Origin: an uncultured Coriobacteriaceae bacterium
Lineage (GTDB): Bacteria; Actinomycetota; Coriobacteriia; Coriobacteriales; Coriobacteriaceae
DNA length: 64,000 nt
NCBI GenBank assembly: GCA_944322305.1
Contig: CALUOP010000003.1
Location: forward strand, 62,001-126,000
Direction of reading: 5' to 3'
Shown: positions 1 through 64,000 of the stretch, in pieces
Numbering within the stretch: the first letter of the stretch is position 1
Layout: every line of letters starts with the position of its first letter
The notes under the pieces: generated by a model
What the model was told of the DNA's origin: nothing
Seen by the model: the letters and a program-made list of their open reading frames with translations, nothing else
Database searches by the model: none
Program-made: the position numbers and the translations under genes

Positions 1-300
1 CTCGCGCGGGGAGAAGCCCGCCACGCGGATACGCGGATCAAGCTCGGCGGGAAGGTCCTTCAGGCTGTGCACCGCCGCATCGATCTCGCCGGTTACCAGC
101 GCGCGGTCGAGCTCGCGCACGAACAGGCCCTTGCCGCCGATCTTGTCCAGCGGCTTGTCTTGGATGCGGTCGCCGGTGGTGGTAAGGCCCACGAGCTCGT
201 AGGCAAAGCCCGGGCAGCGCGCGCGGACGCCCTCGCCCACCAGCCGGGCCTGCTCCATAGCCAAAAGCGATTTCCGCGTGCCGATGCGCACCACGCTCAT
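1..300 (-). CDS. hemC: Hydroxymethylbilane synthase, N-terminal part (cut by window edge)
   Basis: Porphobilinogen deaminase joins four porphobilinogen units into hydroxymethylbilane in the cytoplasmic tetrapyrrole pathway. Only the first 100 codons lie in the window. Reading the minus strand from the ATG at 300 gives MSVVRIGTRKSLLAMEQA, then GGKGLFVRELDRAL and AAVHSLKDLP, which are conserved HemC domain-1 motifs. The dipyrromethane-binding Cys lies beyond the edge. The start codon overlaps the stop of the upstream cbiK-cysG fusion as ATGA, indicating translational coupling and one operon for siroheme/cobamide-type tetrapyrroles. Confidence 0.93.
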   Translation of the reverse strand, partial: MSVVRIGTRKSLLAMEQARLVGEGVRARCPGFAYELVGLTTTGDRIQDKPLDKIGGKGLFVRELDRALVTGEIDAAVHSLKDLPAELDPRIRVAGFSPRE

Positions 301-1790
301 GCGCTCTCCTCCCCTGCCAAAACCCTGCGCACGGCCGACGCCGCGCGAGCTACGCCGACGTGGTCGCCGTCGGTAGATACGATACCGCACACCAGCGCGG
401 GCCCCTCGGCCAGCGCCGGGAAAAAGAACGTGCACTCATCGGCCGCGTCGGCCACCGAAACGGGGATGCCCGCCGCCCGACAGCGCGCGCCCACCTGCCG
501 GTTGACCGCGCGGTCGCCGGTTGCCGCCACCACCAGCGCGCAGCCCTCCTCGTCGCCGGGCTGGTAGGCGCGGGGAAGAAGATCAACCGCTACGGCGCCC
601 GCGGGGCCCTGCGGCCCCCAGCCCTCACCGGCGCCCTCGGCGCCCAGGCGCGGGTCCGCCAACGTAACGCGCGCGCCGAAGCGGGCGAGCGCCTGGGCAC
701 GCCGCGTTCCCACAGTCCCCGCACCCACCACGAGGCAGCGCGCGCCGGCGAGCGACACGAACAGCGGAAAGCGCGACGGCCGGGGCGCGGCGCCGGGAAC
801 GCCAAGGGCACCAGCAGCAGAGAGCGAAGAAGCAGCGGGCGGCTGTTCGGCGCGCAGCGCGGCGCCGACCTCAGCGAGCGCTGCGCATCCCGAAGCAACT
901 GCCGCGAGAGAGGCGTTGCCGCTGCGCTCCGCAGCGGCAGTCGGCGCGACCGCGAGCCCAGCCGACGCGCCCCCACCTCCGCGCGAGCCGTCGGCGTCGC
1001 AACGCACAGGCCCCGGGCCGCACGCAACCGGCTCGGCCGCAAGCGCATGGCGCGCCACCAGCTCGCGCACAGCCGGCATGTCCGCCAGACCCTCGGGATG
1101 CACCTCAACCTCGTAACCCGCTGCGGCAAGGCGCGCCCTCCAGCTTTCCGGGCCGCTGCCGGCGATGTCGCGCGCGGCATGCACGCCGGCAGCGAGCATC
1201 AACGGCACCAGCAAGGCCCGACGCGCTCCGAGGCCCCTGAGCTCGCGCAGCACGTCCTCAAAGCACGGGCGCAGCCGCAGCGTTCCCACCAGCAGGTCGG
1301 CGCGGCCCGTCATACGCAGAAACTGCGCCAGCGCCGCATAGGGAAGCTGCGCCGGCCCTTCCGCCCCGTGTCCCACAAACACCACCGCCTGCCCGGGCAC
1401 CGGCGGGTGCCGGCGCGCCAGCGCCTCGGCCAGGTAACTTGCGTCAGCCACCGCGCCGATAAGCGGCGCACCCAGCCGCACGGCCGCAAAACGCTCTGCG
1501 GCATCTGCCGCCGCAGCCTCCACCTGCCGGTAGGCGTGCCCCGGCACCAGCTGCGTAGCGGCTACCACGACCTCGCTGGCGCCCTTCTCGCGCAACCGGC
1601 CAAACGCCGCAGAAAGCTCTGACGCCGCCCCCGCGCGGGCCACCGCGCAGGGCACCGCACCGCACGGCGCGCCCCAACGCCGGCACACCTCGCGATGCAC
1701 CGCCTCGGCCAGGGCCGCCACGCTCGGCGCAAGGCTGCCACGCGTGCTGCCGTAGCAGGCAACGAGCAGGCCCGTCTTCCCCGCGGCCAC
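297..1790 (-). CDS. Fusion of CbiK-type sirohydrochlorin cobaltochelatase and precorrin-2 dehydrogenase (CysG N-terminal domain)
   Basis: A 497-residue two-domain protein. Residues about 5-250 match anaerobic cobaltochelatase CbiK: the metal-binding histidines are seen in FVGHGAEGP and LAAGVHAARDIAGS, followed by PESWRARL and HPEGLADMPAV. After an Ala-rich linker (about 250-340), residues about 345-497 match the NAD-dependent precorrin-2 dehydrogenase domain of siroheme synthase: PLFVSLAGARCLVVGAGTVG, then SVADAADECTFFFPA with the catalytic-type Asp. The domain ends soon after, so the helical part of CysG-N is short. It would oxidise precorrin-2 and insert a metal into sirohydrochlorin. It is coupled to hemC and adjacent to a predicted siroheme enzyme at 3526. 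Which metal (Co or Fe) it inserts is not decided by sequence. Confidence 0.85.
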   Translation of the reverse strand: MAAGKTGLLVACYGSTRGSLAPSVAALAEAVHREVCRRWGAPCGAVPCAVARAGAASELSAAFGRLREKGASEVVVAATQLVPGHAYRQVEAAAADAAERFAAVRLGAPLIGAVADASYLAEALARRHPPVPGQAVVFVGHGAEGPAQLPYAALAQFLRMTGRADLLVGTLRLRPCFEDVLRELRGLGARRALLVPLMLAAGVHAARDIAGSGPESWRARLAAAGYEVEVHPEGLADMPAVRELVARHALAAEPVACGPGPVRCDADGSRGGGGASAGLAVAPTAAAERSGNASLAAVASGCAALAEVGAALRAEQPPAASSLSAAGALGVPGAAPRPSRFPLFVSLAGARCLVVGAGTVGTRRAQALARFGARVTLADPRLGAEGAGEGWGPQGPAGAVAVDLLPRAYQPGDEEGCALVVAATGDRAVNRQVGARCRAAGIPVSVADAADECTFFFPALAEGPALVCGIVSTDGDHVGVARAASAVRRVLAGEESA

Positions 1791-1793
1791 CGC

Positions 1794-3263
1794 TCACTCA
1801 CCCACCTTGATGTGCACCGGGTCGGGCAGCGCGCCGCGCTTGTCCAGCCAGCGCGCCGCCGCATAGCCCGCCACCAGCACCGCAGGCATCACGCAGGCCA
1901 GCACGCCGTTGAGAGCCGCCGATTCCTGCTCGGTCAGCGCGCCGAGGTTCGCCAGCACCAGCACGCTGACCGCCGCCAGGCCCACCGCGGCCAGCGCCGG
2001 CGCAACCAGGCGGCGAAACCGCCCGTAGGCAAACCCCCTCTCACCGGCGTGGGCGCCCAGATAGCGCAGGGCCGCAACCGAGCACAGGAGCTCCAGCAGC
2101 ATCACGCCCACGCAGGCGAGAGCCGACGCGATGGCGCCTATCTGCGCGTAGGGCGAGAAGCCCGCCGCGCCCGCCACTGCCAAGACCGCCCCGCCGAAAA
2201 GCGCCTGGGCAAGACCCGCCACGTACGGGCTCTTGCGCGTGCGGTGCGTGCGCGCGAGAGCCCGCGGCAAAAGCCCGGCGCGGCCGAAGGCGAACAGGTA
2301 GCGCGAGGCCGCGTTGTGCGCCGAGACCCAGCACGCCAGCGAGCTCAGCAGGTAAAACCAGTTGTACACGTGCCCGAAGCCCGCGCCCAACCGCTCCTGC
2401 ACGATGCGGTACAAAAGCGTGCCGGCGTCCTCGCCCTGCGTTGCGGCAACCGCCGCCGCGGGCCCCAGCGCCGCGATCATGGCCCACGACGCCGCCACGA
2501 ACAGCAGCGCCGTGAGCGCAAGCGCAGCGTAGGTTGCAACGGGCACCGTGCGGTGGGCGTTGCGCGCCTCCTCGGCGTACTCGGCCGTGGCCTCGAACCC
2601 CAAGTAGCACGCGAACGCGAACACAAGCCCCAGCCCCGGCGCCCCGCTTGCGAACGAGGAGGGCGCAAACGACGCCGCGGGAAAGGCCGCCGGCCCCTCT
2701 TGCAGCAGAACCGCGCCCACGGCCGCCCCGACGATCACCAGCTCGAGCACCAGGCACGCGCCCAGAAAGCGAGCGCCCACCTCTATGCCCGCGTAGCCCA
2801 AAAGCCACACCACCACCCACAGCGCCGCTGCCACGGCCCACCACGGAAGCTCCAACCCCAGCTCGAAGCCGAGGTTGCGTGAGACGATGTAGCCGCCCAT
2901 GGCGGAGGTGCACACGGTGAGCACGTTGTACGCGACAAGCGCCAGGTAGCCCGCCGCCGCGCCCGCCCGCCGCCCGAGCCCCTCCGAAACGTAGGCGTAA
3001 AAGGCGCCGGCGTTGGCCACGTGCTCGCTCATGGCGGTGTACCCGGCGGCGAACAGCGCGAGCACCGCGCCCACCACCACGAAGTCGGCCGGAGCGGCGA
3101 CGCCATTGCCGTGGCCGATGATGAGCGGGATGTTGGCCGCGCACGCCGCCAGCGGGGCGATGGCCGCGATGACGATGAAAACGAGCGCCGGCGCGCCGAG
3201 CGCGTTGCGCTTGAGCTCGGTGCTCGCACCCGCGCGTCCCCCTGTTGCCTTGCCGTTGCCCAT
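1794..3263 (-). CDS. APC-superfamily amino acid permease
   Basis: An inner-membrane amino acid/polyamine transporter of about 489 residues with about 12-14 hydrophobic segments. The N-terminus (ELKRNALGAPALVFIVIAAIAPLAA) and the TM6-region stretch (ACYLGFEATAEYAEEARNAHRTVP) are typical of APC permeases. I chose the ATG at 3263 because AGGAAGG lies 9 bases upstream; a longer in-frame start at 3314 has no such site. It ends 3 bases before the cbiK fusion and may be co-transcribed with it. The substrate is not predictable from sequence. Confidence 0.85.
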   Translation of the reverse strand: MGNGKATGGRAGASTELKRNALGAPALVFIVIAAIAPLAACAANIPLIIGHGNGVAAPADFVVVGAVLALFAAGYTAMSEHVANAGAFYAYVSEGLGRRAGAAAGYLALVAYNVLTVCTSAMGGYIVSRNLGFELGLELPWWAVAAALWVVVWLLGYAGIEVGARFLGACLVLELVIVGAAVGAVLLQEGPAAFPAASFAPSSFASGAPGLGLVFAFACYLGFEATAEYAEEARNAHRTVPVATYAALALTALLFVAASWAMIAALGPAAAVAATQGEDAGTLLYRIVQERLGAGFGHVYNWFYLLSSLACWVSAHNAASRYLFAFGRAGLLPRALARTHRTRKSPYVAGLAQALFGGAVLAVAGAAGFSPYAQIGAIASALACVGVMLLELLCSVAALRYLGAHAGERGFAYGRFRRLVAPALAAVGLAAVSVLVLANLGALTEQESAALNGVLACVMPAVLVAGYAAARWLDKRGALPDPVHIKVGE

Positions 3264-3329
3264 GCGGCGCCCCTTCCTGTAAACCCCAAGGACCTGCCGT
3301 CCCCTCTTTGGCACTCCATCATATCAGCG

Positions 3330-3449
3330 CGTGCGGACATGAAATCCTCGCGCAGCACCCCGGAGCGCCCTTCTCGCCCGCGCAACGAGGCGGCGCGGCC
3401 CGTCCTCCCGGCGGCCGCTGCGCGCCATGTCCGCACGAAAGCGTATGAT
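3330..3449 (+). promoter_or_regulatory. Promoter-like element with inverted CGTGCGGACATG copies
   Basis: CGTGCGGACATG at 3330-3341 and its exact complement CATGTCCGCACG at 3426-3437 face each other. The second is followed after 6 bases by TATGAT at 3444-3449. The same arrangement, TGTCCGCACG-N6-TANNAT, stands before the genes at 15417 (minus) and 35109 (plus). TATGAT is a plausible -10 box for the fusion gene starting at 3526, giving a leader of about 70 bases. Confidence 0.5.
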
Positions 3450-3525
3450 GGAACCGTTATCGGAAAGGGCCCGCAAGCGCATCGCCGCGCCCGCCCTTCC
3501 CGCACGTAAACGTTAGGGGGAGCCC

Positions 3526-6120
3526 ATGAACTACCTGATCGTGGGAGGCGTTGCCGCCGGCACCAAGGCGGCCGCCAAGATCAAACGCTGCGACCGCGCG
3601 GCAAACGTGCGCGTCATCACCCGCGACGCCGACATCTCCTATGCCGGCTGCGGCCTGCCGTACTACGTCGGCGGCGGCATCCAAACGCGCGACGAGCTCA
3701 TCGTGAACACGCCCGCCAAGTACGAGGCCCTCACCGGCGTGCGCGTGGAAACGGGCGTGGAGGCCACCGGGCTCAACGCCGAGGCCCACGAGGTTTCCGT
3801 GCGCCGCGCAGACGGCACCTGCGGCACCGAGCCCTACGACAAGCTCGTCATCGCCACGGGCGCGGCGCCCTTCGTGCCGCCCGTGCCGGGGCGCGACCTC
3901 GCCGGCGTGTTCTGCGTCCGCACGCCCGACGACGCCGAGGGCCTGCGCGCCTACGTTAACGACAACGCCTGCCGCCGCGCCGTGGTGGTGGGCGCCGGCT
4001 TCATCGGCCTGGAGGTGGCCGAGAACCTCGCCGCGCGCGGCCTTGCCGTCACGGTGATCGACGCCGCAGACCAGATCCTCCCCAACATCTTCGACGCCGA
4101 GATGGCCGCCTGGGCCACCCGCCAGCTCAAGGCCGCCGGCATGCGCGTCCTCACCGGCACGGCCCTGGCCGCCGTCGAGCCCGGCGCGGGCGAGGCGTCC
4201 GGTCGCGCAGCCGGCGTGAGGACGGCCAGCGGCACCCTGCCGGCCGACGTGGTGGTTCTCGCCATCGGCATCCGCCCGGCAACCGCGTGGCTCGAGGGCT
4301 CGGGTGTCGAGATGCTCAAGGGCTGCATCCTGGTGGACGAGCAGATGCAGACCAACCTGCCCGACGTGTACGCCGCCGGCGACTGCGCCGAGGTGAGAAA
4401 CGCCCTCACCGGCGCGCCGCAGTGGAGCGCCATGGGATCCACCGCCAACATCAGCGCCCGCGCGCTGGCCAAGACCCTCACCGGCACGCCGACCCCCTAC
4501 CCCGGCGTGCTGGGCACCGGGGTGATCAAGCTCACCGCCGCCCTGAACGGCGGGCGTACCGGCCTCACCGAAAAGCAGGCGCGCGCCGCGGGGTTTGACG
4601 CGCAGAGCATCGTGTGCGTCGTGGACGACAAGGCCCACTACTACCCCGGCGCCTCGAACTTCTTCATCAAGCTTGTCGCCGACGCCGCCACGCACCGGCT
4701 CCTTGGCGTGCAGGTCTTCGGCTCCGGCGCCGTTGACAAGGTGGTCGACGTCATGGTGGTGGCGCTGTACCAGAAGCTCAAGGTCGAGGACCTGGACCTC
4801 ATGGACTTCGCCTACGCGCCGCCCTTCTCAACCGCCATCCACCCGCTGGTGACCGCCGGCTACATCCTGGAGAACAAGCTCTCCGGAGCCTTCGAGACCT
4901 TCACGCCCGCCCAGTACGCCGCCGGCGAGGCCGCAGGCTACGAGGTCGTAGACGTGCTGCCCGAGCCCACCATCCCCGGCGCGCGCTGGGTCAACTTGGG
5001 CGAAATCGACGCGGACGGCATCCCCGGCATCGAGCGGGACGCCAAGATCCTGCTGGTGTGCGCCAAGGGCAAGCGCGGCTATTTTGCGCAGAACCGCCTC
5101 AAGGCCGCCGGCTACACCGCCACGCGCGTGCTCGAGGGAGGCATGACCTTCAACGAGGTCCGCGTGCCGCGCCCGGCCGGCAAGAAGCTGCCCGCCGCCG
5201 AGATCAAGCGTCTGAAGGGCCTGGGCTGCCTGCAGGACAAGCGCTTTGACGACGTGTTCAACGTGCGCGTCATCACCCGCAACGGCAAGCTCACCGCCGC
5301 CGAGCAGAAGGTGGTTGCCGAGGCGTCCGAGAAGTTCGGCTCCGGCGAGGTGACCATGACCACGCGCCTCACGCTGGAGATCCAGGGCGTGAGGTACGAG
5401 CAGATCGAACCCTGCATCGCCTACCTGCAGGAGCACGGCCTGGACGCCGGCGGCACCGGCTCCAAGGTGCGCCCGGTGGTGAGCTGCAAGGGCACCACCT
5501 GCCAGTACGGCCTTATCGACACCTTCGACCTCTCGGAGAAGCTGCACGAGCGCTTCTACGTGGGCTACCACGGCGTCGAGCTGCCGCACAAGTTCAAGAT
5601 CGCCGTGGGCGGCTGCCCCAACATGTGCGTGAAGCCCGACCTCAACGACCTGGGCATCGTGGGCCAGCGCGTGCCGCAGGTCGACCTGGCCAAGTGCCGC
5701 GCGTGCAAGGTCTGCCAGGTGGTGAGCGCCTGCCCCATGGGCGACGCGCAGGTGGGCCCAGACGGCAAGATCACCATCGACGGCACCCTCTGCAACCACT
5801 GCGGGCGCTGCATAGGATCCTGCCCGTTCGACGCGGTGACCGAGGAGGTCACGGCCTACAAGGTCTACATCGGCGGGCGCTGGGGCAAGAAGACCGCGCA
5901 CGGCCAGGCGCTCGACAAGCTCTTCACCAGCGAGGACGAGGTTATGGACGTGGTTGAGCGCGCCATCCTCTTCTTCCGCGACGAGGGCCAAAGCGGCGAG
6001 CGCTTCGCCGACACCGTGGCGCGCCTGGGCTTCGACTACGTGCAGGACAAGCTCCTCACGGCGCCGATCGACAAGGACGCCATCCTCGCCAAGCAGGTGA
6101 CCGGCGGCGCCACCTGCTAA
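3526..6120 (+). CDS. CoA-disulfide reductase / rhodanese / siroheme sulfite-reductase-like fusion with 4Fe-4S ferredoxin domain
   Basis: An 864-residue redox fusion. Residues 1-450 are a pyridine-nucleotide disulfide reductase of the CoADR/persulfide reductase type: the FAD-binding region starts at LIVGGVAAGTKAAAK, the active-site Cys is in SYAGCGLPYYVGG, and a second GXGXXG-like motif is GAGFIGLEVAE. Residues about 470-555 are a rhodanese domain with the loop CAKGKRGY. Residues about 570-725 are a sulfite/nitrite reductase half with siroheme-4Fe4S cysteines SCKGTTCQYG (about 653) and GGCPNMCV (about 697). Two CxxCxxC clusters (about 723-737 and 756-767) follow. Likely role: reduction of polysulfide, persulfide, thiosulfate or sulfite using NAD(P)H in the cytoplasm. 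A siroheme-synthesis fusion is encoded just upstream on the other strand. It has its own promoter-like element and terminator. The substrate is inferred. Confidence 0.85.
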   Translation: MNYLIVGGVAAGTKAAAKIKRCDRAANVRVITRDADISYAGCGLPYYVGGGIQTRDELIVNTPAKYEALTGVRVETGVEATGLNAEAHEVSVRRADGTCGTEPYDKLVIATGAAPFVPPVPGRDLAGVFCVRTPDDAEGLRAYVNDNACRRAVVVGAGFIGLEVAENLAARGLAVTVIDAADQILPNIFDAEMAAWATRQLKAAGMRVLTGTALAAVEPGAGEASGRAAGVRTASGTLPADVVVLAIGIRPATAWLEGSGVEMLKGCILVDEQMQTNLPDVYAAGDCAEVRNALTGAPQWSAMGSTANISARALAKTLTGTPTPYPGVLGTGVIKLTAALNGGRTGLTEKQARAAGFDAQSIVCVVDDKAHYYPGASNFFIKLVADAATHRLLGVQVFGSGAVDKVVDVMVVALYQKLKVEDLDLMDFAYAPPFSTAIHPLVTAGYILENKLSGAFETFTPAQYAAGEAAGYEVVDVLPEPTIPGARWVNLGEIDADGIPGIERDAKILLVCAKGKRGYFAQNRLKAAGYTATRVLEGGMTFNEVRVPRPAGKKLPAAEIKRLKGLGCLQDKRFDDVFNVRVITRNGKLTAAEQKVVAEASEKFGSGEVTMTTRLTLEIQGVRYEQIEPCIAYLQEHGLDAGGTGSKVRPVVSCKGTTCQYGLIDTFDLSEKLHERFYVGYHGVELPHKFKIAVGGCPNMCVKPDLNDLGIVGQRVPQVDLAKCRACKVCQVVSACPMGDAQVGPDGKITIDGTLCNHCGRCIGSCPFDAVTEEVTAYKVYIGGRWGKKTAHGQALDKLFTSEDEVMDVVERAILFFRDEGQSGERFADTVARLGFDYVQDKLLTAPIDKDAILAKQVTGGATC

Positions 6121-6144
6121 GCGCGGCCGCACGGCCGTGACGCA

Positions 6145-6179
6145 ACGGGGCCGGATCAAAGCGATCCGACCCCGTTTTT
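6145..6179 (+). terminator. Rho-independent terminator of the redox fusion gene
   Basis: A hairpin whose arms ACGGGGCCGGATC and GATCCG-A-CCCCGT enclose AAAGC, followed by TTTTT at 6175-6179. It lies 25 bases after the stop codon at 6120. Confidence 0.85.
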
Positions 6180-6226
6180 CCGCACATGCCGTGCCGGCTC
6201 AGGCGCAAGCCGCCCATCACCGGCAG

Positions 6227-8302
6227 CTACGCCGCCGGCTCCCCGGCCGCGGGATCCGCTTCCGTCTCCTCCGCGCCAGCCTCGGCCGTGCTGCCGTCTT
6301 TCGCCGTCAGGGACGCCACGGTGTAGGCGCCGTTTTCACCTGCATCCTCGACGTACGTGAAGCTGATCTCGTCGCCCGCGCGGTAAGCCACGATGGGAAG
6401 CATCTCCGGCAGCGCGAAGTCATAGATGGCCGGGGCTCCCTCCAGCGTCACATAGAAATGCGAGGTGCCGTCCACCACGGCCTGCGCCATGGTTGCGATG
6501 ACGCCCGAGGCCTCGGCCTCGTTTGCCACCGCGGCGGCATCTTCCTCAGAAAGCAGCCCCTCGCCAGAGAGCTGCGCCAGGTAGTCGTCCTGGCAGGCCG
6601 CCACTGTCTCGCCGGTCGCCACGTTTTGGTACTGCTCGACGTTGATCATGGCGAACATCTTCACCAAACCCGCGTCGTCCTTCATGCTCATGAAGTACGT
6701 GGGTTGCCCGGCGATGTTCAGAAGCAGCGGGAAGGTGGCCTGGTAGCGCAGGTTCTGCAGCTCGCCCTCGGCGCTGGCCATGGCCGAATCCTCGGTAGCC
6801 CCCGCCATGGGGTAGAAGTGCGACTCGCCCGTACGCTGGTTCACCAGGATAAACCCTACGATGGAGTTGTCGGCCGTGACGCTGGTCACGCCGGAGTACA
6901 GGTAGATGTCCTCGCCCTGCGCCAGGTAGTTGTAGCCCAGCTGGCCGTCGGTCCCCGGCGTGGAGCGGACAACGCCCTCCTGGCCGAGCCAGGAGTTGAG
7001 CCAGCCGTTCTGGTACATGCCGCTCCAGTTGTACTGCTGGATGATGAGGTCGGAGGGGTAGGCGCGGTCCACCCAGGTGGGGCAGTCCTCTACGGCGTAG
7101 TCAGCGGTCTCGCCCGTGCAGGCGTTCACCAGCACCACGCGCTGGATGGTGGCGCCGTCAAACAGGCCGATCGTGCGGCGCGTCACCGGGTAGACCCACC
7201 AGGGGTTGCCCTCCTCGTCCAGCTCGAAGGACTTCTGGTCGAACATATACGTGGGGTACGCGAGCTGCGTGTAGCGGTCAACGTTGCGCGCCAGCGGCTC
7301 GGACTCCGAGTACTTGATGCCCTCGTCCAGGCGCACCACCTCGGCCTCCTGCGTCACCATGTCAACCATCACGTAGGCAGGCAGGCCGTCGTCGCGGTTG
7401 GCGAACCACTTGAACAGGTCGGCATACGCCAGCGGGCTCACGCGCACCGGGCGCCCCTGGTAGTTGATCATGCTGTAGGTGTCCGCGATCTCGAACTGGC
7501 TCACGTACTCGGGGATCGATCCCATGGCGCGGTTGCCCAGAAGCACCGCCGACGCGCGGTCGATAACGGGCACCTCGCTGTAGTTGACCTCGGCGATGTC
7601 CTCCTCAAAAACGCCGTCGGTGGTGTTGAGCACCGTGGCATAGCGCTCGGCGTTGCCCGGGATGAAGGGCTGACCGGCCAGAAGCCCGATGAAGAACGCC
7701 GCGATAACCGCCGCCGGGATGTACATGAGGCGCTTGAAAAGCGCGGCGCGCCCGGGATGGCGCACGCTGGCGATGCCGAACGCCGCCATAACGATGAGCG
7801 CCGCCGTGATGATCCAGCCCCACACCTGCTGGCTGCGCAGGTTGATGGCCGGATGGAACCACCAGTAGCAGCCCACAAGCGCCGCCACGGCGATAAGCGC
7901 AAGCGCGATAAGCCCGCGGCGGCTCCACTGCGCTACCCGCCCCCACAGATCCGGGCTGCCCCAGCCGCCGCCGAAGCCGCCGCTCCCGCCAGCGCCGCCC
8001 GCGTGGGGGCGCTGGCCGTGAAAGGCGCCGGAGCCTCCCCCGCCTGCCTTGGCGGAAGCGCGCGTGTGGCGACGTCGCGCCCGGGCGCCGGCGTCCTTCT
8101 CGCCCGCCTCGGCAGAGGCGCGGGCACCGCGCGCAGAAGACGGCGCGTCAGCACCGGAAGAGGCGTCCGCTTCGGGGTCGTCCACCACGGCGTCCACGGG
8201 AATGGCGCCGTCCTCGTCGCGCCCGGCGTCGTCGGGGCGCGGGAAACGCATGCCGAACATGCTGGCTACCAGGTCTTCGAGGTCTTGGTCGCGTTGCGAC
8301 AT
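6227..8302 (-). CDS. Large membrane protein with extracytoplasmic C-terminal domain, function unknown
   Basis: I do not recognise a characterised family. The 691-residue protein has an acidic/Gly-rich disordered N-terminus (about 1-165), three hydrophobic segments at about 170-255 (RGLIALALIAVAALVGCYWW and two more), and a domain of about 420 residues likely outside the membrane, ending in an acidic Ala/Glu tail. The domain is rich in aromatic residues and contains NACTGETADYAVEDCP, with a possible disulfide. The ATG at 8302 was chosen because AAAGGAG lies upstream; the longer frame to 8482 runs through non-coding sequence holding a gene relic. A disordered stretch reads EAGEKDAG, encoded by the dispersed GGGCGAGAAG motif. 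It is monocistronic and converges on the fusion gene. Confidence 0.75.
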   Translation of the reverse strand: MSQRDQDLEDLVASMFGMRFPRPDDAGRDEDGAIPVDAVVDDPEADASSGADAPSSARGARASAEAGEKDAGARARRRHTRASAKAGGGGSGAFHGQRPHAGGAGGSGGFGGGWGSPDLWGRVAQWSRRGLIALALIAVAALVGCYWWFHPAINLRSQQVWGWIITAALIVMAAFGIASVRHPGRAALFKRLMYIPAAVIAAFFIGLLAGQPFIPGNAERYATVLNTTDGVFEEDIAEVNYSEVPVIDRASAVLLGNRAMGSIPEYVSQFEIADTYSMINYQGRPVRVSPLAYADLFKWFANRDDGLPAYVMVDMVTQEAEVVRLDEGIKYSESEPLARNVDRYTQLAYPTYMFDQKSFELDEEGNPWWVYPVTRRTIGLFDGATIQRVVLVNACTGETADYAVEDCPTWVDRAYPSDLIIQQYNWSGMYQNGWLNSWLGQEGVVRSTPGTDGQLGYNYLAQGEDIYLYSGVTSVTADNSIVGFILVNQRTGESHFYPMAGATEDSAMASAEGELQNLRYQATFPLLLNIAGQPTYFMSMKDDAGLVKMFAMINVEQYQNVATGETVAACQDDYLAQLSGEGLLSEEDAAAVANEAEASGVIATMAQAVVDGTSHFYVTLEGAPAIYDFALPEMLPIVAYRAGDEISFTYVEDAGENGAYTVASLTAKDGSTAEAGAEETEADPAAGEPAA

Positions 8303-8405
8303 CGGAGGGCTCCTTTCGGGGGCTCGTACGTAAGCCGCTTGTACCCACTCCCTCACAACGCATGCGCACCCGGGCTTCGCGCGTGCGCGAGGCAAACTCC
8401 CCACA

Positions 8406-8459
8406 GCGCCGGTCGACAAGAGCGCCGTCCTCGCCAAGCAGGTAACCGGCAGCGTCGCC
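8406..8459 (+). pseudogene. Relic of the 3' end of the 3526-6120 redox fusion gene
   Basis: These 54 bases align without gaps to 6061-6114, the last codons of the fusion gene. About 45 of the 54 bases are identical and the differences I see are all transitions. The translated relic (APVDKSAVLAKQVTGS) matches API­DKDAILAKQVTGG of the intact gene. No more of the gene is visible upstream. The membrane-protein gene lies between the two copies, so a duplication or rearrangement spanned this gene. Confidence 0.6.
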
Positions 8460-8560
8460 CGCAAAGCACGAACATGCAGCAACGGCTATGTATGAGAAGG
8501 ACCGAGACGCTCCCTGGCGCCCCGGCCCTTGTCTTATCGTTCTTGCCCCAAGACGTCCGC

Positions 8561-9028
8561 CTACAATTTGGCAAACATACGCGCAGACCCGGGCATATTC
8601 CGGAACCCGTACCGCGCGTAAAACCCATGTGCGGCAGCGTCTACAGGATCCACCACCAACGCCCGCGCGCCGATTTGCTCGGACACCAATTCTGAGCGAT
8701 GCACCGCGTCAAGCAGCAGGTCACGACCCAACCCTCGGCCCTGAAAACGCTGGTCGACGCCCAGCATGCCCAGCAGGATAACCGGAATCTGCTGAGGAGC
8801 GTTCCGCGCTATCCAGCCCGACGTTTCGGCACGTGTGACCGACTGCACGCTTAGCGTATAAAACCCCGCCAACACATCCTCGCAGAAAGTAACGTACACC
8901 ACAGCCGTCCCCGCCGCGCGGGCACCGCGTGCGCGGTGATCCAACCAATCGTCAACCAGACCTACTCCTGAGCAAAAGCCCGCCAGGCTGTCTTCATCCC
9001 GCAAGATGCGCGGACGGGTGAAACTCAT
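8561..9028 (-). CDS. GNAT acetyltransferase toxin (TacT-like)
   Basis: A 155-residue GCN5-related acetyltransferase of the type that acetylates aminoacyl-tRNA in TacA-TacT modules. The acetyl-CoA loop is seen as QRFQGRGLGRDLLLDA, and the C-terminal FYARYGFRNMP carries the Tyr typical of these toxins. I chose the ATG at 9028 because it overlaps the antitoxin stop as ATGA; a GTG three codons upstream is also in frame. It is co-translated with the DUF1778 gene at 9025-9306. Confidence 0.88.
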   Translation of the reverse strand: MSFTRPRILRDEDSLAGFCSGVGLVDDWLDHRARGARAAGTAVVYVTFCEDVLAGFYTLSVQSVTRAETSGWIARNAPQQIPVILLGMLGVDQRFQGRGLGRDLLLDAVHRSELVSEQIGARALVVDPVDAAAHGFYARYGFRNMPGSARMFAKL

Positions 9029-9306
9029 TGCTCCCACCGTGTCTGCTCACCGCGGAAAACCTCAAACATCGGATCGGGCTCGGCATCGAGAAGCGCAGCG
9101 AACCGATCGAACGCGTCGGCAGAAAGCCGCACGAGCCCCTGCTCGAAAATATCCCGACGCGCCGACTCCATCAGCTGGTTGAGCGACCACTGGGAAACGC
9201 TCATACCGTTGATGCGCGCAGCCATATCGATCTGGTTTCGCTGATCCTCAGTCATGCGTAAGTCAAGGCGGCTGCTCTTTTTCTCCTGCACCATTGACGG
9301 CATCAT
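9025..9306 (-). CDS. DUF1778 ribbon-helix-helix antitoxin (TacA-like)
   Basis: A 93-residue antitoxin. The N-terminus SSRLDLRMTEDQRNQIDMAARINGMSVS-like segment matches the DUF1778 ribbon-helix-helix DNA-binding fold, and the C-terminal half (FDRFAALLDAEPDPM) is the toxin-neutralising part. Two adjacent ATG codons follow an AGGAGG site; I use the first. It is the first gene of a type II toxin-antitoxin operon and should repress its own promoter through the palindrome at 9320-9334. Confidence 0.88.
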   Translation of the reverse strand: MMPSMVQEKKSSRLDLRMTEDQRNQIDMAARINGMSVSQWSLNQLMESARRDIFEQGLVRLSADAFDRFAALLDAEPDPMFEVFRGEQTRWEQ

Positions 9307-9319
9307 AAGCCTCCTATGT

Positions 9320-9334
9320 ACGGTGACTCACCGT
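9320..9334. promoter_or_regulatory. Palindromic operator of the TacAT-like operon
   Basis: ACGGTGA-C-TCACCGT is a perfect 7+7 bp palindrome around one central base, 14 bases upstream of the antitoxin start. Its position fits autorepression by the ribbon-helix-helix antitoxin. Confidence 0.6.
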
Positions 9335-9566
9335 CAGTTTAGAAAATGCCCGGATGCGCGTCAAGCGCACGCAGCCAAAATGTGCAGCTGCATGCAAAAC
9401 AGCGCGCGCCTCTCTGCACCGTATATAAAGCGCTAAATGAGAGACAATTCACATTGACATGGATGCCGTGTATCACCTAAAAAGCAAACGGAAACAAACA
9501 CCTCCGCAGACTCGCGTAAACCAAGTATGTCTGTTAGAACAGAACGCAACGCCCGCCGCGTAGCTC

Positions 9567-10415
9567 TTAGCTGCGCGGCGGGACGATAACGTCGTAGCGC
9601 ACGGCTTTGCCGGCTACGCTGTAGCCAGGCTTCACGTCGGCTAGGTACGGGCCCTTGGCGGGACGCTTCACCACCACCTTGCGCGGGCGGGCGAGAAGCG
9701 CCGCGCGCAGCATCTCCTCTTGGTTGGCGCACGGACGCTCCAGGTGATGCAGCAGCTGAAACCGCTTCTTAACCGCCGCGCTCTTGCGGCGCTCGGGAAA
9801 CATGGGGTCAAGGTAGACCACGTCTGGGCGCGCGGGCAGGGCAAGCGGCTCGCCCGCCTCGAGGCCTCGCGCCGGTGCGGCGGGCTCCCCTTGGCCGCAG
9901 CTTGCCAGCGCCGCCAGGCTGTCTCCTTCGGCAAAATGCATCCGGGCGACCACCGGCGTCAGGCGCGGGTCGGCCGCCGCCCGGCGCAGGGCATCGCGCA
10001 GCAGCGCCGCGATAACCGGGTCCTGCTCGAACAGGTACACGGTAAAGCCCGCCGCAGCCAGCAGCAGGGAATCGCCACCGAGCCCCGCCGTGGCGTCTAC
10101 GGCCATCGGCTCAGGCACGCCCTTCACCCGCGCCGCCTTGACGAGCAGCTCACGTTGCAGCCTGCCCGGCGCCAAGCGCGGCAGCGCCTCGGCAAAATCA
10201 ACCCGCAGCGTCATGCCCTCCGCTTGCAGGGACACGCCGTCGGCTGCAAAACGCACAACAAGCGCAGCGCCCTCGCAAGCGCCCGTATCGCTGCGCGCGG
10301 CCGCACCGCCGTCCTTCTCGCCCACCAGCGCCGTGCCGACCTTCTCGGCCAAGCGCTCGGCCGCTTGAGCATTCCCACCCGGAGCAACCACCACCGCAAT
10401 GTCCGTCCGCCGCAT
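9567..10415 (-). CDS. rsmJ: 16S rRNA (guanine1516-N2)-methyltransferase
   Basis: RsmJ (YhiQ, formerly DUF548) methylates G1516 of 16S rRNA using S-adenosylmethionine. The SAM-binding region reads MAVDATAGLGGDSLLLAAAGF, the acidic loop LFEQDPVIAALL, and the family motif LDPMFPERRKSAAVKKR is clear. The ATG at 10415 follows GGGAG by 5 bases; a GTG at 10442 would add nine residues. The N-terminal part contains VGEKDGG, encoded by the dispersed motif. It may be read through from the two small genes upstream. Confidence 0.88.
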   Translation of the reverse strand: MRRTDIAVVVAPGGNAQAAERLAEKVGTALVGEKDGGAAARSDTGACEGAALVVRFAADGVSLQAEGMTLRVDFAEALPRLAPGRLQRELLVKAARVKGVPEPMAVDATAGLGGDSLLLAAAGFTVYLFEQDPVIAALLRDALRRAAADPRLTPVVARMHFAEGDSLAALASCGQGEPAAPARGLEAGEPLALPARPDVVYLDPMFPERRKSAAVKKRFQLLHHLERPCANQEEMLRAALLARPRKVVVKRPAKGPYLADVKPGYSVAGKAVRYDVIVPPRS

Positions 10416-10442
10416 ACCGCTCCCGTCTTTCGCCCGTCGCAC

Positions 10443-10694
10443 TTACGCAAAGTGCTCGGCCCACGCGGCCAAGATTCGTTGACGATTGCTTTCCAGATAT
10501 GCCGTTATTTTCCGTAAATCCGCTTGCGGTATCTGCGCGTCGTTGTGCACCAGCTCAACGCCGTCAGCCGTTATCCAAAACGTGGCAGACATATGCGACG
10601 GTCGCCCCTTGCAAACGTGAACGTGCGGGCGGCCCTCCTCGCGTGACCAGAAGAAGAACACGTACCCCAGAAAGTCGATAAGCACTTTAGGCAT
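10443..10694 (-). CDS. DUF4160 small protein
   Basis: An 83-residue DUF4160 protein. The family pattern is visible: a short hydrophobic start, EEGRPHVHVCKG, then IPQADLRKITAYLESNRQRILAAWAEHF. Such genes typically travel with a small partner (often DUF2442) and have been suggested to be toxin-antitoxin-like. The start overlaps the 3' end of the partner gene at 10687-10977 by 8 bases. Its activity is unknown. Confidence 0.8.
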   Translation of the reverse strand: MPKVLIDFLGYVFFFWSREEGRPHVHVCKGRPSHMSATFWITADGVELVHNDAQIPQADLRKITAYLESNRQRILAAWAEHFA

Positions 10695-10977
10695 GGGCGA
10701 GCTCCCCCTCTGCGTGATCCTCGTCAAAATAACCCGAGGCAAGCTGCCACATGAGCAGCTGGTTGTCGCGCAGGTAATCCTGCATGTCAAGGAGCTCTTC
10801 TTGGGAGAACCCATGTGACTTGGTGAACGTGCACGCAGGGACCGTCCCCTCGGCAAAGTCGAACCCCGTCTCGTTGGGGCGCTCAAAATACACGAAGAGG
10901 TAGTCGCAAGGACCGTCTTTACGTATATCTGAGAAGGTAAGAACGTTCTCGTTTATGGTTGAGTAGTAATGCTTCAT
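10687..10977 (-). CDS. Small protein paired with DUF4160
   Basis: A 96-residue hypothetical protein (MKHYYSTINENVLTFSDIRK... ending DEDHAEGELAHA) with no family I can name. It has a good ribosome site (GAGGAGGGCTCCC before ATG) and overlaps the DUF4160 start. The codons are less GC-biased than in neighbouring housekeeping genes, which fits a mobile two-gene module. The likely role, inferred from pairing only, is partner or antitoxin of the DUF4160 protein. A -10-like TATACT lies on the minus strand at 11009-11014. Confidence 0.7.
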   Translation of the reverse strand: MKHYYSTINENVLTFSDIRKDGPCDYLFVYFERPNETGFDFAEGTVPACTFTKSHGFSQEELLDMQDYLRDNQLLMWQLASGYFDEDHAEGELAHA

Positions 10978-11029
10978 GGGAGCCCTCCTCGCGCATGCGT
11001 TCGCGCAAAGTATATACCCATGGCACAGA

Positions 11030-11055
11030 GGCCCGGCCATCTGGGCGGCCGGGCC
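11030..11055 (-). terminator. Strong hairpin after the PII gene
   Basis: Perfect 9-bp arms GGCCCGGCC and GGCCGGGCC enclose 8 bases. It lies about 55 bases beyond the stop of the PII gene. There is no T-run, so it may be an RNA end stabiliser or a factor-assisted terminator. Confidence 0.4.
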
Positions 11056-11110
11056 CCTGAGGCAACCGCGCGCCTGAAACCGCACGGAGGTACTTGTTTT
11101 GCCGAGCGGA

Positions 11111-11449
11111 CTACAGCGCCGTGTCGCCGCGCTCGCTGGTTCGGATGCGGATGGCATCCTCTACCGGATAGACGAAGATCTTGCCGTCGCCCACCTCGCC
11201 GGTTTGGGCCACCCCGCAGATCTTGCTTACCAGCGCGTCCACCTCGTCGTCTGTCACCACCAGCATCACCTGCACCTTCGGCACCATGTTCAGCAGCACC
11301 TCGGTGCCGCGGTAGTACTCCTTCCAACCGTGCTGGTGGCCGAAACCCTGCACCTCGGACACCGTCATGCCGGTTACGCCGGCCTCCATCAGCACGTCCT
11401 TCAGCGGCTCAAGCATCTCGGGCCGCACAATGGCGCATACCTGCTTCAT
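11111..11449 (-). CDS. Nitrogen regulatory protein PII
   Basis: A 112-residue PII signalling protein that binds ATP/ADP and 2-oxoglutarate and gates the AmtB channel. The start MKQVCAIVRPEMLEPLKDVL, the T-loop region HGWKEYYRGTEVLLNMVPK and the C-terminal signature GKIFVYPVEDAIRIRT are visible. The T-loop has Val where Tyr51 of E. coli GlnB lies (YRGTEV), so control by uridylylation/adenylylation at that site is unlikely. It is the second gene of the amtB operon, 71 bases downstream, the usual glnK-amtB pairing in reversed order. Confidence 0.92.
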   Translation of the reverse strand: MKQVCAIVRPEMLEPLKDVLMEAGVTGMTVSEVQGFGHQHGWKEYYRGTEVLLNMVPKVQVMLVVTDDEVDALVSKICGVAQTGEVGDGKIFVYPVEDAIRIRTSERGDTAL

Positions 11450-11520
11450 AACCTGCCTCCTTGCTCTTGCTTAGCACCGGCCCCGCCGGATCTTCTCGCA
11501 CGCACCGATCCCGACCGGCT

Positions 11521-12798
11521 TTACGAATCCAAGCCGGTGTAGGCCGGGTACGCGCTCTCGCCGTGCACGGCCACGTCCAGGCCGAGCGCTTCCTCGCTGG
11601 CGCTGACGCGCAGGTGCCCGTGGAACAGCGCGCGCACCACCGCAATGATCACCAAATCGAGAACCGCCACCAGCGCCACGGTCACCACGATGCCCAGGAT
11701 CTGGCTTCCCAGCAGCGAGAAGTCGCCGGTGTAGACAAGGCCGCCGTGGCCGGTCCAAGACAGCTCGGGCACGCAGAAGATGCCGGTGAGGATGCCGCCC
11801 AGAATGCCGCCGATACCGTGGCAGCCGAAGGCGTCGAGCGCGTCGTCGTAGCCCAGGCGCGTCTTGAGGTGCGAGATCGCGAAATAGCAGACCGGCGACA
11901 CGACAAGCCCCATGATCACGGCCGCCCACGGCTCGACGAAGCCGGCGCTGGGCGTCACCACCACGAGACCCGCCACCAAGCCGGTGCACGCACCCACCAG
12001 CGTGGGGCTGCCGGTCTTCACGCGCTCAACGATGAGCCAGGAAGCAAGGCCCGCCGCGCTGGAAACCACCGTGTTGAGCACGGCCAGCCCCGCGATGCCG
12101 TCGGCCGCGAACGCCGAGCCGCCGTTGAAGCCGAACCAGCCGAGCCACAGAAGGCCGGCGCCCAGTGCCACAAAGGGCACGTTGTGCGGGCGGTACGTCT
12201 TGAGGCCGAAGCCCTTGCGCTTGCCCAGGAACAAACAGAGGATAAGGCCGGTCAAACCGGAGCTGATGTGCACCACGTCGCCGCCGGCGAAGTCGAGCGC
12301 GCCGATGATGCCGCCGATCAGGCTGTTGTTGCCGCCCCACACCATGTGGGCCAACGGCGCGTACACCACGAGAGACCACAGGGCAACAAACGCCGCCACC
12401 GCGCCGAAACGCATGCGCCCGGCAACGGACCCCGTGATGATGGCGCAGGTGATAAGGGCGAACGCCATCTGGAACGTCACATCGATGATGGTGGGGTACG
12501 TGGTGCCGTCGGGCACGGCGGCTGCCTCGTCCAGCATGGTCTGCACGATGCCCGCAAGCCCGAGCTGGTCGAACCCGCCGATGAAGGGGCTCGCGCCGTC
12601 GCCGCCGTACGCCAGCGACCAGCCCGCGAGCACCCACGTGAGCCCCACGATGCCGATCACGGCAAACGACATGAGCATGGTGTTGACAACGTTTTTCCTG
12701 CGAGAGAGCCCGCCGTAAAAGAAGGCGAGCCCGGGCGTCATGAACAGCACCAGCATAGCGCTGACCAGCATGAACGCCGTAGAACCCGAATCGTACAT
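11521..12798 (-). CDS. amtB: Ammonium transporter
   Basis: A 425-residue Amt/Mep/Rh channel for NH4+/NH3 in the cytoplasmic membrane with about 11 helices. The twin-His pore residues are visible in GGDVVHISSGLTG and DAFGCHGIGGILGG, and the family start FMLVSAMLVLFMTPGLAFFYGGL is clear. The ATG at 12798 follows GGGAGC; the frame stays open further upstream without a better start. It is expected to be expressed under nitrogen limitation with the PII gene. I could not identify a specific nitrogen-regulator site in the 277-base upstream gap. Confidence 0.93.
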   Translation of the reverse strand: MYDSGSTAFMLVSAMLVLFMTPGLAFFYGGLSRRKNVVNTMLMSFAVIGIVGLTWVLAGWSLAYGGDGASPFIGGFDQLGLAGIVQTMLDEAAAVPDGTTYPTIIDVTFQMAFALITCAIITGSVAGRMRFGAVAAFVALWSLVVYAPLAHMVWGGNNSLIGGIIGALDFAGGDVVHISSGLTGLILCLFLGKRKGFGLKTYRPHNVPFVALGAGLLWLGWFGFNGGSAFAADGIAGLAVLNTVVSSAAGLASWLIVERVKTGSPTLVGACTGLVAGLVVVTPSAGFVEPWAAVIMGLVVSPVCYFAISHLKTRLGYDDALDAFGCHGIGGILGGILTGIFCVPELSWTGHGGLVYTGDFSLLGSQILGIVVTVALVAVLDLVIIAVVRALFHGHLRVSASEEALGLDVAVHGESAYPAYTGLDS

Positions 12799-13075
12799 AG
12801 CTGCTCCCAAGGTTGTAGGCCAACGTGTCCGCGCGCTTATCCCCGCATGCCGCCGCTGGGCGGACGGCGTGGCGGGCAACAACCTCGATGCTATCGGCCG
12901 CGCCCGCGTCGATGAGAGCGCGCGGCGGCGTTTAACGCGCTGAACACAGCCTGGAAACAGTGGCAACCAACGGGTAACCGCTTTGAAAATGACCGTACAC
13001 GCGCCGGCAAACAAACGGAAACAGGAGCGGGACGGCTGGCAGCGGCACACGGCGCGCAGGCACCGCGGCCTGCCG

Positions 13076-13618
13076 CTATGCCGACGTGCCCGCCTCTGCG
13101 CGCTTGGCCTCGGTGCACGAGAAGAGCGCCCGAGCGTCTCCGGCGGCGCGCTTGCCCAGGTAGCTGCGCACGCGGGCCAGGCGCTCGCGCGTAGAGGCGG
13201 CCAGCGGCTCGGGCAGGTCGTCGGGGGCGAACCAACCCACCGCCAGGCTCTCGTCGTCGTTCACGCGCGGCACGGCGTTGCCGCCCGGAGCAACGCGGCA
13301 CACGAAGAGCAGGTCGAGGTACTGGCACACGTCGCCGTTGGCGTACACGGTGGTGTGGTCGGCGGCCTTTATCGCCGCGAGCTCGCAGGGCACCGCGTCC
13401 ACGCCCGTCTCCTCGGCAACCTCGCGCACCACGGTGTCGGCGGGCTCCTCGCCCGGCTCGTTGATGCCGTACACCAGCGCCCATTCGCCCGTGTCCGCGC
13501 GCCGCCCCATCAGGATACGGCCCGCCTCGTCCTCGACGTAGGCGGTCACGCCCACCAGCCACAGCAGGTCGTGGCCGATCTTCTCGCGCAAGCTTAGGAT
13601 GAAATCAGGCGTAGCCAT
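13076..13618 (-). CDS. NUDIX hydrolase
   Basis: A 180-residue Nudix protein that hydrolyses a nucleoside diphosphate linked to another moiety. The Nudix box GX5EX7REUXEEXGU appears as GINEPGEEPADTVV followed by REVAEETGV. The substrate is not predictable. The ATG at 13618 has AGGAGGGACC upstream. The gene follows the RF-like gene on the same strand, with a REPIN-like inverted repeat in between. Confidence 0.87.
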   Translation of the reverse strand: MATPDFILSLREKIGHDLLWLVGVTAYVEDEAGRILMGRRADTGEWALVYGINEPGEEPADTVVREVAEETGVDAVPCELAAIKAADHTTVYANGDVCQYLDLLFVCRVAPGGNAVPRVNDDESLAVGWFAPDDLPEPLAASTRERLARVRSYLGKRAAGDARALFSCTEAKRAEAGTSA

Positions 13619-13724
13619 ATGGTCCCTCCTTGTTCGCGGCGCCTGTGCGCCCAGCGTTTCCCGCACTGTAGCACGAGGTACGGCGCGCTCAAAGACGCGC
13701 CGGGCACCGAGGCGGCACTCCCGC

Positions 13725-13800
13725 CATTCGCCATTGGGGACGGGTACGGATGACGGGTGCTTCGCACTCTGCCATCCGTACCCGTCCCCAATGGCGAATG
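13725..13800. repeat. REPIN-like inverted repeat
   Basis: Two perfect 28-bp arms (13725-13752 and 13773-13800) flank 20 bases. Each arm contains CCATTGGGGACGGGTACGG. The same core forms a second inverted repeat at 25097-25162. GGGGACGGGT-type palindromes resemble REP sequences mobilised by RAYT transposases; no RAYT gene is in this window. It begins 14 bases beyond the RF-like gene stop. Confidence 0.7.
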
Positions 13801-13813
13801 CGTGACGCAGCGG

Positions 13814-14305
13814 CTACCAGTCCACGCGGCGGCGGGCCTTCTTCGCGTCGGCGCGGCGGCGCTTGCCCTCCAGGCGCCGCTCGTTGACCTTGCGCGGTAC
13901 CTTGGTCTTGCGGCGCGGCTTGGGCCGCCGGGCCCGCTGCTCAAACGCGGCGCGTAGCTTGGCCAGGCACGTTTGACGGTTCTGGTATTGGCTGCGGGTC
14001 TCACGCGAGACCACGGTAATCCCCGTAGGCACATGGCGCATGCGTACGGCGGAGTCCGTGGTGTTGACGCCCTGGCCACCCGGACCCGTAGCACGGAACA
14101 CCTGCACCTCGCACACACGCAGGATGGCCGCGTCGTCCATGCGGGCAAACGCAGCGTAGTCGCGGTACGTTAGCACGCGACGAGGCCGCCCCGCGGCGGC
14201 ACCCTCTTGAGCCGTGGCACCTGCAACGGCGGCGCCATCCAAACGCACCGCGGCGACCTCTCCGTTTTTCTCGCTCTTCTCGTTTCTCTCGTTCTTATCG
14301 CCCAT
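13814..14305 (-). CDS. RF-1-domain peptidyl-tRNA hydrolase (ArfB-like ribosome rescue factor)
   Basis: A 163-residue protein with the release-factor GGQ motif ([22 protein letters not shown]), but without codon-recognition domains. A strongly basic tail ([22 protein letters not shown]) resembles the ArfB/YaeJ C-terminus that enters the mRNA channel. It probably hydrolyses peptidyl-tRNA on stalled ribosomes. An N-terminal extension of about 40 residues ([12 protein letters not shown]...) is low in complexity. The ribosome site GGAAGGAGG lies before the ATG. Confidence 0.8.
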
Positions 14306-14346
14306 GGCTGCACCTCCTTCCGCGCATCGTTGCGCGCTCAACGTTG

Positions 14347-14616
14347 TTACCCCGCCATAACCAGCGGGATCCATTTCACGGCGAAGTATATGAGCACCGG
14401 CACGCTTACGGCATACAGCACGATGGGGATGGCGATAAGCGCACCGAGCTTCTTGCCGCGCTCGCGCCGCTTGGACGTACGCACGGCAAACACGATGGCA
14501 ACCACCGTGGCCACCAGGAATAGGCCCGCCGCGCCGAGAAACACGCTGAAGAGCACTAGCCCCATGGCCGTCAGCAAACTCAAAAGCACCAGAACCGAGC
14601 AGCCGCCCATACGCAT
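14347..14616 (-). CDS. Small two/three-helix membrane protein
   Basis: An 89-residue hydrophobic protein with segments [35 protein letters not shown] and, after a basic loop ([11 protein letters not shown]), [20 protein letters not shown]. No family recognised. It lies between the pentapeptide protein and the RF-like gene on the same strand with short gaps, suggesting one transcript. Confidence 0.6.
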
Positions 14617-14628
14617 TTACCCCCGCGC

Positions 14629-15417
14629 TTACTCTTCCTTTACCTGCACGCCCAACAGCCCGGCAAGCCCCACCGCCTGCGCAGGGCTCATCACGCAGCC
14701 GCGCAGCTCGCGGAAGTCGCTCGAAACCGTAATGCCCTGAACCTCGCAGGTAGACAGGTCGACCCCCGCCAGCGGCGTGCGGAACACGTCGATCCGCTCC
14801 AAGTTGCAGGCATCCAAGATAACTCGCCTCGGGCGCACGTTGTGCCACACGCTTTCGGCAAGCGAGGTTTCGCGCGCAGAGAAGCCCTCTAGGGCGGCCT
14901 CCGAGAAGTCGGCGTAGCGCAGCTGACTGTCTGAGATCGCAACGGCGGTGAGGCGGCTCTTGAGAAAGCTGAGGCCGGGCGCCGAGCATGCGCGGAAATC
15001 GCACCGGTTGAGCCAGCAGCGCTCGAGCCGGCACCCCGTGAACCGGCAGCCGCTGAACACCACGTCGGTGAAGGTACAGCGCGAGAAGTCCACCCCGTCG
15101 AAGGCGCACGAGCGAAACACCACCTGCTCGAACGTGGCCGCGCCGGCCGAAACGTCCGTCAAGTCAAGCCCGTCGAACGCCGTCATGGCGACAAGCGCCT
15201 CGCCGGCGGCAAAGCGGCGCAGCAGCTCGTCCTCGTCAACGTGGTGACCGATCTTCTCGCTCACCCGGGCGCGACCGCCCCGCTTGCGAGCACCCGGAGC
15301 AGAGCGCGCCTCCTCAGGCGCAGGTGCGTCCGAGGCCGCTCCCACCTGACTCTGCTGCTCTGCCGCCGCGACGTGTTTACGCTGCGGGTTGTCCCACGGA
15401 TAGGCTGTGCGCGCCAT
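14629..15417 (-). CDS. Pentapeptide-repeat protein
   Basis: A 262-residue protein. After a disordered N-terminus (about 1-70), residues about 80-210 contain A(D/N)LXX-type pentapeptide repeats, such as [19 protein letters not shown] and [17 protein letters not shown]. These would form a right-handed quadrilateral beta-helix. Function is not deducible; some homologues mimic DNA and bind gyrase. The ATG at 15417 follows GGGAGGAAGCC. A TGTCCGCACG-N6-TACCAT element lies upstream at 15447-15468. Confidence 0.82.
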
Positions 15418-15446
15418 GGCTTCCTCCCTGCGTCTCCCTTGCTTGG

Positions 15447-15469
15447 CATGGTACCAGTCCGTGCGGACA
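15447..15469 (-). promoter_or_regulatory. Promoter-like element TGTCCGCACG-N6-TACCAT
   Basis: On the minus strand GTGTCCGCACG (15469-15459) is followed by GACTGG and TACCAT (15452-15447), 30 bases upstream of the pentapeptide gene. The same layout precedes the genes at 3526 and 35109. Confidence 0.45.
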
Positions 15470-15577
15470 CAACATTCCCAGGCGCGCGATTCCCACCGCC
15501 TGCCGCGCATAGCGCCTATACATAAAAGCGTGCCACCCGCTCGCAATGCCTTCGCCTGCGATGAAGGAGGGAGCGTC

Positions 15578-15786
15578 ATGCAGTGTCCTCAATGCGGCTG
15601 TGAAATGGAATGCGGCCAGCTCAGTGCGCACAATGCCAAGTGCTTTGGACCGGCCGGCCCCTTAAGCTCACGGGCATTGCCAGCAGCAACGACGTAGTCA
15701 TCAAACCACAGCGTTTTCTTAACGAGGCCGGTGGTCCGCCTGCTTACCTATGCCGACGTTGCCACCTCGTGCTGGTAAAGTACTGA
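15578..15786 (+). pseudogene. Zinc-ribbon (DUF6487-like) gene with a -1 frameshift
   Basis: A good ribosome site (AAGGAGGGAGCG) precedes the ATG at 15578. Frame 1 encodes MQCPQCGCEMECGQLSAHNA with a first CxxC knuckle, but stops at 15697. Shifting back one base at the CCCC run near 15660 restores KLTGIASSNDVVIKPQRF and then YLCRRCHLVLVKY with the second CxxC, ending at 15786. The joined protein of 69 residues looks like the short DUF6487-type zinc-ribbon family. It is either a broken gene or a base-calling deletion in the C-run. Confidence 0.6.
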
Positions 15787-15810
15787 GACAGAGACAGGCG
15801 CTTTGCCCGG

Positions 15811-16347
15811 CTACTCGGCAGTGCCGGCGACGCGTTTGCCGTCCTGCTTGTCTGCGTGCTTCCGCAGCGCATCTGCCAGCGAGAAGCACCCCTTGGCGGC
15901 AAGGTGTCCGCCCGTCTCGACCACCTTGCCTGCGCCGGTGAGCGCAAGCTCTGCGCCCTTCAGCGCCGTGCGGGCAGCAGCCCCCGCCACCACCGGCGCC
16001 TGGCGCGCCGTCGCCTCGGCCGCGCGGGAGGCGTGATCTTTCGCCGCCGAGCCCAAGGTGTCGGCGGCCTCGTCAAGCTTTGCTTCCAGAGGAGAGGCAG
16101 CGCGCCCCGCGTAGTTGCGCTGACCCTTGCTGATAAGCACCGCGCCTCCCGCCAGCGCCGCAACGCCGGGGCCGGGCAGCGCCATCATGGGCACGCCGGC
16201 AACCGCAAGCGCGGCGCCCGCAATCATCTGAAGCGCGCCTTTCAGCTTGTGCCGCTGCGGATGCGCGTGCCCCTCCGCGCTCGTCTCAGCGCCCATCCCT
16301 GCATCCATCTCCGCGGCAGCCTGCGTCCGCGTGTCCTCAGAGCTCAT
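15811..16347 (-). CDS. PGPGW-type membrane protein
   Basis: A 178-residue protein. After a polar N-terminus, residues about 45-85 form a membrane hairpin around the PGPG turn (AGVPMMALPGPGVAALAGGAVL) typical of the PGPGW family. An Ala-rich helical tail of about 90 residues follows. Function unknown. The ATG at 16347 is preferred over the upstream in-frame start at 16455, which would run through the motif GGGCGAGAAG and non-coding sequence. Confidence 0.6.
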   Translation of the reverse strand: MSSEDTRTQAAAEMDAGMGAETSAEGHAHPQRHKLKGALQMIAGAALAVAGVPMMALPGPGVAALAGGAVLISKGQRNYAGRAASPLEAKLDEAADTLGSAAKDHASRAAEATARQAPVVAGAAARTALKGAELALTGAGKVVETGGHLAAKGCFSLADALRKHADKQDGKRVAGTAE

Positions 16348-16500
16348 GGCAACCTCGCTTCTCCACCGCGCCGGCTCTTTCTTGGGCTCATTCCCCAACG
16401 CGGCCGCGGTATACCGCCGCACGGGCAAACGGTGCTTCTCGCCCGGCGGCTCCACCCCTCACGCACATGCGCGAGGCAAGCCAGCCGCACCCCGTGCACG

Positions 16501-16537
16501 AAAAAAGGCGGGGCCACCCGCTTGGGTGACCCCGCCT
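16501..16537 (-). terminator. Rho-independent terminator of the rubrerythrin gene
   Basis: On the minus strand GGCGGGGTCACCC-AAGC-GGGTGGCCCCGCC is followed by TTTTTT, about 40 bases after the rubrerythrin stop. Confidence 0.85.
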
Positions 16538-16574
16538 CAGCAGCAGCCTTGCGCCGTGCGATGCGGCAGGTGGC

Positions 16575-17135
16575 TTAGCCGAAGTAACGCTTCAGCAGGC
16601 CGGCGAACGCCTTGCCGTGACGGGCCTCGTCGCGAGCCATCTCGTGCACGGTGTCGTGGATGGCGTCCAGGCCGGCGGCCTTGGCGCGCTTGGCCAGGTC
16701 GGTCTTGCCGGCGGTAGCGCCGTTCTCGGCCTCAACGCGCATCTCGAGGTTCTTCTTGGTGGAGTCGGTCACGACCTCGCCCAGGAGCTCAGCGAACTTG
16801 GCGGCGTGCTCGGCCTCCTCGTGAGCGGCCTTCTCCCAGTACAGGCCGATCTCCGGATAGCCCTCGCGGTGCGCAACGCGGGCCATGGCCAGGTACATGC
16901 CGACCTCGGTGCACTCGCCCTCGAAGTTGGCGCGCAGGTCGGCCACGATGTCCTCGGAGACCTCGGGGAGCTTGCCAACGCCCACGACGTGCTCAGCGGC
17001 CCAGGTCATCTCGGTGTCGGACTGCTTGATGAAGCGGTCGCCGGAGACGCCGCACTGGGGGCACTTGAAATCGGCGGGCAGCTCCTCGCCGTCGAACTCC
17101 TCAACGTAACCGCACACCGGGCAAACGAACTTCAT
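16575..17135 (-). CDS. Rubrerythrin (rubredoxin domain first)
   Basis: A 186-residue diiron peroxidase that detoxifies H2O2 in anaerobes. The N-terminal rubredoxin-like domain carries CPVCGY and CPQCG (about 5-40). The ferritin-like four-helix domain has its Glu/His ligands in [32 protein letters not shown] and [11 protein letters not shown]. The rubredoxin domain is at the N-terminus, the reverse of classical rubrerythrin. The ATG follows AAAGGAGAGAGAGC. Monocistronic with its own terminator. Confidence 0.92.
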
Positions 17136-17264
17136 GCTCTCTCTCCTTTTGCTTGCGATGAATACGCGCGCCCTGCCCTTGCAGGTCCTCTCAAGGCGCT
17201 TGTCCAGCATACCACAGTTTTTTACTTCTATATACGTACCATTTTGCCGCCACGCATGGCGTCC

Positions 17265-18605
17265 CTACTCCCGCCCGAGCGCCACGCGCAGCGCCCCGGC
17301 AACACCCGCCACCACGATCGCAGCAACGAGCGCGATGACCCACGGCACCGCATGGTCAAACGCCACGCCGTACACCAGCTGGCCCGCCGGCGTGGCGAGG
17401 TTCAGCAGCATCATGGAGAGCGCCATGACCTTGCCCACCAGAACGTCCGGGCTCTTGATCTGCAGATACGACATCAGCGCAATGGAGGCGACCATGCAGA
17501 ACACCATGGTGAGCACGTAGCACGCAAGCATCCCGCAAAAGCTCGCAAGCGGCGGAAGTCCCGCTGCCAGCACGGCGGCCACCGCGCCCAGGCACGCAGC
17601 GGCCAGTGCGAGAAACGCCGGCATGGACCGCACGCCAAAACGGTCGGGCTTAAGGGCGACAAGCGCGCCGCCCGCCAGGCCTCCCACCGCCAACGCGCCC
17701 TGCGCCACGCCCATGAGCTGGTTGGAAAGCCCCAGGTACTCGGTTACGACGTAGGGTGTGCCGACGTTGATGAGCGAAGCGCCGAACATGTTCACCAGCA
17801 TGCCCGCCAGCATGATGCGGCGCATGAGCGCGCGCCCGCGCAGGAAGCCCAAGGCCTCGGCCAAGTCGGCGCGGGCGGTGGCGGCGAGCCCCGCAGTGCG
17901 CTGCGGCGGATCGTACGGGACGCGCACGAACAGCAGCGTGAGCGCGCACGATGCGGCAAACGACGCCGCGGACAGCGCCACGATCGGCGCCAGCCCCCAG
18001 AACCCGAACACCATGCCGCCCAGCACCGGCCCGCCGATGCCGGTGACCATGCCGACCTGGTTGGTAACGACCATCGCCGCCGGGATCTTCTCGGCAGAAA
18101 CCACGTGCGGAACGGCGGACTGCACGCACGGTTGGTACAGCGCCTGCGCGGCAAACGCCACCATGAGCACGGCAACCGTTGCCTCAACGAGAACCGGCGA
18201 GCCTGCAAGCGCCAAGCACCCCAGCATGACGCAGGCGAGAAGCGCGTCGAGCGCCGCCATGACGCCGCGCTTGCGCGTACGGTCGGCCAGCACGCCGCCG
18301 ATGGGCGCGAGCAGCGTGTACGGAACGAAGCCGGCAGTCACCACTGCGCCGTACAGTGTGCCCGACCCGGTGAGGTTCAGCAGGTACAGCGGCAGCACGA
18401 ACTGCAAGATCTCGGCTCCGAGCAGCGAGAAGGCCTGCGCCGCCACGATGGCGCGAAAGCCCGGGGTGAAGAGCCGCGCAGGTCCGCCGGGTTTTGCCCT
18501 GCGCCTGCGCGGCGACGCAGGCGTCCTCTGCGCATTGGGCCGGCACGCATGCTGCAGGGGCGCGGAGGTCTCTCGTCCTTGGTGCTTGTCGGTCATGGCA
18601 TGCAT
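17265..18605 (-). CDS. MFS transporter (multidrug/EntS-like)
   Basis: A 446-residue 12-helix major facilitator with the loop 2-3 motif (GGVLADRTRKRGVMAA) after the second helix. It resembles drug or siderophore exporters of the EntS/tet(V) type. It lies downstream of a TetR gene on the same strand, and both promoters carry the same TTGGTATGTAT operator half-site. Export of a toxic compound sensed by that TetR protein is inferred. The ATG at 18605 follows AAAGGATG. Confidence 0.82.
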   Translation of the reverse strand: MHAMTDKHQGRETSAPLQHACRPNAQRTPASPRRRRAKPGGPARLFTPGFRAIVAAQAFSLLGAEILQFVLPLYLLNLTGSGTLYGAVVTAGFVPYTLLAPIGGVLADRTRKRGVMAALDALLACVMLGCLALAGSPVLVEATVAVLMVAFAAQALYQPCVQSAVPHVVSAEKIPAAMVVTNQVGMVTGIGGPVLGGMVFGFWGLAPIVALSAASFAASCALTLLFVRVPYDPPQRTAGLAATARADLAEALGFLRGRALMRRIMLAGMLVNMFGASLINVGTPYVVTEYLGLSNQLMGVAQGALAVGGLAGGALVALKPDRFGVRSMPAFLALAAACLGAVAAVLAAGLPPLASFCGMLACYVLTMVFCMVASIALMSYLQIKSPDVLVGKVMALSMMLLNLATPAGQLVYGVAFDHAVPWVIALVAAIVVAGVAGALRVALGRE

Positions 18606-18618
18606 GGGTCATCCTTTC

Positions 18619-18639
18619 ATACATTCGGTTGGTATGTAT
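18619..18639. promoter_or_regulatory. TetR operator upstream of the MFS gene
   Basis: ATACAT-N9-ATGTAT, an imperfect palindrome containing TTGGTATGTAT. The same half-site occurs upstream of the tetR gene at 19402-19420. This pattern (ACATACC/GGTATGT) is common for TetR-family operators. Confidence 0.6.
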
Positions 18640-18686
18640 ATATGCTCGAAAGAAAGCCGCACGCAGCGGCTCCTCTCGTCTATCGG

Positions 18687-19373
18687 CTATGCAGCCGACG
18701 GATCCTCCCCACCCGCGACTTTCTCGCCCGCCACCTTTGCCCAGCGGTCAAGCGCGCCGCACGCCGCACCGTCTGCCAGATCAATCCCGAGCGAGCGGGC
18801 CACCTGGTAAAACACCGCCAGCCGGCGCTGGTACTGCTCCGTCGAGGAAGCCGGGTTGAAAATCGGCAGCACCCACAGGTTGCCGAGCAGGTTGAGCGCC
18901 TCGGCGGTCTCCCGGGGACATGTCGCCGCCATGCTGCCGTCGGCGATGCCCTCCTCTATCGCCGGCTGCAGAAAGCGGCGCGCGTACTCCAGCGACCCGC
19001 GGTACTCCTCGGCCAGCAAGCGCGCGCTGCGCACCGGATCCTGCGAGGGACGCATGGCTTGCCACGCGTCCATCACGCCCGTCTCGGCCGACGCGCTATA
19101 GTAGGCGCGCACCTTTTCCAAGCCGGATAGGCTGCGATCGGCGGCGATCTCCTCCATGCGCTCGATCGCCGGCTCGTTCATGCGGTCGGTGATGGCGTTG
19201 AGGATCTCTTCCTTGCTCTTGAAGTGATGGTAGATGGCGCCTTTGGTAAGGCCGCCCAGATTGTTTACAATGTCGGCCATCGTGGTGTGCTCGTAGCCTT
19301 TGACCATGAAGAGCTCTTGGGCAACATCGAGGATCTTCTTTACGGTTTCCTCGGGATATTTGTTGCGCGCCAT
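18687..19373 (-). CDS. TetR-family regulator of the adjacent MFS gene
   Basis: A 228-residue repressor. The helix-turn-helix is seen as ILDVAQELFMVKGYEHTT, then IVNNLGGLTKGAIYHHFKSKEEIL, with an all-alpha ligand domain after residue 60. The C-terminus (KVAGEKVAGGEDPSAA) is low in complexity and carries a GEK encoded by a near copy of the dispersed motif. Operators upstream of itself and upstream of the MFS gene suggest it represses both. Confidence 0.88.
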   Translation of the reverse strand: MARNKYPEETVKKILDVAQELFMVKGYEHTTMADIVNNLGGLTKGAIYHHFKSKEEILNAITDRMNEPAIERMEEIAADRSLSGLEKVRAYYSASAETGVMDAWQAMRPSQDPVRSARLLAEEYRGSLEYARRFLQPAIEEGIADGSMAATCPRETAEALNLLGNLWVLPIFNPASSTEQYQRRLAVFYQVARSLGIDLADGAACGALDRWAKVAGEKVAGGEDPSAA

Positions 19374-19401
19374 AGCCGCCTCCTTTGTGCGTCACGTTAA
19401 A

Positions 19402-19420
19402 GATACCATTGGTATGTATC
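19402..19420. promoter_or_regulatory. TetR autoregulatory operator
   Basis: GATACCATTGGTATGTATC, with core ATACCA-T-TGGTAT palindromic around one base, about 30 bases upstream of the tetR start. Confidence 0.6.
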
Positions 19421-19511
19421 TTGGGCAAAGAAAAGGCGCCCGCCCGCAAGCGCAGGCGAGCGCCGATCGCCACACGGCGCCGGACCAGCGAGCTGGATAC
19501 CGGGCAGCCGC

Positions 19512-19814
19512 TTAGTACTCCTCGCCGGCAGCCCCGTCTGCGGGCTGGCCCTCCATCTCCTCATGCGCGCGGTTGCGGAACTCCTCGATCAGGTCGTCCC
19601 CGGTGTAGCCCTCGGCAACAAGCTGCTCGAGCAGGTCGGTGCTCTGCTCGACCGCAGTCTTAAGCGGGCGGAACTCCACACCCGTCTCGGTGGGCACGCA
19701 CTCGGCCTCCGTGCCGAAGCCGTAGCGATCGTACAGCTCGGCAGGGATGCGCACCTGCAGCTGGGACGAGATCTTCACGCGCTTGCTGGTAAACCCTTGG
19801 CCTCTGGCTGCCAT
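19512..19814 (-). CDS. AbrB/SpoVT-type DNA-binding protein
   Basis: A 100-residue protein whose first half (VKISSQLQVRIPAELYDRYGFGTEAECVPTETGVEFRPL) matches the swapped-hairpin AbrB/MazE DNA-binding domain. The acidic helical C-terminus could bind a partner. No toxin gene is adjacent, so it may be an orphan antitoxin or regulator. It has a strong ribosome site (GGAGCGGAGGAG) and an AT-rich upstream region with its own promoter. Confidence 0.72.
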   Translation of the reverse strand: MAARGQGFTSKRVKISSQLQVRIPAELYDRYGFGTEAECVPTETGVEFRPLKTAVEQSTDLLEQLVAEGYTGDDLIEEFRNRAHEEMEGQPADGAAGEEY

Positions 19815-19965
19815 AGCTCCTCCGCTCCTTGGTGATGCGTATTACCTTTTACATCATAACCGAGACACCTATGAAATGCATCCCTTGTATTCTGTACGTA
19901 TCACACGCGAAACAGTCAGGGCAGACCCGCAACCAACCGGGCTCTGCACGCTACCGTGAGCAAAC

Positions 19966-20002
19966 GGCGCCGCGCGGCACCTCTGCGATGCCGCGCGGCG
20001 CC
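19966..20002 (-). terminator. 14-bp stem-loop after the HdeD-like gene
   Basis: Perfect arms GGCGCCGCGCGGCA and TGCCGCGCGGCGCC enclose 9 bases, 32 bases beyond the stop at 20034. On the minus strand only GTTTGC follows, so it is a weak intrinsic terminator. Confidence 0.5.
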
Positions 20003-20033
20003 AAACCGCTTGCTCAAGCTATGTCGAGAGCGC

Positions 20034-20621
20034 CTACTCCATGCGCTTCATCCCCACAGCCTCGATGAGCACCGTCGCGCCGATTACCACCAGGTACGCC
20101 GAGACCATAAAGCTCAGTACCACGCTGGAAAACATCGGGGCCAGCAGGAACAGGATGCCCAGGATGATGTTGCACACGCCCGAAACCGTGCACAAGCCGG
20201 AGCCCGGCATGTTGAAGTAGCGCATGCGCCCGGCGTTGGAGATGCGCTCGGCGCCGATCACGATCAGGATGATGCCCATGATGAACGACAGCGTGGTGGC
20301 TGTGAACAGCGACGGCAGCATGATGAGCACGATGCCCAGCAGCACGTTGAGGATGCCGGTCACCACGAGCATGGGATCTTTGAACAGGCCAACCGCGCGC
20401 ACGTACGAGACGATCTGCGAGATGCCGTGGACGATAAGCGCCGCGGCAACAAACGCCTGCACCACCGCGTACAGGTTGAACGGATAGAGGAAGGTCAGAA
20501 CGCCGGCGGCGATCATGAGCACCCCGAGCACGATGAAGAAGATCTTGGTGGCCTTGAAATCTTTGTTCCAGCGCTCTTGGTATTCCTGGAACAGGTCTTG
20601 ATGGGACTGGTATGCCGTCAT
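20034..20621 (-). CDS. HdeD/DUF308-family membrane protein
   Basis: A 195-residue protein with six hydrophobic helices arranged as three repeated pairs (FFIVLGVLMIAAGVLTFLYP; MLVVTGILNVLLGIVLIMLP; VSGVCNIILGILFLLAP), the layout of HdeD-like proteins linked to acid resistance in enterobacteria. The ATG at 20621 has AGAGGTGATTGCC upstream. Role here unknown. Confidence 0.75.
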   Translation of the reverse strand: MTAYQSHQDLFQEYQERWNKDFKATKIFFIVLGVLMIAAGVLTFLYPFNLYAVVQAFVAAALIVHGISQIVSYVRAVGLFKDPMLVVTGILNVLLGIVLIMLPSLFTATTLSFIMGIILIVIGAERISNAGRMRYFNMPGSGLCTVSGVCNIILGILFLLAPMFSSVVLSFMVSAYLVVIGATVLIEAVGMKRME

Positions 20622-20798
20622 GGCAATCACCTCTGTTTGAATTGGTGCCGTGGTGCTCTTCTACCCGTTTGTAATGAAACTAACAGGGTAGCAACGAATA
20701 GCAGCTGCGCGCACAGCGACGCCACGCGCTTTTCTCCCCCACGCGCTGTGCACAACGCGCGCATATTCCAAAATGCGACGGCGTGGCGCACCGCGGCG

Positions 20799-20825
20799 TT
20801 GACACCTGAGCGCATACCGTACAAT
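20799..20825 (+). promoter_or_regulatory. Sigma-70-like promoter
   Basis: TTGACA (20799-20804) and TACAAT (20820-20825) are separated by 15 bases, 62 bases upstream of the small membrane gene at 20888. The spacer is shorter than usual. Confidence 0.45.
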
Positions 20826-20887
20826 GCGGTCACCTATGTCTGCGCGCAAAGGCGGGCCGCAGCCGCCCGCTGTGATTGGAGCGACCC

Positions 20888-21160
20888 ATGTCGTCAGAGA
20901 AGAACATCCCGCTTGCCGTTGTGTCGGTGATTCTGGGCGTAGTGGCGGTTGCGCTCTCCTTCCTTCCCATCGAGGTGCAGCTCATCGGCATCGTTGCAGG
21001 CATTGCCGGCATCGTCGTGGCCAAACGCGCCCGCCGCTCCGAGTACACCAAGGACATGACCATCACCATCGGCATGGTGCTCTCCATCACGGGCCTGGGC
21101 CTTTGCCTCATCGCGCCGGTGCTCGCGATCATCGCGAACCTGCTCGCCCTGTTCGCGTAG
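20888..21160 (+). CDS. Small two/three-helix membrane protein (DUF4190-like)
   Basis: A 90-residue protein with hydrophobic segments LAVVSVILGVVAVALSFL, VQLIGIVAGIAGIVVA and MVLSITGLGLCLIAPVLAIIANLLALFA separated by a basic loop (KRARRSEYTKD). It resembles the short DUF4190-type membrane proteins. The ATG at 20888 follows TTGGAGCG. It is co-directional with trmL, 64 bases downstream. Confidence 0.6.
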   Translation: MSSEKNIPLAVVSVILGVVAVALSFLPIEVQLIGIVAGIAGIVVAKRARRSEYTKDMTITIGMVLSITGLGLCLIAPVLAIIANLLALFA

Positions 21161-21224
21161 CGCAGAGCCGTCCCGCCCGTCATCCCCGCCCGCCATCCCC
21201 GCCCGCCGCCGTTTGGAGCCGCCC

Positions 21225-21878
21225 ATGTTCAACCTCGTGCTGTTTGAGCCGGAGATTCCCGCCAACACGGGCAACATCGGGCGCACCTGCGTGGTCACCG
21301 GCACGCGCCTGCACCTGATCGGGCCGCTGGGCTTCTCGCTTGACGAACGTGCGCTGCGGCGCGCGGGGCTGGGCTATTGGAAGAACCTGGACGTTGCCGC
21401 GTACCGTGGCTGGGACGATTTCGTGGCCCGCAACGGGCTGGCTGCGCGCGGCAGCGAGCCGCGGCTGCACCTGCTTACCAAGAAGGCGCGCCGCACGTAC
21501 GCCGAGGCGACGTACCGCGACGGCGATTTTCTTGTGCTGGGCAAAGAAAGCTCGGGGCTGCCCGAGGAGCTGCTGGCGCGCTACGCAGAGAGCTGCGAGC
21601 GCATCCCCATGCTGCCGGACGAGGCCTCGCTGGCCAACCGCGCGGTCTGGGCGCAGCACAACGACCAGCTGGCGGGCGAGAAGGGCAGCGGAGCCAACGG
21701 GGCGTCGGACACCGCAACGGCTGAGGGCGCGCAGGCCCATGCGCCTTTGCGGCGGCAGGACATCTGCGGGAACTTCATCGACCCCGAAGAGTACCGCATC
21801 AGCGCGCTCAACCTCTCCAACGCCGCGGCCGTGGTGCTTTACGAGGCCCTGCGGCAGGCCAGCTTCCCCAACATGTAG
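21225..21878 (+). CDS. trmL: tRNA (cytidine/uridine-2'-O)-methyltransferase
   Basis: A 217-residue SPOUT methyltransferase that 2'-O-methylates the wobble base of tRNA-Leu. The family start FNLVLFEPEIPANTGNIGRTC, the middle FLVLGKESSGLP and the C-terminal knot SALNLSNAAAVVLYEALRQ are clear. Compared with the usual IPM...RSLNLSN spacing there is an insertion of about 50 residues (about 148-195) that includes AGEKGSGANGAS, encoded by the GGGCGAGAAG motif. Start at 21225 follows GGAGCCGCCC. Confidence 0.9.
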   Translation: MFNLVLFEPEIPANTGNIGRTCVVTGTRLHLIGPLGFSLDERALRRAGLGYWKNLDVAAYRGWDDFVARNGLAARGSEPRLHLLTKKARRTYAEATYRDGDFLVLGKESSGLPEELLARYAESCERIPMLPDEASLANRAVWAQHNDQLAGEKGSGANGASDTATAEGAQAHAPLRRQDICGNFIDPEEYRISALNLSNAAAVVLYEALRQASFPNM

Positions 21879-21944
21879 CGCATGCGCCAGTTTAGGCGGT
21901 GCTTTATTTGGCGCAGTGCTTAATTTGGCGCATGGTGGGACGAA

Positions 21945-22110
21945 GTTCCGCATGCGTTTTGTATCAGCTGCTTGGTTCCGCATGCGTTTTGTAGCAGCCC
22001 GCGCGTTCCGCATGCGTTCTGTATCAGCTGCAAGCCAATAATGGCCGCCAGCCGACACGCGGTGCATGCGGAACCACGCGGTTGATACACAATGCATGCG
22101 CAACGGCGCG
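21945..22110. repeat. 30-bp-period repeat array A
   Basis: This gap of 289 bases between the convergent trmL and thiE genes has no gene. Three tandem 30-bp units start with GTTCCGCATGCGTTTTGTA at 21945, 21975 and 22005. After 22050 two units in the opposite orientation follow (GCGGAACCACGCGG-TTGATACACAATGCAT from about 22069). Reverse-complemented, the first set reads CTGATACAAAACGCATGCGG, which aligns with the TGATACGAA-N-GC box of arrays B and C. Two 17-18 bp copies of TTTATTTGGCGCA lie just left of it. Confidence 0.75.
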
Positions 22111-22167
22111 GACGTCTGCGCCGTGAGCCGCTAGGGCGAACGAGCCCGTCCTGTCCGGACCGCCTCA

Positions 22168-22797
22168 TCAGCGCATGCAGTCGGACATGCGGCAGGCGCC
22201 TGCGGCCGCGGTGGCGCGCACAAGGGGCTCGGTTTCGTCGGTGATGCCGCCGAGCGCCAGCACCGGCACATGCGCCTGGGCGATAACCTCGGAGAGAAAC
22301 GCCGTGCCGCGCCCGGGCTGCGGCTTGCACGACGGCGCGAAGACGGGGCTGGCAACAAGGTAGTCCGCGCCCAGCGCTTCGGCGCGGGGCACCTCGGAGA
22401 CCTCGTGCACGTTGGTGCCCACCAGCTCGAAACCCTCCGGGCGGCCGAGACGCTCCAACACGGGAAGCGGCAGGTGCAGGTTCCGCGCGCCCGCCCGCCG
22501 CGCCGGCTCAGCAAAGCTGTGGGCGATAAAGACGATGCCCGCGCGCTCGCATGCCGCGCGCACCTCGCGCTCCAAGCGCTCGTACGCCGTCGGGTCCAGG
22601 TCCTTCTCGCGCAGGATAAGCGCGTCGACCTTGCCTGCCAGGCGCTCAACCTGCGCGGGCAGCGGGCGCGGGCAGCTGCGGCGGTCGGTTATCGCCACGC
22701 GCGCAAACCGCCCGGGCGAGAAGAGCGCGGCAGCGCATGCGGGACCGCCCGCAGCGCTCCCTGCAACGCAAACGTCCCCACAGCAGTTATCGGCCAT
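22168..22797 (-). CDS. thiE: Thiamine phosphate synthase
   Basis: A 209-residue ThiE/TenI TIM-barrel protein that couples the thiazole and pyrimidine phosphates to thiamine phosphate. Recognisable parts are ITDRRSC near the N-terminus, DALILREKDLD, GTNVHEVSE, GADYLVASPVFAPSCKP and VLALGGITDE. The Arg/Lys around LREKDLD and the phosphate loop VLALGGI fit ThiE; TenI cannot be fully excluded. It is the last gene of the thiSFGHE operon, 55 bases after thiH. The N-terminal segment contains LFSPGR, encoded by the dispersed motif on the opposite strand. Confidence 0.85.
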   Translation of the reverse strand: MADNCCGDVCVAGSAAGGPACAAALFSPGRFARVAITDRRSCPRPLPAQVERLAGKVDALILREKDLDPTAYERLEREVRAACERAGIVFIAHSFAEPARRAGARNLHLPLPVLERLGRPEGFELVGTNVHEVSEVPRAEALGADYLVASPVFAPSCKPQPGRGTAFLSEVIAQAHVPVLALGGITDETEPLVRATAAAGACRMSDCMR

Positions 22798-22852
22798 GCG
22801 TCTCTCCCTCGCTCCTCGCCCCGGCGCTCCGCTTGCAGCCGCCGCGCGCCGC

Positions 22853-24202
22853 CTATACCAGCACGTGGTCGTTCATCACCGGCTCGAGACCCATTTCGCG
22901 CATCGCGACGCACATGGTGGGCAGGTCGCGCGTGTCGGCGATCTCGAACTGGTCGTCGCCCTCGTCGGCTTGGTGCGTGTGCTCGCCCACGCCGGTGGAC
23001 ACGCCGGCCGAAACCTTGGTGGCCGTGATGGTGGCCACGTGGTCGCGGAAGCGCGCGCTCTCGCGCGAGGACACCGTGAGGCCCGCAAAGGGCATGAAGA
23101 TGCGGTACGCGCAAACAACCTGCAGAAGCTGCGCCTCGCTCACGTGCGGGCCGCCGGGCGTCACCGCGCCGGCCGCCGGGCGCATGCGCGGGCACGAGAA
23201 GCTGATCTCGGCCGCCGGGTACGCGCGCTGGATCTCCCACGCGTGCAGGCCGCAGGCAAGCGCGTCGCGGCGGAAGTCGGCCAGCCCCAGCAGCGGCGCG
23301 AAGGCCACGCCGCGCATGCCGCCGCGCAGGGCGCGCTCCTGCGCCTCGAAGCGGTACGGCATGATGCGCTTGCGGCCGCGCAGGTGCAGCTTGCCGTAGC
23401 GCGCGGGGTCGTACGTCTCCTGGAACACGGTCACGTAGTCAACGCCGGCGGCGCGCAGGCGCGCGTAGTCGGCCACGTTGGCCGGGTAGATCTCCACGCC
23501 CACCGTGCGGAAGCGCTCGGCGGCCAGCTCGCAGGCACGCGCGATGTAGTCCACGCTGCTGCGGACCGGATCCTCGCCCGTGAGCAGCAGGATCTCCTCC
23601 TGCCCCGTGGCGGCGATGGCGTCGAGCTCGGCTATGATCTCGCTCTCGTCAAGCTGCGCGCGGCGGATGCCGCTCTCGCAGTTGAAGCCGCAGTACACGC
23701 AGCGGTTCTCGCAGTAGTTGGCGAGGTAGAGGGGCGTGAAGAACTGCACGTTGGTGCCGAACCACCGCACGCGCTCGCGCTGGGCGCGCTCGGCCATCTG
23801 CTCCAAAAACGGCGCGGCCGCCGGGGCGAGAAGCACGCCGAAGTCCTCCGGCCCCACCGTGTCGGCGGCCAGCACGCGGCGCACGTCCGCTGCCGTCACC
23901 GCGTCGGGGTCGTAGGCCTCCGCCGCGTCGAGCACGCGGTCGAACATGCCCCCGCCGAGGTCGTCCATGTCGGGCAGGAACGTGAGCGGGTCGAGCGCGC
24001 GGTCGGTGTGGATAGCGGCGTCGAGCGCCTCCGGCGCAAGCTCCGTCAGCCGATACGCACGCGTGCCCACGGGCTCGCGCGGCAAGTCGGCGGTGGTGAC
24101 GGTGCCGGCACGCAGGGCGGAGGCAACGTCCGCCGGCGCCGCACACGCGGCCGCAGGGCGCTTCTCGGCCTGCAGGGGCTCTGTCTGCGTAGGCTCTGCC
24201 AT
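22853..24202 (-). CDS. thiH: 2-iminoacetate synthase
   Basis: ThiH is a radical-SAM enzyme that cleaves tyrosine to dehydroglycine for the thiazole ring, the oxygen-sensitive route used by anaerobes. The 4Fe-4S motif is CENRCVYC (about residue 155). The flanking VQFFTPLYLANYC, LLLTGEDPVRSSVDYI and VTVFQETYDPARY are family-typical. The protein has 449 residues, with an N-terminal extension of about 60 residues beyond E. coli ThiH. The ATG at 24202 begins 2 bases after the thiG stop, so the genes are tightly coupled. Confidence 0.93.
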   Translation of the reverse strand: MAEPTQTEPLQAEKRPAAACAAPADVASALRAGTVTTADLPREPVGTRAYRLTELAPEALDAAIHTDRALDPLTFLPDMDDLGGGMFDRVLDAAEAYDPDAVTAADVRRVLAADTVGPEDFGVLLAPAAAPFLEQMAERAQRERVRWFGTNVQFFTPLYLANYCENRCVYCGFNCESGIRRAQLDESEIIAELDAIAATGQEEILLLTGEDPVRSSVDYIARACELAAERFRTVGVEIYPANVADYARLRAAGVDYVTVFQETYDPARYGKLHLRGRKRIMPYRFEAQERALRGGMRGVAFAPLLGLADFRRDALACGLHAWEIQRAYPAAEISFSCPRMRPAAGAVTPGGPHVSEAQLLQVVCAYRIFMPFAGLTVSSRESARFRDHVATITATKVSAGVSTGVGEHTHQADEGDDQFEIADTRDLPTMCVAMREMGLEPVMNDHVLV

Positions 24203-24204
24203 GG

Positions 24205-24984
24205 TTAGCGACCCTCCTCCTCCAAGAAGCCGGTCAAGGGCGAGGACGCCTCGCCGGTCTCGAGCACGCGACCCAGACCCGCCAGGTACGCGGCGCGCCC
24301 GGCCTCGACCGCTTGGCCGAACGCGCGCGCCATGAGCCGGATGTCGCCGGCGGTGGCCACGGCCGTGTTGGCCATCACCGCGGCGGCCCCCATCTCCATG
24401 GCCTCGCACGCCTGCGACGGGCGACCGATGCCCGCGTCGACGATGACCGGCAGGTCGATCTCCTCGATGAGGATGCGGATGAAGTCGCGCGTGACGAGCC
24501 CTTTGTTGGAGCCGATGGGCGCGCCAAGCGGCATGACCGCGGCGGCGCCGGCGCTCACCAGGTCGCGCGCCACGTTGAGGTCGGGGTACATGTAGGGCAG
24601 CACCGTGAAGCCGTCGGCGGCCAAAAGCTCGGTGGCGCGGACAGTCTCGGCGTTGTCGGGCAGCAGGTACTTGGTATCGCGGATGACCTCGACCTTGACG
24701 AGGTCGCCGCAGCCGAGCTCGCGCGCCAGCCGGGCGATGCGCACGGCCTCCTCGGCGGTGCGGGCGCCCGAGGTGTTGGGCAAAAGGGTCACGCCGCTGG
24801 GGATGGCGTCCAGGATGCTGTCCTCCTGGCCGGTGTTGGCGCGACGCACGGCCAGCGTCACGATCTCGGCGCCGGCGTCCTCAACGGCCGCGCGCACCAG
24901 ATCCAGCCGAAACTTGCCCGAACCCAAGATGAAGCGCGAAGAGAACTCCTTGTTCCCCAGCTTCCACGTGTCGTTTGCCGCCAT
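24205..24984 (-). CDS. thiG: Thiazole synthase
   Basis: A 259-residue ThiG (beta/alpha)8 barrel that forms the thiazole phosphate from dehydroglycine, deoxyxylulose phosphate and ThiS-thiocarboxylate. Seen motifs: [41 protein letters not shown] (Lys forms the imine), [12 protein letters not shown] and [13 protein letters not shown]. The ATG at 24984 has AGAGGAGGAAG upstream. The 212-base gap to thiF contains the inverted repeats at 25082-25162. Confidence 0.94.
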
Positions 24985-25081
24985 GATGCTTCCTCCTCTG
25001 TTGGTGTTGCCGCGCCCGGCCCGCGGCTGCAAGCCGGACGCGGTGGTGTTGCTTGCGATAAGAACGGGCACGGAGGCGCGC

Positions 25082-25162
25082 CACGCCAGCGCACCTGCCA
25101 TTGGGGACGGGTACGGATGGCAGGTGCGCTGGCGTGTGCCATCCGCACCCGTCCCCAATGGC
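25082..25162. repeat. REPIN-like element with two mutually exclusive hairpins
   Basis: Hairpin 1: perfect 20-bp arms at 25082-25101 and 25117-25136 (loop 15). Hairpin 2: 26-bp arms at 25097-25122 and 25137-25162 with one mismatch (loop 14), sharing CCATTGGGGACGGGTACGG with the element at 13725-13800. The two stems use overlapping bases and cannot form together. The element sits in the thiF-thiG spacer of the thi operon. Confidence 0.7.
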
Positions 25163-25196
25163 GCGGAGCGCTGCGACGCCGTCTGCCTGGGTGCCG

Positions 25197-25862
25197 CTAT
25201 CGGCCGTCCCGCCCCATGCCCTCCTCGCCCAAGATCAGCCGGACGGCGAGAAGCGCCTGCTGGGCAGCGCACAGCGCCACGCGCGGGGCAAAGAGAGCCG
25301 CGCCGCCCCCCACGTCCGAGACGCCGTCGCCGCACAGGTAGAGCCGCCGGCCCACGCGCCGCGTGGCGATCTCGGCAGCCGGCCCCGTACCCGCCATGCC
25401 GTTGCCGGCGATAACCACCGGGCCTGCCGGGTCGGTAAGCAGCTGCTCTACCAGCAGGGCCTTGGCCTCGGGGTTGTCGAAGGCCTCGCATACGATGGGG
25501 CACGCGGCGAAGAGCTCGCGGACGTTGGCCTCGGTCACGCGCGTGCGGTGCGTCTCAACGCAGACCGCGGGGTCGATGGCGCGCAGCTGCTCGGCCAGCG
25601 CCTCGACCTTGGGACGGCCGAGGTGCCGGCGGAAGTAGTGCTGCCGGTTGAGGTTGCTCTCGTCCACCACGTCGAAGTCCGCTATCACGAGATGCCCCAC
25701 GCCGCTGCGCGCAAGCATCACCGCGATGTTGGAGCCGAGCCCACCGGCACCCGCCACGCCCACGCGCGCCGCCCGCAGGCGCTCGCGCGCCTCGGCGCCG
25801 ATGCGCGCGGCGAGGGGGTCGGCGCCGTGCTTCTCGACCGCCGCGTTGCTCTGCTCGCCCAC
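25197..25862 (-). CDS. thiF: ThiF-family sulfur-carrier adenylyltransferase
   Basis: A 221-residue E1-like enzyme that adenylates the C-terminal Gly of ThiS. Seen: [22 protein letters not shown] (nucleotide loop), [15 protein letters not shown] and [14 protein letters not shown]. It is shorter than E. coli ThiF, like the ThiF of clostridial thiSFGH operons. I prefer the GTG at 25862 with AAAGGATC 8 bases upstream; the frame also continues to a GTG at 25916. It lies between thiS and thiG. Confidence 0.88.
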
Positions 25863-25949
25863 TGCCTTGATCCTTTCTGCGCATTGCCTACCGAGAACCG
25901 CTGATCCGCGCGCCACACCCTTGCGGCGCGTCGCGCGAGCCGTCCGCGC

Positions 25950-26147
25950 TCAGCCGCCGCCTACGAACCGCACGACCTCCAGCGCGTCGTCGGCCGAAAG
26001 CGTGCGCTCGGCAAACTCCGCGCGCGGCACGATGTCGCCGTTGAGCTCGCACGCAACCCGAGCGCCCTCGAAACCGAGCGCCTCGAGCACCTGCGCGACC
26101 GTACGGCCGTTTGCCCCGGGATCGTCCTTGCCGTTGATCCGTGCCAT
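25950..26147 (-). CDS. thiS: Sulfur carrier protein ThiS
   Basis: A 65-residue ubiquitin-like sulfur carrier ([20 protein letters not shown]...) ending in VGGG, the terminal glycine carrying the thiocarboxylate donated to ThiG. One extra Gly is present compared with the usual GG end. The ATG at 26147 has AGGGGAGG upstream. It is the first gene of the thi operon. I looked for a TPP riboswitch (CTGAGA...ACCTGATC...GGATAATGCC) upstream and found none. Confidence 0.88.
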
Positions 26148-26208
26148 GGGAACCTCCCCTCGCCCGAGCATCGAGCATCCGCCTTGCGCGAGCACGCCGA
26201 TGGCTAAC

Positions 26209-26268
26209 AAAAAAGCGCGCACGAAGGGTTAGACTCGCACCCGAGGTGGTGCGCCCCTTCGTACGCGC
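26209..26268 (-). terminator. Terminator between the MFS exporter and thiS
   Basis: On the minus strand GCGCGTACGAAGGGG ... CCCTTCGTGCGCGC forms a long stem with an inner hairpin (GCACCACC...GGGTGCG) and is followed by TTTTTT at 26214-26209. It lies about 95 bases beyond the exporter stop and about 60 bases before thiS. It could end the exporter transcript or act as an attenuator for the thi operon. Confidence 0.75.
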
Positions 26269-26362
26269 TGCGTACTCTATGCGATAGTGTGCCCCTGCGG
26301 GCGGCGTTCGTCAACGGTCAATTTCAGGTGTTGCGGGGTGCGTCACGACATTCCGCGCCCGT

Positions 26363-27556
26363 TTACCGGAACGCGCGTCGCAGCGCCGTGAGGCACAGGG
26401 CAAAGCCCACAAGCGCAATGATGCCGCCCGCGTAACCCACGAACGGCATGCCGGCCGTGGTGGTTACCACGCCGCCGAACCAGGTGCCGCAGCCGATGCC
26501 CAGGTTGAACAATCCCGAGAAGATGGACATGGCCACCGCTGAGGCGTCCGGCGGTGTGTTGCGAATAACCTCGGACTGGAACGCCACGTTAAAGGCCGTG
26601 GCGCACATGCCCCACACGCCGCACATGGCAAAAACGGTCGCTGCCGCCACGGAGGCCGTCTGCATGACCATGAGCGCAACACCCACACCCAGCACGCTGA
26701 CGCACACAAACGCAAAGCGATGCCCGTCGTACAGACGCGAGAACAGCACGCTGCCGACGATGCCCGCAAAGCCGAACACCGTCAGCGCCGCGGTGACCGT
26801 GCCGGCGTCCATGCCGCCCACCTGCATGAGGAAGGGCTCGATGTAGCTGTAGCCCGTGTAGTAGCCGGTCGCCACGAGCACCGTCACGCCGTACATGCCC
26901 AGAAGCGCCGGGTTGCGCAGCAGCTCGGGCAACTGGCGCACGCTGAAGGGCTCGCCCTTCTCCATCTTGGGAAGGGTGGCGCCCAGGTACACCAGCGAAA
27001 GCGCCGCCGCGCCCGCCACGCAGGCAAAGGTCATGCGCCAGCCCAGCGCCAGGCCGATCACGCGGCCGAGCGGCATGCCCAAGATCATGGCGATGGACGA
27101 GCCCGTCACGATCATGCTGAGCGCCAGCGAGCTGTGGCGCTGGTCGGCCACGCGGGTTGCCGCAGGCGAGGCGATGGACCAGAAAACCGCGTGCGCGCAG
27201 GCCACGAGCAGGCGCGCCGCCACGAGCAGCGGGAACGTGGGCGCTACGGCCGAGCCGATCTGACCGGCGAGAAAGACGGCGAGCACCACCAGGAGCAGCC
27301 GGCGGAAGTCGAGCCGGGAAGCCACGATCATGAGCGGGACCGAGAGGATCATCACGCCCCACGCGTAGATGGAGATCATCATACCGGCCTGCGCCTCGGT
27401 GAGCGCAAACGAGCCGGCGATGTCGGTGAGCAGACCCACCGGCATGAACTCCGACGTGTTGAAGATAAACGCCGAGAACGCCAAGCCGATGAGCGGCAGG
27501 AACTCCCGCCGGCTCATGCCGGTCTTTTCCGTTGATGCCTTTGCTGCAGATGCCAT
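26363..27556 (-). CDS. MFS exporter of the SotB/AraJ sugar-efflux type
   Basis: A 397-residue 12-helix transporter. The N-terminal FIFNTSEFMPVGLLTDIAGSF and the loop motif with VPLMIVASRLDFRRLL are typical of DHA1-type exporters such as SotB/AraJ. It may export sugars or drugs. The ATG at 27556 is the first good start after the leader hairpin; the ribosome site GAGAGGAG lies unusually far (about 14 bases), so MSRREF at 27517 is an alternative. The last helix region ends in LTALRRAFR. Confidence 0.82.
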   Translation of the reverse strand: MASAAKASTEKTGMSRREFLPLIGLAFSAFIFNTSEFMPVGLLTDIAGSFALTEAQAGMMISIYAWGVMILSVPLMIVASRLDFRRLLLVVLAVFLAGQIGSAVAPTFPLLVAARLLVACAHAVFWSIASPAATRVADQRHSSLALSMIVTGSSIAMILGMPLGRVIGLALGWRMTFACVAGAAALSLVYLGATLPKMEKGEPFSVRQLPELLRNPALLGMYGVTVLVATGYYTGYSYIEPFLMQVGGMDAGTVTAALTVFGFAGIVGSVLFSRLYDGHRFAFVCVSVLGVGVALMVMQTASVAAATVFAMCGVWGMCATAFNVAFQSEVIRNTPPDASAVAMSIFSGLFNLGIGCGTWFGGVVTTTAGMPFVGYAGGIIALVGFALCLTALRRAFR

Positions 27557-27914
27557 GTGCCGGCCACGCTCCTCTCGTGAAAAACGCCGGGGCATATGCT
27601 CCGGCGCTAACGCACGCGCGTACTGTACCAAATCGGCCCGGCAGTACAAGAGAGCGCGGGAATAGTTCACGAGGATGCGCGCAAACGGTTCGCAGCACGC
27701 AGGGCGCCGACACCGCCCATGCCGGTTGGCTAAAACGTTTCTGCTGGTAGACAGCAGCGTACGTCAAGCCGGCAAGCACGAGCGGCTCCGTGCGAGTTTT
27801 TTCCTGCGCAAGCGCCGGGGCAAACGGAAAAATACCGGAGAAACAGCGCCGGGCGAGAAGCGCGGTGCCGCGCAACAGAGCCGCGACCGCGGGCCCGCGC
27901 GCCAGGGGCCAGCG
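27557..27914. other. Gap with exporter promoter and 5'-leader hairpin
   Basis: On the minus strand TTGTAC (27649-27644) and TACAGT (27627-27622) with a 16-base spacer form a likely promoter for the MFS gene. Its transcript would open with the hairpin at 27607-27581 (CGCCGG-AG-CATATG-CC-CCGGCG), directly followed by TTTTT, which is a terminator shape inside the leader. The rest (27650-27914) holds one copy of GGGCGAGAAG (27851-27860) and a CGCGGGCCCGCG palindrome. No gene is seen. Confidence 0.5.
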
Positions 27915-29054
27915 TTAACCCGCCACGCGGCGCCCCAGCGCCACCAGCTGAAAGAGGCGGCGGGCAGCGGCGCGGTAGCGCTCCTCGGCGTGGGCAAGCG
28001 CGCTCTCGAGGCCCTCCGCAGGGTCGATCGCGGTGGGAACCATGGCCGTCAGCCCCGGCAGCCTGTCGGCGCCCGGCTCCATGCCGCCCACGACGGCCAC
28101 GCACGGAACGCCGCGGCGCAGGCAGGCCGCAGCCACCCCGCTCACCACCTTGCCGCGCGCCGTCTGGCCATCGGCGCGTCCCTCGCCCGTGACCACCACG
28201 TCCGCTTGGGCGAGAAGCTCGTCAAAGCCCGCCAGATCCAGCACGGCCTCCACCCCCGAGCGCAGGCGCGCGCCGAGAAACGCCAGGCACGCCGCGCCGA
28301 TGCCGCCGGCGGCCCCCGCACCGGGGGTGTTGACCACGCTTACGCCCGTAGCCTCGCGCACGCAGGCGGCGTAGCTCTCCATGCCGGCGTCGAGCTCCGC
28401 GACCACAGACGGGGTCGCGCCTTTTTGTGGCCCGAACACCGCACTGGCACCCTGAGGGCCTGTGAGCGGGTTGTCCACGTCGCACATAACCTGGATATGC
28501 GCACGCCCCAGACGCGGGTCGAGACCCGTGAGATCGATGCGCGCCACCCGCGCCAGATCCGCCCCGCAGCCCGCAAGCTCGCAGCCGCGCTGGTCGAGAA
28601 AGTGCACGCCGAGCGCGCGCAGCATGCCCATGCCACCGTCGTTGGTGGCGCTGCCGCCGAGGGCGAGCGTGACGCTGGTAACGCCCGCGTCGAGGGCGGC
28701 GCGCAAAAGCTGGCCGGTACCGTAGCTCGAGGCGCGGAACGGATCGCGCTCGGCCGGCGCCAGCAGCGGCAGGCCCGACGCCGCCGCGACCTCTATGACG
28801 GCGCGCTGCCCCCAAAGCAGGCCGTAGGCGGCATCCACCGGGCGGCCCAGCGGATCGGTCGCGCGCACCCTGCGCAACTCACCGCCGCAAGCGGCAACCA
28901 GGGCGGCAGCCGTGCCCTCCCCGCCGTCAGCCATGGGAACCGACGTGACCCGCGCGTCCGGAAACACCGCGGAGGCCTCCTCGGCAAGCAGCCGGGCGAT
29001 CTCCTCCGACGAAAGCGTTCCCTTGAACGAATCCGACGCCGCTATGACGTGCAT
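27915..29054 (-). CDS. Glycerate 2-kinase
   Basis: A 379-residue glycerate kinase of the GarK/GlxK type (glycerate to 2-phosphoglycerate). Family motifs: VIAASDSFKGTLSS at the start, VPMADGGEGT, LALGGSATNDGGMGMLRALG, NPLTGPQGASAVFGPQKGA, NTPGAGAAGGIG and VVTGEGRADGQTARGKV. The ATG at 29054 follows AAGGGGAGG. Monocistronic. The coding stretch ELLAQA is encoded on the reverse of a GGGCGAGAAG site at 28208-28217. Confidence 0.92.
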   Translation of the reverse strand: MHVIAASDSFKGTLSSEEIARLLAEEASAVFPDARVTSVPMADGGEGTAAALVAACGGELRRVRATDPLGRPVDAAYGLLWGQRAVIEVAAASGLPLLAPAERDPFRASSYGTGQLLRAALDAGVTSVTLALGGSATNDGGMGMLRALGVHFLDQRGCELAGCGADLARVARIDLTGLDPRLGRAHIQVMCDVDNPLTGPQGASAVFGPQKGATPSVVAELDAGMESYAACVREATGVSVVNTPGAGAAGGIGAACLAFLGARLRSGVEAVLDLAGFDELLAQADVVVTGEGRADGQTARGKVVSGVAAACLRRGVPCVAVVGGMEPGADRLPGLTAMVPTAIDPAEGLESALAHAEERYRAAARRLFQLVALGRRVAG

Positions 29055-29610
29055 GGCCTCCCCTTCCGTTGCGGCATACGCGGGCTGCGGCACGCGCGGC
29101 CCGCCTAGGGCGCCGGAGCCCTCGCGAGCGCGGCGGTGCGGCACCGTGAGCCGCAGCCCCTTCCTTCGCATCCGCGCCAGCAAGGCGCCCCGCCGCTGCC
29201 GTTACGCTGCATCATACTGGTTTTGCGCCAGCACCGTTGCCTTCGCGCAGGGCAAGCGGTCGGCCGCCGTTCTCGCGCGCAACGAGCGGTTGGCCGCTTT
29301 TCTCGCACATAGCGCCCCGTTTATCCGCTCCTTTGGCGTCTATGGAACGTTTAGCCGCGCGAACGACATCGTACAGGCCCACATCCGCGAGATAGACGTC
29401 GCAACCGCGACCAACGCCCTCAGCGATGTCGCCAGCGCGGGTAACCGAGGACGCGTTGGCGGCGACGCCCCGCACCCCGCCGCCCAGCCAGCCGCTCGCG
29501 CTCCAACACGCAAACCAGCCCGCACGTTACCGCAAATCGGGGGTACCCTTGTGAGAGAAACACCGTTGCCGCCCGGGCCGGCGCCCGGCGCTTACCCGCA
29601 AGGAGAGGTT
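29055..29610. repeat. Divergent gap with weak 30-bp-period array E (29225-29480)
   Basis: No gene is seen in these 556 bases between glycerate kinase and grpB. Two clear 30-bp units, GCGGTCGGCCGCCGTTCTCG and GCGGTTGGCCGCTTTTCTCG, start at 29256 and 29286, with degenerate units on both sides. At about 29349 GTTTAGCCGCGCGAACGAC-ATC closely matches the array D unit. On the opposite strand, 29450-29395 reads GTTACCCGCG...CGACATC and GTTGGTCGCG...CGACGTC, 30 bases apart, again D-like. Similarity is low, so this is an eroded array at best. Confidence 0.4.
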
Positions 29611-30123
29611 ATGCGCGTCCGCATCATGCCCCACAACAAGGCGTGGGAGTCTCAATACGAAGCCGAGAAGAACCTCCTGGCCGCCGCCCTGGGCGACGCC
29701 TTGGTGGAGGCGCACCACATCGGCAGCACCGCTGTGCCCGGGCTTCCCGCCGTGCCGGTGATCGACCTGATGCTGGTGGTGAGCTCCCTCGACGCGCTGG
29801 AGGCCGCGCGCGACCAGCTGGCGCAGGCGGGCTACGAACGCGTTGAGGATCCCACCGCCTCCGGCGGCGTGCTCATGCGCAAGTACGTGCAGACGAGCCC
29901 CGACGACGTGTACGCTCAGGCGTTTGTTTTCCCCGCCAACGACACGTACAACATCCAGCGTCACCTGGCCGTGCGCGACTATTTGCGCGCGCACAAGAGC
30001 GCCGCCGGCGGCTACGCCAACCTGAAGCGCATGATCGCCCGGCAAAACGGCCGCAACTACGACGCCTACTGCCGCGGCAAAAAAGCCTTCATGCAGCAGC
30101 TCGAGCGCAGCGCCCGCACGTAG
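29611..30123 (+). CDS. GrpB/UPF0157 nucleotidyltransferase-fold protein
   Basis: A 170-residue GrpB-family protein with a nucleotidyltransferase-like fold. Typical motifs are WESQYEAEKNLLAAALG, HHIGSTAVPGLPAVPVIDLMLVV and FPANDTYNIQRHLAVRDYLRAH. Cellular role unknown; some members have been linked to CoA-binding or dephospho-CoA kinase fusions. The ATG at 29611 has AAGGAGAGGTT upstream. It is isolated between opposite-strand genes. Confidence 0.85.
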   Translation: MRVRIMPHNKAWESQYEAEKNLLAAALGDALVEAHHIGSTAVPGLPAVPVIDLMLVVSSLDALEAARDQLAQAGYERVEDPTASGGVLMRKYVQTSPDDVYAQAFVFPANDTYNIQRHLAVRDYLRAHKSAAGGYANLKRMIARQNGRNYDAYCRGKKAFMQQLERSART

Positions 30124-30307
30124 GCGAGAAGCGCGCCCAGCCACCCGACGCGTCAAGGCGGCCGACCAGCGGCCGCGTGCAGGCAATAAACCCAAAGAGC
30201 TCCGCCAGGACCGCAGGCGCAAGGCATCTGCCAGACGCACCTGCCCCATCAGTACCTTTACCCGTCCCCGCCAGCACGAGCGGCAGCGGGCGATGGGCTC
30301 ATGCGGC

Positions 30308-32896
30308 CTAGACCCCGAGCTCCTCGGCAAGGTAGCGCCCGGTAACGCTCTCGGGGCACGCTGCGACCTCTTCCGGTGTGCCGGCCGCCACCACACGCCC
30401 GCCGCTCTCGCCGCCACCGGGCCCCATGTCTATCACCCAGTCGGCGTTGGCGATCATATCCAGGTCATGCTCGATCACCACCACGGTGGCACCGTTGTCT
30501 ATGAGGCGCTGCAGCACGCCGAGCAGCACCTCCACGTCAAGCGGGTGCAAGCCGATCGTGGGCTCATCGAACACGAAGAGCGCGTCATCCTGCTTGCGGG
30601 TGAGCTCGCTCGCAAGCTTGAGGCGCTGCGCCTCGCCGCCCGAAAGCGCCGGCGTGGCCTCACCCAGCGTGAGGTACCCCAGGCCCAGGTCGTGCAGGAT
30701 GGCAAGCTTTGCCTTTACCGAGCGCAGGTTGGTCTCGGCCAGCGCGTCGGCCGCCTGGTCAACCGTGTACGAAAGCAGCTCGGGCAGGCTGATGTCCCCC
30801 GCGAGCTTGACGCGGTAGGCGTCGCGCCCATAGCGCACGCCGTTGCAGTCGGGACACGGGATGTCCACATCGGGCAAGAACTGCACGTCGAGCGAGATCT
30901 GCCCGGTGCCGTCGCAGGTAGGGCAGCGCAGCGAGCCAGTGTTGTACGAGAACGAGCCAGCCTTAAGCCCGCGCTCCTTCGCCTCGGGCAGCTTGGCGTA
31001 GGCGCGACGCAGATCGTCCAGCACGCCGGAGTAGGTGGCCACCGTGGAGCGCACGTTGGCGCCGATGGGCGTGGCGTCTATGAGGTTGGCGCGGGCGATA
31101 CCCGCCGCCTCTACCGCGCGCACGTGCGCCGGGAGCTTCTCGCCGGCGATCTGCGCCTTGAGAGCGGGGATCAGGCTCTCGAGCACGAGCGTGGTCTTGC
31201 CTGATCCCGAAACGCCCGTTACCGCAACGAGCCGGCCGCGCGGAATCTCAACCGTCAGCGGCTTCACCGTATGGATGGCGTCCGTCTCGAGACGGACAGC
31301 GCCCTGCGCGAACACCTCGTCGGCGTGGGCGCGGCGGCGCGTGCGGATGCGCTTCTCGCCCGAGAGGAACGGGCCGATACGCGTTTGCGGACTGTGCTCG
31401 ACCTCCTCAACCGTGCCTTGGGCAACAATCTCGCCGCCCGCAGCGCCCGAGCCCGGCCCGATCTCAATGAGATGGTCGGCATGGCGCAGCACGCGCACGT
31501 CGTGGTCTACGAGCACCACCGAGTTGCCGTCTTCCAGCAGGTCGTCCACCACGCCGAGCAGCCCCTCAACGTTGGAGGGATGCAGGCCGATGGAGGGCTC
31601 GTCCAGCACGTAGAGCACCCCGCAGGTGCGGTTGCGCACCGCGCGGGCCAGCTGAACGCGCTGGCGCTCGCCGGTGGAGAGCGTAGAGCTCGCGCGGTCG
31701 AGCGAGAGGTACCCCAACCCCAGCTGCTTCAGGCGGCACAGCGGCTCGCCCATCTCCGCACAGATGGCCTCGGCCATGGGACGCATCTCCTCGGGCATGA
31801 GACCGGGCACGGTGGGCACCCAAGCCGCTAGCTCGTCGAGCGTCATCTTGGTGGCGTCGCCCAGGTTCATGCCGTCGATCACCGGGCCGCGAGCGCGCTG
31901 GGAAAGCCGCGTTCCGCCGCAGTCAGGGCACACGTCCTCGCGCAGGAAGCGCGCCACACGCGTCAGACCCTTCTCGTCCTTCACCTTTGAGAGCGCGTTC
32001 TCAACCGTGTAGACCGCGTTGAAGTACGTGAAGTCGAGCTCGGCAAAGTCATCCCCCTTTTTGGAGCGGTACAGGATGTGCTTCTTTTCCGCCGGGCCGT
32101 GGAACACGATGTCGCGCTCCTTTGGCGTGAGCTCGGAAAACGGCACGTCCGTCCGCACGCCCATGGCGGCGCACACCTGTTTCATGAGATCCCACATGAG
32201 CGTGTTCCACGGCGCCACCGCCCCCTCGTTGATGGAGAGGGACTCGTCGGGGACGAGGGTGTCCATGTCAACCGTGCGCACGATGCCGGTGCCGCCGCAG
32301 GTGGGGCACGCTCCCGCGCTGTTGAAGGCCAGGTCCTCCGCGCCGGGACCGTAGAACTGCTGCCCGCAGGACGGGCAGGTGGTAGGCAGCATCAGCGCAA
32401 CGTCCATGCTGGGCGGCACGTGGGCGCCGCAGTGCGGGCATTGGTGGCTACCCAGGCGCGAGAACATCAGGCGCAGGTAGTTGAGCAACTCGGTGGAGGT
32501 GCCGAACGTGGAATGCACGCCGGGGATGCCCGGGCGCTGCCGCAAGGCCAAGGCCGCCGGCACGTGCAGGACCTCGTCCACCGTGGCGCGGGCCGCCTGG
32601 CCGATGCGGCGGCGCGTGTAGGTGGAAAGCGCGTCCAAGTAGCGGCGCGACCCCTCCGCGTAGAGCGTGCCCAGCGCCAGCGAGCTCTTACCCGAGCCCG
32701 AAACGCCGGCGATGCCCACCAAGCACCCCAGAGGGATGTCTACGTTCACGTTCTTAAGGTTGTGCACCCGTGCCCCGCGCACCTGGATACAATCCGGCTG
32801 CCGGTAGCGCAGGGACTGCGGGGAGACCCGCTCCGTCGAAACAACCTCGCCACGAACCCCCTGCAACGCAGCTCCATTTTTCTCTACGCCATTCAT
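30308..32896 (-). CDS. UvrA paralogue (excinuclease ABC subunit A-like ATPase)
   Basis: An 862-residue tandem ABC ATPase, shorter than repair UvrA (about 940-970). Walker A motifs are GVSGSGKSSLALGTLYAEG near the N-terminus and GVSGSGKTTLVLESL (about 560). The ABC signatures are LSTGERQRVQLARA and LSGGEAQRLKLASE. Zinc modules CPHCG/CPSCG, CPTCGG/CPDCGGTR and CPTCDGTGQ/CPDCNG are present. Length and domain economy suggest a UvrA2-type protein, possibly in drug or DNA-damage tolerance, rather than canonical UvrA. SGEKRIR is encoded by the dispersed motif. Start 32896 is an ATG; a GTG at 32932 is possible. Confidence 0.87.
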   Translation of the reverse strand: MNGVEKNGAALQGVRGEVVSTERVSPQSLRYRQPDCIQVRGARVHNLKNVNVDIPLGCLVGIAGVSGSGKSSLALGTLYAEGSRRYLDALSTYTRRRIGQAARATVDEVLHVPAALALRQRPGIPGVHSTFGTSTELLNYLRLMFSRLGSHQCPHCGAHVPPSMDVALMLPTTCPSCGQQFYGPGAEDLAFNSAGACPTCGGTGIVRTVDMDTLVPDESLSINEGAVAPWNTLMWDLMKQVCAAMGVRTDVPFSELTPKERDIVFHGPAEKKHILYRSKKGDDFAELDFTYFNAVYTVENALSKVKDEKGLTRVARFLREDVCPDCGGTRLSQRARGPVIDGMNLGDATKMTLDELAAWVPTVPGLMPEEMRPMAEAICAEMGEPLCRLKQLGLGYLSLDRASSTLSTGERQRVQLARAVRNRTCGVLYVLDEPSIGLHPSNVEGLLGVVDDLLEDGNSVVLVDHDVRVLRHADHLIEIGPGSGAAGGEIVAQGTVEEVEHSPQTRIGPFLSGEKRIRTRRRAHADEVFAQGAVRLETDAIHTVKPLTVEIPRGRLVAVTGVSGSGKTTLVLESLIPALKAQIAGEKLPAHVRAVEAAGIARANLIDATPIGANVRSTVATYSGVLDDLRRAYAKLPEAKERGLKAGSFSYNTGSLRCPTCDGTGQISLDVQFLPDVDIPCPDCNGVRYGRDAYRVKLAGDISLPELLSYTVDQAADALAETNLRSVKAKLAILHDLGLGYLTLGEATPALSGGEAQRLKLASELTRKQDDALFVFDEPTIGLHPLDVEVLLGVLQRLIDNGATVVVIEHDLDMIANADWVIDMGPGGGESGGRVVAAGTPEEVAACPESVTGRYLAEELGV

Positions 32897-33007
32897 GGAA
32901 ACCACCCCACTCACCTGCCGGCTCGCCAGCACCCCTGTCCCGCGCCATTACCTATCCGCAGGATCCATAGTATGATCGGCAAGCGAAACGCCATTCCGCG
33001 CCACGCA

Positions 33008-33385
33008 CTAACCCAGCTCAATCCCCTCGTCATCACAGTACGCCCGACAAGATCCCAGCAACCGCGGGAAATCATTCACGATAACGTCCCAGATAATCTC
33101 GCGATCCACGTCTCCGTATGCGTGGGCCAAACGGTTGCGCACGCCGCTTACCCCCGCCCGGTCAAACGCATAGCGCTGGGCAACTTCCTCAGAAACGTGC
33201 CCGGCCTTCTCGGTGATGCGGAGCACGCGGTTGAGAATCCCCTCGGCAACAAGATCGTCCACGTCGTTGCAAGGGCTTACAAACCGTTCCCTGGTGAAGG
33301 CAAGGGCTTTCATCTGCCGCCGTGTTTCGAGGATCACATCATATATCTCCTGGACCCTCGAAAGGTCGTCCCGCTTCGCGCTCAT
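33008..33385 (-). CDS. HepT-like HEPN toxin
   Basis: A 125-residue HEPN-domain protein (HepT/DUF86). The RNase-type motif RX4HXY is visible as RNRLAHAYGDVD near residue 84. It pairs with the MntA-type nucleotidyltransferase encoded just upstream, with a 47-base overlap. In characterised type VII modules MntA AMPylates HepT at the Tyr of this motif to silence it. Confidence 0.87.
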   Translation of the reverse strand: MSAKRDDLSRVQEIYDVILETRRQMKALAFTRERFVSPCNDVDDLVAEGILNRVLRITEKAGHVSEEVAQRYAFDRAGVSGVRNRLAHAYGDVDREIIWDVIVNDFPRLLGSCRAYCDDEGIELG

Positions 33386-33977
33386 ATACCAGCACCTTCT
33401 CCCGATCTATCGCTGCAGCCAGCGCCTCGTTTTTAAGGTGCGTCGCAGTCACCACATCCACCTCGCGGCCCGTTGCCTGCTCCACGCGCTTGGAAAACCT
33501 GCTCAGGTCGCCCAACGTAAACGGATGGCTGCGGTCGAGCACAAGCCTCACGTCTATGTCGCTCGCCTCGGAAAAATCCCCGCGAGCAAACGAGCCGAAC
33601 AGGTACGCCTTATCCACCGCTTGGTAATCGGCAGCCACGTCCGCCACCGCGCGGCGCGCGGTCGCGAATTCTTGCGCCCGATGCACCTCGACGCTTTCGG
33701 CACACCTTGAGCAATCCTCGCTGGACGCTTGATGTCCCGCATGCGCCCCTTGTGCCTGGAGCAGCGAAAGAACGCGGTCAATCTGGCTCGCCAAAGAGTC
33801 AAGCGTCACCGCCTCGCCTTGAGCCTCTTGCTCTATCCCCCGTTGCACAAAGTGGAGAAACGCGTCCGTTTTTGAAACTCCATGCTCCGTGGCATACCCA
33901 ACCACCTCGTCAACGACCCGTTTGGGCAAGCGCAACGATAGGGCAACGCGATGGTCAGCCGATTTCATGTGCGACAT
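33339..33977 (-). CDS. MntA-like nucleotidyltransferase antitoxin with N-terminal DNA-binding domain
   Basis: A 212-residue protein. Residues about 8-50 (HRVALSLRLPKRVVDEVVGYATEHGVSKT) look like a ribbon-helix-helix domain, followed by a Gln/Ala-rich linker. The minimal nucleotidyltransferase domain (about 105-210) carries the catalytic GSFARGDFSEASDIDVRLVL motif. Canonical MntA proteins lack the DNA-binding part. The ATG at 33977 follows AGGGAGG. A 34-base palindrome lies directly upstream, consistent with autoregulation through the added domain. Confidence 0.83.
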   Translation of the reverse strand: MSHMKSADHRVALSLRLPKRVVDEVVGYATEHGVSKTDAFLHFVQRGIEQEAQGEAVTLDSLASQIDRVLSLLQAQGAHAGHQASSEDCSRCAESVEVHRAQEFATARRAVADVAADYQAVDKAYLFGSFARGDFSEASDIDVRLVLDRSHPFTLGDLSRFSKRVEQATGREVDVVTATHLKNEALAAAIDREKVLVYEREAGRPFEGPGDI

Positions 33978-33985
33978 GATTCCTC

Positions 33986-34019
33986 CCTGACATGTATGAC
34001 AATTGTAATACATGTCAGG
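33986..34019. promoter_or_regulatory. 34-bp palindromic operator of the MntA-HepT operon
   Basis: Perfect 12-bp arms CCTGACATGTAT and ATACATGTCAGG flank GACAATTGTA, which is itself largely palindromic (CAATTG). It starts 9 bases upstream of the mntA-like ATG and overlaps the ribosome site. Confidence 0.75.
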
Positions 34020-34183
34020 TTGCGACGCTGGCTGCACCTCCCTTCTCCCCTTCCTTGACTCAAGGATATCAAACACCTGTTCGTTTATAGGAGAAAACAC
34101 GAACGTTTGTTTGTGCTATAAAGTCTTCACGATTTGTTCGGATAGCGCAGAAGCCACCGAGCCAGCGCCCACGTATGCACCCT

Positions 34184-34891
34184 TTACTGTGCGGCGCGCT
34201 CGGCAAAGCTCTCGGGGCTCTCAACCGAAGCGACCGTAACGGGAAACGCCGTCTGCCCCGTGTCCTTATACGAGAAGATCCACGCCGCACCCTCTTTGAG
34301 GCCCGTCATGGTCAAAAGCTCGGAACAGTCAACCTCACCCGTTGTACCTGCGGAAAGGCCGCTGACGTTCACGCCCGCGGCATCCCATTCCCACGGCTCC
34401 ACCTCGACAACGGCAACGCGGCGGCCTAAGTCGCGCTCCAACACGCGTGCGCGCACGTACGCGTAGCCCCCGTCAAGCGGCGGCAAGCCCGCAGCCGCGT
34501 CCGCGTCGCCAGCGCCTTCAGCATCGGCCTCCGCGCTTGCCGCAGCCGGGCCCTTCTCGCCCGCAAGGCCCGCGCCGGCAGAATCCGCGCCAGGCACGCC
34601 AAGCAGGCGCCCACCTGCAAACGCCAGGGCGCACAGCAACGCAACGTGCACCGCAACCATAACCGGAAGCCCAATGTAAAAGGCAGGCTTGCGCGTTTTG
34701 TGGCGCACGGCGCGCATGGCAACCAGCCCGCCCAGGGCACCGCCGGCCAGCGAAAGCCCCAGCAGTGCCTTCTCGCTGATGCGCCGCTGGCCATGCTGCG
34801 CCCGGTACTTGTCCACCGCAAAAAGCACCGCGCACAGCACGTTGACGGCGCCGTAGTACAGCGCAACCGCCGTCCACAGATTCAAACCCAT
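34184..34891 (-). CDS. DUF1294 membrane protein with extra C-terminal domain
   Basis: A 235-residue protein. Residues 1-95 match the DUF1294 pattern: AVDKYRAQHGQRRISEKALLGLSLAGGALGG and RHKTRKPAF between membrane helices. A disordered acidic linker (about 98-145, including AGEKGPAAAS encoded by the dispersed motif) leads to a C-terminal domain of about 90 residues (AYVRARVLERDLGRRVAVVEVEPWEWDAAGV) that I do not recognise. The usual DUF1294 protein ends before the linker. Function unknown. Confidence 0.72.
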   Translation of the reverse strand: MGLNLWTAVALYYGAVNVLCAVLFAVDKYRAQHGQRRISEKALLGLSLAGGALGGLVAMRAVRHKTRKPAFYIGLPVMVAVHVALLCALAFAGGRLLGVPGADSAGAGLAGEKGPAAASAEADAEGAGDADAAAGLPPLDGGYAYVRARVLERDLGRRVAVVEVEPWEWDAAGVNVSGLSAGTTGEVDCSELLTMTGLKEGAAWIFSYKDTGQTAFPVTVASVESPESFAERAAQ

Positions 34892-34935
34892 CGTTGCACC
34901 CGCCTCTCAATCGCCGTGCAGAAAGTGTACCGCGG

Positions 34936-35028
34936 CGTGCGGACACGAATCGCACGCCGCCGCGGACAACGCCGCTGCGCCCAAAAAGATCCACGTGCAA
35001 AAAACGTGTCCGCACGAAGCGCTACCAT
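34936..35028 (+). promoter_or_regulatory. Paired CGTGCGGACACG motifs and -10 element before the HelD-like gene
   Basis: CGTGCGGACACG (34936-34947) and its near-complement CGTGTCCGCACG (35005-35016) face each other; the latter is followed after AAGCGC by TACCAT (35023-35028). This repeats the layout before the genes at 3526 and 15417. Confidence 0.5.
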
Positions 35029-35108
35029 AGGGGCAACCCGAAGCGCAACGCTTGGCGGCCCTGTGCTATGCTGAGCGCCCAACGCATCCGGAACGAAGGA
35101 GCGCACCT

Positions 35109-37289
35109 ATGTCTGACCAGCTGTCCGACCAGCTCAACCCCAACTACCCCGACGCTGAGGCTGCGGCGCAGGATCATAGCGACGACCCTGTCTTCCGCGC
35201 CGAGCAGGAGCACCTCGCCGAGCTGTACCAAGAACTCGAGCGCCTGCGCGACAAGCTGCGCGAGGACGTTGAGTCCAACCACTTCGGCGCCGCGCAGGAC
35301 CTTATCGACATGAGCGAGGAAGTGGCGCTCAACTTCAGCGGCTACGACGAGGCGCTGGAAACCTACGCCGCCATCGAGACGCTCAACAGCGTGATCGACG
35401 CCTACAACCTCTACCACGACGCCAACGTAGACAAGCTCCGCCGCGTGGCGCTGCTGCTGGCCCAGCCCTACTTTGCCAAGGTCACGCTGGAGATGCGCCC
35501 CGGCCAGCCCCCGCGCGACGTCTACATCGGCGCCGCCGGCATCACCGACGACAACCGCCGCCCCCTGGTGGTTGACTGGCGCAGCCCCGTGGCCGAGACC
35601 TACTACAACCAGGAAATGGGCCGCACCAGCTACAAGGTCAACGGCCGCACCCGCACCGTCAACCTCATGCTGCGCCGCCAGTTCGACCTCACGCGCAACA
35701 AGCTCAACGCCTACTTCGACACCACCGTCGCCATCGAGGACTCGCTGCTGCTGGCCGCGCTCAGCCGCCACCACTCCGAGAAGCTGCAGGCCATCACCGC
35801 CACCATCCAGCGCGAGCAAAACGAGGTGGTGCGCCACGAGGACGTGCCGGTGCTGCTGGTAAACGGCATCGCCGGCTCGGGCAAGACCTCGGTGCTCCTG
35901 CAGCGCATCGCGTTTCTGCTGTATCGCGAGCGCGAGACCCTCACGCCCGACCAGGTGTGGCTCTTCACGCCCAACCGCGTGTTCGAGAACTACATCGACA
36001 CGGTGCTGCCCAGCATGGGAGAGGCCAACCCGCGCATCTTCACGTGGCGCGCGTTCGTGGCCGCCCAAGGCGCCGGCGAGCGCGACCTGGGCCTCGCCAC
36101 CGACGCGGACACGCTGCGCACGCTCGAGGCGGCTGTCCCCGGCATGGCCCTCGAGCCCGACGACCTGCGCGACATCCGCCTGGGCGAGGAGATCATCCTC
36201 AAGGTTTCGCAGGTGAGAAGTGCCGTCGAGCGCTGCGCCCGCTTCTGCGCCGAGACCGGCTTCGGCATCGGCCCGCGCTTCACCACGCTGGCCAAAGAGG
36301 CGCTGCTCGAGAAGCTCGAGAAGCGCTTCGCGCAGATGGCCCGCAACGAGGAGCTGCAAGAGTCCATCGCCGCCATGGACGTTGAGGAGCAGATCGAGCT
36401 GTTCGGTCAAACCGTGGCGAGCGACGACGACAAGGACCTGGAGCGCCTGGCGCGCCAACTGGTCGAGATGCGCTACGGCACGGTGCGCGAGCAGATCGAG
36501 AACCTCTCGTGGCTGCGCTTCGACCGCATCGGCATGCGCCTGCTGGGCCGTCCCTCGGTCAACGCCACCGAGTGGCTCTACCTCAAGCTGCTGTTCAGCG
36601 GCTCGGGCGACGAAGCGGCCCGCTACGTCATGGTGGACGAGGTGCAAGACTACACCGAGGCCCAGCTTATGGTGCTGGCGCGGTACTTCTCGCACGCGCA
36701 CTTCATGCTTTTAGGCGACGAGCACCAAGCCATTTTCGAGGGAACGGCCTCGTTTGCCCGGGCGGCCGAGATCTTCCGCGCGAGCCACGGCCACGTGGAC
36801 GAGTGCCGCCTGCTCACCAGCTACCGCTCCTCGCCCGAGATCACCGCGCTGTTCACCGGCCTTCTGGACGAGCGCGAGCAGCTCAAGCTGACCTCGGTGC
36901 AGCGCGCCGGCGTGGAACCGGTAGTGCAGGCGTTCGACAGCACGGACGCGTACCTTGAGGCGCTGCGCGGCGCTGTCGCGGCACACGGCGAGGGGCTCTG
37001 CGCGGTTATCGCCGAAAGCGACGCCCGCGTGAGCTGGCTGGCCAAGCAGCTGGGCGACGCCGCGCTGGTGGTCGACAAGAACACGCACCTGCCGGCCGAG
37101 GGCGTGGTGCTGCTGCCGCTGCGCACGGCAAAGGGTCTCGAGTTCGACCAGGTGATCATCCCCGACGCTCAGGAAGAGGTCTACCCGGACACGCCGCTGG
37201 CGCGCCGCCGCCTGTACACGGCGCTTTCGCGCGCGATGCACCAGGTCACCGTGCTGGCGCAGGGTCCGCTCACGCCGCTGTTGGGATAA
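35109..37289 (+). CDS. HelD-like RNA polymerase-associated ATPase (UvrD superfamily)
   Basis: A 726-residue superfamily I ATPase. An N-terminal coiled coil (AEQEHLAELYQELERLRDKLREDVESN) and the segment ADNRRPLVVDWRSP-like (DDNRRPLVVDWRSPVAETYYN) are typical of HelD, which removes stalled or post-termination RNA polymerase from DNA. Walker A is NGIAGSGKTSVLLQRIAFLLY (about 255), Walker B is YVMVDEVQDYTEAQ (about 508), motif III region LLGDEHQAIF, and the C-terminal helicase part ends RRRLYTALSRAMHQVTVL. Start 35109 has AACGAAGGAG upstream. Confidence 0.85.
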   Translation: MSDQLSDQLNPNYPDAEAAAQDHSDDPVFRAEQEHLAELYQELERLRDKLREDVESNHFGAAQDLIDMSEEVALNFSGYDEALETYAAIETLNSVIDAYNLYHDANVDKLRRVALLLAQPYFAKVTLEMRPGQPPRDVYIGAAGITDDNRRPLVVDWRSPVAETYYNQEMGRTSYKVNGRTRTVNLMLRRQFDLTRNKLNAYFDTTVAIEDSLLLAALSRHHSEKLQAITATIQREQNEVVRHEDVPVLLVNGIAGSGKTSVLLQRIAFLLYRERETLTPDQVWLFTPNRVFENYIDTVLPSMGEANPRIFTWRAFVAAQGAGERDLGLATDADTLRTLEAAVPGMALEPDDLRDIRLGEEIILKVSQVRSAVERCARFCAETGFGIGPRFTTLAKEALLEKLEKRFAQMARNEELQESIAAMDVEEQIELFGQTVASDDDKDLERLARQLVEMRYGTVREQIENLSWLRFDRIGMRLLGRPSVNATEWLYLKLLFSGSGDEAARYVMVDEVQDYTEAQLMVLARYFSHAHFMLLGDEHQAIFEGTASFARAAEIFRASHGHVDECRLLTSYRSSPEITALFTGLLDEREQLKLTSVQRAGVEPVVQAFDSTDAYLEALRGAVAAHGEGLCAVIAESDARVSWLAKQLGDAALVVDKNTHLPAEGVVLLPLRTAKGLEFDQVIIPDAQEEVYPDTPLARRRLYTALSRAMHQVTVLAQGPLTPLLG

Positions 37290-37381
37290 CGGCAGCGGAA
37301 AGCGCAGGCTCGGCGCGCTTTTCGGCCCGCAAGGACCCACCCGCCCGGCCCCGGCAGCCGCGAGCTCGTCCCTCTTACACA

Positions 37382-37425
37382 AAGCGCCCGCCAGGAAGGC
37401 AGCCCGCCTATCCTGACGGGCGCTT
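37382..37425. terminator. Bidirectional stem-loop after the HelD-like gene
   Basis: Arms AAGCGCCCGCCAGGA (37382-37396) and TCCTGACGGGCGCTT (37411-37425) pair with one mismatch around 14 bases. It lies between convergent genes; short T-rich ends exist on both sides. Confidence 0.5.
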
Positions 37426-37472
37426 CTCGTTGAGCAGCGTTTTGCAAAAGCGAGCGCATACCCCGGATGCCT

Positions 37473-38189
37473 TTACCCCATCAGCGACCCGTTGTAATAC
37501 ACGATGACCAGCAACCCGCCCGCAAGGCCGGCGGCGGCAAGCACGCCTCCCACCGCCGCGAGGACCCTCGAAAGCGTGCGGCGGCGCCTGTCGACCGCCA
37601 TGCCAAGGCCTCCCGCCACGAGGCAGATCCCCAGGCCAACGCCCAACCCGACCATGCTGAGCCCCTCGCCCGCCGCAAACGCCGGCATATCGGCCGCGGC
37701 AACGTTTGCGTAGTGATACGCATGCAGCGAACTCACGTCGCCTGTCATCAGCATGTGAACGCCGGGCACGATGCACGTGAGGGCAACAACCGCCCCAACA
37801 ACCACGCACACCGCAAGCACAAGCCACGCGTTTGGCCTGCTCAGAGGCACGCCGCGCACGCCGCCAAACGTGATGAGCGCGCCGTTGTGCCGGATAACGG
37901 CAGCAAGCGCCCCCGCGATCCCGCCCACAAGCAGCGCAACGCCCAGCACCGTAAGCGCCATCTCAACCGCCGAAGGCAGCACGGACGCAGTGAGGGGCGA
38001 CATCAGCGCAACGCCGACCCCCGACGCTGCGAGGCCGATGCCGGTTTCGCGCGCAAGCGCCGGCAGCTCTTCCGGCGGCGTCGTGGCGTAATGGTAGCTG
38101 TGCAAAAGCGACGGATTGCCGCTCACCGCCATGAAAATGCCCAAGGCCGCAAGCAACACACCGATCAGCAGAACAATGAGTGCATCCAT
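37473..38189 (-). CDS. Membrane protein with duplicated LHxYHY module
   Basis: A 238-residue protein with about six membrane segments in two homologous halves. Each half contains a helix, then G(N/D)xSxLH(S/A)YHYA (SGNPSLLHSYHYATTP near 25; TGDVSSLHAYHYANVA near 150), an acidic loop ending GIGLA/GLSMV, and another helix pair. The conserved His-Tyr-His cluster could bind a metal, but this is a guess. I do not recognise a named family with certainty. Confidence 0.7.
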   Translation of the reverse strand: MDALIVLLIGVLLAALGIFMAVSGNPSLLHSYHYATTPPEELPALARETGIGLAASGVGVALMSPLTASVLPSAVEMALTVLGVALLVGGIAGALAAVIRHNGALITFGGVRGVPLSRPNAWLVLAVCVVVGAVVALTCIVPGVHMLMTGDVSSLHAYHYANVAAADMPAFAAGEGLSMVGLGVGLGICLVAGGLGMAVDRRRRTLSRVLAAVGGVLAAAGLAGGLLVIVYYNGSLMG

Positions 38190-38449
38190 ACGATCACCTC
38201 GTCATCGACCCTGACCAAAAAGGTGCACCCAGTATAGTCACCGCGCCCTGCAATGCAATACCTGTTTTGCTGGACGGATGCTGAGCAAACGCGGCACAGC
38301 ACGCCAAGAGCGCCCACAGCCCCAGCCGCGAGCGCCCCGACCTCAAACGCAAGCCCGCCTCGGACGAACCGCCCTACTCTTCGGGCTCTAGCGTAAAGGT
38401 TTGCGGCACGTTCTTCTCGCGCCCGCCGGCACCCGCCGGCCAGCACCCA

Positions 38450-39466
38450 TCAACGCTCACCGATGCTACCTTCCCCCACGTCTATCAGCTGCGTCGGCAG
38501 ATAGGAAACCGTGCCGTCGTCGTTGCCGCATGAGAAGTACGCGTTTGCCACCACGCTCGCTCCCTGGTCGTCCTCGATCACGAACTCTGTGCCGTCTTGG
38601 TACCGTACCGTCAGGCGCTCCGCGGAAAACTCGTCGTCCCCCTTCGGATATGCAACGGTAAAGCTGAAGGGACTCAGCTGAACACGTACGCCGCTTCCGT
38701 CAGAGAACGCGCACGTCCCCACCGCCTTCGACGGCGTGAACACAGAAGTTGACGCACGCTCCCCGCTTTCCCCGTCGCCCGAACGCAGTGTCCACACCAC
38801 GCCGTTGCGCAGCAGATCTAGGTTGCCCCACGAACTGAAGTACATCGTGCCGCGCAGCTCGGTTTCAGTTGAAGCCTCTTGGTTCACAATGCAGCGCGTG
38901 TCCATGAACGGCACAGGGGCGTCGCCGTTTACACCGCCGGCCTCAAGATCCGCGTACCTTTGGGCTGCGTCAGCCGACTCCATACCGAGCGAGACGCCGC
39001 CCGGCACTTGCTCAAACACCAGCTCGCCCGTTGGGCTCACCCCGTCCGACAAAGCAACACCTGCGAGGTTGGACAGCATGAACGAAACGGCACCGCAGCC
39101 CACCTCGTCCACCACCATGCTTTCAACTGTCAGTGTGTAGCCGTTTGCCTGCACGCTCAGTTCCACATCCTCAACCGCAGCGCTCATGTCCTCGGAAAGC
39201 GCAGCGGGGTCAACCGTGCGGTAGTTACGCGTATATGAGAGCGTTTCGGTACCGGTATCCTGCGTCCAATCGACGTTGTCGCCCATGCCGTGGTTGCCCC
39301 ACATTGCCTGGAAAAACGCGGCAGCGTCCGAAAGCGCATACGCCGCACCACTAGTTGCGGCCACACCCGCAATCGCCAGCGCAACTACGAGTGCCAAGGG
39401 CAACGGGCCTCCCCGACGATGCCGCGCGCCGCTTCTCGCCCGCTCCAGAACCTTCTCGTCTTGCAC
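38450..39466 (-). CDS. Membrane-anchored extracytoplasmic protein (DUF4179/anti-sigma-like)
   Basis: A 338-residue protein with a short basic cytoplasmic start, one membrane helix (LPLALVVALAIAGVAATSGAAYAL) and a large extracytoplasmic beta-rich domain, the layout of DUF4179-type proteins that often sit beside ECF sigma factors. No sigma gene is adjacent. I chose the GTG at 39466 with GGGAG upstream; the frame opens further to a TTG. After the TGA at 38450 the +1 frame continues for 25 codons (REKNVPQTFTLEPEE then stop at 38374), which could be the original C-terminus lost by a frameshift. Confidence 0.6.
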   Translation of the reverse strand: MQDEKVLERARSGARHRRGGPLPLALVVALAIAGVAATSGAAYALSDAAAFFQAMWGNHGMGDNVDWTQDTGTETLSYTRNYRTVDPAALSEDMSAAVEDVELSVQANGYTLTVESMVVDEVGCGAVSFMLSNLAGVALSDGVSPTGELVFEQVPGGVSLGMESADAAQRYADLEAGGVNGDAPVPFMDTRCIVNQEASTETELRGTMYFSSWGNLDLLRNGVVWTLRSGDGESGERASTSVFTPSKAVGTCAFSDGSGVRVQLSPFSFTVAYPKGDDEFSAERLTVRYQDGTEFVIEDDQGASVVANAYFSCGNDDGTVSYLPTQLIDVGEGSIGER

Positions 39467-39600
39467 ATTGCACTCCCATCCCTTGTACACGCGAACGCGC
39501 CCGCGCGCTGATATGTTCGGGTCCTTCACTTGCAATACGCTCAAGACGGCAGGTTTGTTTCAGGCTCACTGAAAACGCTGTTTTTGATTAATTACGCTAT

Positions 39601-39622
39601 AGTATTGATAAAGTATTGATAA
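39601..39622 (+). promoter_or_regulatory. Tandem operator of the Phd/ParE-like operon
   Basis: AGTATTGATAA is repeated head to tail with no spacer (39601-39611, 39612-39622), 10 bases upstream of the antitoxin start and overlapping an AT-rich promoter region. Confidence 0.6.
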
Positions 39623-39631
39623 GGAGTTGCC

Positions 39632-39889
39632 ATGATTCAGATACGGCCAGTTTCCGACCTGCGCAACAAATTCTCAGACATCGAAGCGATCGTAGCCGAG
39701 GGACAACCCGTCTACCTCACCAAAAACGGCTACGGATCCATGGTGGTAATGGGACTCGACCAATACGCCGCCCTTACCGAAGGAGTCGAGGCAAAACTAG
39801 ACGAGGCGGACCGCGCCGCCGAAGCCGACACGACGCGCCTTACGCATGGCGAAGTTTTCTCCCGTGTTAGGGAAACCCTACATGGCTGA
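39632..39889 (+). CDS. Phd/YefM-type antitoxin
   Basis: An 85-residue antitoxin: IRPVSDLRNKFSDIEAIVAEGQPVYLTKNGYGSMVVMGLDQY is the classic Phd/YefM DNA-binding domain, followed by an acidic toxin-binding tail. The ATG at 39632 follows AAGGAGTTGCC. Its 3' end overlaps the toxin gene by 8 bases. Confidence 0.9.
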   Translation: MIQIRPVSDLRNKFSDIEAIVAEGQPVYLTKNGYGSMVVMGLDQYAALTEGVEAKLDEADRAAEADTTRLTHGEVFSRVRETLHG

Positions 39890-40211
39890 GAGCGGCAGCC
39901 CCTACCGCCTCGAGTACCTGCCCCTGTTCGAGCAGGATCTTCTCGAAGCCACAACGTATATCGCCCAAGTGCTCAAGAACCCCACCGCGGCCCAGCGTCT
40001 TGTTGATGAAACTGAGCGTGCAATTCTCAAACGGCTCGAGAACCCCTTAGCCTTTGAGCCAATGCCCTCAAATCGGAAGCGCCCTCACCCCTACTACCGT
40101 ATTTACGTGCGTAATTACACGGTGTTTTATGTGGTAGTCGGCAACACTATGGAGGTCAGGCGCTTCCTCTACAGCCGGAGAAACTTAGAGCCGCTGCTCG
40201 CCATGAACTAG
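39882..40211 (+). CDS. RelE/ParE-type toxin
   Basis: A 109-residue toxin (YRLEYLPLFEQDLLEATTYIAQVLKNP ... YYRIYVRNYTVFYVVVGNTMEVRRFLYSRRN) of the ParE/RelE fold, second gene of the operon with the Phd-like antitoxin. Whether it cleaves mRNA or poisons gyrase cannot be told from sequence. The ATG at 39882 lies inside the antitoxin's last codons, indicating translational coupling. Confidence 0.88.
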   Translation: MAESGSPYRLEYLPLFEQDLLEATTYIAQVLKNPTAAQRLVDETERAILKRLENPLAFEPMPSNRKRPHPYYRIYVRNYTVFYVVVGNTMEVRRFLYSRRNLEPLLAMN

Positions 40212-40220
40212 CCCGAGGCC

Positions 40221-41249
40221 TTACGCGCGCTCGGCCAGGTCGAGGGCCAGGCGCGCCGTCTCCTCCCAGCCCAGGCACGGGTCGGTGATGGACTTGCCGT
40301 ACACGCCGCCGTCCACCGGCTGGTTGCCGTCCTCGAGGTAGGACTCGACCATGAAACCGCGCACGAGCTTCTTGATGGGCTCGCTGCGTCGCATAGAGTC
40401 CAAGACCTCCTTGCAGATGCGCACCTGCTCGAGCGGGCGCTTGCCGGAGTTGTCGTGGTTGCAGTCGATGATGGCCGCGGGGAACTGGAAGTCCTTCTCG
40501 GTGTACTTGGCCGTCAGGCGCTCCAGGTACTCGTAGTGGTAGTTGGGGTAGTTGAGCCCGTCCATGCCGATGTAGCCGCGCAGCACGGCGTGCGCCAGCG
40601 GGTTGCCCGTGGTCTCGACCTCCCAGTTGCGGAAGATGAAGGTCTGGGGCTGCTGGGCGGCGTAGATGGAGTTGAGCATCACGTCGGTGGAGCCGCCAGT
40701 GGGGTTCTTCATGCCCACGGGCATGGGGACGCCGGAGGCGACCAGGCGGTGCTCCTGGTTCTCGACGGAGCGGGCACCCACCGCGATGTAGCCCAGCACG
40801 TCGATGAGGTACTGGTAGTTGGTGGGGTAGAGCATCTCGTCGGCCGTGAACATGCCGGTTTCCTCAACCACGCGCAGGTGCATGCGGCGGATGGCCTTGA
40901 CGCCCTCGAGCAGGTCGGGCGCGCCCTCGGGGTCGGGGTTGTGCAGCAGGCCCTTGTAGCCAGTGCCCTTAGTGCGCGGCTTGTTGGTGTACACGCGCGG
41001 GATGATGAGGATCTTCTCGGCCACGCGCTCCTGCAGCTTGGCCAGGCGCGTGCAGTACTCGAGCACCGAGTCCTCGCGGTCGGCCGAGCACGGGCCGATG
41101 ATGAGCAGAAGGCGCGGGTCCTCGCCCTTGAGGATAGCGGCCACCTGCGCGTCGAACGCGGGCTTCTTGGCGGTCATCTCGGGCGAAAGCGGCATTTCAG
41201 CGCGGATGTCTTTGGGGATGGGCAGCAGGCGCTTGAAGTTCATGGACAT
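40221..41249 (-). CDS. 3-deoxy-7-phosphoheptulonate (DAHP) synthase, class I
   Basis: A 342-residue type I-alpha DAHP synthase that joins phosphoenolpyruvate and erythrose 4-phosphate at the head of aromatic amino acid synthesis. Signatures: LLLIIGPCSADREDSVLEYC, IPRVYTNKPRTKGTGYKGL, ARSVENQEHRLVASG, VGMKNPTGG, IDCNHDNSGKRP and GFMVESYLEDGNQ. Which amino acid inhibits it is not clear, so I give no aroF/G/H symbol. The start has AAGGAG upstream, and a likely promoter lies at 41364-41393. I found no T-box or leader peptide rich in aromatic codons. Confidence 0.93.
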   Translation of the reverse strand: MSMNFKRLLPIPKDIRAEMPLSPEMTAKKPAFDAQVAAILKGEDPRLLLIIGPCSADREDSVLEYCTRLAKLQERVAEKILIIPRVYTNKPRTKGTGYKGLLHNPDPEGAPDLLEGVKAIRRMHLRVVEETGMFTADEMLYPTNYQYLIDVLGYIAVGARSVENQEHRLVASGVPMPVGMKNPTGGSTDVMLNSIYAAQQPQTFIFRNWEVETTGNPLAHAVLRGYIGMDGLNYPNYHYEYLERLTAKYTEKDFQFPAAIIDCNHDNSGKRPLEQVRICKEVLDSMRRSEPIKKLVRGFMVESYLEDGNQPVDGGVYGKSITDPCLGWEETARLALDLAERA

Positions 41250-41363
41250 GGCACGTGCTCCTTCTTTGCGCGGGCGTCACGCGGTCCGGTGGATCGCCTC
41301 GTGGGGCAAACCACGCCGCCGCATGTGCCGCCAACTGGGCGGAACAAACATTCAGGGAGTTTG

Positions 41364-41393
41364 ATTATCCGCCCGCGTTGCCGCACAGCGCAA
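41364..41393 (-). promoter_or_regulatory. Candidate promoter of the DAHP synthase gene
   Basis: On the minus strand TTGCGC (41393-41388) and GATAAT (41369-41364) are separated by 18 bases, about 115 bases upstream of the start codon. Confidence 0.4.
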
Positions 41394-41469
41394 CAATAGC
41401 CTAGCCGGTGCGCAATTGTTAACGCAACAAGGGCAGCGCAGGGATCGGGGCGCCCGCAGCCTCGCCCGT

Positions 41470-42063
41470 TTAGTACAGCGCCCGCTCCAACAGCGCAAAA
41501 AGCACCGTGCACGAAAGGTCGCCTGCGCGCAACGACTCGTAGATGCCGCGCCAGATGAAGCGAGCCAAAGGACCGGCGCCAACCTGGGCTAGCAGCTCTG
41601 CGCTCACCGCATCGTCGTTCGCAATGGCCTGCCCGAGATTGGCCTCGATGTGGCCGAAGCATCGGCGCTCAGCCTTGAGGCCGCGTGCCTTCGTGCGCGT
41701 GTCGGGTGCCGATATCTCAGCCAGCCATCCGTCTTGGAACTCAGCCAGGGCCCCGCCCATTATGGCGGCAACGCGTCGGCAAAAGCCCACGAGGTTCTCG
41801 CCTTCCCGATAAGCAAAGCACGCGCCTGCCGCGCAGGGGTCTAGCGAGCTCGGCCCGCCAAAGGCAACGCGTTCCCAAAAGCGCTCGATCACCTCGGTTA
41901 CCAGCGATGCCTTGCCGGGAAAGTAGTTGTAGAGCGTGCCCACGGCAACACCGCAATCGCGCGCCACGGCACGGACGCTCAGTGAAGCCAGCCCCTGGGA
42001 GCGGGCGCGCTCGTAGGCTGCCTCGACGATCTCCTCGCGTGTAACCGCACCTTTCCCTGCCAT
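41470..42063 (-). CDS. TetR-family regulator
   Basis: A 197-residue regulator with an N-terminal helix-turn-helix (REEIVEAAYERARSQGLASLSVRAVARDCGVAVGTLYNYFPGK) and a variable ligand domain. It is divergent from the HsmA-like gene, and the shared 225-base region holds repeated TGAACANCGTTC sites, suggesting it represses that gene and itself. Confidence 0.87.
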   Translation of the reverse strand: MAGKGAVTREEIVEAAYERARSQGLASLSVRAVARDCGVAVGTLYNYFPGKASLVTEVIERFWERVAFGGPSSLDPCAAGACFAYREGENLVGFCRRVAAIMGGALAEFQDGWLAEISAPDTRTKARGLKAERRCFGHIEANLGQAIANDDAVSAELLAQVGAGPLARFIWRGIYESLRAGDLSCTVLFALLERALY

Positions 42064-42242
42064 GACAGCCTCCTCCGCACGCTGACGCACCGCCGGCCAT
42101 GCTCTATCCCGTAAGCCTCGCAACAGCTATGTCACCGCGCACGGCCCCTGATGAACATTCCCGCGAACTGTTCAGGAAGAAACAGGCAAAACCGCAGCGT
42201 TTCGCGGGTATTTCTTGAACTTCACGCTTCTCGATCTTATCA

Positions 42243-42270
42243 TGAACATCGTTCGTATGAACAACGTTCA
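42243..42270. promoter_or_regulatory. Tandem TetR operators in front of the HsmA-like gene
   Basis: TGAACATCGTTCG (42243-42255) and the perfect palindrome TGAACAACGTTCA (42258-42270) lie 15 bases apart, just upstream of the ribosome site of the gene at 42289. A related GCGAACTGTTCA sits near 42163. Confidence 0.6.
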
Positions 42271-42288
42271 CTTACGAAAGGAAATCCC

Positions 42289-42777
42289 ATGTCCCTACAG
42301 CTCATGCTTGCCAGCGCGGCTATCACCCTGGCGCTCGTCTTTTACACCATAGGCGTTTTCACCGAACGACGCGATGCGCAGCTCTCCAAAAAGCACGTGG
42401 CCCTCTTTTGGTGCGGCTTGGTGTTCGACACCACCGGCACCACGATTATGACGGGCATGGCGCAGGCGGGATCCGCCGGCATGACCGGCATCCACGGCAT
42501 CACCGGCGCGGCCGCCATCGTCCTGATGCTCTTCCACGCCCTCTGGGCCACCTACACGCTCGTGCGTCGAAACCGCAACTTGGAGCAGACGTTCCATCGG
42601 TTCAGCACCGCCGTGTGGTTGGCGTGGCTCGTGCCCTACATCATCGGCATGTTGGTGGGCATCCCGACCATCACGCTGAGCGACGAGGCCACGGTGGGCA
42701 TCAGCGTGGGTATCGTGGCCGTGATCGCCCTTGCGCTCGTGTGGAGCAGCAAGCGCAAGGCAGCAGCGGCCGCGTAA
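42289..42777 (+). CDS. HsmA-like (TIGR03987-type) four-helix membrane protein
   Basis: A 162-residue integral membrane protein with helices at about 3-25, 40-58, 68-90, 105-125 and 135-152. Family-like features are FYTIGVFTERR, LFWCGLVFDTTGTTIMTGMA, HGITGAAAIVLMLFHALWAT and TAVWLAWLVPYIIGM. The His residues in the helices are characteristic, but the function is unknown. It is under control of the divergent TetR protein. The ATG follows AAAGGAAATCCC. Confidence 0.7.
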   Translation: MSLQLMLASAAITLALVFYTIGVFTERRDAQLSKKHVALFWCGLVFDTTGTTIMTGMAQAGSAGMTGIHGITGAAAIVLMLFHALWATYTLVRRNRNLEQTFHRFSTAVWLAWLVPYIIGMLVGIPTITLSDEATVGISVGIVAVIALALVWSSKRKAAAAA

Positions 42778-43229
42778 AACCTGCAGCACGTCGCCCGCAC
42801 CGCCGGGGTACCTGCCTGCGCCCGGCGGGACGCGTCGCCCGTACCGTGCATGTCCGCCCGCTCGGGAGGGGCACCCCGGCCGCACCGTTACCCGCCGACA
42901 CCAAAATTGCGTCGCATCTTCGCGCCACCTAGCGATGCCAGAGCCGCCTTTCTGCAAACCTCCCGATTAAAGTGCACAACACACGCGAAATCCGGCATAG
43001 CCTTTACGGGAGAGTGCGATTTACCAGGCGTTTTCCTAGCGGCAAGCCAATGGCAACCCGGCAAGCCCCTTATGTTGTGCACTTTAACGGCGGGGTTTGC
43101 ACAACGGCCGGAGCGCCTTCCCCACGCACGCATAAAAGGGGCTGGAAGCACCGCTCCCCACCCTTGCCTGGGCGCTCCATCCGCGCTGTGCATGCCCGCG
43201 CGCTCGGGCGGAGCGCCTCAGCCGTGCCC
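42778..43229. repeat. Gene-free gap with nested inverted and direct repeats
   Basis: No gene is seen between the convergent HsmA-like and antiporter genes. Arms of about 28 bases at 42952-42981 and 43073-43102 (TGCAAACC...TTAAAGTGCACAACA and complement, three mismatches) face each other across about 90 bases. Outside them a direct repeat begins GTGCATG(T/C)CCGC(C/G)CGCTCGGG at about 42846 and 43189. The layout resembles a small mobile inverted-repeat element or a pair of repeat units in opposite orientation. Confidence 0.5.
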
Positions 43230-45242
43230 CTACGCGCTGGCGAGCAGCCGCTCGGCGGCGTCCAGCTGATCGTCGGTGCCCATAAGGCCCACCTGGTCAC
43301 CCGGAAGCAGGCGTGTGTCACCCCCGAGCACGAGCGTCACGCAGTCGCCGCGCTTGAGCGAGCTCGCGTTGGCCCCGGTCGCCGCCCGCAGGTTGAGCTC
43401 GGCAAGCGTCCGACCGGCCGCCGCGCTCCCCTCGCCCACCGCGACCCAGCGCAGGCCCACGTCGTTCATCGAGGCCAGCATGTTGTCCAACGCCAGCCGG
43501 CGCTTGGCGCGCGCGGTGTCGGCAAGCGCCTCGTACCCGCTCGCGCGCAAGTCGTTGGCGTAGCCATGGATCTGCCGCGGGCGGTACCCCAGGTCCGCGA
43601 GCGCGTGCGCCATCAGCTCGATGCCGCCCTCCAGCTCGGGTCGCACAACGTCGTCGGCACCCGCGGCCACCAGCGCCTCAACCGCGCTGTCGGTCTCCGC
43701 GCGCCCCACGATCCGCAGGCCCGCCGACGCGGCCCGCGCGTCGCGCGCAATCTTCTCAGCCGAGGCCTCCTGACGCGTGGCCACCACGAGCACCCGCGCC
43801 GCCTCCAGGTGCGCATGCGCCAGGATCTCGGAATTCGCCGCGTCGCCCACGAGCACCGCCAACCCTTCCGCCTCGGCCTGCTCGGCCGTGGAGAGGTCGC
43901 GCTCAACCACCAGGCATGGGACCTCGAGCCGCTGCAGCACCTCGGCCACGCACCGCCCGGCGCTGCCGTACCCCACCACAACCACGTGGTTGGCAAGCGC
44001 ACCCTCTGCCGGCGGCTCGATCACGTGCGCGTGCCGGTCGTACAGCGCCCGCAGGCGCGGGTGACGCTCAAACAGGCGCTCGAGCGGCGCCACGCTCTTG
44101 AACACGAAGCTGTTGAGCGCGATGCTGATCACCGCCGCGCCCAAGATCACCGTGTACTGGTCCTGCGAAAGAACCCCGAGCGCCATGCCGGTCTGGCCGA
44201 TGATGAAGCTGAACTCGCCGATCTGCGAAAGCCCCGCCGCCACCGTGAGCATGGTTGAAAGCCCGGCCGCCATCACGGCGCCGAGCGCCATGTTGATGAC
44301 CCACTTCCCCACCATGATGAGCGCCACCAGGGCGATAAGCTCGGGCAGGTGCGCCGCCAGCGTGGCGGGGTTCACCATCATGCCCACCGACGCGAAGAAG
44401 ATGATGGAGAACAGGTCTTGGAACGGAATGGCCTCGGCCGCCACCCGGTGCGAGAGCGCCGAGCCGCTCACCACCACGCCGGCCAAAAATGCCCCCAGCG
44501 CCACCGACACGTCGAAGAACACCGCGGCCGCCATGGCCGTGCCCAGGGCGATAACCACCACCGCCAGCTGGAAGAGCTCGCGCGGGCAGAAGCGCGCGAT
44601 GCGGCTAAGCAGCCACGGGAGCAGGCGCGAACCCGCCACCAGCATCAGCGCCACGAACCCCACCGTCTTGAGCAGCGCCTCGGCAAGCCCCAGGGCAAGC
44701 GCGGCGCCGGAGGTCTCGCCGGGGCCGAACACCAGCGGCAGCACCACCAAGATCACGATGGTGGCCAGATCCTCAACGATGAGCCAGCCCGTGGCCACGC
44801 GCCCGCCTTGGCTTTGGTAGAGCCCGGCGTCGGTGAGGTTGCGGATAAGCACCACCGTCGAGGCGATGGAAACCGAAAGCCCCAGCATGACGCCGGCTTC
44901 GGGACTCCAGCCAAACGCCCGCGCCAAGGCGTAGCCTGCTGCCGTTCCCGCTGCGATCTGCAGCACGGCGCCGGGCACCGCGATGCCCTTGACCTCGGAA
45001 AGGTCCTTGAGCGAAAAGTGCAGGCCCGTGCCGAACATCATGAACATGACGCCCACCTCGGCAAGCTGGCTCATGGCGTGCGAGTCGCCCACGAAACCGG
45101 GCGTGAACGGACTCACCACCAACCCGCCGACGAGATACCCCACGATGGGCGGCAGACGGAAGGCCCGCGCAACGAGCCCGCCGGCAAACGCGGCGACAAG
45201 CGCGAGGACAAAGGTCATGAGCAAAACGGTATCTCCGTGCAT
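43230..45242 (-). CDS. CPA2-family cation:proton antiporter with RCK domains (KefB/YbaL-like)
   Basis: A 670-residue K+ or Na+/H+ antiporter. Residues 1-385 form about 12-13 membrane helices with VGYLVGGLVVSPFTPGF, VGVMFMMFGTGLHFS and VSIASTVVLIRNLTDAG. Residues about 415-530 are a TrkA-N/RCK domain (VVVVGYGSAGRCVAEVLQRLEVPCLVVERD), and 580-668 a TrkA-C domain (GRTLAELNLRAATGANA ... LPGDQVGLMGT). Such proteins usually regulate K+ efflux or pH. Its upstream region leads into repeat array B. Confidence 0.9.
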   Translation of the reverse strand: MHGDTVLLMTFVLALVAAFAGGLVARAFRLPPIVGYLVGGLVVSPFTPGFVGDSHAMSQLAEVGVMFMMFGTGLHFSLKDLSEVKGIAVPGAVLQIAAGTAAGYALARAFGWSPEAGVMLGLSVSIASTVVLIRNLTDAGLYQSQGGRVATGWLIVEDLATIVILVVLPLVFGPGETSGAALALGLAEALLKTVGFVALMLVAGSRLLPWLLSRIARFCPRELFQLAVVVIALGTAMAAAVFFDVSVALGAFLAGVVVSGSALSHRVAAEAIPFQDLFSIIFFASVGMMVNPATLAAHLPELIALVALIMVGKWVINMALGAVMAAGLSTMLTVAAGLSQIGEFSFIIGQTGMALGVLSQDQYTVILGAAVISIALNSFVFKSVAPLERLFERHPRLRALYDRHAHVIEPPAEGALANHVVVVGYGSAGRCVAEVLQRLEVPCLVVERDLSTAEQAEAEGLAVLVGDAANSEILAHAHLEAARVLVVATRQEASAEKIARDARAASAGLRIVGRAETDSAVEALVAAGADDVVRPELEGGIELMAHALADLGYRPRQIHGYANDLRASGYEALADTARAKRRLALDNMLASMNDVGLRWVAVGEGSAAAGRTLAELNLRAATGANASSLKRGDCVTLVLGGDTRLLPGDQVGLMGTDDQLDAAERLLASA

Positions 45243-45729
45243 AGGGCCTCCTTAGAGGTCGTGAACGACAGCAAGCGAACGGAGACGAACGAAGCGCGGA
45301 ATGCGGGCGGGGCGGCAGCTTGCCTTGGGCGCACCGGCAACGCGGGAGCGGCCGGATACCCGTCGGGAGGGAAACGTTCCGGCAGGGATGCGCTCCGAAC
45401 CGTGCCAGCGGGCGTGCAGCTGCTTGCGTGAGAGAAGCCCAGAGCAGTCACCGCCCTTGTTGCCGCAGACGCTTGCCAAGCGCGCGTCCGGGCGCCGCAT
45501 ACAAGAAGGGCGGACCTTGCCGGTGCAAAGGCCCGCCCGCGCAAACGAACGAATCAACGCATAGGTTTGATACCCAGGGCACGACACTTTAAGCGCATGG
45601 CTTCCGACTAGACGGTGCGGCGCAGAGGTGCATGCGTGCGGGCACCTGCCAGACGTGCCGGCAAGTTGGACGAAAAGAGCGCGGACGCGGCGGGCAGTGG
45701 CGGGCAGACATGGCGGGCAGACATGGTGG
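45243..45729. other. Leader of the antiporter gene and edge of repeat array B
   Basis: Gene-free. It holds an imperfect hairpin at about 45508-45538 (GGGCGGACC...GGCCCGCCC). From about 45670 30-bp-spaced GGGCA/GGCGG units begin to show, grading into array B. Open frames here are side effects of the repeat period. Confidence 0.4.
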
Positions 45730-46365
45730 GCAATCATCGCATCCGTCCGAACCTGGCAAGCAATGACGGCATCCACGCAAACGCGACGGGCAACGGTCGC
45801 GCTCGCTCCGGGCGCGGTTAGCAAATCGCCCGCTCAAACGAACGCGGCGAGCGAAATGCGAGCCAATGCGAAACCCGCGGGCGAGAATCTCGCTGACACG
45901 AACCCGCCGGGCAAGCATGCCACTCATACGAATGGCATGCGCAAGAACGTCACTCATACGAACCCATTGGGCGAGAACGTCACTCATACGAACGGTTTGG
46001 GCGAAAAACACATCGATACGAAGCCGTTGCGCGAAAAGCGCACTCGTACGAGCGAGCTTCTCGCCCAACGCGCGCCGTGGGCCGAGCTTGGCGAGAAAAC
46101 GCCAGGTAAGCGGGAAGGCCGGACCACGATGTGCACCCGCGTGCTCGGAGCACCCTTCGTATCAACGCATTTTTCGCCCAACAGGCTCGTATCAATTCGA
46201 TTTTCGCCCAAACCTGTCGTATGAGTGTCGTTCTCGCCCAATGGCGTCGTATCGGTGTAATTCTCGCCCAACGGCGTTGTATCAGTGTCGTTCTCGCCCA
46301 GGCTGTGCGCACCAGCGTCGTTTTCGCCGTCCAGGCCGCATCGGCGCCGCTCTCGCCCGACGCGC
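45730..46365. repeat. 30-bp-period mirrored repeat array B
   Basis: Units start every 30 bases from 45881 (45881, 45911, 45941, 45971, 46001, 46031) with more decayed units back to about 45730. The pattern is GGGCGAGAA, about 6 variable bases, TCATACGAA, about 6 variable bases. From 46156 the same unit runs in the opposite orientation (46156, 46186, 46216, 46246, 46276, 46306, 46336), reading (T)TCGTATCA...TTCTCGCCC. Units near the centre are best conserved. The centre (46067-46155) holds the palindrome GTGCTC-G-GAGCAC. Both halves give decapeptide repeats (such as LGENVTHTNP) on either strand, but no ribosome site or intact gene explains them. Confidence 0.85.
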
Positions 46366-46474
46366 AAGCCGTCTGCACGGGCACGCCGTTCCGCGCGCCC
46401 CCATGCGGCAGCACGCGCAACATCCCGCAACGCGACCCGTGCCGCACCGCACGAACGCGCCCAGGCCGCTCGGG

Positions 46475-46480
46475 TACAAT
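46475..46480 (+). promoter_or_regulatory. -10-like element for the NusG-II gene
   Basis: TACAAT at 46475-46480 would start a transcript with a leader of about 80 bases before the TTG start at 46566. No clear -35 box is seen. Confidence 0.35.
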
Positions 46481-46565
46481 GGCTGCACCGCACTACCCCG
46501 CGCCCGCCCGGCCCGCCGATACGCCGGCGCCCAACCGGGCGGCGCCGTTTCCCGAGGGAGGACCG

Positions 46566-46982
46566 TTGAGCCGTTCCCGCCTGCAGCTCAAGCTTGGCGA
46601 CAAGGTGCTTATCGCCCTGGTTGCCTGCGCGCTCGCACTCGGCGGTGCCTATGCCGCGTGGCGCGCGCTCGCCGCCCCGTCAACCCCGGCCGCCGCGAAC
46701 GCAGACGCCAAGGACCTCGTGGTGGTCTGCCAGAGCAAAGACGGCTTTTATCGCGTGGATCCTCTGGATACCGACGCCGCGTACACCGTCTCCACACCGC
46801 ACGGCTACAATAACGTGACCATTTCAGGCGGCACGGTTGACGTAACCTCCGCCGACTGCGACAACCAGGTGTGCGTGGACAGCGCGCCCATCTCCCAGCC
46901 CGGGGAGCAGATCGTGTGCCTGCCGCACGAGGTGGTGCTCGAGGTTGCGGCAAGCGCCGACGACGTGGCGCCCCTGTCCTAG
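46566..46982 (+). CDS. NusG domain II (DUF1310-type) membrane-anchored protein
   Basis: A 138-residue protein with one N-terminal membrane anchor (DKVLIALVACALALGGAYAAW) and a small extracytoplasmic NusG-II domain with the signature CDNQVCVDSAPISQPGEQIVCLPHEVVLEV. These are common in Firmicutes and Coriobacteria; the function is unknown. I prefer the TTG at 46566 with GGGAGGACC upstream. An ATG at 46479 lies within the likely -10 box. The motif GGGCGAGAAG follows the stop by 5 bases. Confidence 0.75.
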   Translation: MSRSRLQLKLGDKVLIALVACALALGGAYAAWRALAAPSTPAAANADAKDLVVVCQSKDGFYRVDPLDTDAAYTVSTPHGYNNVTISGGTVDVTSADCDNQVCVDSAPISQPGEQIVCLPHEVVLEVAASADDVAPLS

Positions 46983-47073
46983 CGCGCGGGCGAGAAGAGC
47001 CCCTGCCACGGGCCGCACGCAGCCACCTGATCCCCTGCCGCCCCGCGGCCTCGAGGAACGCGAAAGGAGCGAG

Positions 47074-48123
47074 ATGGCGTTCGACCCGATCCAAGAAGAC
47101 GCCTTGCGGCTCGTGCTGCGCTCCATGCAGCGCGACCGCGTGTATCCGCTGGAAAACCAAGCCTACGTGGAGGATGCGCTCGAGCGCTTCGGCACCGACG
47201 CGGGCTCGCTCATCCGCTCCGACGAGGACCGGTCGTTTCACCTCACCGCCCGCGCGACCGAGATCATAGACTACCGCGCGCCCTTCATGAGCAGCGACGA
47301 AGCCGCCGACGCCGCGGTTGCCAACGCCGAGGCCCTGCTCACCGAGGCCGCCGAGCTCGACCCCAAAAACAGCGACGCGGCGCGCATGCTCATGGCCCTG
47401 CGCGCTCCCAGCAACGAGGAGTACGTGCGCTTCCTCGCCGAGGGCGCAGACGCCCAGGTAGACGCCTGGCGCGCGCTTTCCGCGCAGGCGCGCGACCCCT
47501 ACGACCGCGAGTTCGCCGCGGACCTGGGCCTGCGGCCGGCGCTGCGCTGGCTCAACGCGCTCTCCTCGCGCGCGCTTATCGCCGGGCACTACACCCAGGC
47601 GCTGGCCGCGGTTGAGCGCAGCCTCGAGCTCGCCCCGGCCGACCCGGGCGACTGCCGCTTCACCGGCATGATCGCGCTGGCCAAGCTCGAGCGCGGCCAA
47701 GAGGCTCTGGAGGAGTTCTACGAGAACCACGCCCAGGCCTTCTTGAGCCTGCGCGCCATGGACCCCTGGACGCTCATCGCGCGCATGGCCTGCGCCTACA
47801 GGGAGTTCGCCTTTGACGAGGCCGACCGCCTCATGGCCTACCTGGTGGACCGCTACCCGCGCGCCGAGCGCGCCCTGTACTACCAGACCGAGTTCCCCGA
47901 CGGCGTGTTCGCGCGCGTGCATGTAGAGCCCGGCAGCGAGGACGAGCTGATACTGGCCATAAGCGAGTGCACGGTGCTTCTGCAGGAAGGGCTCGGCGCG
48001 CCGGACAACGCGCCGTTTGCCGTGTGGGTGGCGACGCATCCGCTGGTGCGCCGCGGCGTGGGCAACGTGAGCCCCGCCGACGCGCCGGGCAGCGTGCGCT
48101 CCGGTTTGGAGGGCGATAACTGA
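47074..48123 (+). CDS. Tetratricopeptide-repeat protein (first of pair)
   Basis: A 349-residue soluble alpha-helical protein. TPR-like helices are visible, e.g. AEALLTEAAELDPKNSDAARMLMAL, then AGHYTQALAAVERSLELAPADPGDCRFTG and LAKLERGQEALEEFYENH. No enzyme motif is seen. The start has GAAAGGAGCGAG upstream, and its stop overlaps the next gene as TGATG, so both are made together and may form a complex. Role unknown. Confidence 0.75.
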   Translation: MAFDPIQEDALRLVLRSMQRDRVYPLENQAYVEDALERFGTDAGSLIRSDEDRSFHLTARATEIIDYRAPFMSSDEAADAAVANAEALLTEAAELDPKNSDAARMLMALRAPSNEEYVRFLAEGADAQVDAWRALSAQARDPYDREFAADLGLRPALRWLNALSSRALIAGHYTQALAAVERSLELAPADPGDCRFTGMIALAKLERGQEALEEFYENHAQAFLSLRAMDPWTLIARMACAYREFAFDEADRLMAYLVDRYPRAERALYYQTEFPDGVFARVHVEPGSEDELILAISECTVLLQEGLGAPDNAPFAVWVATHPLVRRGVGNVSPADAPGSVRSGLEGDN

Positions 48124-49304
48124 TGGATCCCAAGGCCTACCTCCCCCGCGTGCTCGAGGCGGAGTACCTTGCCGCCCACCGTAACCTGACGCCCGCCGCG
48201 CGCGAGCTGCTGCGCGCCGAGATAGCCCAGCACCCCCACCGCTACGTGCTGACCGACCGCGCCCGGGCGCTCGTGCGCTACGCCGGCGCGCACCGCCAGC
48301 TGCTGGCGGGACTCGACCGCATCATCGACCTGCCGGACGAGGAGTTCAACGACCGACGGCTGCGGCTGTTCGCACAGGTGGGAGCCGAGCTCGCCACGGC
48401 GCTCAAGATCGACCCGGGCTGCCTGGAGGCCAAGCTCCTGCGCCTGCTCATAGCCGAGACCGACGCCGACACCTGCCTGCACGACGCGCTGCTGCTCGAG
48501 CAGGAGGCGCTCGAGGCGCTGCACGGCCGCTACCCGCGCTTTGACGAGCGCGCGCCGCATTTCTGGCGTGCGGAGCAGGGCGAGAAGGGCGAGCAGGGCG
48601 CGGATGCGGGGGCTGCGGCGGACGAGAAGGGCACAGCGACAACCGGCGCCGCAGCGGCAGGGGCCCACGCGGCCGCAGGCGCCAACGCCGCGCAGGCAGA
48701 CGCCGCCGTCCCCGCCGCCACGCCCGAGGAAGCCGCCTGGCTCACCGCCACCGCGCCGGAGATGATCGCCTGGCTGCACACACTCGAGTCGATCTCGCAG
48801 CTGGCGATGAGCACCGCGCGCTACCGCGCCGCCATCCACTATGCCGAGACCGTGATGCGCGCAGCGGGCTACCCGCACCGCTCCGAGGGAACGCTGCTGT
48901 TGGCCTACGCGCGCCTGGAGGACGAGGACGCGTTCTTCTCGACCGCGCGCGAGGCCAACCAGCTGCTGCCCGAGCACGGGCCGCAAGAGGACTCGCCGTG
49001 GTTCTTGCTGGGACGCGCGCTGCTCTTCTACAAGCTTGGGAAGGACCGCGCAGCGCGGCGCGCCATCAAGGACTTCGCCGCGCGGGCTGAGGGCGGGGCG
49101 TTTTTCCTCACCGCGCCGGTGTACCACGTACCCTACCTGCCCGTGCGCCCCGAGCCGCGCGAGCCTTGGGAGCTCACGCACCAGGCGATCTACGAGGCCG
49201 ACAGCGTCATCGTGGACACGCCCGACTTCGTGCAGTGGGCCGAGGGGTTCGAGGAGGTCCGCACCGCCGCTGACCGCTTCGCCGACACGTACGGGTTCGA
49301 GTAG
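48123..49304 (+). CDS. Tetratricopeptide-repeat protein (second of pair)
   Basis: A 393-residue alpha-helical partner of the preceding protein. Helical repeats include AELATALKIDPGCLEAKLLRLLIAE, YRAAIHYAETVMRAAGYPHRSEGTLLLAYARL and LGRALLFYKLGKDRAARRAIKDF. A low-complexity Ala/Gly linker (about 150-200) contains EQGEKGEQGADAG, encoded by GGGCGAGAAG at 48578-48587. Translational coupling (TGATG) suggests stoichiometric expression. No catalytic motif seen. Confidence 0.75.
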   Translation: MDPKAYLPRVLEAEYLAAHRNLTPAARELLRAEIAQHPHRYVLTDRARALVRYAGAHRQLLAGLDRIIDLPDEEFNDRRLRLFAQVGAELATALKIDPGCLEAKLLRLLIAETDADTCLHDALLLEQEALEALHGRYPRFDERAPHFWRAEQGEKGEQGADAGAAADEKGTATTGAAAAGAHAAAGANAAQADAAVPAATPEEAAWLTATAPEMIAWLHTLESISQLAMSTARYRAAIHYAETVMRAAGYPHRSEGTLLLAYARLEDEDAFFSTAREANQLLPEHGPQEDSPWFLLGRALLFYKLGKDRAARRAIKDFAARAEGGAFFLTAPVYHVPYLPVRPEPREPWELTHQAIYEADSVIVDTPDFVQWAEGFEEVRTAADRFADTYGFE

Positions 49305-49570
49305 CGGGCCCGAGGCGCGGGGCGCCGGGCGCAGAGCCCCGCAGCCCCGCCCCACCGCGGGACGCAGGACGCAAGGTCGCGGCGGCCCGCGGTACTGGGC
49401 AGGCCGGCCGCCGTTGCGCTGTCCGCACCGTCACCCTCCGCTGAACGGCCGCCGCGTTAGCCCGCGCCTGCGCAGCCAGTCGCGTTTTGCGCTACACTGA
49501 ACAGTTGCCATTACTCACAACCGCACCGTTTGCGCAGCTCGCTGTGGCTGCGCGCGAGGGGAGCGCGCGG

Positions 49571-50077
49571 ATGCTTTCACTCAAGAACAAAGTAACCGTT
49601 CACTACACCGGCAGCTTTGACGACGGCGACGTGTTCGATACCACCGCCGACAAGGAGCCCATGACGTTTGTCGAGGGGAACCACGAGGTCATCCCCGGGT
49701 TCGAGATGGCGGTCATGGGTATGCAGCCCGGCGAGACCAAGAAGGTTCACCTGGATCCCAAGGAAGCCTACGGCATGCCGCGTCCCGAGCTGGTGGTGCA
49801 GATCCCCACCGAAGAGGTCCCCAACTATGACGACCTCATCGTGGGCCAGATGATCTACCTCATGAACGGCGACGGCTACCAGCAGCTGGCGCGCGTGGTA
49901 AGCGTGCAGGACGACGGCCTCACGGTCTTCGACCTGAACCATCCCATGGCCGGCGTGCCCCTGAACTTCGAGATCACCTTGCTTGCCCGCGAGCCCTGGG
50001 AGGGCGACGCCGCAGCTGACGCTTCCGACACTTCCGACAACGCCACCGCGCCGACAGGCGATAAGGACGGTGAGTGA
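49571..50077 (+). CDS. SlyD-like FKBP-type peptidyl-prolyl isomerase
   Basis: A 168-residue prolyl isomerase/chaperone: VTVHYTGSFDDGDVFDTT, the inserted-in-flap region, MQPGETKKVHLDPKEAYGMPRPELV and NHPMAGVPLNFEITL. The C-terminal tail is acidic and lacks the metal-binding His/Cys tail of E. coli SlyD. It is followed after one base by the ferredoxin-like gene at 50079; the two are probably co-translated. Confidence 0.9.
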   Translation: MLSLKNKVTVHYTGSFDDGDVFDTTADKEPMTFVEGNHEVIPGFEMAVMGMQPGETKKVHLDPKEAYGMPRPELVVQIPTEEVPNYDDLIVGQMIYLMNGDGYQQLARVVSVQDDGLTVFDLNHPMAGVPLNFEITLLAREPWEGDAAADASDTSDNATAPTGDKDGE

Positions 50078-50078
50078 C

Positions 50079-50855
50079 ATGCAGCGTCCCCAGCAAGGCG
50101 TGCTGTGCGCCGGCTGCCCGCATCGCGGCGCGTACCTGGCCGCAAAGAACGCCACACGCGGCATGCGCGGCCGTGTGATCTGCGGCGACGTAGGCTGCCC
50201 GGCCGTAGGCTACCTCTACCCCGCCGCAGCCGCCTGCCCCGGCGGCATGGAGCGGCTGCTTGACCGCTACAAGCAAGAGATCCCCACCGAGCCTACCGCG
50301 CCCGCGTGCGTACGCTTCATCCGCGACACCGCGCTCGGCAGCGCAGACACCGCCGAGCTGTTCTCGGCCGACGCGCTGGCATGCGAGGGGCAGAGCGTGG
50401 TGCTCGCCGTACTCGCCTCAAGCGCTGCCTGCACCACGCGCGAGGCAATCGAGGCCCTGGGCGAGCAGCTGCTTGCCGGCGGCATCAAAACCGTGGCGAT
50501 CGTCGACCCGCTGGACCTCGAGCGCGCCGAAACCGTGCTGCGCGAGCTTGTCGGCCAAGGGGGCGTGAGCGCGGTGATCTTTGCCTCGCCGTGCAACCTG
50601 CTGATAAAAGAGCCGCTTGAGCCGGCCGAGGTCGATCGGTACACGTGCGTGGGATGCCACCGCTGCGCGCAGATCACCGGCTGTCCGGCGCTTTCGCTGG
50701 CGCCGCCAGCCTACCGCATCGACCCGGATTTGTGCGCCGGCTGCGACCTGTGCGTGACGACCTGCCGCACGCAGGTTATCTACACGCCGCGCCTGCGCAT
50801 GACGCCCGAGCAGCGCAACGCCCTGCGCTACGAGGCAACGCGCGCAAGCAGCTGA
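50079..50855 (+). CDS. Condensed IorA-like protein with C-terminal 2[4Fe-4S] ferredoxin
   Basis: A 258-residue protein that looks like a shortened indolepyruvate ferredoxin oxidoreductase alpha subunit. The N-terminal GVLCAGCPHRGAYLAAKN and ICGDVGCPAVGYLYP match the start of the IorA thiamine-diphosphate domain. The C-terminal CVGCHRCAQITGCPAL and CAGCDLCVTTC match its ferredoxin end. The middle (about 55-190, with VVLAVLASSAACTTREA and IFASPCNLLIKEP) lacks the TPP-binding GD(S/G)xF...N motif and the pyruvate-type N-terminal domains. It is probably an electron-transfer or assembly protein rather than a full oxidoreductase. Genetic link to SlyD suggests a maturation role, which is inference. 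Confidence 0.65.
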   Translation: MQRPQQGVLCAGCPHRGAYLAAKNATRGMRGRVICGDVGCPAVGYLYPAAAACPGGMERLLDRYKQEIPTEPTAPACVRFIRDTALGSADTAELFSADALACEGQSVVLAVLASSAACTTREAIEALGEQLLAGGIKTVAIVDPLDLERAETVLRELVGQGGVSAVIFASPCNLLIKEPLEPAEVDRYTCVGCHRCAQITGCPALSLAPPAYRIDPDLCAGCDLCVTTCRTQVIYTPRLRMTPEQRNALRYEATRASS

Positions 50856-50871
50856 GCGCTCAGCGGTTTTT
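50851..50871 (+). terminator. Possible terminator of the slyD operon
   Basis: GCTGA-GCGC-TCAGC followed by GG and TTTTT. The stem is only 5 bp and includes the stop codon. Confidence 0.4.
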
Positions 50872-51004
50872 GCGCGTTGGCGCTCGCTGCCGCCGCGTTG
50901 CATCGGACGCGAGCGACTGAGCGCGCGCATCGCCAGCGGCAGGAGCGCATCAAAGCCGCGAGGTCTCCGACGTCATGTGCGGCGCAGGCCCTCTGCCGTC
51001 GTGC

Positions 51005-51043
51005 GCGGTAAGCGCGGAAAGCCGGCGTTGCCCGCGCTTACCG
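51005..51043. terminator. Stem-loop at the 3' end of bioY
   Basis: Perfect 12-bp arms CGGTAAGCGCGG and CCGCGCTTACCG enclose about 14 bases and overlap the bioY stop codon. No T-run follows on either strand. Confidence 0.35.
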
Positions 51044-51583
51044 AGCTGTGCCGGAGACGGCGTTCAGCGCCCGGCGCACCGCTGCACCCACGCCTATGCC
51101 AACGGCGAGCTTCACCGCGTCCGGGACGATAAACGGCACCACGGCCGCCAGCAGCGCCGCGGCAACGCCCATGGTGCCAATCGCCATGAGCTGGATCGTC
51201 CCCAGCACATAAGCCACCGCGAGAAGCACCACCGCGCCCGCCACGTCGGCAGCCGCGCGACCTGCGTGCTTCTCGACCAGCGGCATAAGCGCTTTACCCG
51301 CAACCATGCCAGCCAAAAAGCCCCACAGGTAGCCGCCTGTAGGCCCGGCGATAACGCCCAGGCCTCCTTGCATGCCCGAGAACAGCGGCAGGCCAACAGC
51401 GCCCAACAAGAGGTAGCAGGCTACCGACGCAACGGCCTCGCGCGCGGTGAGCGCCGTGCAGATAAGCGCGAGCACCATGGTCTGCAGCGTTACCGGAACC
51501 GGGCCGACGGGGATGCTCACCCATGCGGAGACGGCGAGCAAAGCGATGCTCACCGCGCACCGCGTTACCTCGCGGGACGACAT
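51038..51583 (-). CDS. bioY: Biotin ECF transporter S component
   Basis: A 181-residue six-helix BioY protein that captures biotin for the shared ECF module. Seen: IPVGPVPVTLQTMVLALICTALTARE, LLLGAVGLPLFSGMQGGLGVIAGPTGGYLWGF and the C-terminal FIVPDAVKLAVGIGVGAAVRR. The ATG at 51583 follows AAGGAGTTGCGC. No biotin synthesis genes or EcfA/T genes are in the window, suggesting biotin import. Confidence 0.92.
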   Translation of the reverse strand: MSSREVTRCAVSIALLAVSAWVSIPVGPVPVTLQTMVLALICTALTAREAVASVACYLLLGAVGLPLFSGMQGGLGVIAGPTGGYLWGFLAGMVAGKALMPLVEKHAGRAAADVAGAVVLLAVAYVLGTIQLMAIGTMGVAAALLAAVVPFIVPDAVKLAVGIGVGAAVRRALNAVSGTAR

Positions 51584-51785
51584 GCGCAACTCCTTACCTT
51601 GTGTGAGAAGGCACCGCTTGGCCACGCAAAGCTCTTCTGCCGCTCAGCACCCAATCAAACGGGACGGGGCACGCGGCACGGCCTCCTCTTTGTCGAACGG
51701 GCACTATTGTACGGAGGCACACCTGCCACCCGCACGCAAATCAGTTTGGAAACACGCCGCCCCGCACCGTCGCCGCACTTCTCGC

Positions 51786-52046
51786 TCAGCCCTCAGAGAC
51801 CTCGCCCTCGCGCGTGATGCAATTAGCTTGGCTCGGCAGCCACGGCTCGCGCGCAAAGAGGTACTCCACGCTGCAACCCGGGAAGAAGTGATCCTTCATC
51901 TTGATGGCCATGCCGATAGAAAACTCACCCGTGCGACCGTTCATCCACTTGGAAAGGGTTTCGGGACGCCTGCCTACAAACTCAGCGATGTCCTGCTGGG
52001 TAACGCCCTGACGGCGCATCTCTGCCTCAAGATTAGGATATATCAT
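51786..52046 (-). CDS. XRE-family HTH protein
   Basis: An 86-residue DNA-binding protein. The helix-turn-helix is clear in LEAEMRRQGVTQQDIAEFVGRRPETLSKWMNGRT. The rest (FSIGMAIKMKDHFFPGCSVEYLFA) extends the helical bundle. It is divergent from a second XRE gene at 52210; the AT-rich 163-base spacer is unlike neighbouring DNA and may hold both operators. Lower GC suggests acquisition with a mobile element. Confidence 0.82.
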   Translation of the reverse strand: MIYPNLEAEMRRQGVTQQDIAEFVGRRPETLSKWMNGRTGEFSIGMAIKMKDHFFPGCSVEYLFAREPWLPSQANCITREGEVSEG

Positions 52047-52209
52047 ACGTGCTCCCTTAATTTGCTGCGATAAATCCTAGTATTCCTTCTTATAGTAAAC
52101 CATTTGCCCAACTTCTCTGATATATCGTAAACAGAACGCTATATACTTATGCTAAATCGCAAGACACTTAGAGCTATTGGCATCTGACAACTTGGAAAGC
52201 GAGGTTCCT

Positions 52210-52656
52210 ATGGCGCTCACCCTTTCAGACCTTCTCGCGGCGCACGGATACCGGGAAGCTGCGTTTGCCCGCGAGATAGGCATCCCCGCTACCACCCTGT
52301 ACAGCATCGTCGGCGGCAAAACCAACGTTGCGAACACCGGCGTTGGCACGTTCGTCAAAATCGCCCACGGCTTGGGCCTGGGCACCGAAGAGCTGTTCTA
52401 CCTCCTCACTGACAACGACGCAGCCGAGAACGTCGACCCGGACCCCGCAACCGACCAGCCCGCGTCCACTTCGCGCCCGGCTCCGCGTGAAGTGCTGTTT
52501 GCCGACCCACGCCAGCGCCAGCTTAACGCGGCGTTTGCCAACCTAAACGAGCAGAGCAAAACGGAGGTTGCCGGAATAGTTTCCTCAGTTGCCGCCGATC
52601 CCACGCGACAGCGGTCCCGCTCGGCCGATCTCCCTTCTCTTGAACCGAACGGGTGA
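52210..52656 (+). CDS. XRE-family HTH regulator
   Basis: A 148-residue regulator with an N-terminal Cro/CI helix-turn-helix (LSDLLAAHGYREAAFAREIGIPATTLYSIVGGKTNVANTGVGTFVKIAHGLGLGTEELFYLL) and a proline-rich linker leading to a polar C-terminus. ATG at 52210 follows GCGAGGTTCCT. It forms a divergent pair with the gene at 51786, a common layout for phage-type or mobile-element switches, though no other phage genes are visible. Confidence 0.82.
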   Translation: MALTLSDLLAAHGYREAAFAREIGIPATTLYSIVGGKTNVANTGVGTFVKIAHGLGLGTEELFYLLTDNDAAENVDPDPATDQPASTSRPAPREVLFADPRQRQLNAAFANLNEQSKTEVAGIVSSVAADPTRQRSRSADLPSLEPNG

Positions 52657-52826
52657 GGCGTTAGCTAACGTTCTTTAGTTATTATTATAACAGAGTTTAC
52701 CTATATCATTTCGTAGTACGTATATGTCTTACCGTTTACGCGGAACATGATGTGCGACAGGTGCGAAGGAGGCCGATCAGCGTGGCGCAAGCGTGCCATC
52801 TCTGGTATACTTCCACGATGCTATAT

Positions 52827-52902
52827 GCCCCCATCGTCTAGTGGCCGAGGACATCGCCCTTTCAAGGCGGCAACACGGGTTCGATTCCCGTTGGGGGTGC
52901 CA
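52827..52902 (+). tRNA. tRNA-Glu (anticodon TTC)
   Basis: A complete cloverleaf: acceptor GCCCCCA with TGGGGGT (one G-T end pair), TAGTGG in the D loop, anticodon loop CTTTCAA with TTC, T arm GGGTTCGATTCCC, and encoded CCA at the 3' end. A terminator follows. Confidence 0.95.
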
Positions 52903-52911
52903 CGCATTGCA

Positions 52912-52949
52912 CAGCCCAGGCAAACCAGCGTAGCTTGCCCGGGCTTTTT
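52912..52949 (+). terminator. Terminator after tRNA-Glu
   Basis: AGCCCAGGCAA...TTGCCCGGGCT followed by TTTT, 9 bases after the tRNA. Confidence 0.85.
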
Positions 52950-53585
52950 CATGCGACAGCCGTATGCCGGCGAGGGCGACTGCCCGCAGGGTGACCCCAC
53001 GCCGGCGAAACGCCCCGCAGGATGGGCCTTACGCCGGTACGACGCCCCGCGCGGTGCAAGCCCCGCTCCACCCGCGTCATCCCCTCTTGTTGCGCGCAAG
53101 CCTGCACACATGCCTTTCTTGCACGAGCGCAATGCGCGAGAGCCGTGCTCATACGGACCCAGTGCGCGAAAACCATGCCCATACGAGCATGATGCGCGAA
53201 ACCTTCACTGATACGAAAGCGTTGGGCGAGAATCACGTTCGTACGGACCCGATTCTGTCATCTAAGGCCGGAATACCGCTTGAGCCCAACTAACAGCTGG
53301 CCGATAACCGCCCGTTGCCCGCACAAACGACATCTAACAGGGAAGCTCTTTTCGTATCAGTAACGTTTTCGCCCAGACAACTCGTATCAGTAACGTTTTC
53401 GCCCAAGCGCTTCGTATCAGCGATGTTCTCGCCCAAAGCGTTCGTATGGGTGCGGCTTTCGCCCGACGCGCTTCTTATGAATGCGGCTCTCGCCCATGCG
53501 CTTCGTATGGATGCTTTTTTCGCCCAAGCCACTCGTATGAGGTCGTTTTTCGCCCAACACACTCGTACGGGGTTGTTTTTCGCAC
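52950..53585. repeat. 30-bp-period mirrored repeat array C (53134-53583)
   Basis: The gene-free gap between tRNA-Glu and a tetR gene. Four units in one orientation start at 53134, 53164, 53194 and 53224 (GCGCGAAA...CTGATACGAA...). From 53351 about eight units run the other way (53351, 53381, 53411, 53441, then about 30-31 apart to 53583), reading CTCGTATCAGTAACGTTTTC then GCCCA. The last unit ends 3 bases from the tetR stop codon. Between the halves, 53313 reads GTTGCCCGCACAAACGACATC-like, which is an array D unit. The region before 53130 has three looser GCCGGCGA/GCCGG repeats. Confidence 0.85.
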
Positions 53586-54143
53586 CTACAAGTGTGCGTT
53601 GCACACGTCGTTCACGATGAAGGGGACGAACTCGGCGATGGTCATGCCCTGTGGGTCGCGCAGCCACGCCACCACCACCGACAACAGGCCCGAAAGGTAA
53701 AACTCGTGCAGAAGGGCCGCCTCACGCGGGGAAAGCGCCCGCTCGGACACGAGGAACCGATCCAGGATGGGTGCCAGCACTTGCTTGAACCGCGAGGCAA
53801 AGGCCGGGTCGCCGCGGTCGCCCAACAGCACCAGGAACTGCGCGCTGTAGCGGCGCGCAAGCTCCAGGAACACGCCCATGTGCTCGGAGAAGTCCGGCTC
53901 GCTTTCGCGCAGGAGACGGCGATTGATGAGCTGTTCCAGCACGTCGAGCAGGTTGTCCTCTATCTGGGCCAGCACGTCGTAGATGTCTTTAAAGTACAGG
54001 TAAAAGGTGGCGCGGTTGTAGCCGGCGCGATCGGTGATCTGCTTTACCGTGATCTTCTCGATCGGCTCCTGGGCGTACAGCTCCCAAAACGCCTGGCGGA
54101 TGTTGGCCTTGGTCTGCTCGGTTACCTGCGGCTGCTTGTTCAT
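53586..54143 (-). CDS. TetR/AcrR-family regulator of the adjacent ABC exporter
   Basis: A 185-residue regulator with the helix-turn-helix ITVKQITDRAGYNRATFYLYFKDIYD and a TetR_C-type ligand domain. It is divergent from the ABC exporter genes at 54421 and 55138, with two palindromic sites in between, so it probably represses them. The ATG at 54143 follows ACGGAGTGCG; the frame extends upstream without a better start. Confidence 0.87.
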   Translation of the reverse strand: MNKQPQVTEQTKANIRQAFWELYAQEPIEKITVKQITDRAGYNRATFYLYFKDIYDVLAQIEDNLLDVLEQLINRRLLRESEPDFSEHMGVFLELARRYSAQFLVLLGDRGDPAFASRFKQVLAPILDRFLVSERALSPREAALLHEFYLSGLLSVVVAWLRDPQGMTIAEFVPFIVNDVCNAHL

Positions 54144-54220
54144 ACGCACTCCGTCCCTAGGAGCTCGGCTCCCCGCACGCGGCATGCCTGCGCGCATCGC
54201 ACGACACTTTGACCCCGCTT

Positions 54221-54289
54221 GTTGAGTCAACGACGCACCCGGCCGTTCCCGTCACTATACTCCTAATTAGACAACAGGCTGTCGAGTAA
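54221..54289. promoter_or_regulatory. Promoter and TetR operators in front of the ABC exporter
   Basis: GTTGA-G-TCAAC (54221-54231) is a perfect palindrome. TATACT (54256-54261) is a -10-like box. TTAGACAACAGGCTGTCGAG with following TAA (54267-54289) is a second imperfect palindrome. Confidence 0.5.
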
Positions 54290-54420
54290 TCTGAGCAGCG
54301 CCTGAAGGCAGGTGCGCAAGCCGCTCTCCCGCGCTCTCCCGCACCCACCGCGGCACGCCCGCCCTTCTCGCCCAACGCCCGCCAGCCGCATAGCTCAACC
54401 ATCCACGCAGGGAGCACGCC

Positions 54421-55122
54421 ATGCCCTACATCGAGTTCACCAACGTGTCAAAGCATTACGGCGAGGGCTCGACCCTCATCAAGGCGCTCGACGGCGCCAC
54501 GTTCACGGTGGAGCGCGGCGAGCTCGCGGTGATCTTGGGCGCGTCGGGCGCGGGCAAAACAACCGCGCTCAACATCCTGGGCGGCATGGACACCGCCACC
54601 TCCGGCCAGGTGCTGGTGGACGGGCGCGACATCACGCATGCCACCGAGGCCGAGCTGGTTGAGTACCGCCGCACCGACGTGGGCTTCGTGTTCCAGTTCT
54701 ACAACCTGGTGCCCAACCTCACCGCACTGGAAAACGTGGAGCTCGCGAGCCAGGTGTGCCCCACCTCGCTGGACGCGGGCGAGTCGCTCGCCAAAGTGGG
54801 CTTGGCCGAGCGCATGGCTAACTTCCCGGCGCAGCTCTCCGGCGGCGAGCAGCAGCGCGTCTCCATCGCCCGCGCCGTAGCCAAGAACCCCAAGCTGCTG
54901 CTGTGCGACGAGCCCACCGGCGCTTTGGACTACGTCACCGGCAAGCAGATCCTGCAGCTTCTGCAGGACACCTGCCGTGCCGACGGCATCACCGTCATCA
55001 TCATCACGCACAACGCGGCGCTCGCCCCCATGGCCGACCGCCTCATCCGCTTCAAAAGCGGCCGCGTAACCGAGATGACGGTGAACCCCCACCCCACCCC
55101 CATCGCCGAGATCGAATGGTAG
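54421..55122 (+). CDS. MacB/LolD-type ABC transporter ATPase
   Basis: A 233-residue ABC ATPase. Walker [16 protein letters not shown]-loop [19 protein letters not shown], signature [14 protein letters not shown], Walker [13 protein letters not shown] and H-loop IIITHN are all intact. It pairs with the FtsX-type permease starting 16 bases downstream. Such mechanotransmission ABC systems export peptides or antibiotics or signal at the envelope. Confidence 0.93.
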
Positions 55123-55137
55123 CGGGAGGGCCGTCCT

Positions 55138-58100
55138 GTGAAAGCGTTCACCAAAGACATCGCCCGCACCATACGCGGCAGCATGAAGCGCTTCGTGTCC
55201 ATCGCCGTCATCACCGCGCTGGGCACCACCATGCTCACCGGCCTCTCGATGGCCTGCCTCGACCTGCGCCAGGCCGCCGACGCCCTGTACCGCCGCCAAG
55301 GCCTCTTCGACCTCTCGGTGCAGAGCACGCTGGGCCTCACGCAGGCTGACGTGGACGAGCTGGCCGCGCTGGACAGCGTGGCAACCGCCGAGGGCAGCTA
55401 CCAAGAAGACGCCCACACCCGCGTGGACGACAAGCGCGCCACCGTAACGGTGAAGGCGCTGCTCAGCTCGGGGATGAACGAGCCGTACGTGACCGACGGG
55501 CGGCTGCCCGAGCGCGCCGGCGAGGTGGCCGTGACCGAGTACTACCTCAAGATGTCCGGCAAGAAGATCGGCGACACGCTTACGTTCGAGGCGGACGACG
55601 CCCAGGGCGCGAGCGCCGCGAGCGCTGCGGACACGGACGCCGCGGGCAACGAGGATGACGCGGACGACGCCGAAACCGACCCCCTCTTTGCCGAGGACGC
55701 CTACACCATCGTGGGCGCGGTTATCGACCCCGCCAACATCACCCAGCCCGACGGGCCGGTGGCCTTCCGCGCGAGCACCTCGGCCGACTACACGTTCTAC
55801 GTCACCGCCGACGCCGTGAGCGACCCCGACGTGTTCACCGTGGCGTATCTGGACGTTGCCGGCACGGAGGGGCTCGAGGCCTACAGCGACGCCTACACCA
55901 ACCGCGTTGACGAGGCGAAGCGGCGCGTGGAGGACCTGGCGCCGCAGCGCGAGCGCGCCCGCACCGACGAGATCACCTCCGAGGCGCTTGAGACCATCGC
56001 CGACGAAGAGGCCGAGGCCAACGAGAAGTTCGCCGACGCCGAGCGCGAGCTCGCCGACGCGCAGACCACGCTGAACGAGAGCCTGCAAGAGGCCCTTGAC
56101 GGCCAGCGCGAGCTCAACAGCCAAGAGGAAAGCGCGCTGGCCCAGCTTGCCGACGCGCAAGAGACGATAAACGCCAGCCGCCGGCAGGTTGCCGACGGCA
56201 TGGCCGAGATCACCCGGCAGGAACAGACGCTCAAAGACGGGCAGGCCCAGCTCGACGCCGGCAAGGAGCAGTTCGTCGCCCAAACGGCCGCGGCGCAAGA
56301 CAAGATCGACAGCGGCTACGCGCAGCTGCCCGACCTGGCGGAGATCGAGGCCGGGATCAGCGAGGTCAACGCCCAGGCCGCGCAGGCAAACGAGGCGCTG
56401 GGAGCCGAGACGCAGGCGGCCTGGGACGCGCTGGCGCAGGCAACCGACGAGGCTGCCTCGCAGCAGGCGCAGGCCGCCTACCTGGAAACCGCGCGTGCCG
56501 CTGCCGCGGATCTTATCGCCCAGATAAACACCGGGATTGACCAGATAGACGAGCAGGTGCCCGAGCTGGACGACACGCTTGAGCAGCTGGCCGGCGCGCT
56601 GGATGCGCTCAACACCCGACTCGGCGAGGTCAACGCCGGGATCCACCAGCTGACGCCGCAGATCGACGAGCTCACGTACGCCGTGGCCGAGCTCAACGCC
56701 GCGTGCGACAAGATCCAAGGCGCCCTCGACGCGCTGGATCCCGCGCAGGACGATTATGAAACGCAGCGCGCCGCGCTTACCGCCCAGCTTGAGGAGACAC
56801 GGGCGCAGCGCGGCGAGCAGCAGGCAGCGCTTGACGCCCTGACGGCGCAGCGCAACAAGCTCACCGCCGCCAACGAGCAGCTGTGCGCGCAGATACAACC
56901 GCTGGACGAGCAGAAGCAACAGCTGGAGGCCGTGCAGGCGCAGCGCAACGAGCTTGTCGCCCGGCGCGCGCAGCTTGAGCAGCTGACCGCCGGCGACGAC
57001 TCCCCCTGCGCGCAGCTGGCCTCCGCCATGGGCCAGGCAACGGTGGGGCTTGCCCAAGCGCAGGCGGGCAAGGCGCAGCTGGATGCCGGCCAGGCCGAGC
57101 TGGACGCGCAGAAGAAGGCCTACACCGCCTACTTTGCCCAGCAGCAGGCAACGATCGACAACGGCCGCGCGCAGATAGCCAGCGCGCGCAGCCAGCTTAC
57201 CGCCGCAGCCGCGCAGCTCGAAAGCGGACAGGCCGAGCTGGACGCCCGGCGCACCGACGCGCTGACCCAGATTGCCAGCGCACGCCAAGAGCTTGAGGAC
57301 GGCCTGGCGCAGATCGCCGACGGCCAGGCCGAACTGGACGAGAACCGCGCAACCTTTGAGCGGGAGCGCGCCGACGCCAAGGCGCAGATAGCCGACGCGC
57401 GCGCCGAGGTTGCCGACATCGAACCCGCCACCTGGTACGTGCAGGACCGCCTGGCGCTGGGCAGCTACTCCAGCGTCGACTCCGACGCGTCCTCCATCGA
57501 GGCCATCGCCGCCATCATCCCGGTGATCTTCTTCGTGGTTGCCATTCTCGTGAGCCTCACCACCGCCACGCGCATGGTGGAAGAGGAGCGCGGGCTTATC
57601 GGCCTGTACAAGGCGCTGGGCTACAGCAAGCGGCGCATCCTCTCGAAGTACCTCATCTACACGCTGTCGGCCGCGCTTATCGGCGGCGTGGCGGGTGACT
57701 TCATGGGCTTCGTGGTGCTGCCCTACATCTTGCTGGTGATCTTCCGCGCCATGTACCTGCTGCCGCTGTTTGCCTTAAGCTTCAACGCGCTGTACGCCTT
57801 CGGCTCCATCGCGCTGTTCGTGCTGGGCATCGTGGGGTCGACCTACCTCACCTGCCGCGGCGAGCTGCGCGAAACGCCCGCCGCGCTCATGCGCCCCAAG
57901 GCCCCGCGCGCCGGCTCGCGCATCTTCCTCGAGCGCATTCGGCCGCTGTGGCGCCGCATGAGCTTCCTCAACAAGGTCACCGCGCGCAACATCTTCCGCT
58001 ACAAGAAGCGCTTCTTCATGACGATCTTCGGCATCATGGGGTGCACGGCGCTGCTGATCTGCGGCTTTGCTATCAAGAACACGGTAGAGACGCTCGCGCC

Positions 58101-59082
58101 GCGCCAGTACGAGCAGATATACGGCTACGACCTGCTGGCCGTAAGCGCCGCAGACGACTACGACGCCTGTCTGGAAACGCTCAAGAGCGTGGCACAGGTG
58201 CGCGACATCCAGCCCGTGGGCGTTGACACCGTTACCGTGGAGTACGACGGCGTCAAGGAGAGCATGCAGCTGTACGTGGTGCCGCGCGGCGCCTCGCTCG
58301 ACGGGTACGTGACGCTCGAGACGCTGGGCGGCACGCCGATCAACCTGGACGAGGCGGGCGTGGTTATCACCAACAACGCTGCCACGGTTCTGGGGCTGGG
58401 CGAGAACGACGCGGCAAGCGTCACCACCAGCGCGCTCGACAAAGCCGAGGTCACCGTGGCCGCCGTAACCCGCAACTACCTGGGCAACGCGGTGTACATG
58501 ACCGAGGACGCCTACGAGGAGCTGTTCGGCGCGCTGGAGCCCAACGGGTTCTTCACCCACCTGAGCGGCAGCAACGACGAGCAGCGGGCGCTGGCCGACA
58601 GCCTCGAGGGCGACGAGGTGTTCCTCTCCGTGAGCAGCGTGGCCAAGATGACCGAGCAGTTCGAGCAGAGCTTTGCGCTCATCAACATGGTGGTGTACGT
58701 GGTCATCGCGCTGGCGGCGGGGCTGGCCTTCGTGGTGCTGTTCACGCTCTCCACGGTGAACATCGCTGAGCGCGAGCGCGAGATCGCCACCATCAAGGTG
58801 CTGGGCTTCCGCAAGCGCGAGGTGCGCACCTACGTGAACAAAGAGACCTTCGTGCTCACGGGCCTGGGAATCCTGGTTGGCCTACCCTGCGGCTGGGCGC
58901 TCTCCAAAAGCTTCACGTTCATCCTCAAGATGCCGTCGATCTACTTCGACGTGGTGGTTGACCCGTGGGTCTACGCGGTGTCTGCGGCCTTTTCCGTGGC
59001 CTTCGCGCTGGTCGTGAGCCTTATCACCAACCGCATGCTCGACCGCATCATCATGGTGGACGCGCTGAAGAGCCCGGAGTAG
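55138..59082 (+). CDS. FtsX-family ABC permease with very long extracytoplasmic coiled coil
   Basis: A 1314-residue permease. It starts with a membrane helix (RFVSIAVITALGTTMLTGL), a MacB-type periplasmic domain, then about 500 residues (about 264-760) of Gln/Ala/Glu-rich heptads (ADAQETINASRRQVADGMAE; QLDAGQAELDAQKKAYTAYF) predicted to form long coiled coils outside the membrane. Two FtsX membrane blocks follow (about 787-905 with MVEEERGLIGLYKALGYSKRRI, and about 1180-1307 with EREREIATIKVLGFRKREV). The GTG start at 55138 follows GGGAGGG. It is co-transcribed with the ATPase. The coiled coil may reach through the thick wall. Confidence 0.88.
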   Translation: MKAFTKDIARTIRGSMKRFVSIAVITALGTTMLTGLSMACLDLRQAADALYRRQGLFDLSVQSTLGLTQADVDELAALDSVATAEGSYQEDAHTRVDDKRATVTVKALLSSGMNEPYVTDGRLPERAGEVAVTEYYLKMSGKKIGDTLTFEADDAQGASAASAADTDAAGNEDDADDAETDPLFAEDAYTIVGAVIDPANITQPDGPVAFRASTSADYTFYVTADAVSDPDVFTVAYLDVAGTEGLEAYSDAYTNRVDEAKRRVEDLAPQRERARTDEITSEALETIADEEAEANEKFADAERELADAQTTLNESLQEALDGQRELNSQEESALAQLADAQETINASRRQVADGMAEITRQEQTLKDGQAQLDAGKEQFVAQTAAAQDKIDSGYAQLPDLAEIEAGISEVNAQAAQANEALGAETQAAWDALAQATDEAASQQAQAAYLETARAAAADLIAQINTGIDQIDEQVPELDDTLEQLAGALDALNTRLGEVNAGIHQLTPQIDELTYAVAELNAACDKIQGALDALDPAQDDYETQRAALTAQLEETRAQRGEQQAALDALTAQRNKLTAANEQLCAQIQPLDEQKQQLEAVQAQRNELVARRAQLEQLTAGDDSPCAQLASAMGQATVGLAQAQAGKAQLDAGQAELDAQKKAYTAYFAQQQATIDNGRAQIASARSQLTAAAAQLESGQAELDARRTDALTQIASARQELEDGLAQIADGQAELDENRATFERERADAKAQIADARAEVADIEPATWYVQDRLALGSYSSVDSDASSIEAIAAIIPVIFFVVAILVSLTTATRMVEEERGLIGLYKALGYSKRRILSKYLIYTLSAALIGGVAGDFMGFVVLPYILLVIFRAMYLLPLFALSFNALYAFGSIALFVLGIVGSTYLTCRGELRETPAALMRPKAPRAGSRIFLERIRPLWRRMSFLNKVTARNIFRYKKRFFMTIFGIMGCTALLICGFAIKNTVETLAPRQYEQIYGYDLLAVSAADDYDACLETLKSVAQVRDIQPVGVDTVTVEYDGVKESMQLYVVPRGASLDGYVTLETLGGTPINLDEAGVVITNNAATVLGLGENDAASVTTSALDKAEVTVAAVTRNYLGNAVYMTEDAYEELFGALEPNGFFTHLSGSNDEQRALADSLEGDEVFLSVSSVAKMTEQFEQSFALINMVVYVVIALAAGLAFVVLFTLSTVNIAEREREIATIKVLGFRKREVRTYVNKETFVLTGLGILVGLPCGWALSKSFTFILKMPSIYFDVVVDPWVYAVSAAFSVAFALVVSLITNRMLDRIIMVDALKSPE

Positions 59083-59691
59083 GCGCGGGCCAAAGCCGCA
59101 GTGGCGAGACGACAGGGCCGGGCAGGGCGAGGATGGGTAGGGCGAGGACGCGACGGGGGCGGTTGCCCGCGAGAATGCCCTGCAAGCTCCGGTTGATCGC
59201 GATAACAACATGGAAGGGGCCGCACGCTTATTTAACAGGCGCGCGGCCCCTTTCAGTTGGTCGCGAGAATGTCGCGCAAGCCCGAGTTGCCCGCGACAAC
59301 GACAGATAAGGCCAACCGGCGCTTGGCGGTTGCCCGCGAGAACGACATCCAAGCTTCGGTTGATCGCGTAAACGTCGGTGAAGGTTTCGGTTACACGCTG
59401 GGACGACCTGTAAGAATCGTTTAACCGCTCGGACGACACGCAACTGCCGGAAATCCGGGAATTAGGTGACGTCCGAGCGGCTAACTGCATCGGGAATGTC
59501 AAAACAGCGACCAACCGAGCCACTAGATGACTGCATCGCGGGCAACCAGAGCTTGGGTGCCGGCATCGCGTCCGACCGCATCGACGCCGTGACACGCAAA
59601 GAGCCGCCCCGCGCCTTGCACGTCAATATCACGACCAACCGCACAGCTAGACGCCATAGTGCACCCAACCGCGCCCCGCGCTTCTCGCCCG
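59083..59691. repeat. 30-bp-period mirrored repeat array D (59160-59670)
   Basis: Gene-free gap between convergent genes. Units in one orientation begin GTTGCCCGCGAGAA (59162), GTTGATCGCGATAA (about 59192), GTTGGTCGCGAGAA (59256), GTTGCCCGCGACAA (59286), GTTGCCCGCGAGAA (59329) and GTTGATCGCGTAAA (59359), mostly 30 bases apart. From about 59510 the complement (CCAAC/GGCAACC) recurs at 30-base steps (about 59513, 59543, 59573, then 59636, 59666). The hairpin terminator at 59214 interrupts the first half. One GGGCGAGAAG site (59681-59690, minus) abuts the DUF956 stop codon. Confidence 0.7.
59214..59252 (+). terminator. Terminator of the ABC exporter operon
   Basis: GGGGCCGCACGC and GCGCGCGGCCCC pair around TTATTTAACAG, with AA before and TTT after, so it could act in both directions. 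Confidence 0.65.
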
Positions 59692-60219
59692 CTAACCCCT
59701 CCTGGTCACGCGGCGGACGATGCCGTGCACGCCGGCGCGCACCACATCGAGGAAGCTCAGCGAGCGCACCAGGCGGTCGGCCGGCACGTGTTTGCGGATG
59801 GCGCGCAGCGTGGCCTTGTTGTCGCGCGTGGAAAACGCGAAGTTGCCGTTTTGCTTGGTCATGATCGCAAAGCGCGGGATCCACTTCCCGCCGAACATCA
59901 CCGACGCCGCCACGTGGTCGACCTCGTCCCACGGGATCTGGATGTAGTCGGCCACGTCGCGCTCGTTGTAGAACTCGAAGGCGCGGTTGCCCACCATCAC
60001 GTCGCCGTAGCTGGTAAGGCCTTGGAACGACGACGCGCGCACCGTGAAGTCAACCTCGCTGTTCTGTGACTGCACGGGCCCCAGGTGCCGACGCCGCCCC
60101 TTGTTCCGCGTCACGCCCGAGGACGCGCCGCCGGTTGCATCCTTCTCGGCAGAAACCTCTGCGGCGGCGCTGTTTGCCGCAGCGGCCGCCTGCTTGTGAG
60201 CTTTGCTCTTCTTTGCCAT
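59692..60219 (-). CDS. DUF956 protein of the mannose PTS
   Basis: A 175-residue protein whose residues about 50-170 match DUF956 (ManO-type): SEVDFTVRASSFQGLTSYGDVMVGNRAFEFYN, YIQIPWDEVDHVAASVMFGGKWIPRFAI and FSTRDNKATLRAIRKHVPADRLVRSLSF. These proteins are nearly always encoded with mannose-family PTS genes and are thought to regulate them. It carries an added basic/Ala-rich N-terminus of about 50 residues (AKKSKAHKQAAAAANSAAAE). It has its own AAGGAG site and lies downstream of the PTS operon. Confidence 0.88.
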   Translation of the reverse strand: MAKKSKAHKQAAAAANSAAAEVSAEKDATGGASSGVTRNKGRRRHLGPVQSQNSEVDFTVRASSFQGLTSYGDVMVGNRAFEFYNERDVADYIQIPWDEVDHVAASVMFGGKWIPRFAIMTKQNGNFAFSTRDNKATLRAIRKHVPADRLVRSLSFLDVVRAGVHGIVRRVTRRG

Positions 60220-60351
60220 GGTTGCACTCCTTGCCTGCCCGTGTTGCTCGGTTGAGACTTTACCAAAACGAGAAAGCCCCGGCCGAGAAGCACGCGCCCC
60301 GCACCCGTCGCACGCCCGCAGGCCCCTGCCCGCAGACCGCTGCCTGCCAGC

Positions 60352-60405
60352 CGTTTGCGCCAACCGTCCCGTTTGCGCCAACCGCCCCGTTTGCGCCAAC
60401 CGTCC
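60352..60405. repeat. Three 18-bp tandem repeats
   Basis: CGTTTGCGCCAACCGTCC, CGTTTGCGCCAACCGCCC and CGTTTGCGCCAACCGTCC follow each other without spacer in the manZ-DUF956 gap. The unit length differs from the 30-bp arrays. Confidence 0.8.
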
Positions 60406-60413
60406 CGCCCTAT

Positions 60414-60464
60414 GCAAAAGGGGCCGTACCCTGGGAGGAAACCCTCCGAAGGGCGCGACCCCCG
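60414..60464 (-). terminator. Possible terminator of the mannose PTS operon
   Basis: On the minus strand GGGGTC...GGCCCC encloses a small CCCTTCGGAGGG hairpin and is followed by TTTT. Confidence 0.4.
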
Positions 60465-60485
60465 CAACGTGCGGCGCAGGAAGCC

Positions 60486-61430
60486 TTAGAGCAGGCCGAC
60501 CAGATGGCCCACGATGCCCACGGCGAACATGCCGATGATGATGGCGATCGGGGAAACCTTCTTCTTGAGCAGCCAGCAGCACAGCAGCGTCACGCCCATG
60601 GCGGCGAGGCCAGGGATGAGCTGGTCGAGGTTCTGCTGCAGCGTGGTGACCTTCTCGATGTCCAAGCCGGTAGCGCCGAGCGAGGCGTACTGCGAAAGCG
60701 CGGTGTGGATGGCGTCCGCCACGCCCTGGCCGCCGGAGTTGGCGGTGTCGGCGATGGCGTTCCAATCGATGTAGGCACCCTCAGACTGCGTGACGGTGGA
60801 GACCACCGGCGCGAAGGAGATGGACACCCAGCGCTGAACCAGGCCGCCGATGACGAACATACCCAGGATGGAAGCGCCCTCGGTGATCTTGCCCATGAGG
60901 CCGCCGGAGAGGTCGTTGGTGATGGAGGTGCCCAGCTTGTAGCCGAACTCCTGCGTGTACCACTCGAAGGCCAGGCGGATGACGTTCCACGCCACGAAGA
61001 ACAGGATCGGGCCCATGATGGAGCCGCCCATTGCGAGCGAGGCGCCGAGCGCGCCGAGCAGCGGGCGCAGGGTGAACCAGAAGACCGGGTCGCCGACACC
61101 GGCGAGCGGGCCCATCATGCCCACCTTCACGCCCTGGATGGCCGCGTCCTCAACGGGGGAGCCGTTGGCGCGATCCTCCTCGAGCGCCATCGTAACGCCG
61201 ATAACCGGCGAGGAGACGTACGGATGGGTGTTGTAGAACTCCATGTGACGCTTGAGCGCCGCGATCTGATCCTCTTTGTTGGTGTACAGCTTCTTGATGG
61301 CGGGGATCATCGAGAAGCACCAACCGCCGTTCTGCATGCGCTCGTAGTTCCAGGAGCCCTGCAGATACTGATGACGGAACCACACCTTGAGGCGGTCGCT
61401 CTTGGAGAGGCTTACCTTCTTCTCTGCCAT
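60486..61430 (-). CDS. manZ: Mannose-family PTS system IID component
   Basis: A 314-residue EIID membrane subunit. Family features: WNYERMQNGGWCFSMIPAIKKLY, FYNTHPYVSSPVIGVTMALEE, GPLAGVGDPVFWFTLRPLLGALGASLA and the C-terminal helices LLCCWLLKKKVSPIAIIIGMF. It acts with EIIC in uptake and phosphorylation of mannose, glucose, glucosamine or related sugars. It follows manY by 18 bases. Confidence 0.93.
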   Translation of the reverse strand: MAEKKVSLSKSDRLKVWFRHQYLQGSWNYERMQNGGWCFSMIPAIKKLYTNKEDQIAALKRHMEFYNTHPYVSSPVIGVTMALEEDRANGSPVEDAAIQGVKVGMMGPLAGVGDPVFWFTLRPLLGALGASLAMGGSIMGPILFFVAWNVIRLAFEWYTQEFGYKLGTSITNDLSGGLMGKITEGASILGMFVIGGLVQRWVSISFAPVVSTVTQSEGAYIDWNAIADTANSGGQGVADAIHTALSQYASLGATGLDIEKVTTLQQNLDQLIPGLAAMGVTLLCCWLLKKKVSPIAIIIGMFAVGIVGHLVGLL

Positions 61431-61448
61431 GTTATGCCTCCTCCCTTC

Positions 61449-62261
61449 TTACTCGTAGTCATCGAGAATGTCGCCGAGCGGGTCACCGGAGCCGGCAACG
61501 CCGGAGCCGGACTTGGCGATCTCCTTGAGGCCCAGGTAGATAAGGGCCAGGGAGATGCCGATGACGCCGAGAGCGATCAGCGTGAGCTCGGAGATGGCGG
61601 CGAGGCAGAAGCCCAGCGCGAAGAACGGCCAGACCTCCTTGGTCGCCATCATGTTGATGACCATGGCGTAACCAACGGCAGCCACCATGCCGCCGCCGAT
61701 CGTCATGCCCTCGTTGAGCCACGCGGGCATCATGTTGAGCACGTCCATAACGGCAGCGGACGGGATGAAGCACAGTGCCGCGGCCGGGATGGCGATGCGG
61801 ACGCCCTGCAGGCAGATAGCCAGGATGGACCAGAAGTCGATGGCGGCGAAGTTGCCCTTGGCGGCCGCGCCGTCCATGATGTGGACGATCGGGATGGCGA
61901 TGGTGCGGACGATCATGGTCAGGAACAGGCCGGCGACCGAAAGCGGCACGGCCACGGCGATGGCCGTGGAGATGGCCTGACCCTGGTCGGCGCCCGAGTT
62001 GAGCGCGAGAACCATCAGAATGGCGGACGCCACCGAGGCGAGCGCCGCGTCAGGGGCAACGGCAGCGCCGACGTTGGCCCAGCCGAGGGCCATCATCTGC
62101 AGCGTGCCGCCCAGGATGATGCCGGCTTCCAGATGGCCGGTCACCAGGCCGATAAGCGTGCAGGCGACGAGCGGCTGATGGAACTGCCACTGATCCAGAA
62201 TGCCCTCCATACCAGCCAGGAAGGCGACGAACACAACTAGAATGATCTGAATAGGATCCAT
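61449..62261 (-). CDS. manY: Mannose-family PTS system IIC component
   Basis: A 270-residue EIIC membrane subunit with the family motifs AGMEGILDQWQFHQPLVACTLIGLVTG, GGTLQMMALGWANVGAAVAPDAALASV and MPAWLNEGMTIGGGMVAAVGYA. It forms the sugar channel with EIID. It lies 14 bases downstream of the EIIAB gene and is co-transcribed with it. Confidence 0.94.
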   Translation of the reverse strand: MDPIQIILVVFVAFLAGMEGILDQWQFHQPLVACTLIGLVTGHLEAGIILGGTLQMMALGWANVGAAVAPDAALASVASAILMVLALNSGADQGQAISTAIAVAVPLSVAGLFLTMIVRTIAIPIVHIMDGAAAKGNFAAIDFWSILAICLQGVRIAIPAAALCFIPSAAVMDVLNMMPAWLNEGMTIGGGMVAAVGYAMVINMMATKEVWPFFALGFCLAAISELTLIALGVIGISLALIYLGLKEIAKSGSGVAGSGDPLGDILDDYE

Positions 62262-62275
62262 TATCCCTCCCTACC

Positions 62276-63265
62276 TTATGCCTGTGCGGCCAATTCGGAC
62301 TTGGCCTTATTGATCATGGCGTCGAAACTCTCGGGCGAGTCGGCCGGAACCTTGCGGACGTCGAACTCGATGCCGCGCGCGGCGAGGTCCTCGAGGCACT
62401 TCACGTCGGCCTCGTCCATGGCGATGGCGTTGGTCACCACGACCTTGCCCACCGAGTGAGCCATGGAGCCCAGGTTGACGTGCTTGATGTCCACGCCGCC
62501 CTCGACGCACTTGAGCAGATCCTGCGGAGTCTCGAACAGCAGCATGGCCTTGGTGGCGCCGAAGCGCGGGTCCTTGGCGACCTCGATCATCTTCTCGATC
62601 GGGATAACGTGGGCCTTGACTCCGGGAGGCGCCGCCTGCTGGATCATGGTCTTGCGCAGCTCGTCGTGTGCGACGGCGTCGGAGACCACGATGATGCGGT
62701 CGGGGTTGGTCATCTTGGTCCACGTGGTAGCCACCTGCCCGTGCAGCAGGCGCGTGTCGACGCGGCAGAGCACGAACTTGATGTGGCCATCGCCCAGAAC
62801 GGTTCCGGGCGGGATGGCCCCCTGCGGAGCCGGCGCAGCCGCGGCGGCCGGTTTGGCCTCCTCGGGTTGCAGGCTCTCGGGCTTCACGCGGACGCCGTTA
62901 CGCGCCTCGGTGAAGATGTGCGCGGCGATATCGTGCGCGGTGTTCATGGTGAAGCGAGCAGAGTACGCCTCGATGAGCATCGGAAGGTTCAGACCCGTCA
63001 CGATAGCCCACTTCTCGTGGCTCTCGGCGAGGGCGCTGATCTGGTTGAAGGGCGTGCCTCCCCACAGATCAACGAGGAAGATGACCTCCTCCTGATCCTC
63101 GAAGGTGGCGACAGCCTCCTCGACCTTCTTGCGGAAGTCGTCGGGACCCATGCTCGGCATGAGCGTCACCGCAGCTGTGGCTTCCTGGTCGCCGAAGACC
63201 ATGGATCCGGTCATCTTGATACCGGTGGCCAGGTCGCCATGACTTGCTAGGACGATACCTACCAT
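62276..63265 (-). CDS. manX: Mannose-family PTS system IIAB component
   Basis: A 329-residue phosphotransfer protein. EIIA (about 1-130) has its phospho-His in VLASHGDLATG and EEVIFLVDLWGGTPFNQ. After an Ala/Pro linker (about 135-160), EIIB (about 165-328) has its phospho-His in VDTRLLHGQVATTW. Phosphate passes from HPr to EIIA, EIIB and the sugar. I use the ATG at 63265 preceded by AGAGGAGGTA; a GTG one codon earlier is possible. First gene of the operon. Confidence 0.94.
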   Translation of the reverse strand: MVGIVLASHGDLATGIKMTGSMVFGDQEATAAVTLMPSMGPDDFRKKVEEAVATFEDQEEVIFLVDLWGGTPFNQISALAESHEKWAIVTGLNLPMLIEAYSARFTMNTAHDIAAHIFTEARNGVRVKPESLQPEEAKPAAAAAPAPQGAIPPGTVLGDGHIKFVLCRVDTRLLHGQVATTWTKMTNPDRIIVVSDAVAHDELRKTMIQQAAPPGVKAHVIPIEKMIEVAKDPRFGATKAMLLFETPQDLLKCVEGGVDIKHVNLGSMAHSVGKVVVTNAIAMDEADVKCLEDLAARGIEFDVRKVPADSPESFDAMINKAKSELAAQA

Positions 63266-63499
63266 CACATTACCTCCTCTTTTTCTTCAAATTTCCAACA
63301 CAGCCGCATCCATTGTAGGGACGCCCTTGTGGCAAATCAACGTATTTGGAAGATTTCTTTCCGTCTATTCTTTTCCGTTAGGCGGAAAGCGCCACACCCT
63401 AGCATCGCGCTCTGCTTTGCCGGACAACATGGGATGCTGGCGTTTTCCTCGGCAAACAGCCGGGTACGCTCTGCTCCCGAAGCCCTGCGCACACGCAAG
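63266..63499 (-). promoter_or_regulatory. Promoter region of the mannose PTS operon
   Basis: On the minus strand TTGATT (63340-63335) and TACAAT (63317-63312) are separated by exactly 17 bases, a good sigma-70-type promoter, with a leader of about 45 bases. Upstream, TTCCG-TTAGG-CGGAA (about 63374-63388) is a palindrome that could bind a regulator. No sigma-54 -24/-12 box was found. Confidence 0.6.
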
Positions 63500-63570
63500 G
63501 GGCGGGCCCGGATACGCGCGGTTCTCGGTCACCAAAAGGTTACCGAAAACCCGCACATCCGAGCCCGCCC
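63500..63570. repeat. Long imperfect hairpin between asd and the PTS operon
   Basis: Arms of 34 and 33 bases (63500-63533 and 63538-63570) pair around AAAA. Outer GGGCGGGC/GCCCGCCC and CGGAT/ATCCG pair perfectly; mismatches recur about every 5-8 bases. It lies downstream of asd and upstream of the PTS promoter and has no T-run. It could be an RNA end structure, a small RNA or a REPIN-like repeat. Confidence 0.6.
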
Positions 63571-63689
63571 TGGAAAAAGATGCCGGGGCACGCTGCAGAA
63601 GGACAGGAGAAACGCAGCGGCGCCGTGCGGCAAACGGGAAAACATAATAGGACAGGCGCCGCTAAGGCCTGCCCGCGGCTTGGCTTTGT

Positions 63690-64000
63690 TTAAGCCTCGC
63701 GCTCGATAAGCGCCTGGGCGATCTGCACGGCGTTGGTGGCCGCGCCCTTGCGGATCTGATCGCCGCAGCACCACAGGCTGATGGCGTTCACGTCGTCGGG
63801 CGCCGAAAGGTCGCGGCGCACGCGACCCACGTACACCAGGTCCTTGTCGGTCGTCTCAAGCGGCATGGGGTAGCGGTCGCTCGCGTCGTCGGCGTCCGGG
63901 TAGTCAACCAGCTTCACGCCGGGCGCCACGGCGAGGATGGCCTTGGCCTCCTCGGGCGAGATGGGCTGCTCGAACTCGAGCGTGATGCTCTCGGAGTGGC
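63690..64000 (-). CDS. asd: Aspartate-semialdehyde dehydrogenase, C-terminal part (cut by window edge)
   Basis: About 103 C-terminal codons of Asd, which reduces aspartyl phosphate to aspartate semialdehyde for lysine, threonine and methionine synthesis. Seen: HSESITLEFEQPISPEEA and, near the end, DRYPMPLETTDKDLVYVGRVRRD, DDVNAISLWCCGDQIRKGAATNAVQIAQ. The gene enters from the right edge and stops at 63690. A weak hairpin (GGGCAGGCC...GCCTGTCC) with T-rich sequence follows at 63674-63646. Confidence 0.92.
   Translation of the reverse strand, partial: HSESITLEFEQPISPEEAKAILAVAPGVKLVDYPDADDASDRYPMPLETTDKDLVYVGRVRRDLSAPDDVNAISLWCCGDQIRKGAATNAVQIAQALIEREA

Follow-up and report, generated by a model that had tools for sequence, protein, structure and literature searches.

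Bacterial dispersed intergenic repeats are usually explained as transposase by-products. A different kind of repeat is represented by the ParR-parC iteron arrays, in which rows of short sites flank a central segment and are bound by an oligomeric protein; typically, there is one such locus per replicon, located beside its own par genes. According to the published summary, the BrickBuilt MITE of Porphyromonas gingivalis occurs in 19 copies in a single genome, is always intergenic, is built from tandem short units and has a limited host range; its units are 23 nt long without spacers, and leader and tail subunits as well as small inverted-repeat ends are described (PMC4596501). REP, BIME and REPIN sequences, as far as the accessible parts of the reports go, are abundant, extragenic, species-specific and inverted, and protein-binding or chromosome-organising roles have been suggested for them; REPs are palindromes of 20–40 bp, and BIMEs alternate in orientation (PMC2817692, PMC3116915).

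In this work, we analyzed a window of 64,000 nucleotides from an uncultured Coriobacteriaceae bacterium, together with its own and related genomes. The mirrored arrays of 30-bp units found there suggest a family of protein-binding DNA elements that has so far gone unrecognised and in which the unit differs between species.

The window arrays

At 45661–46365, units follow each other at a 30-bp step, in minus orientation on the left and in plus orientation on the right. A sequence-only reading of the window had counted thirteen mirrored units here, which is borne out: the PWM finds nine minus units, the outermost decayed, and eight plus units, TRF and a repeat finder agree with it, and with up to 3 mismatches allowed, TCGTATNNNNNNNNTTYTCGCCC was matched 31 times across the window, where 1.7 ± 1.4 matches would be expected and 0 of 100 shuffles reached the observed number. 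The left arm starts with decayed outer units (45661–45871, minus strand; PWM starts at 45661, 45721 and 45842), followed by six good 30-bp units reading outward (45872–46051, minus strand; pattern matches and PWM), which start at 45872, 45902, 45932, 45962, 45992 and 46022. An inverted unit on the plus strand (46044–46073, step 22) overlaps the innermost left unit at TCGTACGA in a palindromic junction. This junction, here at 46044–46051, forms one edge of the core and recurs at most other loci. Core sequence and distance analysis place a core of 105 bp, containing CGCCAGGTAAGC, between the arms (46052–46156), and the start-to-start distance of 135 bp lies on the 10.5-bp ladder described below. 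The right arm (46157–46365, plus strand; pattern matches and PWM) comprises seven 30-bp units starting at 46157, 46187, 46217, 46247, 46277, 46307 and 46336, of which the outer ones are decayed. The proposal that the mirror is centred on GTGCTC-G-GAGCAC (46141–46153) could not be upheld, since this sequence is absent from the other cores compared and the TCGTACGA pair recurs instead. The flanking genes encode a Na+/H+ antiporter with TrkA domains (43230–45242, minus strand; PF00999, PF02254, PF02080) and a NusG domain II protein (46569–46982, plus strand; PF07009).

The sequence-only reading had overlooked a same-family array at 53127–53592 and a different mirrored family at 21946–22103. The former has a left arm of 4 units (53127–53246, minus strand), a core (53247–53351, start-to-start 135 bp) that is related to the core of L045, and a right arm of 8 units (53352–53592, plus strand), both arms being supported by pattern matches and PWM. 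The latter, also with a 30-bp unit (TTCCGCATGCATTTTGTATCAGC), is laid out as >>> 38 <<< and has nine loci in the genome, with the same 38-bp centre in 8 of them. We also observed that this centre is palindromic, with stem bases changing, and that a short inverted repeat, CATGCGCCAGTTTAGGCGGTGC / GCAGTGCTTAATTTGGCGCATG (21881–21934), directly adjoins the array. Elsewhere in the window, at 60351–60407, lies an 18-bp tandem repeat, CCGTTTGCGCCAACCGTC, with 3.2 copies at 94%.

Occurrence in related genomes

In its own genome (G000), the two-box pattern matches 223 times versus 8 times for the reversed pattern. The matches listed correspond to at least about 19 loci, two of them being the window arrays at 45661–46365 and 53127–53592; a few weak loci may lie beyond these matches. 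In G003, another species of the genus, about 17 loci were located, and allowing no more than 1 mismatch gave 97 matches. All 37 loci that we laid out (19 from G000, 17 from G003 and 1 from G002) have the order <<< core >>>, and stray units are few. The other two species, G001 and G002, show the mirrored architecture with altered unit sequences. Here, a sequence-free lag scan revealed mirrored arrays in both genomes, and in the 343 kb of G001 scanned, repeats recurred at a lag of 30 more often than at any other; some further lag-30 hits in the G001 and G002 samples are protein-coding repeats. The G001 unit TAGGATCGACGNNNTTYTCGCC, with 74 matches versus 3 for the control, can be aligned to the unit of the window without gaps. 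When 299 genomes of the order were searched with a model built on a tandem pair of units, multiple matches were found in this genus only, in all four of its species; ten further genomes had one or two weak, unexamined hits each.

A species from another genus of the same family (G008) possesses an unrelated unit, GTCCGAATNTCGCCCGANAACGC, at 28 mirrored 30-bp loci, and the centre step is exactly 48 bp at every one of them. The pattern of this unit was found in none of its four congeners. Samples of G004–G007 (80 kb each) and smaller ones from other families, all of limited size, yielded no mirrored 30-bp array that was convincing. The sequence-only reading had named a mirrored arrangement at loci without homology as its own test for a functional element; across five genomes, dozens of loci show it. 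In viral contigs, two unit patterns, searched as exact patterns only, gave 0 hits, and a phage origin was rejected on these grounds. G002 contains a further type of mirrored element, TTCTCCCAAGCCGGGACGTTGCGC (L102:4290–4770, 7060–7480 and 12810–13260; L096:8190–9300), with CAGGTAA in its centre and three copies within 9 kb.

Genomic context and dispersal

The arrays are intergenic and found in every gene orientation, i.e., tandem, divergent and convergent, which rules out a strict orientation rule; some even lie within operons (hypC–hypF, hemD–hemC, purF–purM). Apart from these operon genes, the flanks include such ordinary genes as those for CTP synthase, ileS–spoU, ftsY–ffh and ribosomal protein L10. 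The dnaA gene of G000 (G000:C3:293 kb) is more than 100 kb away from the C3 arrays found, hence a segregation role is without positional support. Three of the G008 arrays are found no further than about 30 kb from dnaA, but most are more distant. An origin-linked placement was rejected accordingly.

The surroundings of individual arrays showed some further features. A few cores from different species contain a CG-centred palindrome, GRTAAARCGTTTA (L254:3101–3113, L070:9069–9081, L038, L059 and L063), which we take to resemble LacI-type operators. One protein gene is flanked by an array on each side, in G000 (L051:7652–10455) as well as in G003 (L054:7966–10296); the 371-aa protein of G000 has no Pfam match, and the gene was set aside as a candidate trans-factor. 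In G002, an exact 61-bp duplication beside an array (L070:8645–8705 and 8830–8890) looks like a partial tRNA copy consisting of the tRNA 3' end and terminator.

Nine elements have one core type in common, most of them at unrelated sites, and two further pairs within a genome are alike. The purF–purM gap is filled by an array in G000 and G003 and is empty in G001. Moreover, a 534-bp array in G001 corresponds to an empty site in G002 with near-identical flanks; gain and loss are indistinguishable for this pair. At hypC–hypF, the G003 core has to be turned around with respect to the genes before it matches that of G000 (score 101 vs 23, with shuffles reaching at most 52); of the other orthologous pairs, two are collinear and three too diverged to judge. 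Shared cores at unrelated sites, together with the clean filled/empty pair, show that these elements disperse, each being gained or lost in its entirety.

The shared core type, the filled and empty sites and the inverted hypC–hypF core would also be in agreement with non-autonomous, MITE-like mobile elements. The protein reading the unit would then be a transposase or recombinase, and any effect on the chromosome a by-product. We keep this as a serious but doubtful possibility. Dispersed non-coding intergenic copies are a MITE feature that the arrays do meet; defined terminal inverted repeats are not, as the outer ends are decayed, the arms unequal, the elements variable in length and without a fixed terminal sequence. 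The filled site (GGCGCG, 534 bp, CGCGTTC) can be compared with its empty counterpart GGCGCGCACGTTC, at one site only, and no target-site duplication is demonstrable in this otherwise clean pair, nor did the part of G001 examined contain a near-identical source copy. Y1 transposase genes (PF01797), the one transposase family searched for, do not point to a mobilising enzyme either: no units of F1, F2 or G008 lie within 1.5 kb of any of 8 loci from seven genomes, and the gene is present in G000, G003 and G008 and gave no match in the array-bearing G001 and G002. An association of the REP/RAYT type was rejected because these loci have no units nearby and RAYT presence does not track array presence. 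The arrays had initially been set apart from REP, and the distinction stands, as the units are non-palindromic and the Y1 transposase genes have no adjoining units. The single Y1_Tnp gene of the own genome (G000:C4:265091–265420, L227) has a RAYT-like size.

Unit sequence and arm evolution

From array-bearing stretches of two genomes, an iterated position matrix gave the unit consensus TCGTATGAGYGCNNTTYTCGCCCANNNNNY, with 452 hits versus 22 for the reversed matrix. The consensus comprises box 1, TCGTAT-GAGYGC, and box 2, TTYTCGCCC, and describes oriented sites of about 23 bp at a 30-bp pitch. It is non-palindromic; palindromy exists only between the arms. Most positions of both boxes carry 0.8–1.9 bits, in contrast to 0.1–0.3 bits for the last six positions, i.e., the spacer. 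Between loci, identity is 0.73 for boxes and near background for spacers, in agreement with the conserved boxes and variable 6-base spacers first noticed in the window. Adjacent spacers are slightly more alike than background (0.41 vs 0.31), with boxes at 0.73–0.78. Since the spacers have diverged and the boxes have stayed at this level, most units look like old duplicates in which the boxes were retained. Box conservation could partly be due to homogenisation between copies instead of selection.

Unit scores fall outward, from a mean of 32 near the centre to 21 at rank 10 (36 loci), in agreement with the outward decay already described for the window. The related suggestion that arrays grow internally was correct insofar as recent duplications are found inside the arms: in 19 of 251 adjacent pairs, the spacers agree at 5 or more of their 6 bases, with about 3 such pairs expected by our own estimate. 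However, they are spread over ranks 1–8 and not restricted to the centre. Ongoing duplication and decayed outer units might also be all that there is, i.e., passive tandem duplications that decay without any binder or function. We find this improbable, given boxes that mostly hold 0.9–1.9 bits per position next to near-random spacers, and given that mirrored arrays whose centres are quantised or invariant recur with different units in several genomes.

Distance between the arms

In the main family, the start-to-start distances of the innermost opposed units are 92, 113, 124, 134–136, 144–147, 155–158, 165–166 and 188–189 bp. Taken separately, G000 and G003 both give 10.5 bp as the best period, and phasing over 37 loci gave R = 0.83, which was not reached in any of 5000 permutations. 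After reduction to a single locus for each core family, the remaining 25 loci gave R = 0.846, again highest at 10.5 bp, and a Rayleigh p of about 2e-8; the latter is approximate because loci may share descent unseen by core similarity. In G001, centre distances of 41, 51, 61, 115 and 146 bp gave R = 0.95, and anomalies of 41, 52 and 63 bp within its arms equal 30 plus 11, 22 and 33. The helical repeat of B-DNA is 10.5 bp. From the quantised distances we infer that the arms are kept in register with each other along double-stranded DNA, and the quantisation, although derived from sequence alone, points to a protein complex on it. Helical phasing of the arms, a feature of protein-binding phased arrays, is thus present. 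The sequence-only reading had sought such phasing in the 30-bp step as near three helical turns; the step amounts to 2.86 turns, and the clear phasing, at 10.5 bp, exists between the arms.

A transcribed array might alternatively form one giant RNA hairpin, as had been considered from the outset, and might then terminate transcription, be a site for RNase III or stabilise RNA. Arms that are about 71% complementary, the location of some arrays within operons and a 38-bp centre in the second family that is able to form a stem closed by an A/T-rich loop could all be explained in this way. However, paired arms would require complementary spacers of the same rank, and left/right complementarity is 0.317 compared with 0.306 between unrelated loci. 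Furthermore, a single-stranded loop needs no 10.5-bp phase between the arms, and Rfam at gathering thresholds shows a tRNA only in the whole window and nothing at 45661–46365. We hence disfavour the hairpin and give it very little credence. A decapeptide-repeat protein, also raised earlier and superficially suggested by 30 = 3 × 10 and several open frames on both strands, can practically be dismissed, as by our own arithmetic the information content lacks three-base periodicity, the frame is lost at steps of 22, 29 and 31, and the arms lie on opposite strands in arrays of every gene context.

Proposed function and comparison with known systems

Our preferred reading, in which we place about even confidence, is that the arrays are dispersed intergenic protein-binding platforms with arms joined across the core, where both the joining of the arms and the protein are inferred. 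Each element would be a double-stranded platform whose two arms face away from a short core or dyad, as in the observed architecture. A so far unidentified oligomeric DNA-binding protein could coat both arms and join them across the core; arm-to-arm distances out of helical register would consequently be selected against, which would account for the phasing measured here. The elements form a non-coding repeat family scattered between genes, come and go as whole units, and grow by tandem duplication of units with conserved boxes. The change of unit sequence between species, itself observed, would be expected with a co-evolving binding protein. As to the effect, which is likewise inferred, we assume local looping or nucleoid organisation, and regulation through the core is possible. 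The data thus favour the multimeric DNA binder initially preferred over CRISPR and REP, with mirrored arrays at dozens of loci spread over five genomes; the binder itself has not been shown. Evidence against a platform comes from the unrelated housekeeping flanks, so that no regulon is visible, and from the 30-bp step, which is not a whole number of turns.

Sequence comparison alone thus yields a physical signature of a protein complex on double-stranded DNA, the 10.5-bp quantisation of the arms, in two species with a common unit and in a third whose unit differs. The mirrored 30-bp design is seen again in a second genus, there with an unrelated unit. Within one bacterial family there is hence a natural series of repeat/binder pairs that may co-evolve, and the unknown array-binding protein could be found directly by pull-down.

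No description of these elements was found in the open-access literature searched. Within it, and as far as its abstract allows a comparison, the BrickBuilt MITE is the closest described element: like the arrays, it is dispersed and intergenic, consists of tandem short units and has a copy number of about 19 and a limited host range. The abstract, however, makes no mention of mirrored arms, a phased core or species-specific replacement of the unit (PMC4596501). With REP and BIME, to the extent that the accessible descriptions show, the arrays share abundance, extragenic location, species specificity and inverted arrangements; in contrast to them, array units are non-palindromic, and orientation switches only once, at the centre. 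Constant boxes alternating with variable spacers are reminiscent of CRISPR, but spacers of about 6 nt instead of long unique ones, and mirrored arms, separate the two, as was noticed early on; among 30 annotated flanking genes, Pfam named no cas gene, without a cas-specific search. Similar in layout are the rows of short sites around a central segment in ParR-parC, whereas the arrays occupy about 20 dispersed loci with inverted arms and have no par genes among the annotated flanking genes. We may speculate, and only tentatively, that the arrays represent an undescribed class of nucleoprotein elements, in which a lineage-specific oligomer would assemble on mirrored arrays at about 20–30 sites, bridge their arms in register and co-evolve with the unit. 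In spirit, this would resemble a centromere-like or nucleoid-organising system that is dispersed over the chromosome and, in addition, spreads within its genome.

Follow-up and report, generated by a model that had tools for sequence, protein, structure and literature searches.

Mirrored 30-bp intergenic arrays of a Coriobacteriaceae genome as probable target elements of a putative nuclease-like protein

The intergenic DNA between a tRNA-Glu gene and a tetR-family regulator gene of an uncultured Coriobacteriaceae bacterium carries a mirrored array of 30-base units (array C), and the question it raises is what kind of element such an array represents. The window, meaning the whole stretch of 64,000 nucleotides that was analysed, spans positions 62001-126000 of contig C3 in a 2.35-Mb draft genome (G000); the other genomes of the genus that were compared are G201, G166 and G180. 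From the distribution of the arrays, the spacing of their arms and the gene that they flank, we hypothesize, with a probability of about 0.6, that array C is one of the dispersed DNA targets in a system made up of a gene and its elements, REPIN/RAYT-like and with an unrelated protein. The locus is arranged as follows.

52827-52902, plus strand: tRNA-Glu gene, flanking (Rfam match)
53136-53245, minus strand: array C left arm, 4 units found by pattern and array-B-profile scans; in minus-strand reading, TCGTAT lies toward the centre and TTYTCGCCCA toward the outside
53246-53352, no strand: array C centre, gap 113 bp
53353-53583, plus strand: array C right arm, 8 units found by pattern and array-B-profile scans
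53586-54143, minus strand: tetR-family regulator gene, flanking (domains PF00440 and PF14278 confirmed)

The mirrored layout described in the first-pass annotation is genuine. Its four left units at exact 30-base spacing were borne out (minus-strand starts at 53136, 53166, 53196 and 53226), and the roughly eight complementary units that it placed near a gene end correspond to eight plus-strand units (starts at 53353, 53383, 53413, 53443, 53474, 53504, 53534 and 53564) in 30-base steps, one of them 31; the final unit ends at 53583 and the tetR ORF starts 2 bases on, at 53586. Both neighbouring genes had been named correctly; nothing was found that links the tetR regulator to the array system, and the tRNA was the sole match of an Rfam search, which returned none for the arrays. 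The type D unit that had been read in the centre was not recovered: the centre instead holds CATCTAA twice in direct orientation and, beside the left arm, a dyad whose right half is degenerate (CGTACGG...). The same centre variant is also found in the array at L062, with a looser likeness at L067, L069 and L064.

Array C had been proposed to form one family with a second array of the window:

45851-46356, no strand: array B, of the same family as array C, with left arm, dyad at 46031-46064 (units sharing TCGTACGA), gap of 113 and right arm

A profile built from array B alone recovers all 12 array C units at 17.5-32.8 bits, above shuffled sequence (a mean of 0.28 matches per shuffle at >= 8 bits in dinucleotide-shuffled array C), and the family assignment stands. 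With up to 2 mismatches, the pattern CGTATN8TTYTCGC has 40 matches in the 64-kb window against 6.8 +/- 2.7 expected; with at most 1 mismatch it has 207 in the whole of G000, against 16 for the reversed pattern used as control, and these group into about 20 mirrored arrays, array C among them. The box of this species is bipartite and oriented (TCGTATGAGTGCGNTTYTCGCCCA), and handedness is constant in every array: left units lie on the minus strand and right units on the plus strand, with TCGTAT inward and TTYTCGCCCA outward. In most arrays one arm starts with the dyad GCGARAAN6TCGTACGAN6TTYTCGC, which is two boxes sharing TCGTACGA; it gives the array a polarity and is found on either side. Among 344 units compared, both boxes are conserved, while the sequence that separates and follows them varies much more freely; adjacent units resemble each other somewhat more (0.458) than units further apart (0.403).

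All of the arrays are intergenic, lying between divergent, convergent and tandem gene pairs. That array C adjoins a tRNA gene was correctly noted, but the suggestion of tRNA genes as an insertion hot spot does not hold as a general rule, given that the arrays occupy all intergenic settings; besides array C, only two examined array loci (L060 and L062) have a tRNA close by. Since many arrays sit at orthologous positions in G000 and G201 (L056/L120, L062/L121, L067/L119, and both L068 arrays/L111), with shared flanking genes about 70-90% identical, most are not recent insertions. One probable empty site was found, where G201 has a 13-bp intergenic gap at the place matching the element at L067:876-1000. 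On one side, synteny between the two genomes is lost at arrays or close to them (L055/L118 and L058/L117), which suggests rearrangement breakpoints at arrays.

Among named genome contigs, the box was found beyond G000 only in the same genus, in MAGs of uncultured bacteria labelled Coriobacteriaceae or Collinsella; the sole further match fell in a 10-bp microsatellite of a Ktedonobacterales MAG. A phage or plasmid origin of the arrays was rejected, as IMG/VR held no array match and neither IMG/VR nor phages a relative of the protein described below. Other familiar candidates also fell away: a link to the chromosome origin (on the window's contig, more than 100 kb separates dnaA from the closest array found), a defence system (PADLOC gave no convincing match), a CRISPR or known RNA element (each unit is a degenerate 30-mer holding two short boxes, and the repeats are not identical), and a coding repeat of 10 codons, in which case the variable positions would not lack codon spacing, with a Y at position 17 between fixed positions, nor the frame be broken by the dyad and by 31-bp steps, nor the arms lie on opposite strands.

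The distance between the two arms follows a simple rule. Measured from the innermost minus-unit start to the innermost plus-unit start, minus 14, arm gaps fall at 104, 112-114, 121-125, 133, 136, 143-144, 154-155 and 166-167 bp, plus 70 and 39-40 bp; they thus lie mostly between 104 and 167 bp in 10.5-bp steps, which are whole turns of DNA. When periods between 5 and 40 were scanned over 43 gaps, the best fit came at 10.5 bp (R = 0.81); none of 5000 smoothed (jittered) sets was as good, and the same holds for the 18 distinct gap values alone. Between orthologous arrays the gap shifts by about whole turns (114 to 125 or 144; 113 to 144). The centre sequences themselves are mostly unrelated between arrays; the arrays at L061, L065 and L066 have a 143-bp gap and a similar centre sequence in common, and TATGCGTYTTT-like motifs are common to other centres, so that the centres form subfamilies. 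At the variable positions, mirrored units are no more complementary (0.404) than non-mirrored units (0.391), which gives no hint that a stem is selected for. Helical phase of this kind is the mark of two arms whose bound proteins must share one face of the DNA duplex, and because whole-turn spacing comes without extra mirrored complementarity, the arrays point to a looped protein-DNA complex and not to an RNA hairpin.

The first-pass annotation had proposed looking for co-occurrence of the arrays with one protein family, and such a family was found, represented by a nuclease-like protein of about 356 aa. On contig C7 of G000 two arrays lie 2 kb apart with a single gene between them (L068:7308-8378; 356 aa), and orthologs lie between two arrays in G201, G180 and G166 as well, that is in all four genomes compared for the genus (the 30-bp arrays of G166 were located by an unbiased periodicity scan). 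The chromosomal context of the gene is one in G000 and G201 and another, unrelated, in G166 and G180. Within each genome, the arrays beside the gene and those dispersed elsewhere have one species-specific box in common: TCGTATGAG...TTYTCGCCCA in G000 and G201, CCGTATCG...TTTTTGCGCA in G180, and TAGGATCG...TTYTCGCC in G166, where TAGGATCGN6TTYTCGCC has 70 matches vs 6 in the sister genome G180.

The protein is weakly detectable as PD-(D/E)XK-like (Vsr/DUF559/MTES_1575-like), and it is on this likeness that we call it a putative nuclease. Its C-terminal part has sub-threshold Pfam matches only (E 0.001-0.27), which recur across members, the best scores being 19.6 bits for MTES_1575 (PF18741; cut-off 38.2) and 18.5 for DUF559 (PF04480; cut-off 20.6); no model matched the N-terminal part of about 200 aa, scans of Pfam, NCBIfam and PHROGs gave no transposase match, and a sequence search for a relative of solved structure found none. 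The four orthologs have the invariant motifs SPME, TPDLxW and EYDS..H and the invariant residues E215, D259, E270, D272 and H277 (D259, E270 and D272 in G180 numbering), for which a catalytic role is putative. Near the array gene, a 2.8-kb segment (L068:11870-14643 vs L111:11226-14001) is 99.5% identical between G000 and G201 where the surrounding genes are about 70-85% identical; it carries genes starting with an ABC-transporter-like ATPase and is a probable recent transfer.

A comparison of G166 with G180 bears on how gene and boxes change together. The flanks of the gene cassette are about 95% identical on both sides (94.6%), whereas the cassette proteins are 54.6% identical, and 4-fold degenerate sites are 36% identical vs 82-99.6% in neighbour genes; because even these sites are only 36% identical, the difference reflects replacement by a diverged allele and not faster protein evolution. 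The gene and its flanking arrays are accordingly different alleles in the two genomes. At two unlinked sites (L258/L263 and L260/L125) the flanks are 90-92% identical, the box differs (TAGGATCG in G166, CCGTATCG in G180), and what lies between these flanks can hardly be aligned; the older box is retained at other G166 arrays (L261, L091, L074 and L106). That dispersed sites follow the gene allele is the strongest evidence for recognition in trans, and we infer that dispersed sites may have been converted in place to the new box. At the level of sequence, both the two-arm geometry and the coupling of gene to box are established.

The array gene belongs to a larger family, with relatives in 64 of 65 Coriobacteriaceae genomes and 2 to 8 copies where present; the sole annotated member that was looked at is labelled a hypothetical protein. 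Several paralogs have mirrored elements of their own. Paralog L185 has multi-unit arrays with the box TTYYTCTCGNCAGG on both sides, and this box is dispersed in G000 (121 matches vs 8 for the control); paralog L197, in G166, lies between multi-unit arrays of CTCTCCCAAGCCGGGAC; and single mirrored pairs flank L184, L188, L219, L232, L234, L235 and L237. Paralog L186 (G000, contig C1, 58 kb) is accompanied by comparable pairs, with a neighbouring gene between it and the upstream pair, and the window holds a match to them:

42946-43108, no strand: mirrored pair element with box CAAACCTCNGNGTTAACGTGC, matching the L186 pair elements with 3 mismatches on each side

The arms of this pair are 36 nt long, 83% complementary and 91 nt apart. 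The box of L188 (type G) forms about 22 pairs in G000, at a spacing of 109-110 bp, and none in the three sister species; within these pairs the internal AAGTAG/CTACTT and TACCTGCGCTTTT are conserved at near-fixed positions, and there are subfamilies of similar copies. The motif TACCTGCGCTTTT also occurs in 6 of 35 B-type centres (combined p 9e-5) and is absent from array C; its presence in some array centres hints weakly at a link between pair elements and arrays.

When flanks were limited to 1.5 kb and only exact 10-mers were counted, 8 of the 44 family genes had a mirrored 10-mer common to both flanks, against 1 of the 146 control genes (Fisher p = 3.6e-5), the other 36 family genes having no mirrored flanking pair under this test. 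The test detects one of the four array-gene orthologs, missing most of them because the boxes are degenerate, and the flanking arrays of the four orthologs rest on pattern scans. One C. aerofaciens homolog has no exact mirrored 9-mer common to both flanks.

Under the reading that we favour, the protein would bind the oriented boxes, copies of it on both arms would come together in a single synaptic complex with the centre looped out, and the elements would spread, and old ones be replaced in trans, through copying or conversion assisted by the nuclease, as is thought for RAYTs and REPINs; the elements would then persist as binding sites in intergenic DNA. The nearest known system is REPIN-RAYT, or REPtron, in which REP doublets occur with a REP-associated tyrosine transposase thought to disseminate the REPINs, and in which the GI REPINs of P. 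fluorescens have 71 bp between 16-mers (PMC3116915, PMC2817692). The likeness is extensive: inverted repeat elements stand on either side of a single gene; many mirrored doublets are dispersed in intergenic DNA, with conserved ends, a fixed end-to-end distance (109-110 bp in type G) and a free interior; different paralogs have repeat classes of their own, with clusters beside the gene; and the dispersed elements are cognate, carrying gene-specific sequence. Unlike RAYTs, however, the protein has no match to Y1/HUH tyrosine transposases (IS200/IS605-like) and a weak PD-(D/E)XK signal instead; the box is bipartite and asymmetric except at the dyad, is not a palindromic hairpin and has no compensatory pairing beyond the boxes; and the arms are multi-unit 30-bp arrays with spacing in helical phase on double-stranded DNA. 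The system works like REPIN-RAYT but lacks two of its defining features, the transposase type and the palindromic units. Vsr, DUF559 (PF04480) and MTES_1575 (PF18741) proteins are alike in the weak matches to the same C-terminal region and in the conserved D-L-x-W ... E-Y-D-S ... H, and differ in that all matches fall under curated cut-offs, about 200 N-terminal residues are unmatched, and cognate arrays flank the gene here.

The main rival, which we consider somewhat unlikely, holds that the arrays are chromosome-organising or regulatory operators, bound by a domesticated protein without catalytic activity, whose role would be to bind or bridge DNA and so to loop intergenic stretches or tether arrays that lie far apart, the flanking arrays serving to autoregulate the gene. 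Looped repressor operators such as gal and lac consist of two oriented site groups in fixed helical phase. The arrays resemble them in having two oriented groups about 110 bp apart and in the phasing that is a hallmark of loop-forming operators, and both the intergenic position of every array and the retention of many arrays at orthologous sites, despite the divergence of their flanking genes, would fit. The arrays differ from gal and lac in having typically three to ten sites per arm in 30-bp steps and in occupying about 20 loci that are not tied to promoters. Operators would also not readily account for the presence and absence of closely similar elements between species, as at the 13-bp gap of G201, or for type G pairs that abound in G000 and are lacking in its sister species, and the wholesale replacement of box and gene is unexpected for a conserved housekeeping system.

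It is quite improbable that the arrays represent the MITE-like termini of an ordinary transposon that an unrelated transposase mobilises, with the nuclease-like gene a passenger or chance neighbour. Like MITEs, the elements are short, non-coding and dispersed in intergenic DNA, with inverted ends formed by mirrored terminal boxes; unlike them, their interior is not conserved between most copies, the arms are arrays, and in the loci examined we noticed neither a full-length transposon nor a transposase-coding element bounded by such ends. The same protein family, moreover, recurs between cognate arrays for different boxes, and allele and box change together. An RNA-level role, in which the mirrored arms form a long transcribed hairpin acting as terminator, attenuator or RNase III substrate, is less probable still: the arms are indeed inverted repeats, with 72% complementarity across 67 nt, but this complementarity comes from the boxes, and the comparison of mirrored with non-mirrored units led us to reject the hairpin, against which also stand a 10.5-bp phase that is a property of double-stranded DNA, the lack of an Rfam match and the lack of any preferred gene orientation. 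Neutral tandem duplication mirrored by chance has next to no probability, for while the greater similarity of neighbouring units indicates that local duplication does occur, the boxes are conserved over about 20 unlinked arrays with the remainder nearly random, handedness, dyad and helical phase are constant, and the reversed-pattern control, unit comparison and phase already contradict it.

Returning to the reading of array C as a target element, we rate the system as categorically new in kind, its function being predicted from sequence; full-text searches turned up no description of such a system, a result that covers open-access papers only and so is not proof. More tentatively, it is possible that a PD-(D/E)XK-like family, of which most genomes in one bacterial family carry 2-8 copies, arrived independently at a REPIN-like dependency in which each protein recognises its own mirrored elements, and that replacement of the cassette by a diverged allele converts unlinked dispersed elements to the specificity of the incoming allele, which would amount to a homing-like drive on intergenic arrays. 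If the target-element reading is right, REPIN/RAYT-style element populations tied to a single protein arose at least twice from unrelated proteins, such element-protein partnerships would be a general feature of bacterial genomes, and a class of intergenic DNA in Coriobacteriaceae, which are gut bacteria, would be explained. The match of box to allele offers a ready set of protein/DNA-site pairs for the study of specificity change in nuclease-like proteins, and the 10.5-bp rule a direct laboratory test of looping.

The window also carries repeats of other kinds, the first of them being:

21945-22110, no strand: array A, of a second mirrored family (TTCCGCATGCRYTYTGTATCA), with units facing the other way relative to arrays B and C

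Its units have 35 matches in G000 and 23 in G201; the gap of array A is 77 bp from unit to unit, and most other type A copies have 47 or 77 bp. No cognate gene was found for type A arrays. At 13725-13800 and 25082-25162 lie near-perfect hairpins containing GCCATTGGGGACGGGTACGGATG, and the sole control match of the 10-mer flank test, near L061:8739-9924, shares the 10-mer ACCCGTCCCC; these repeats presumably resemble ordinary palindromic REP elements.
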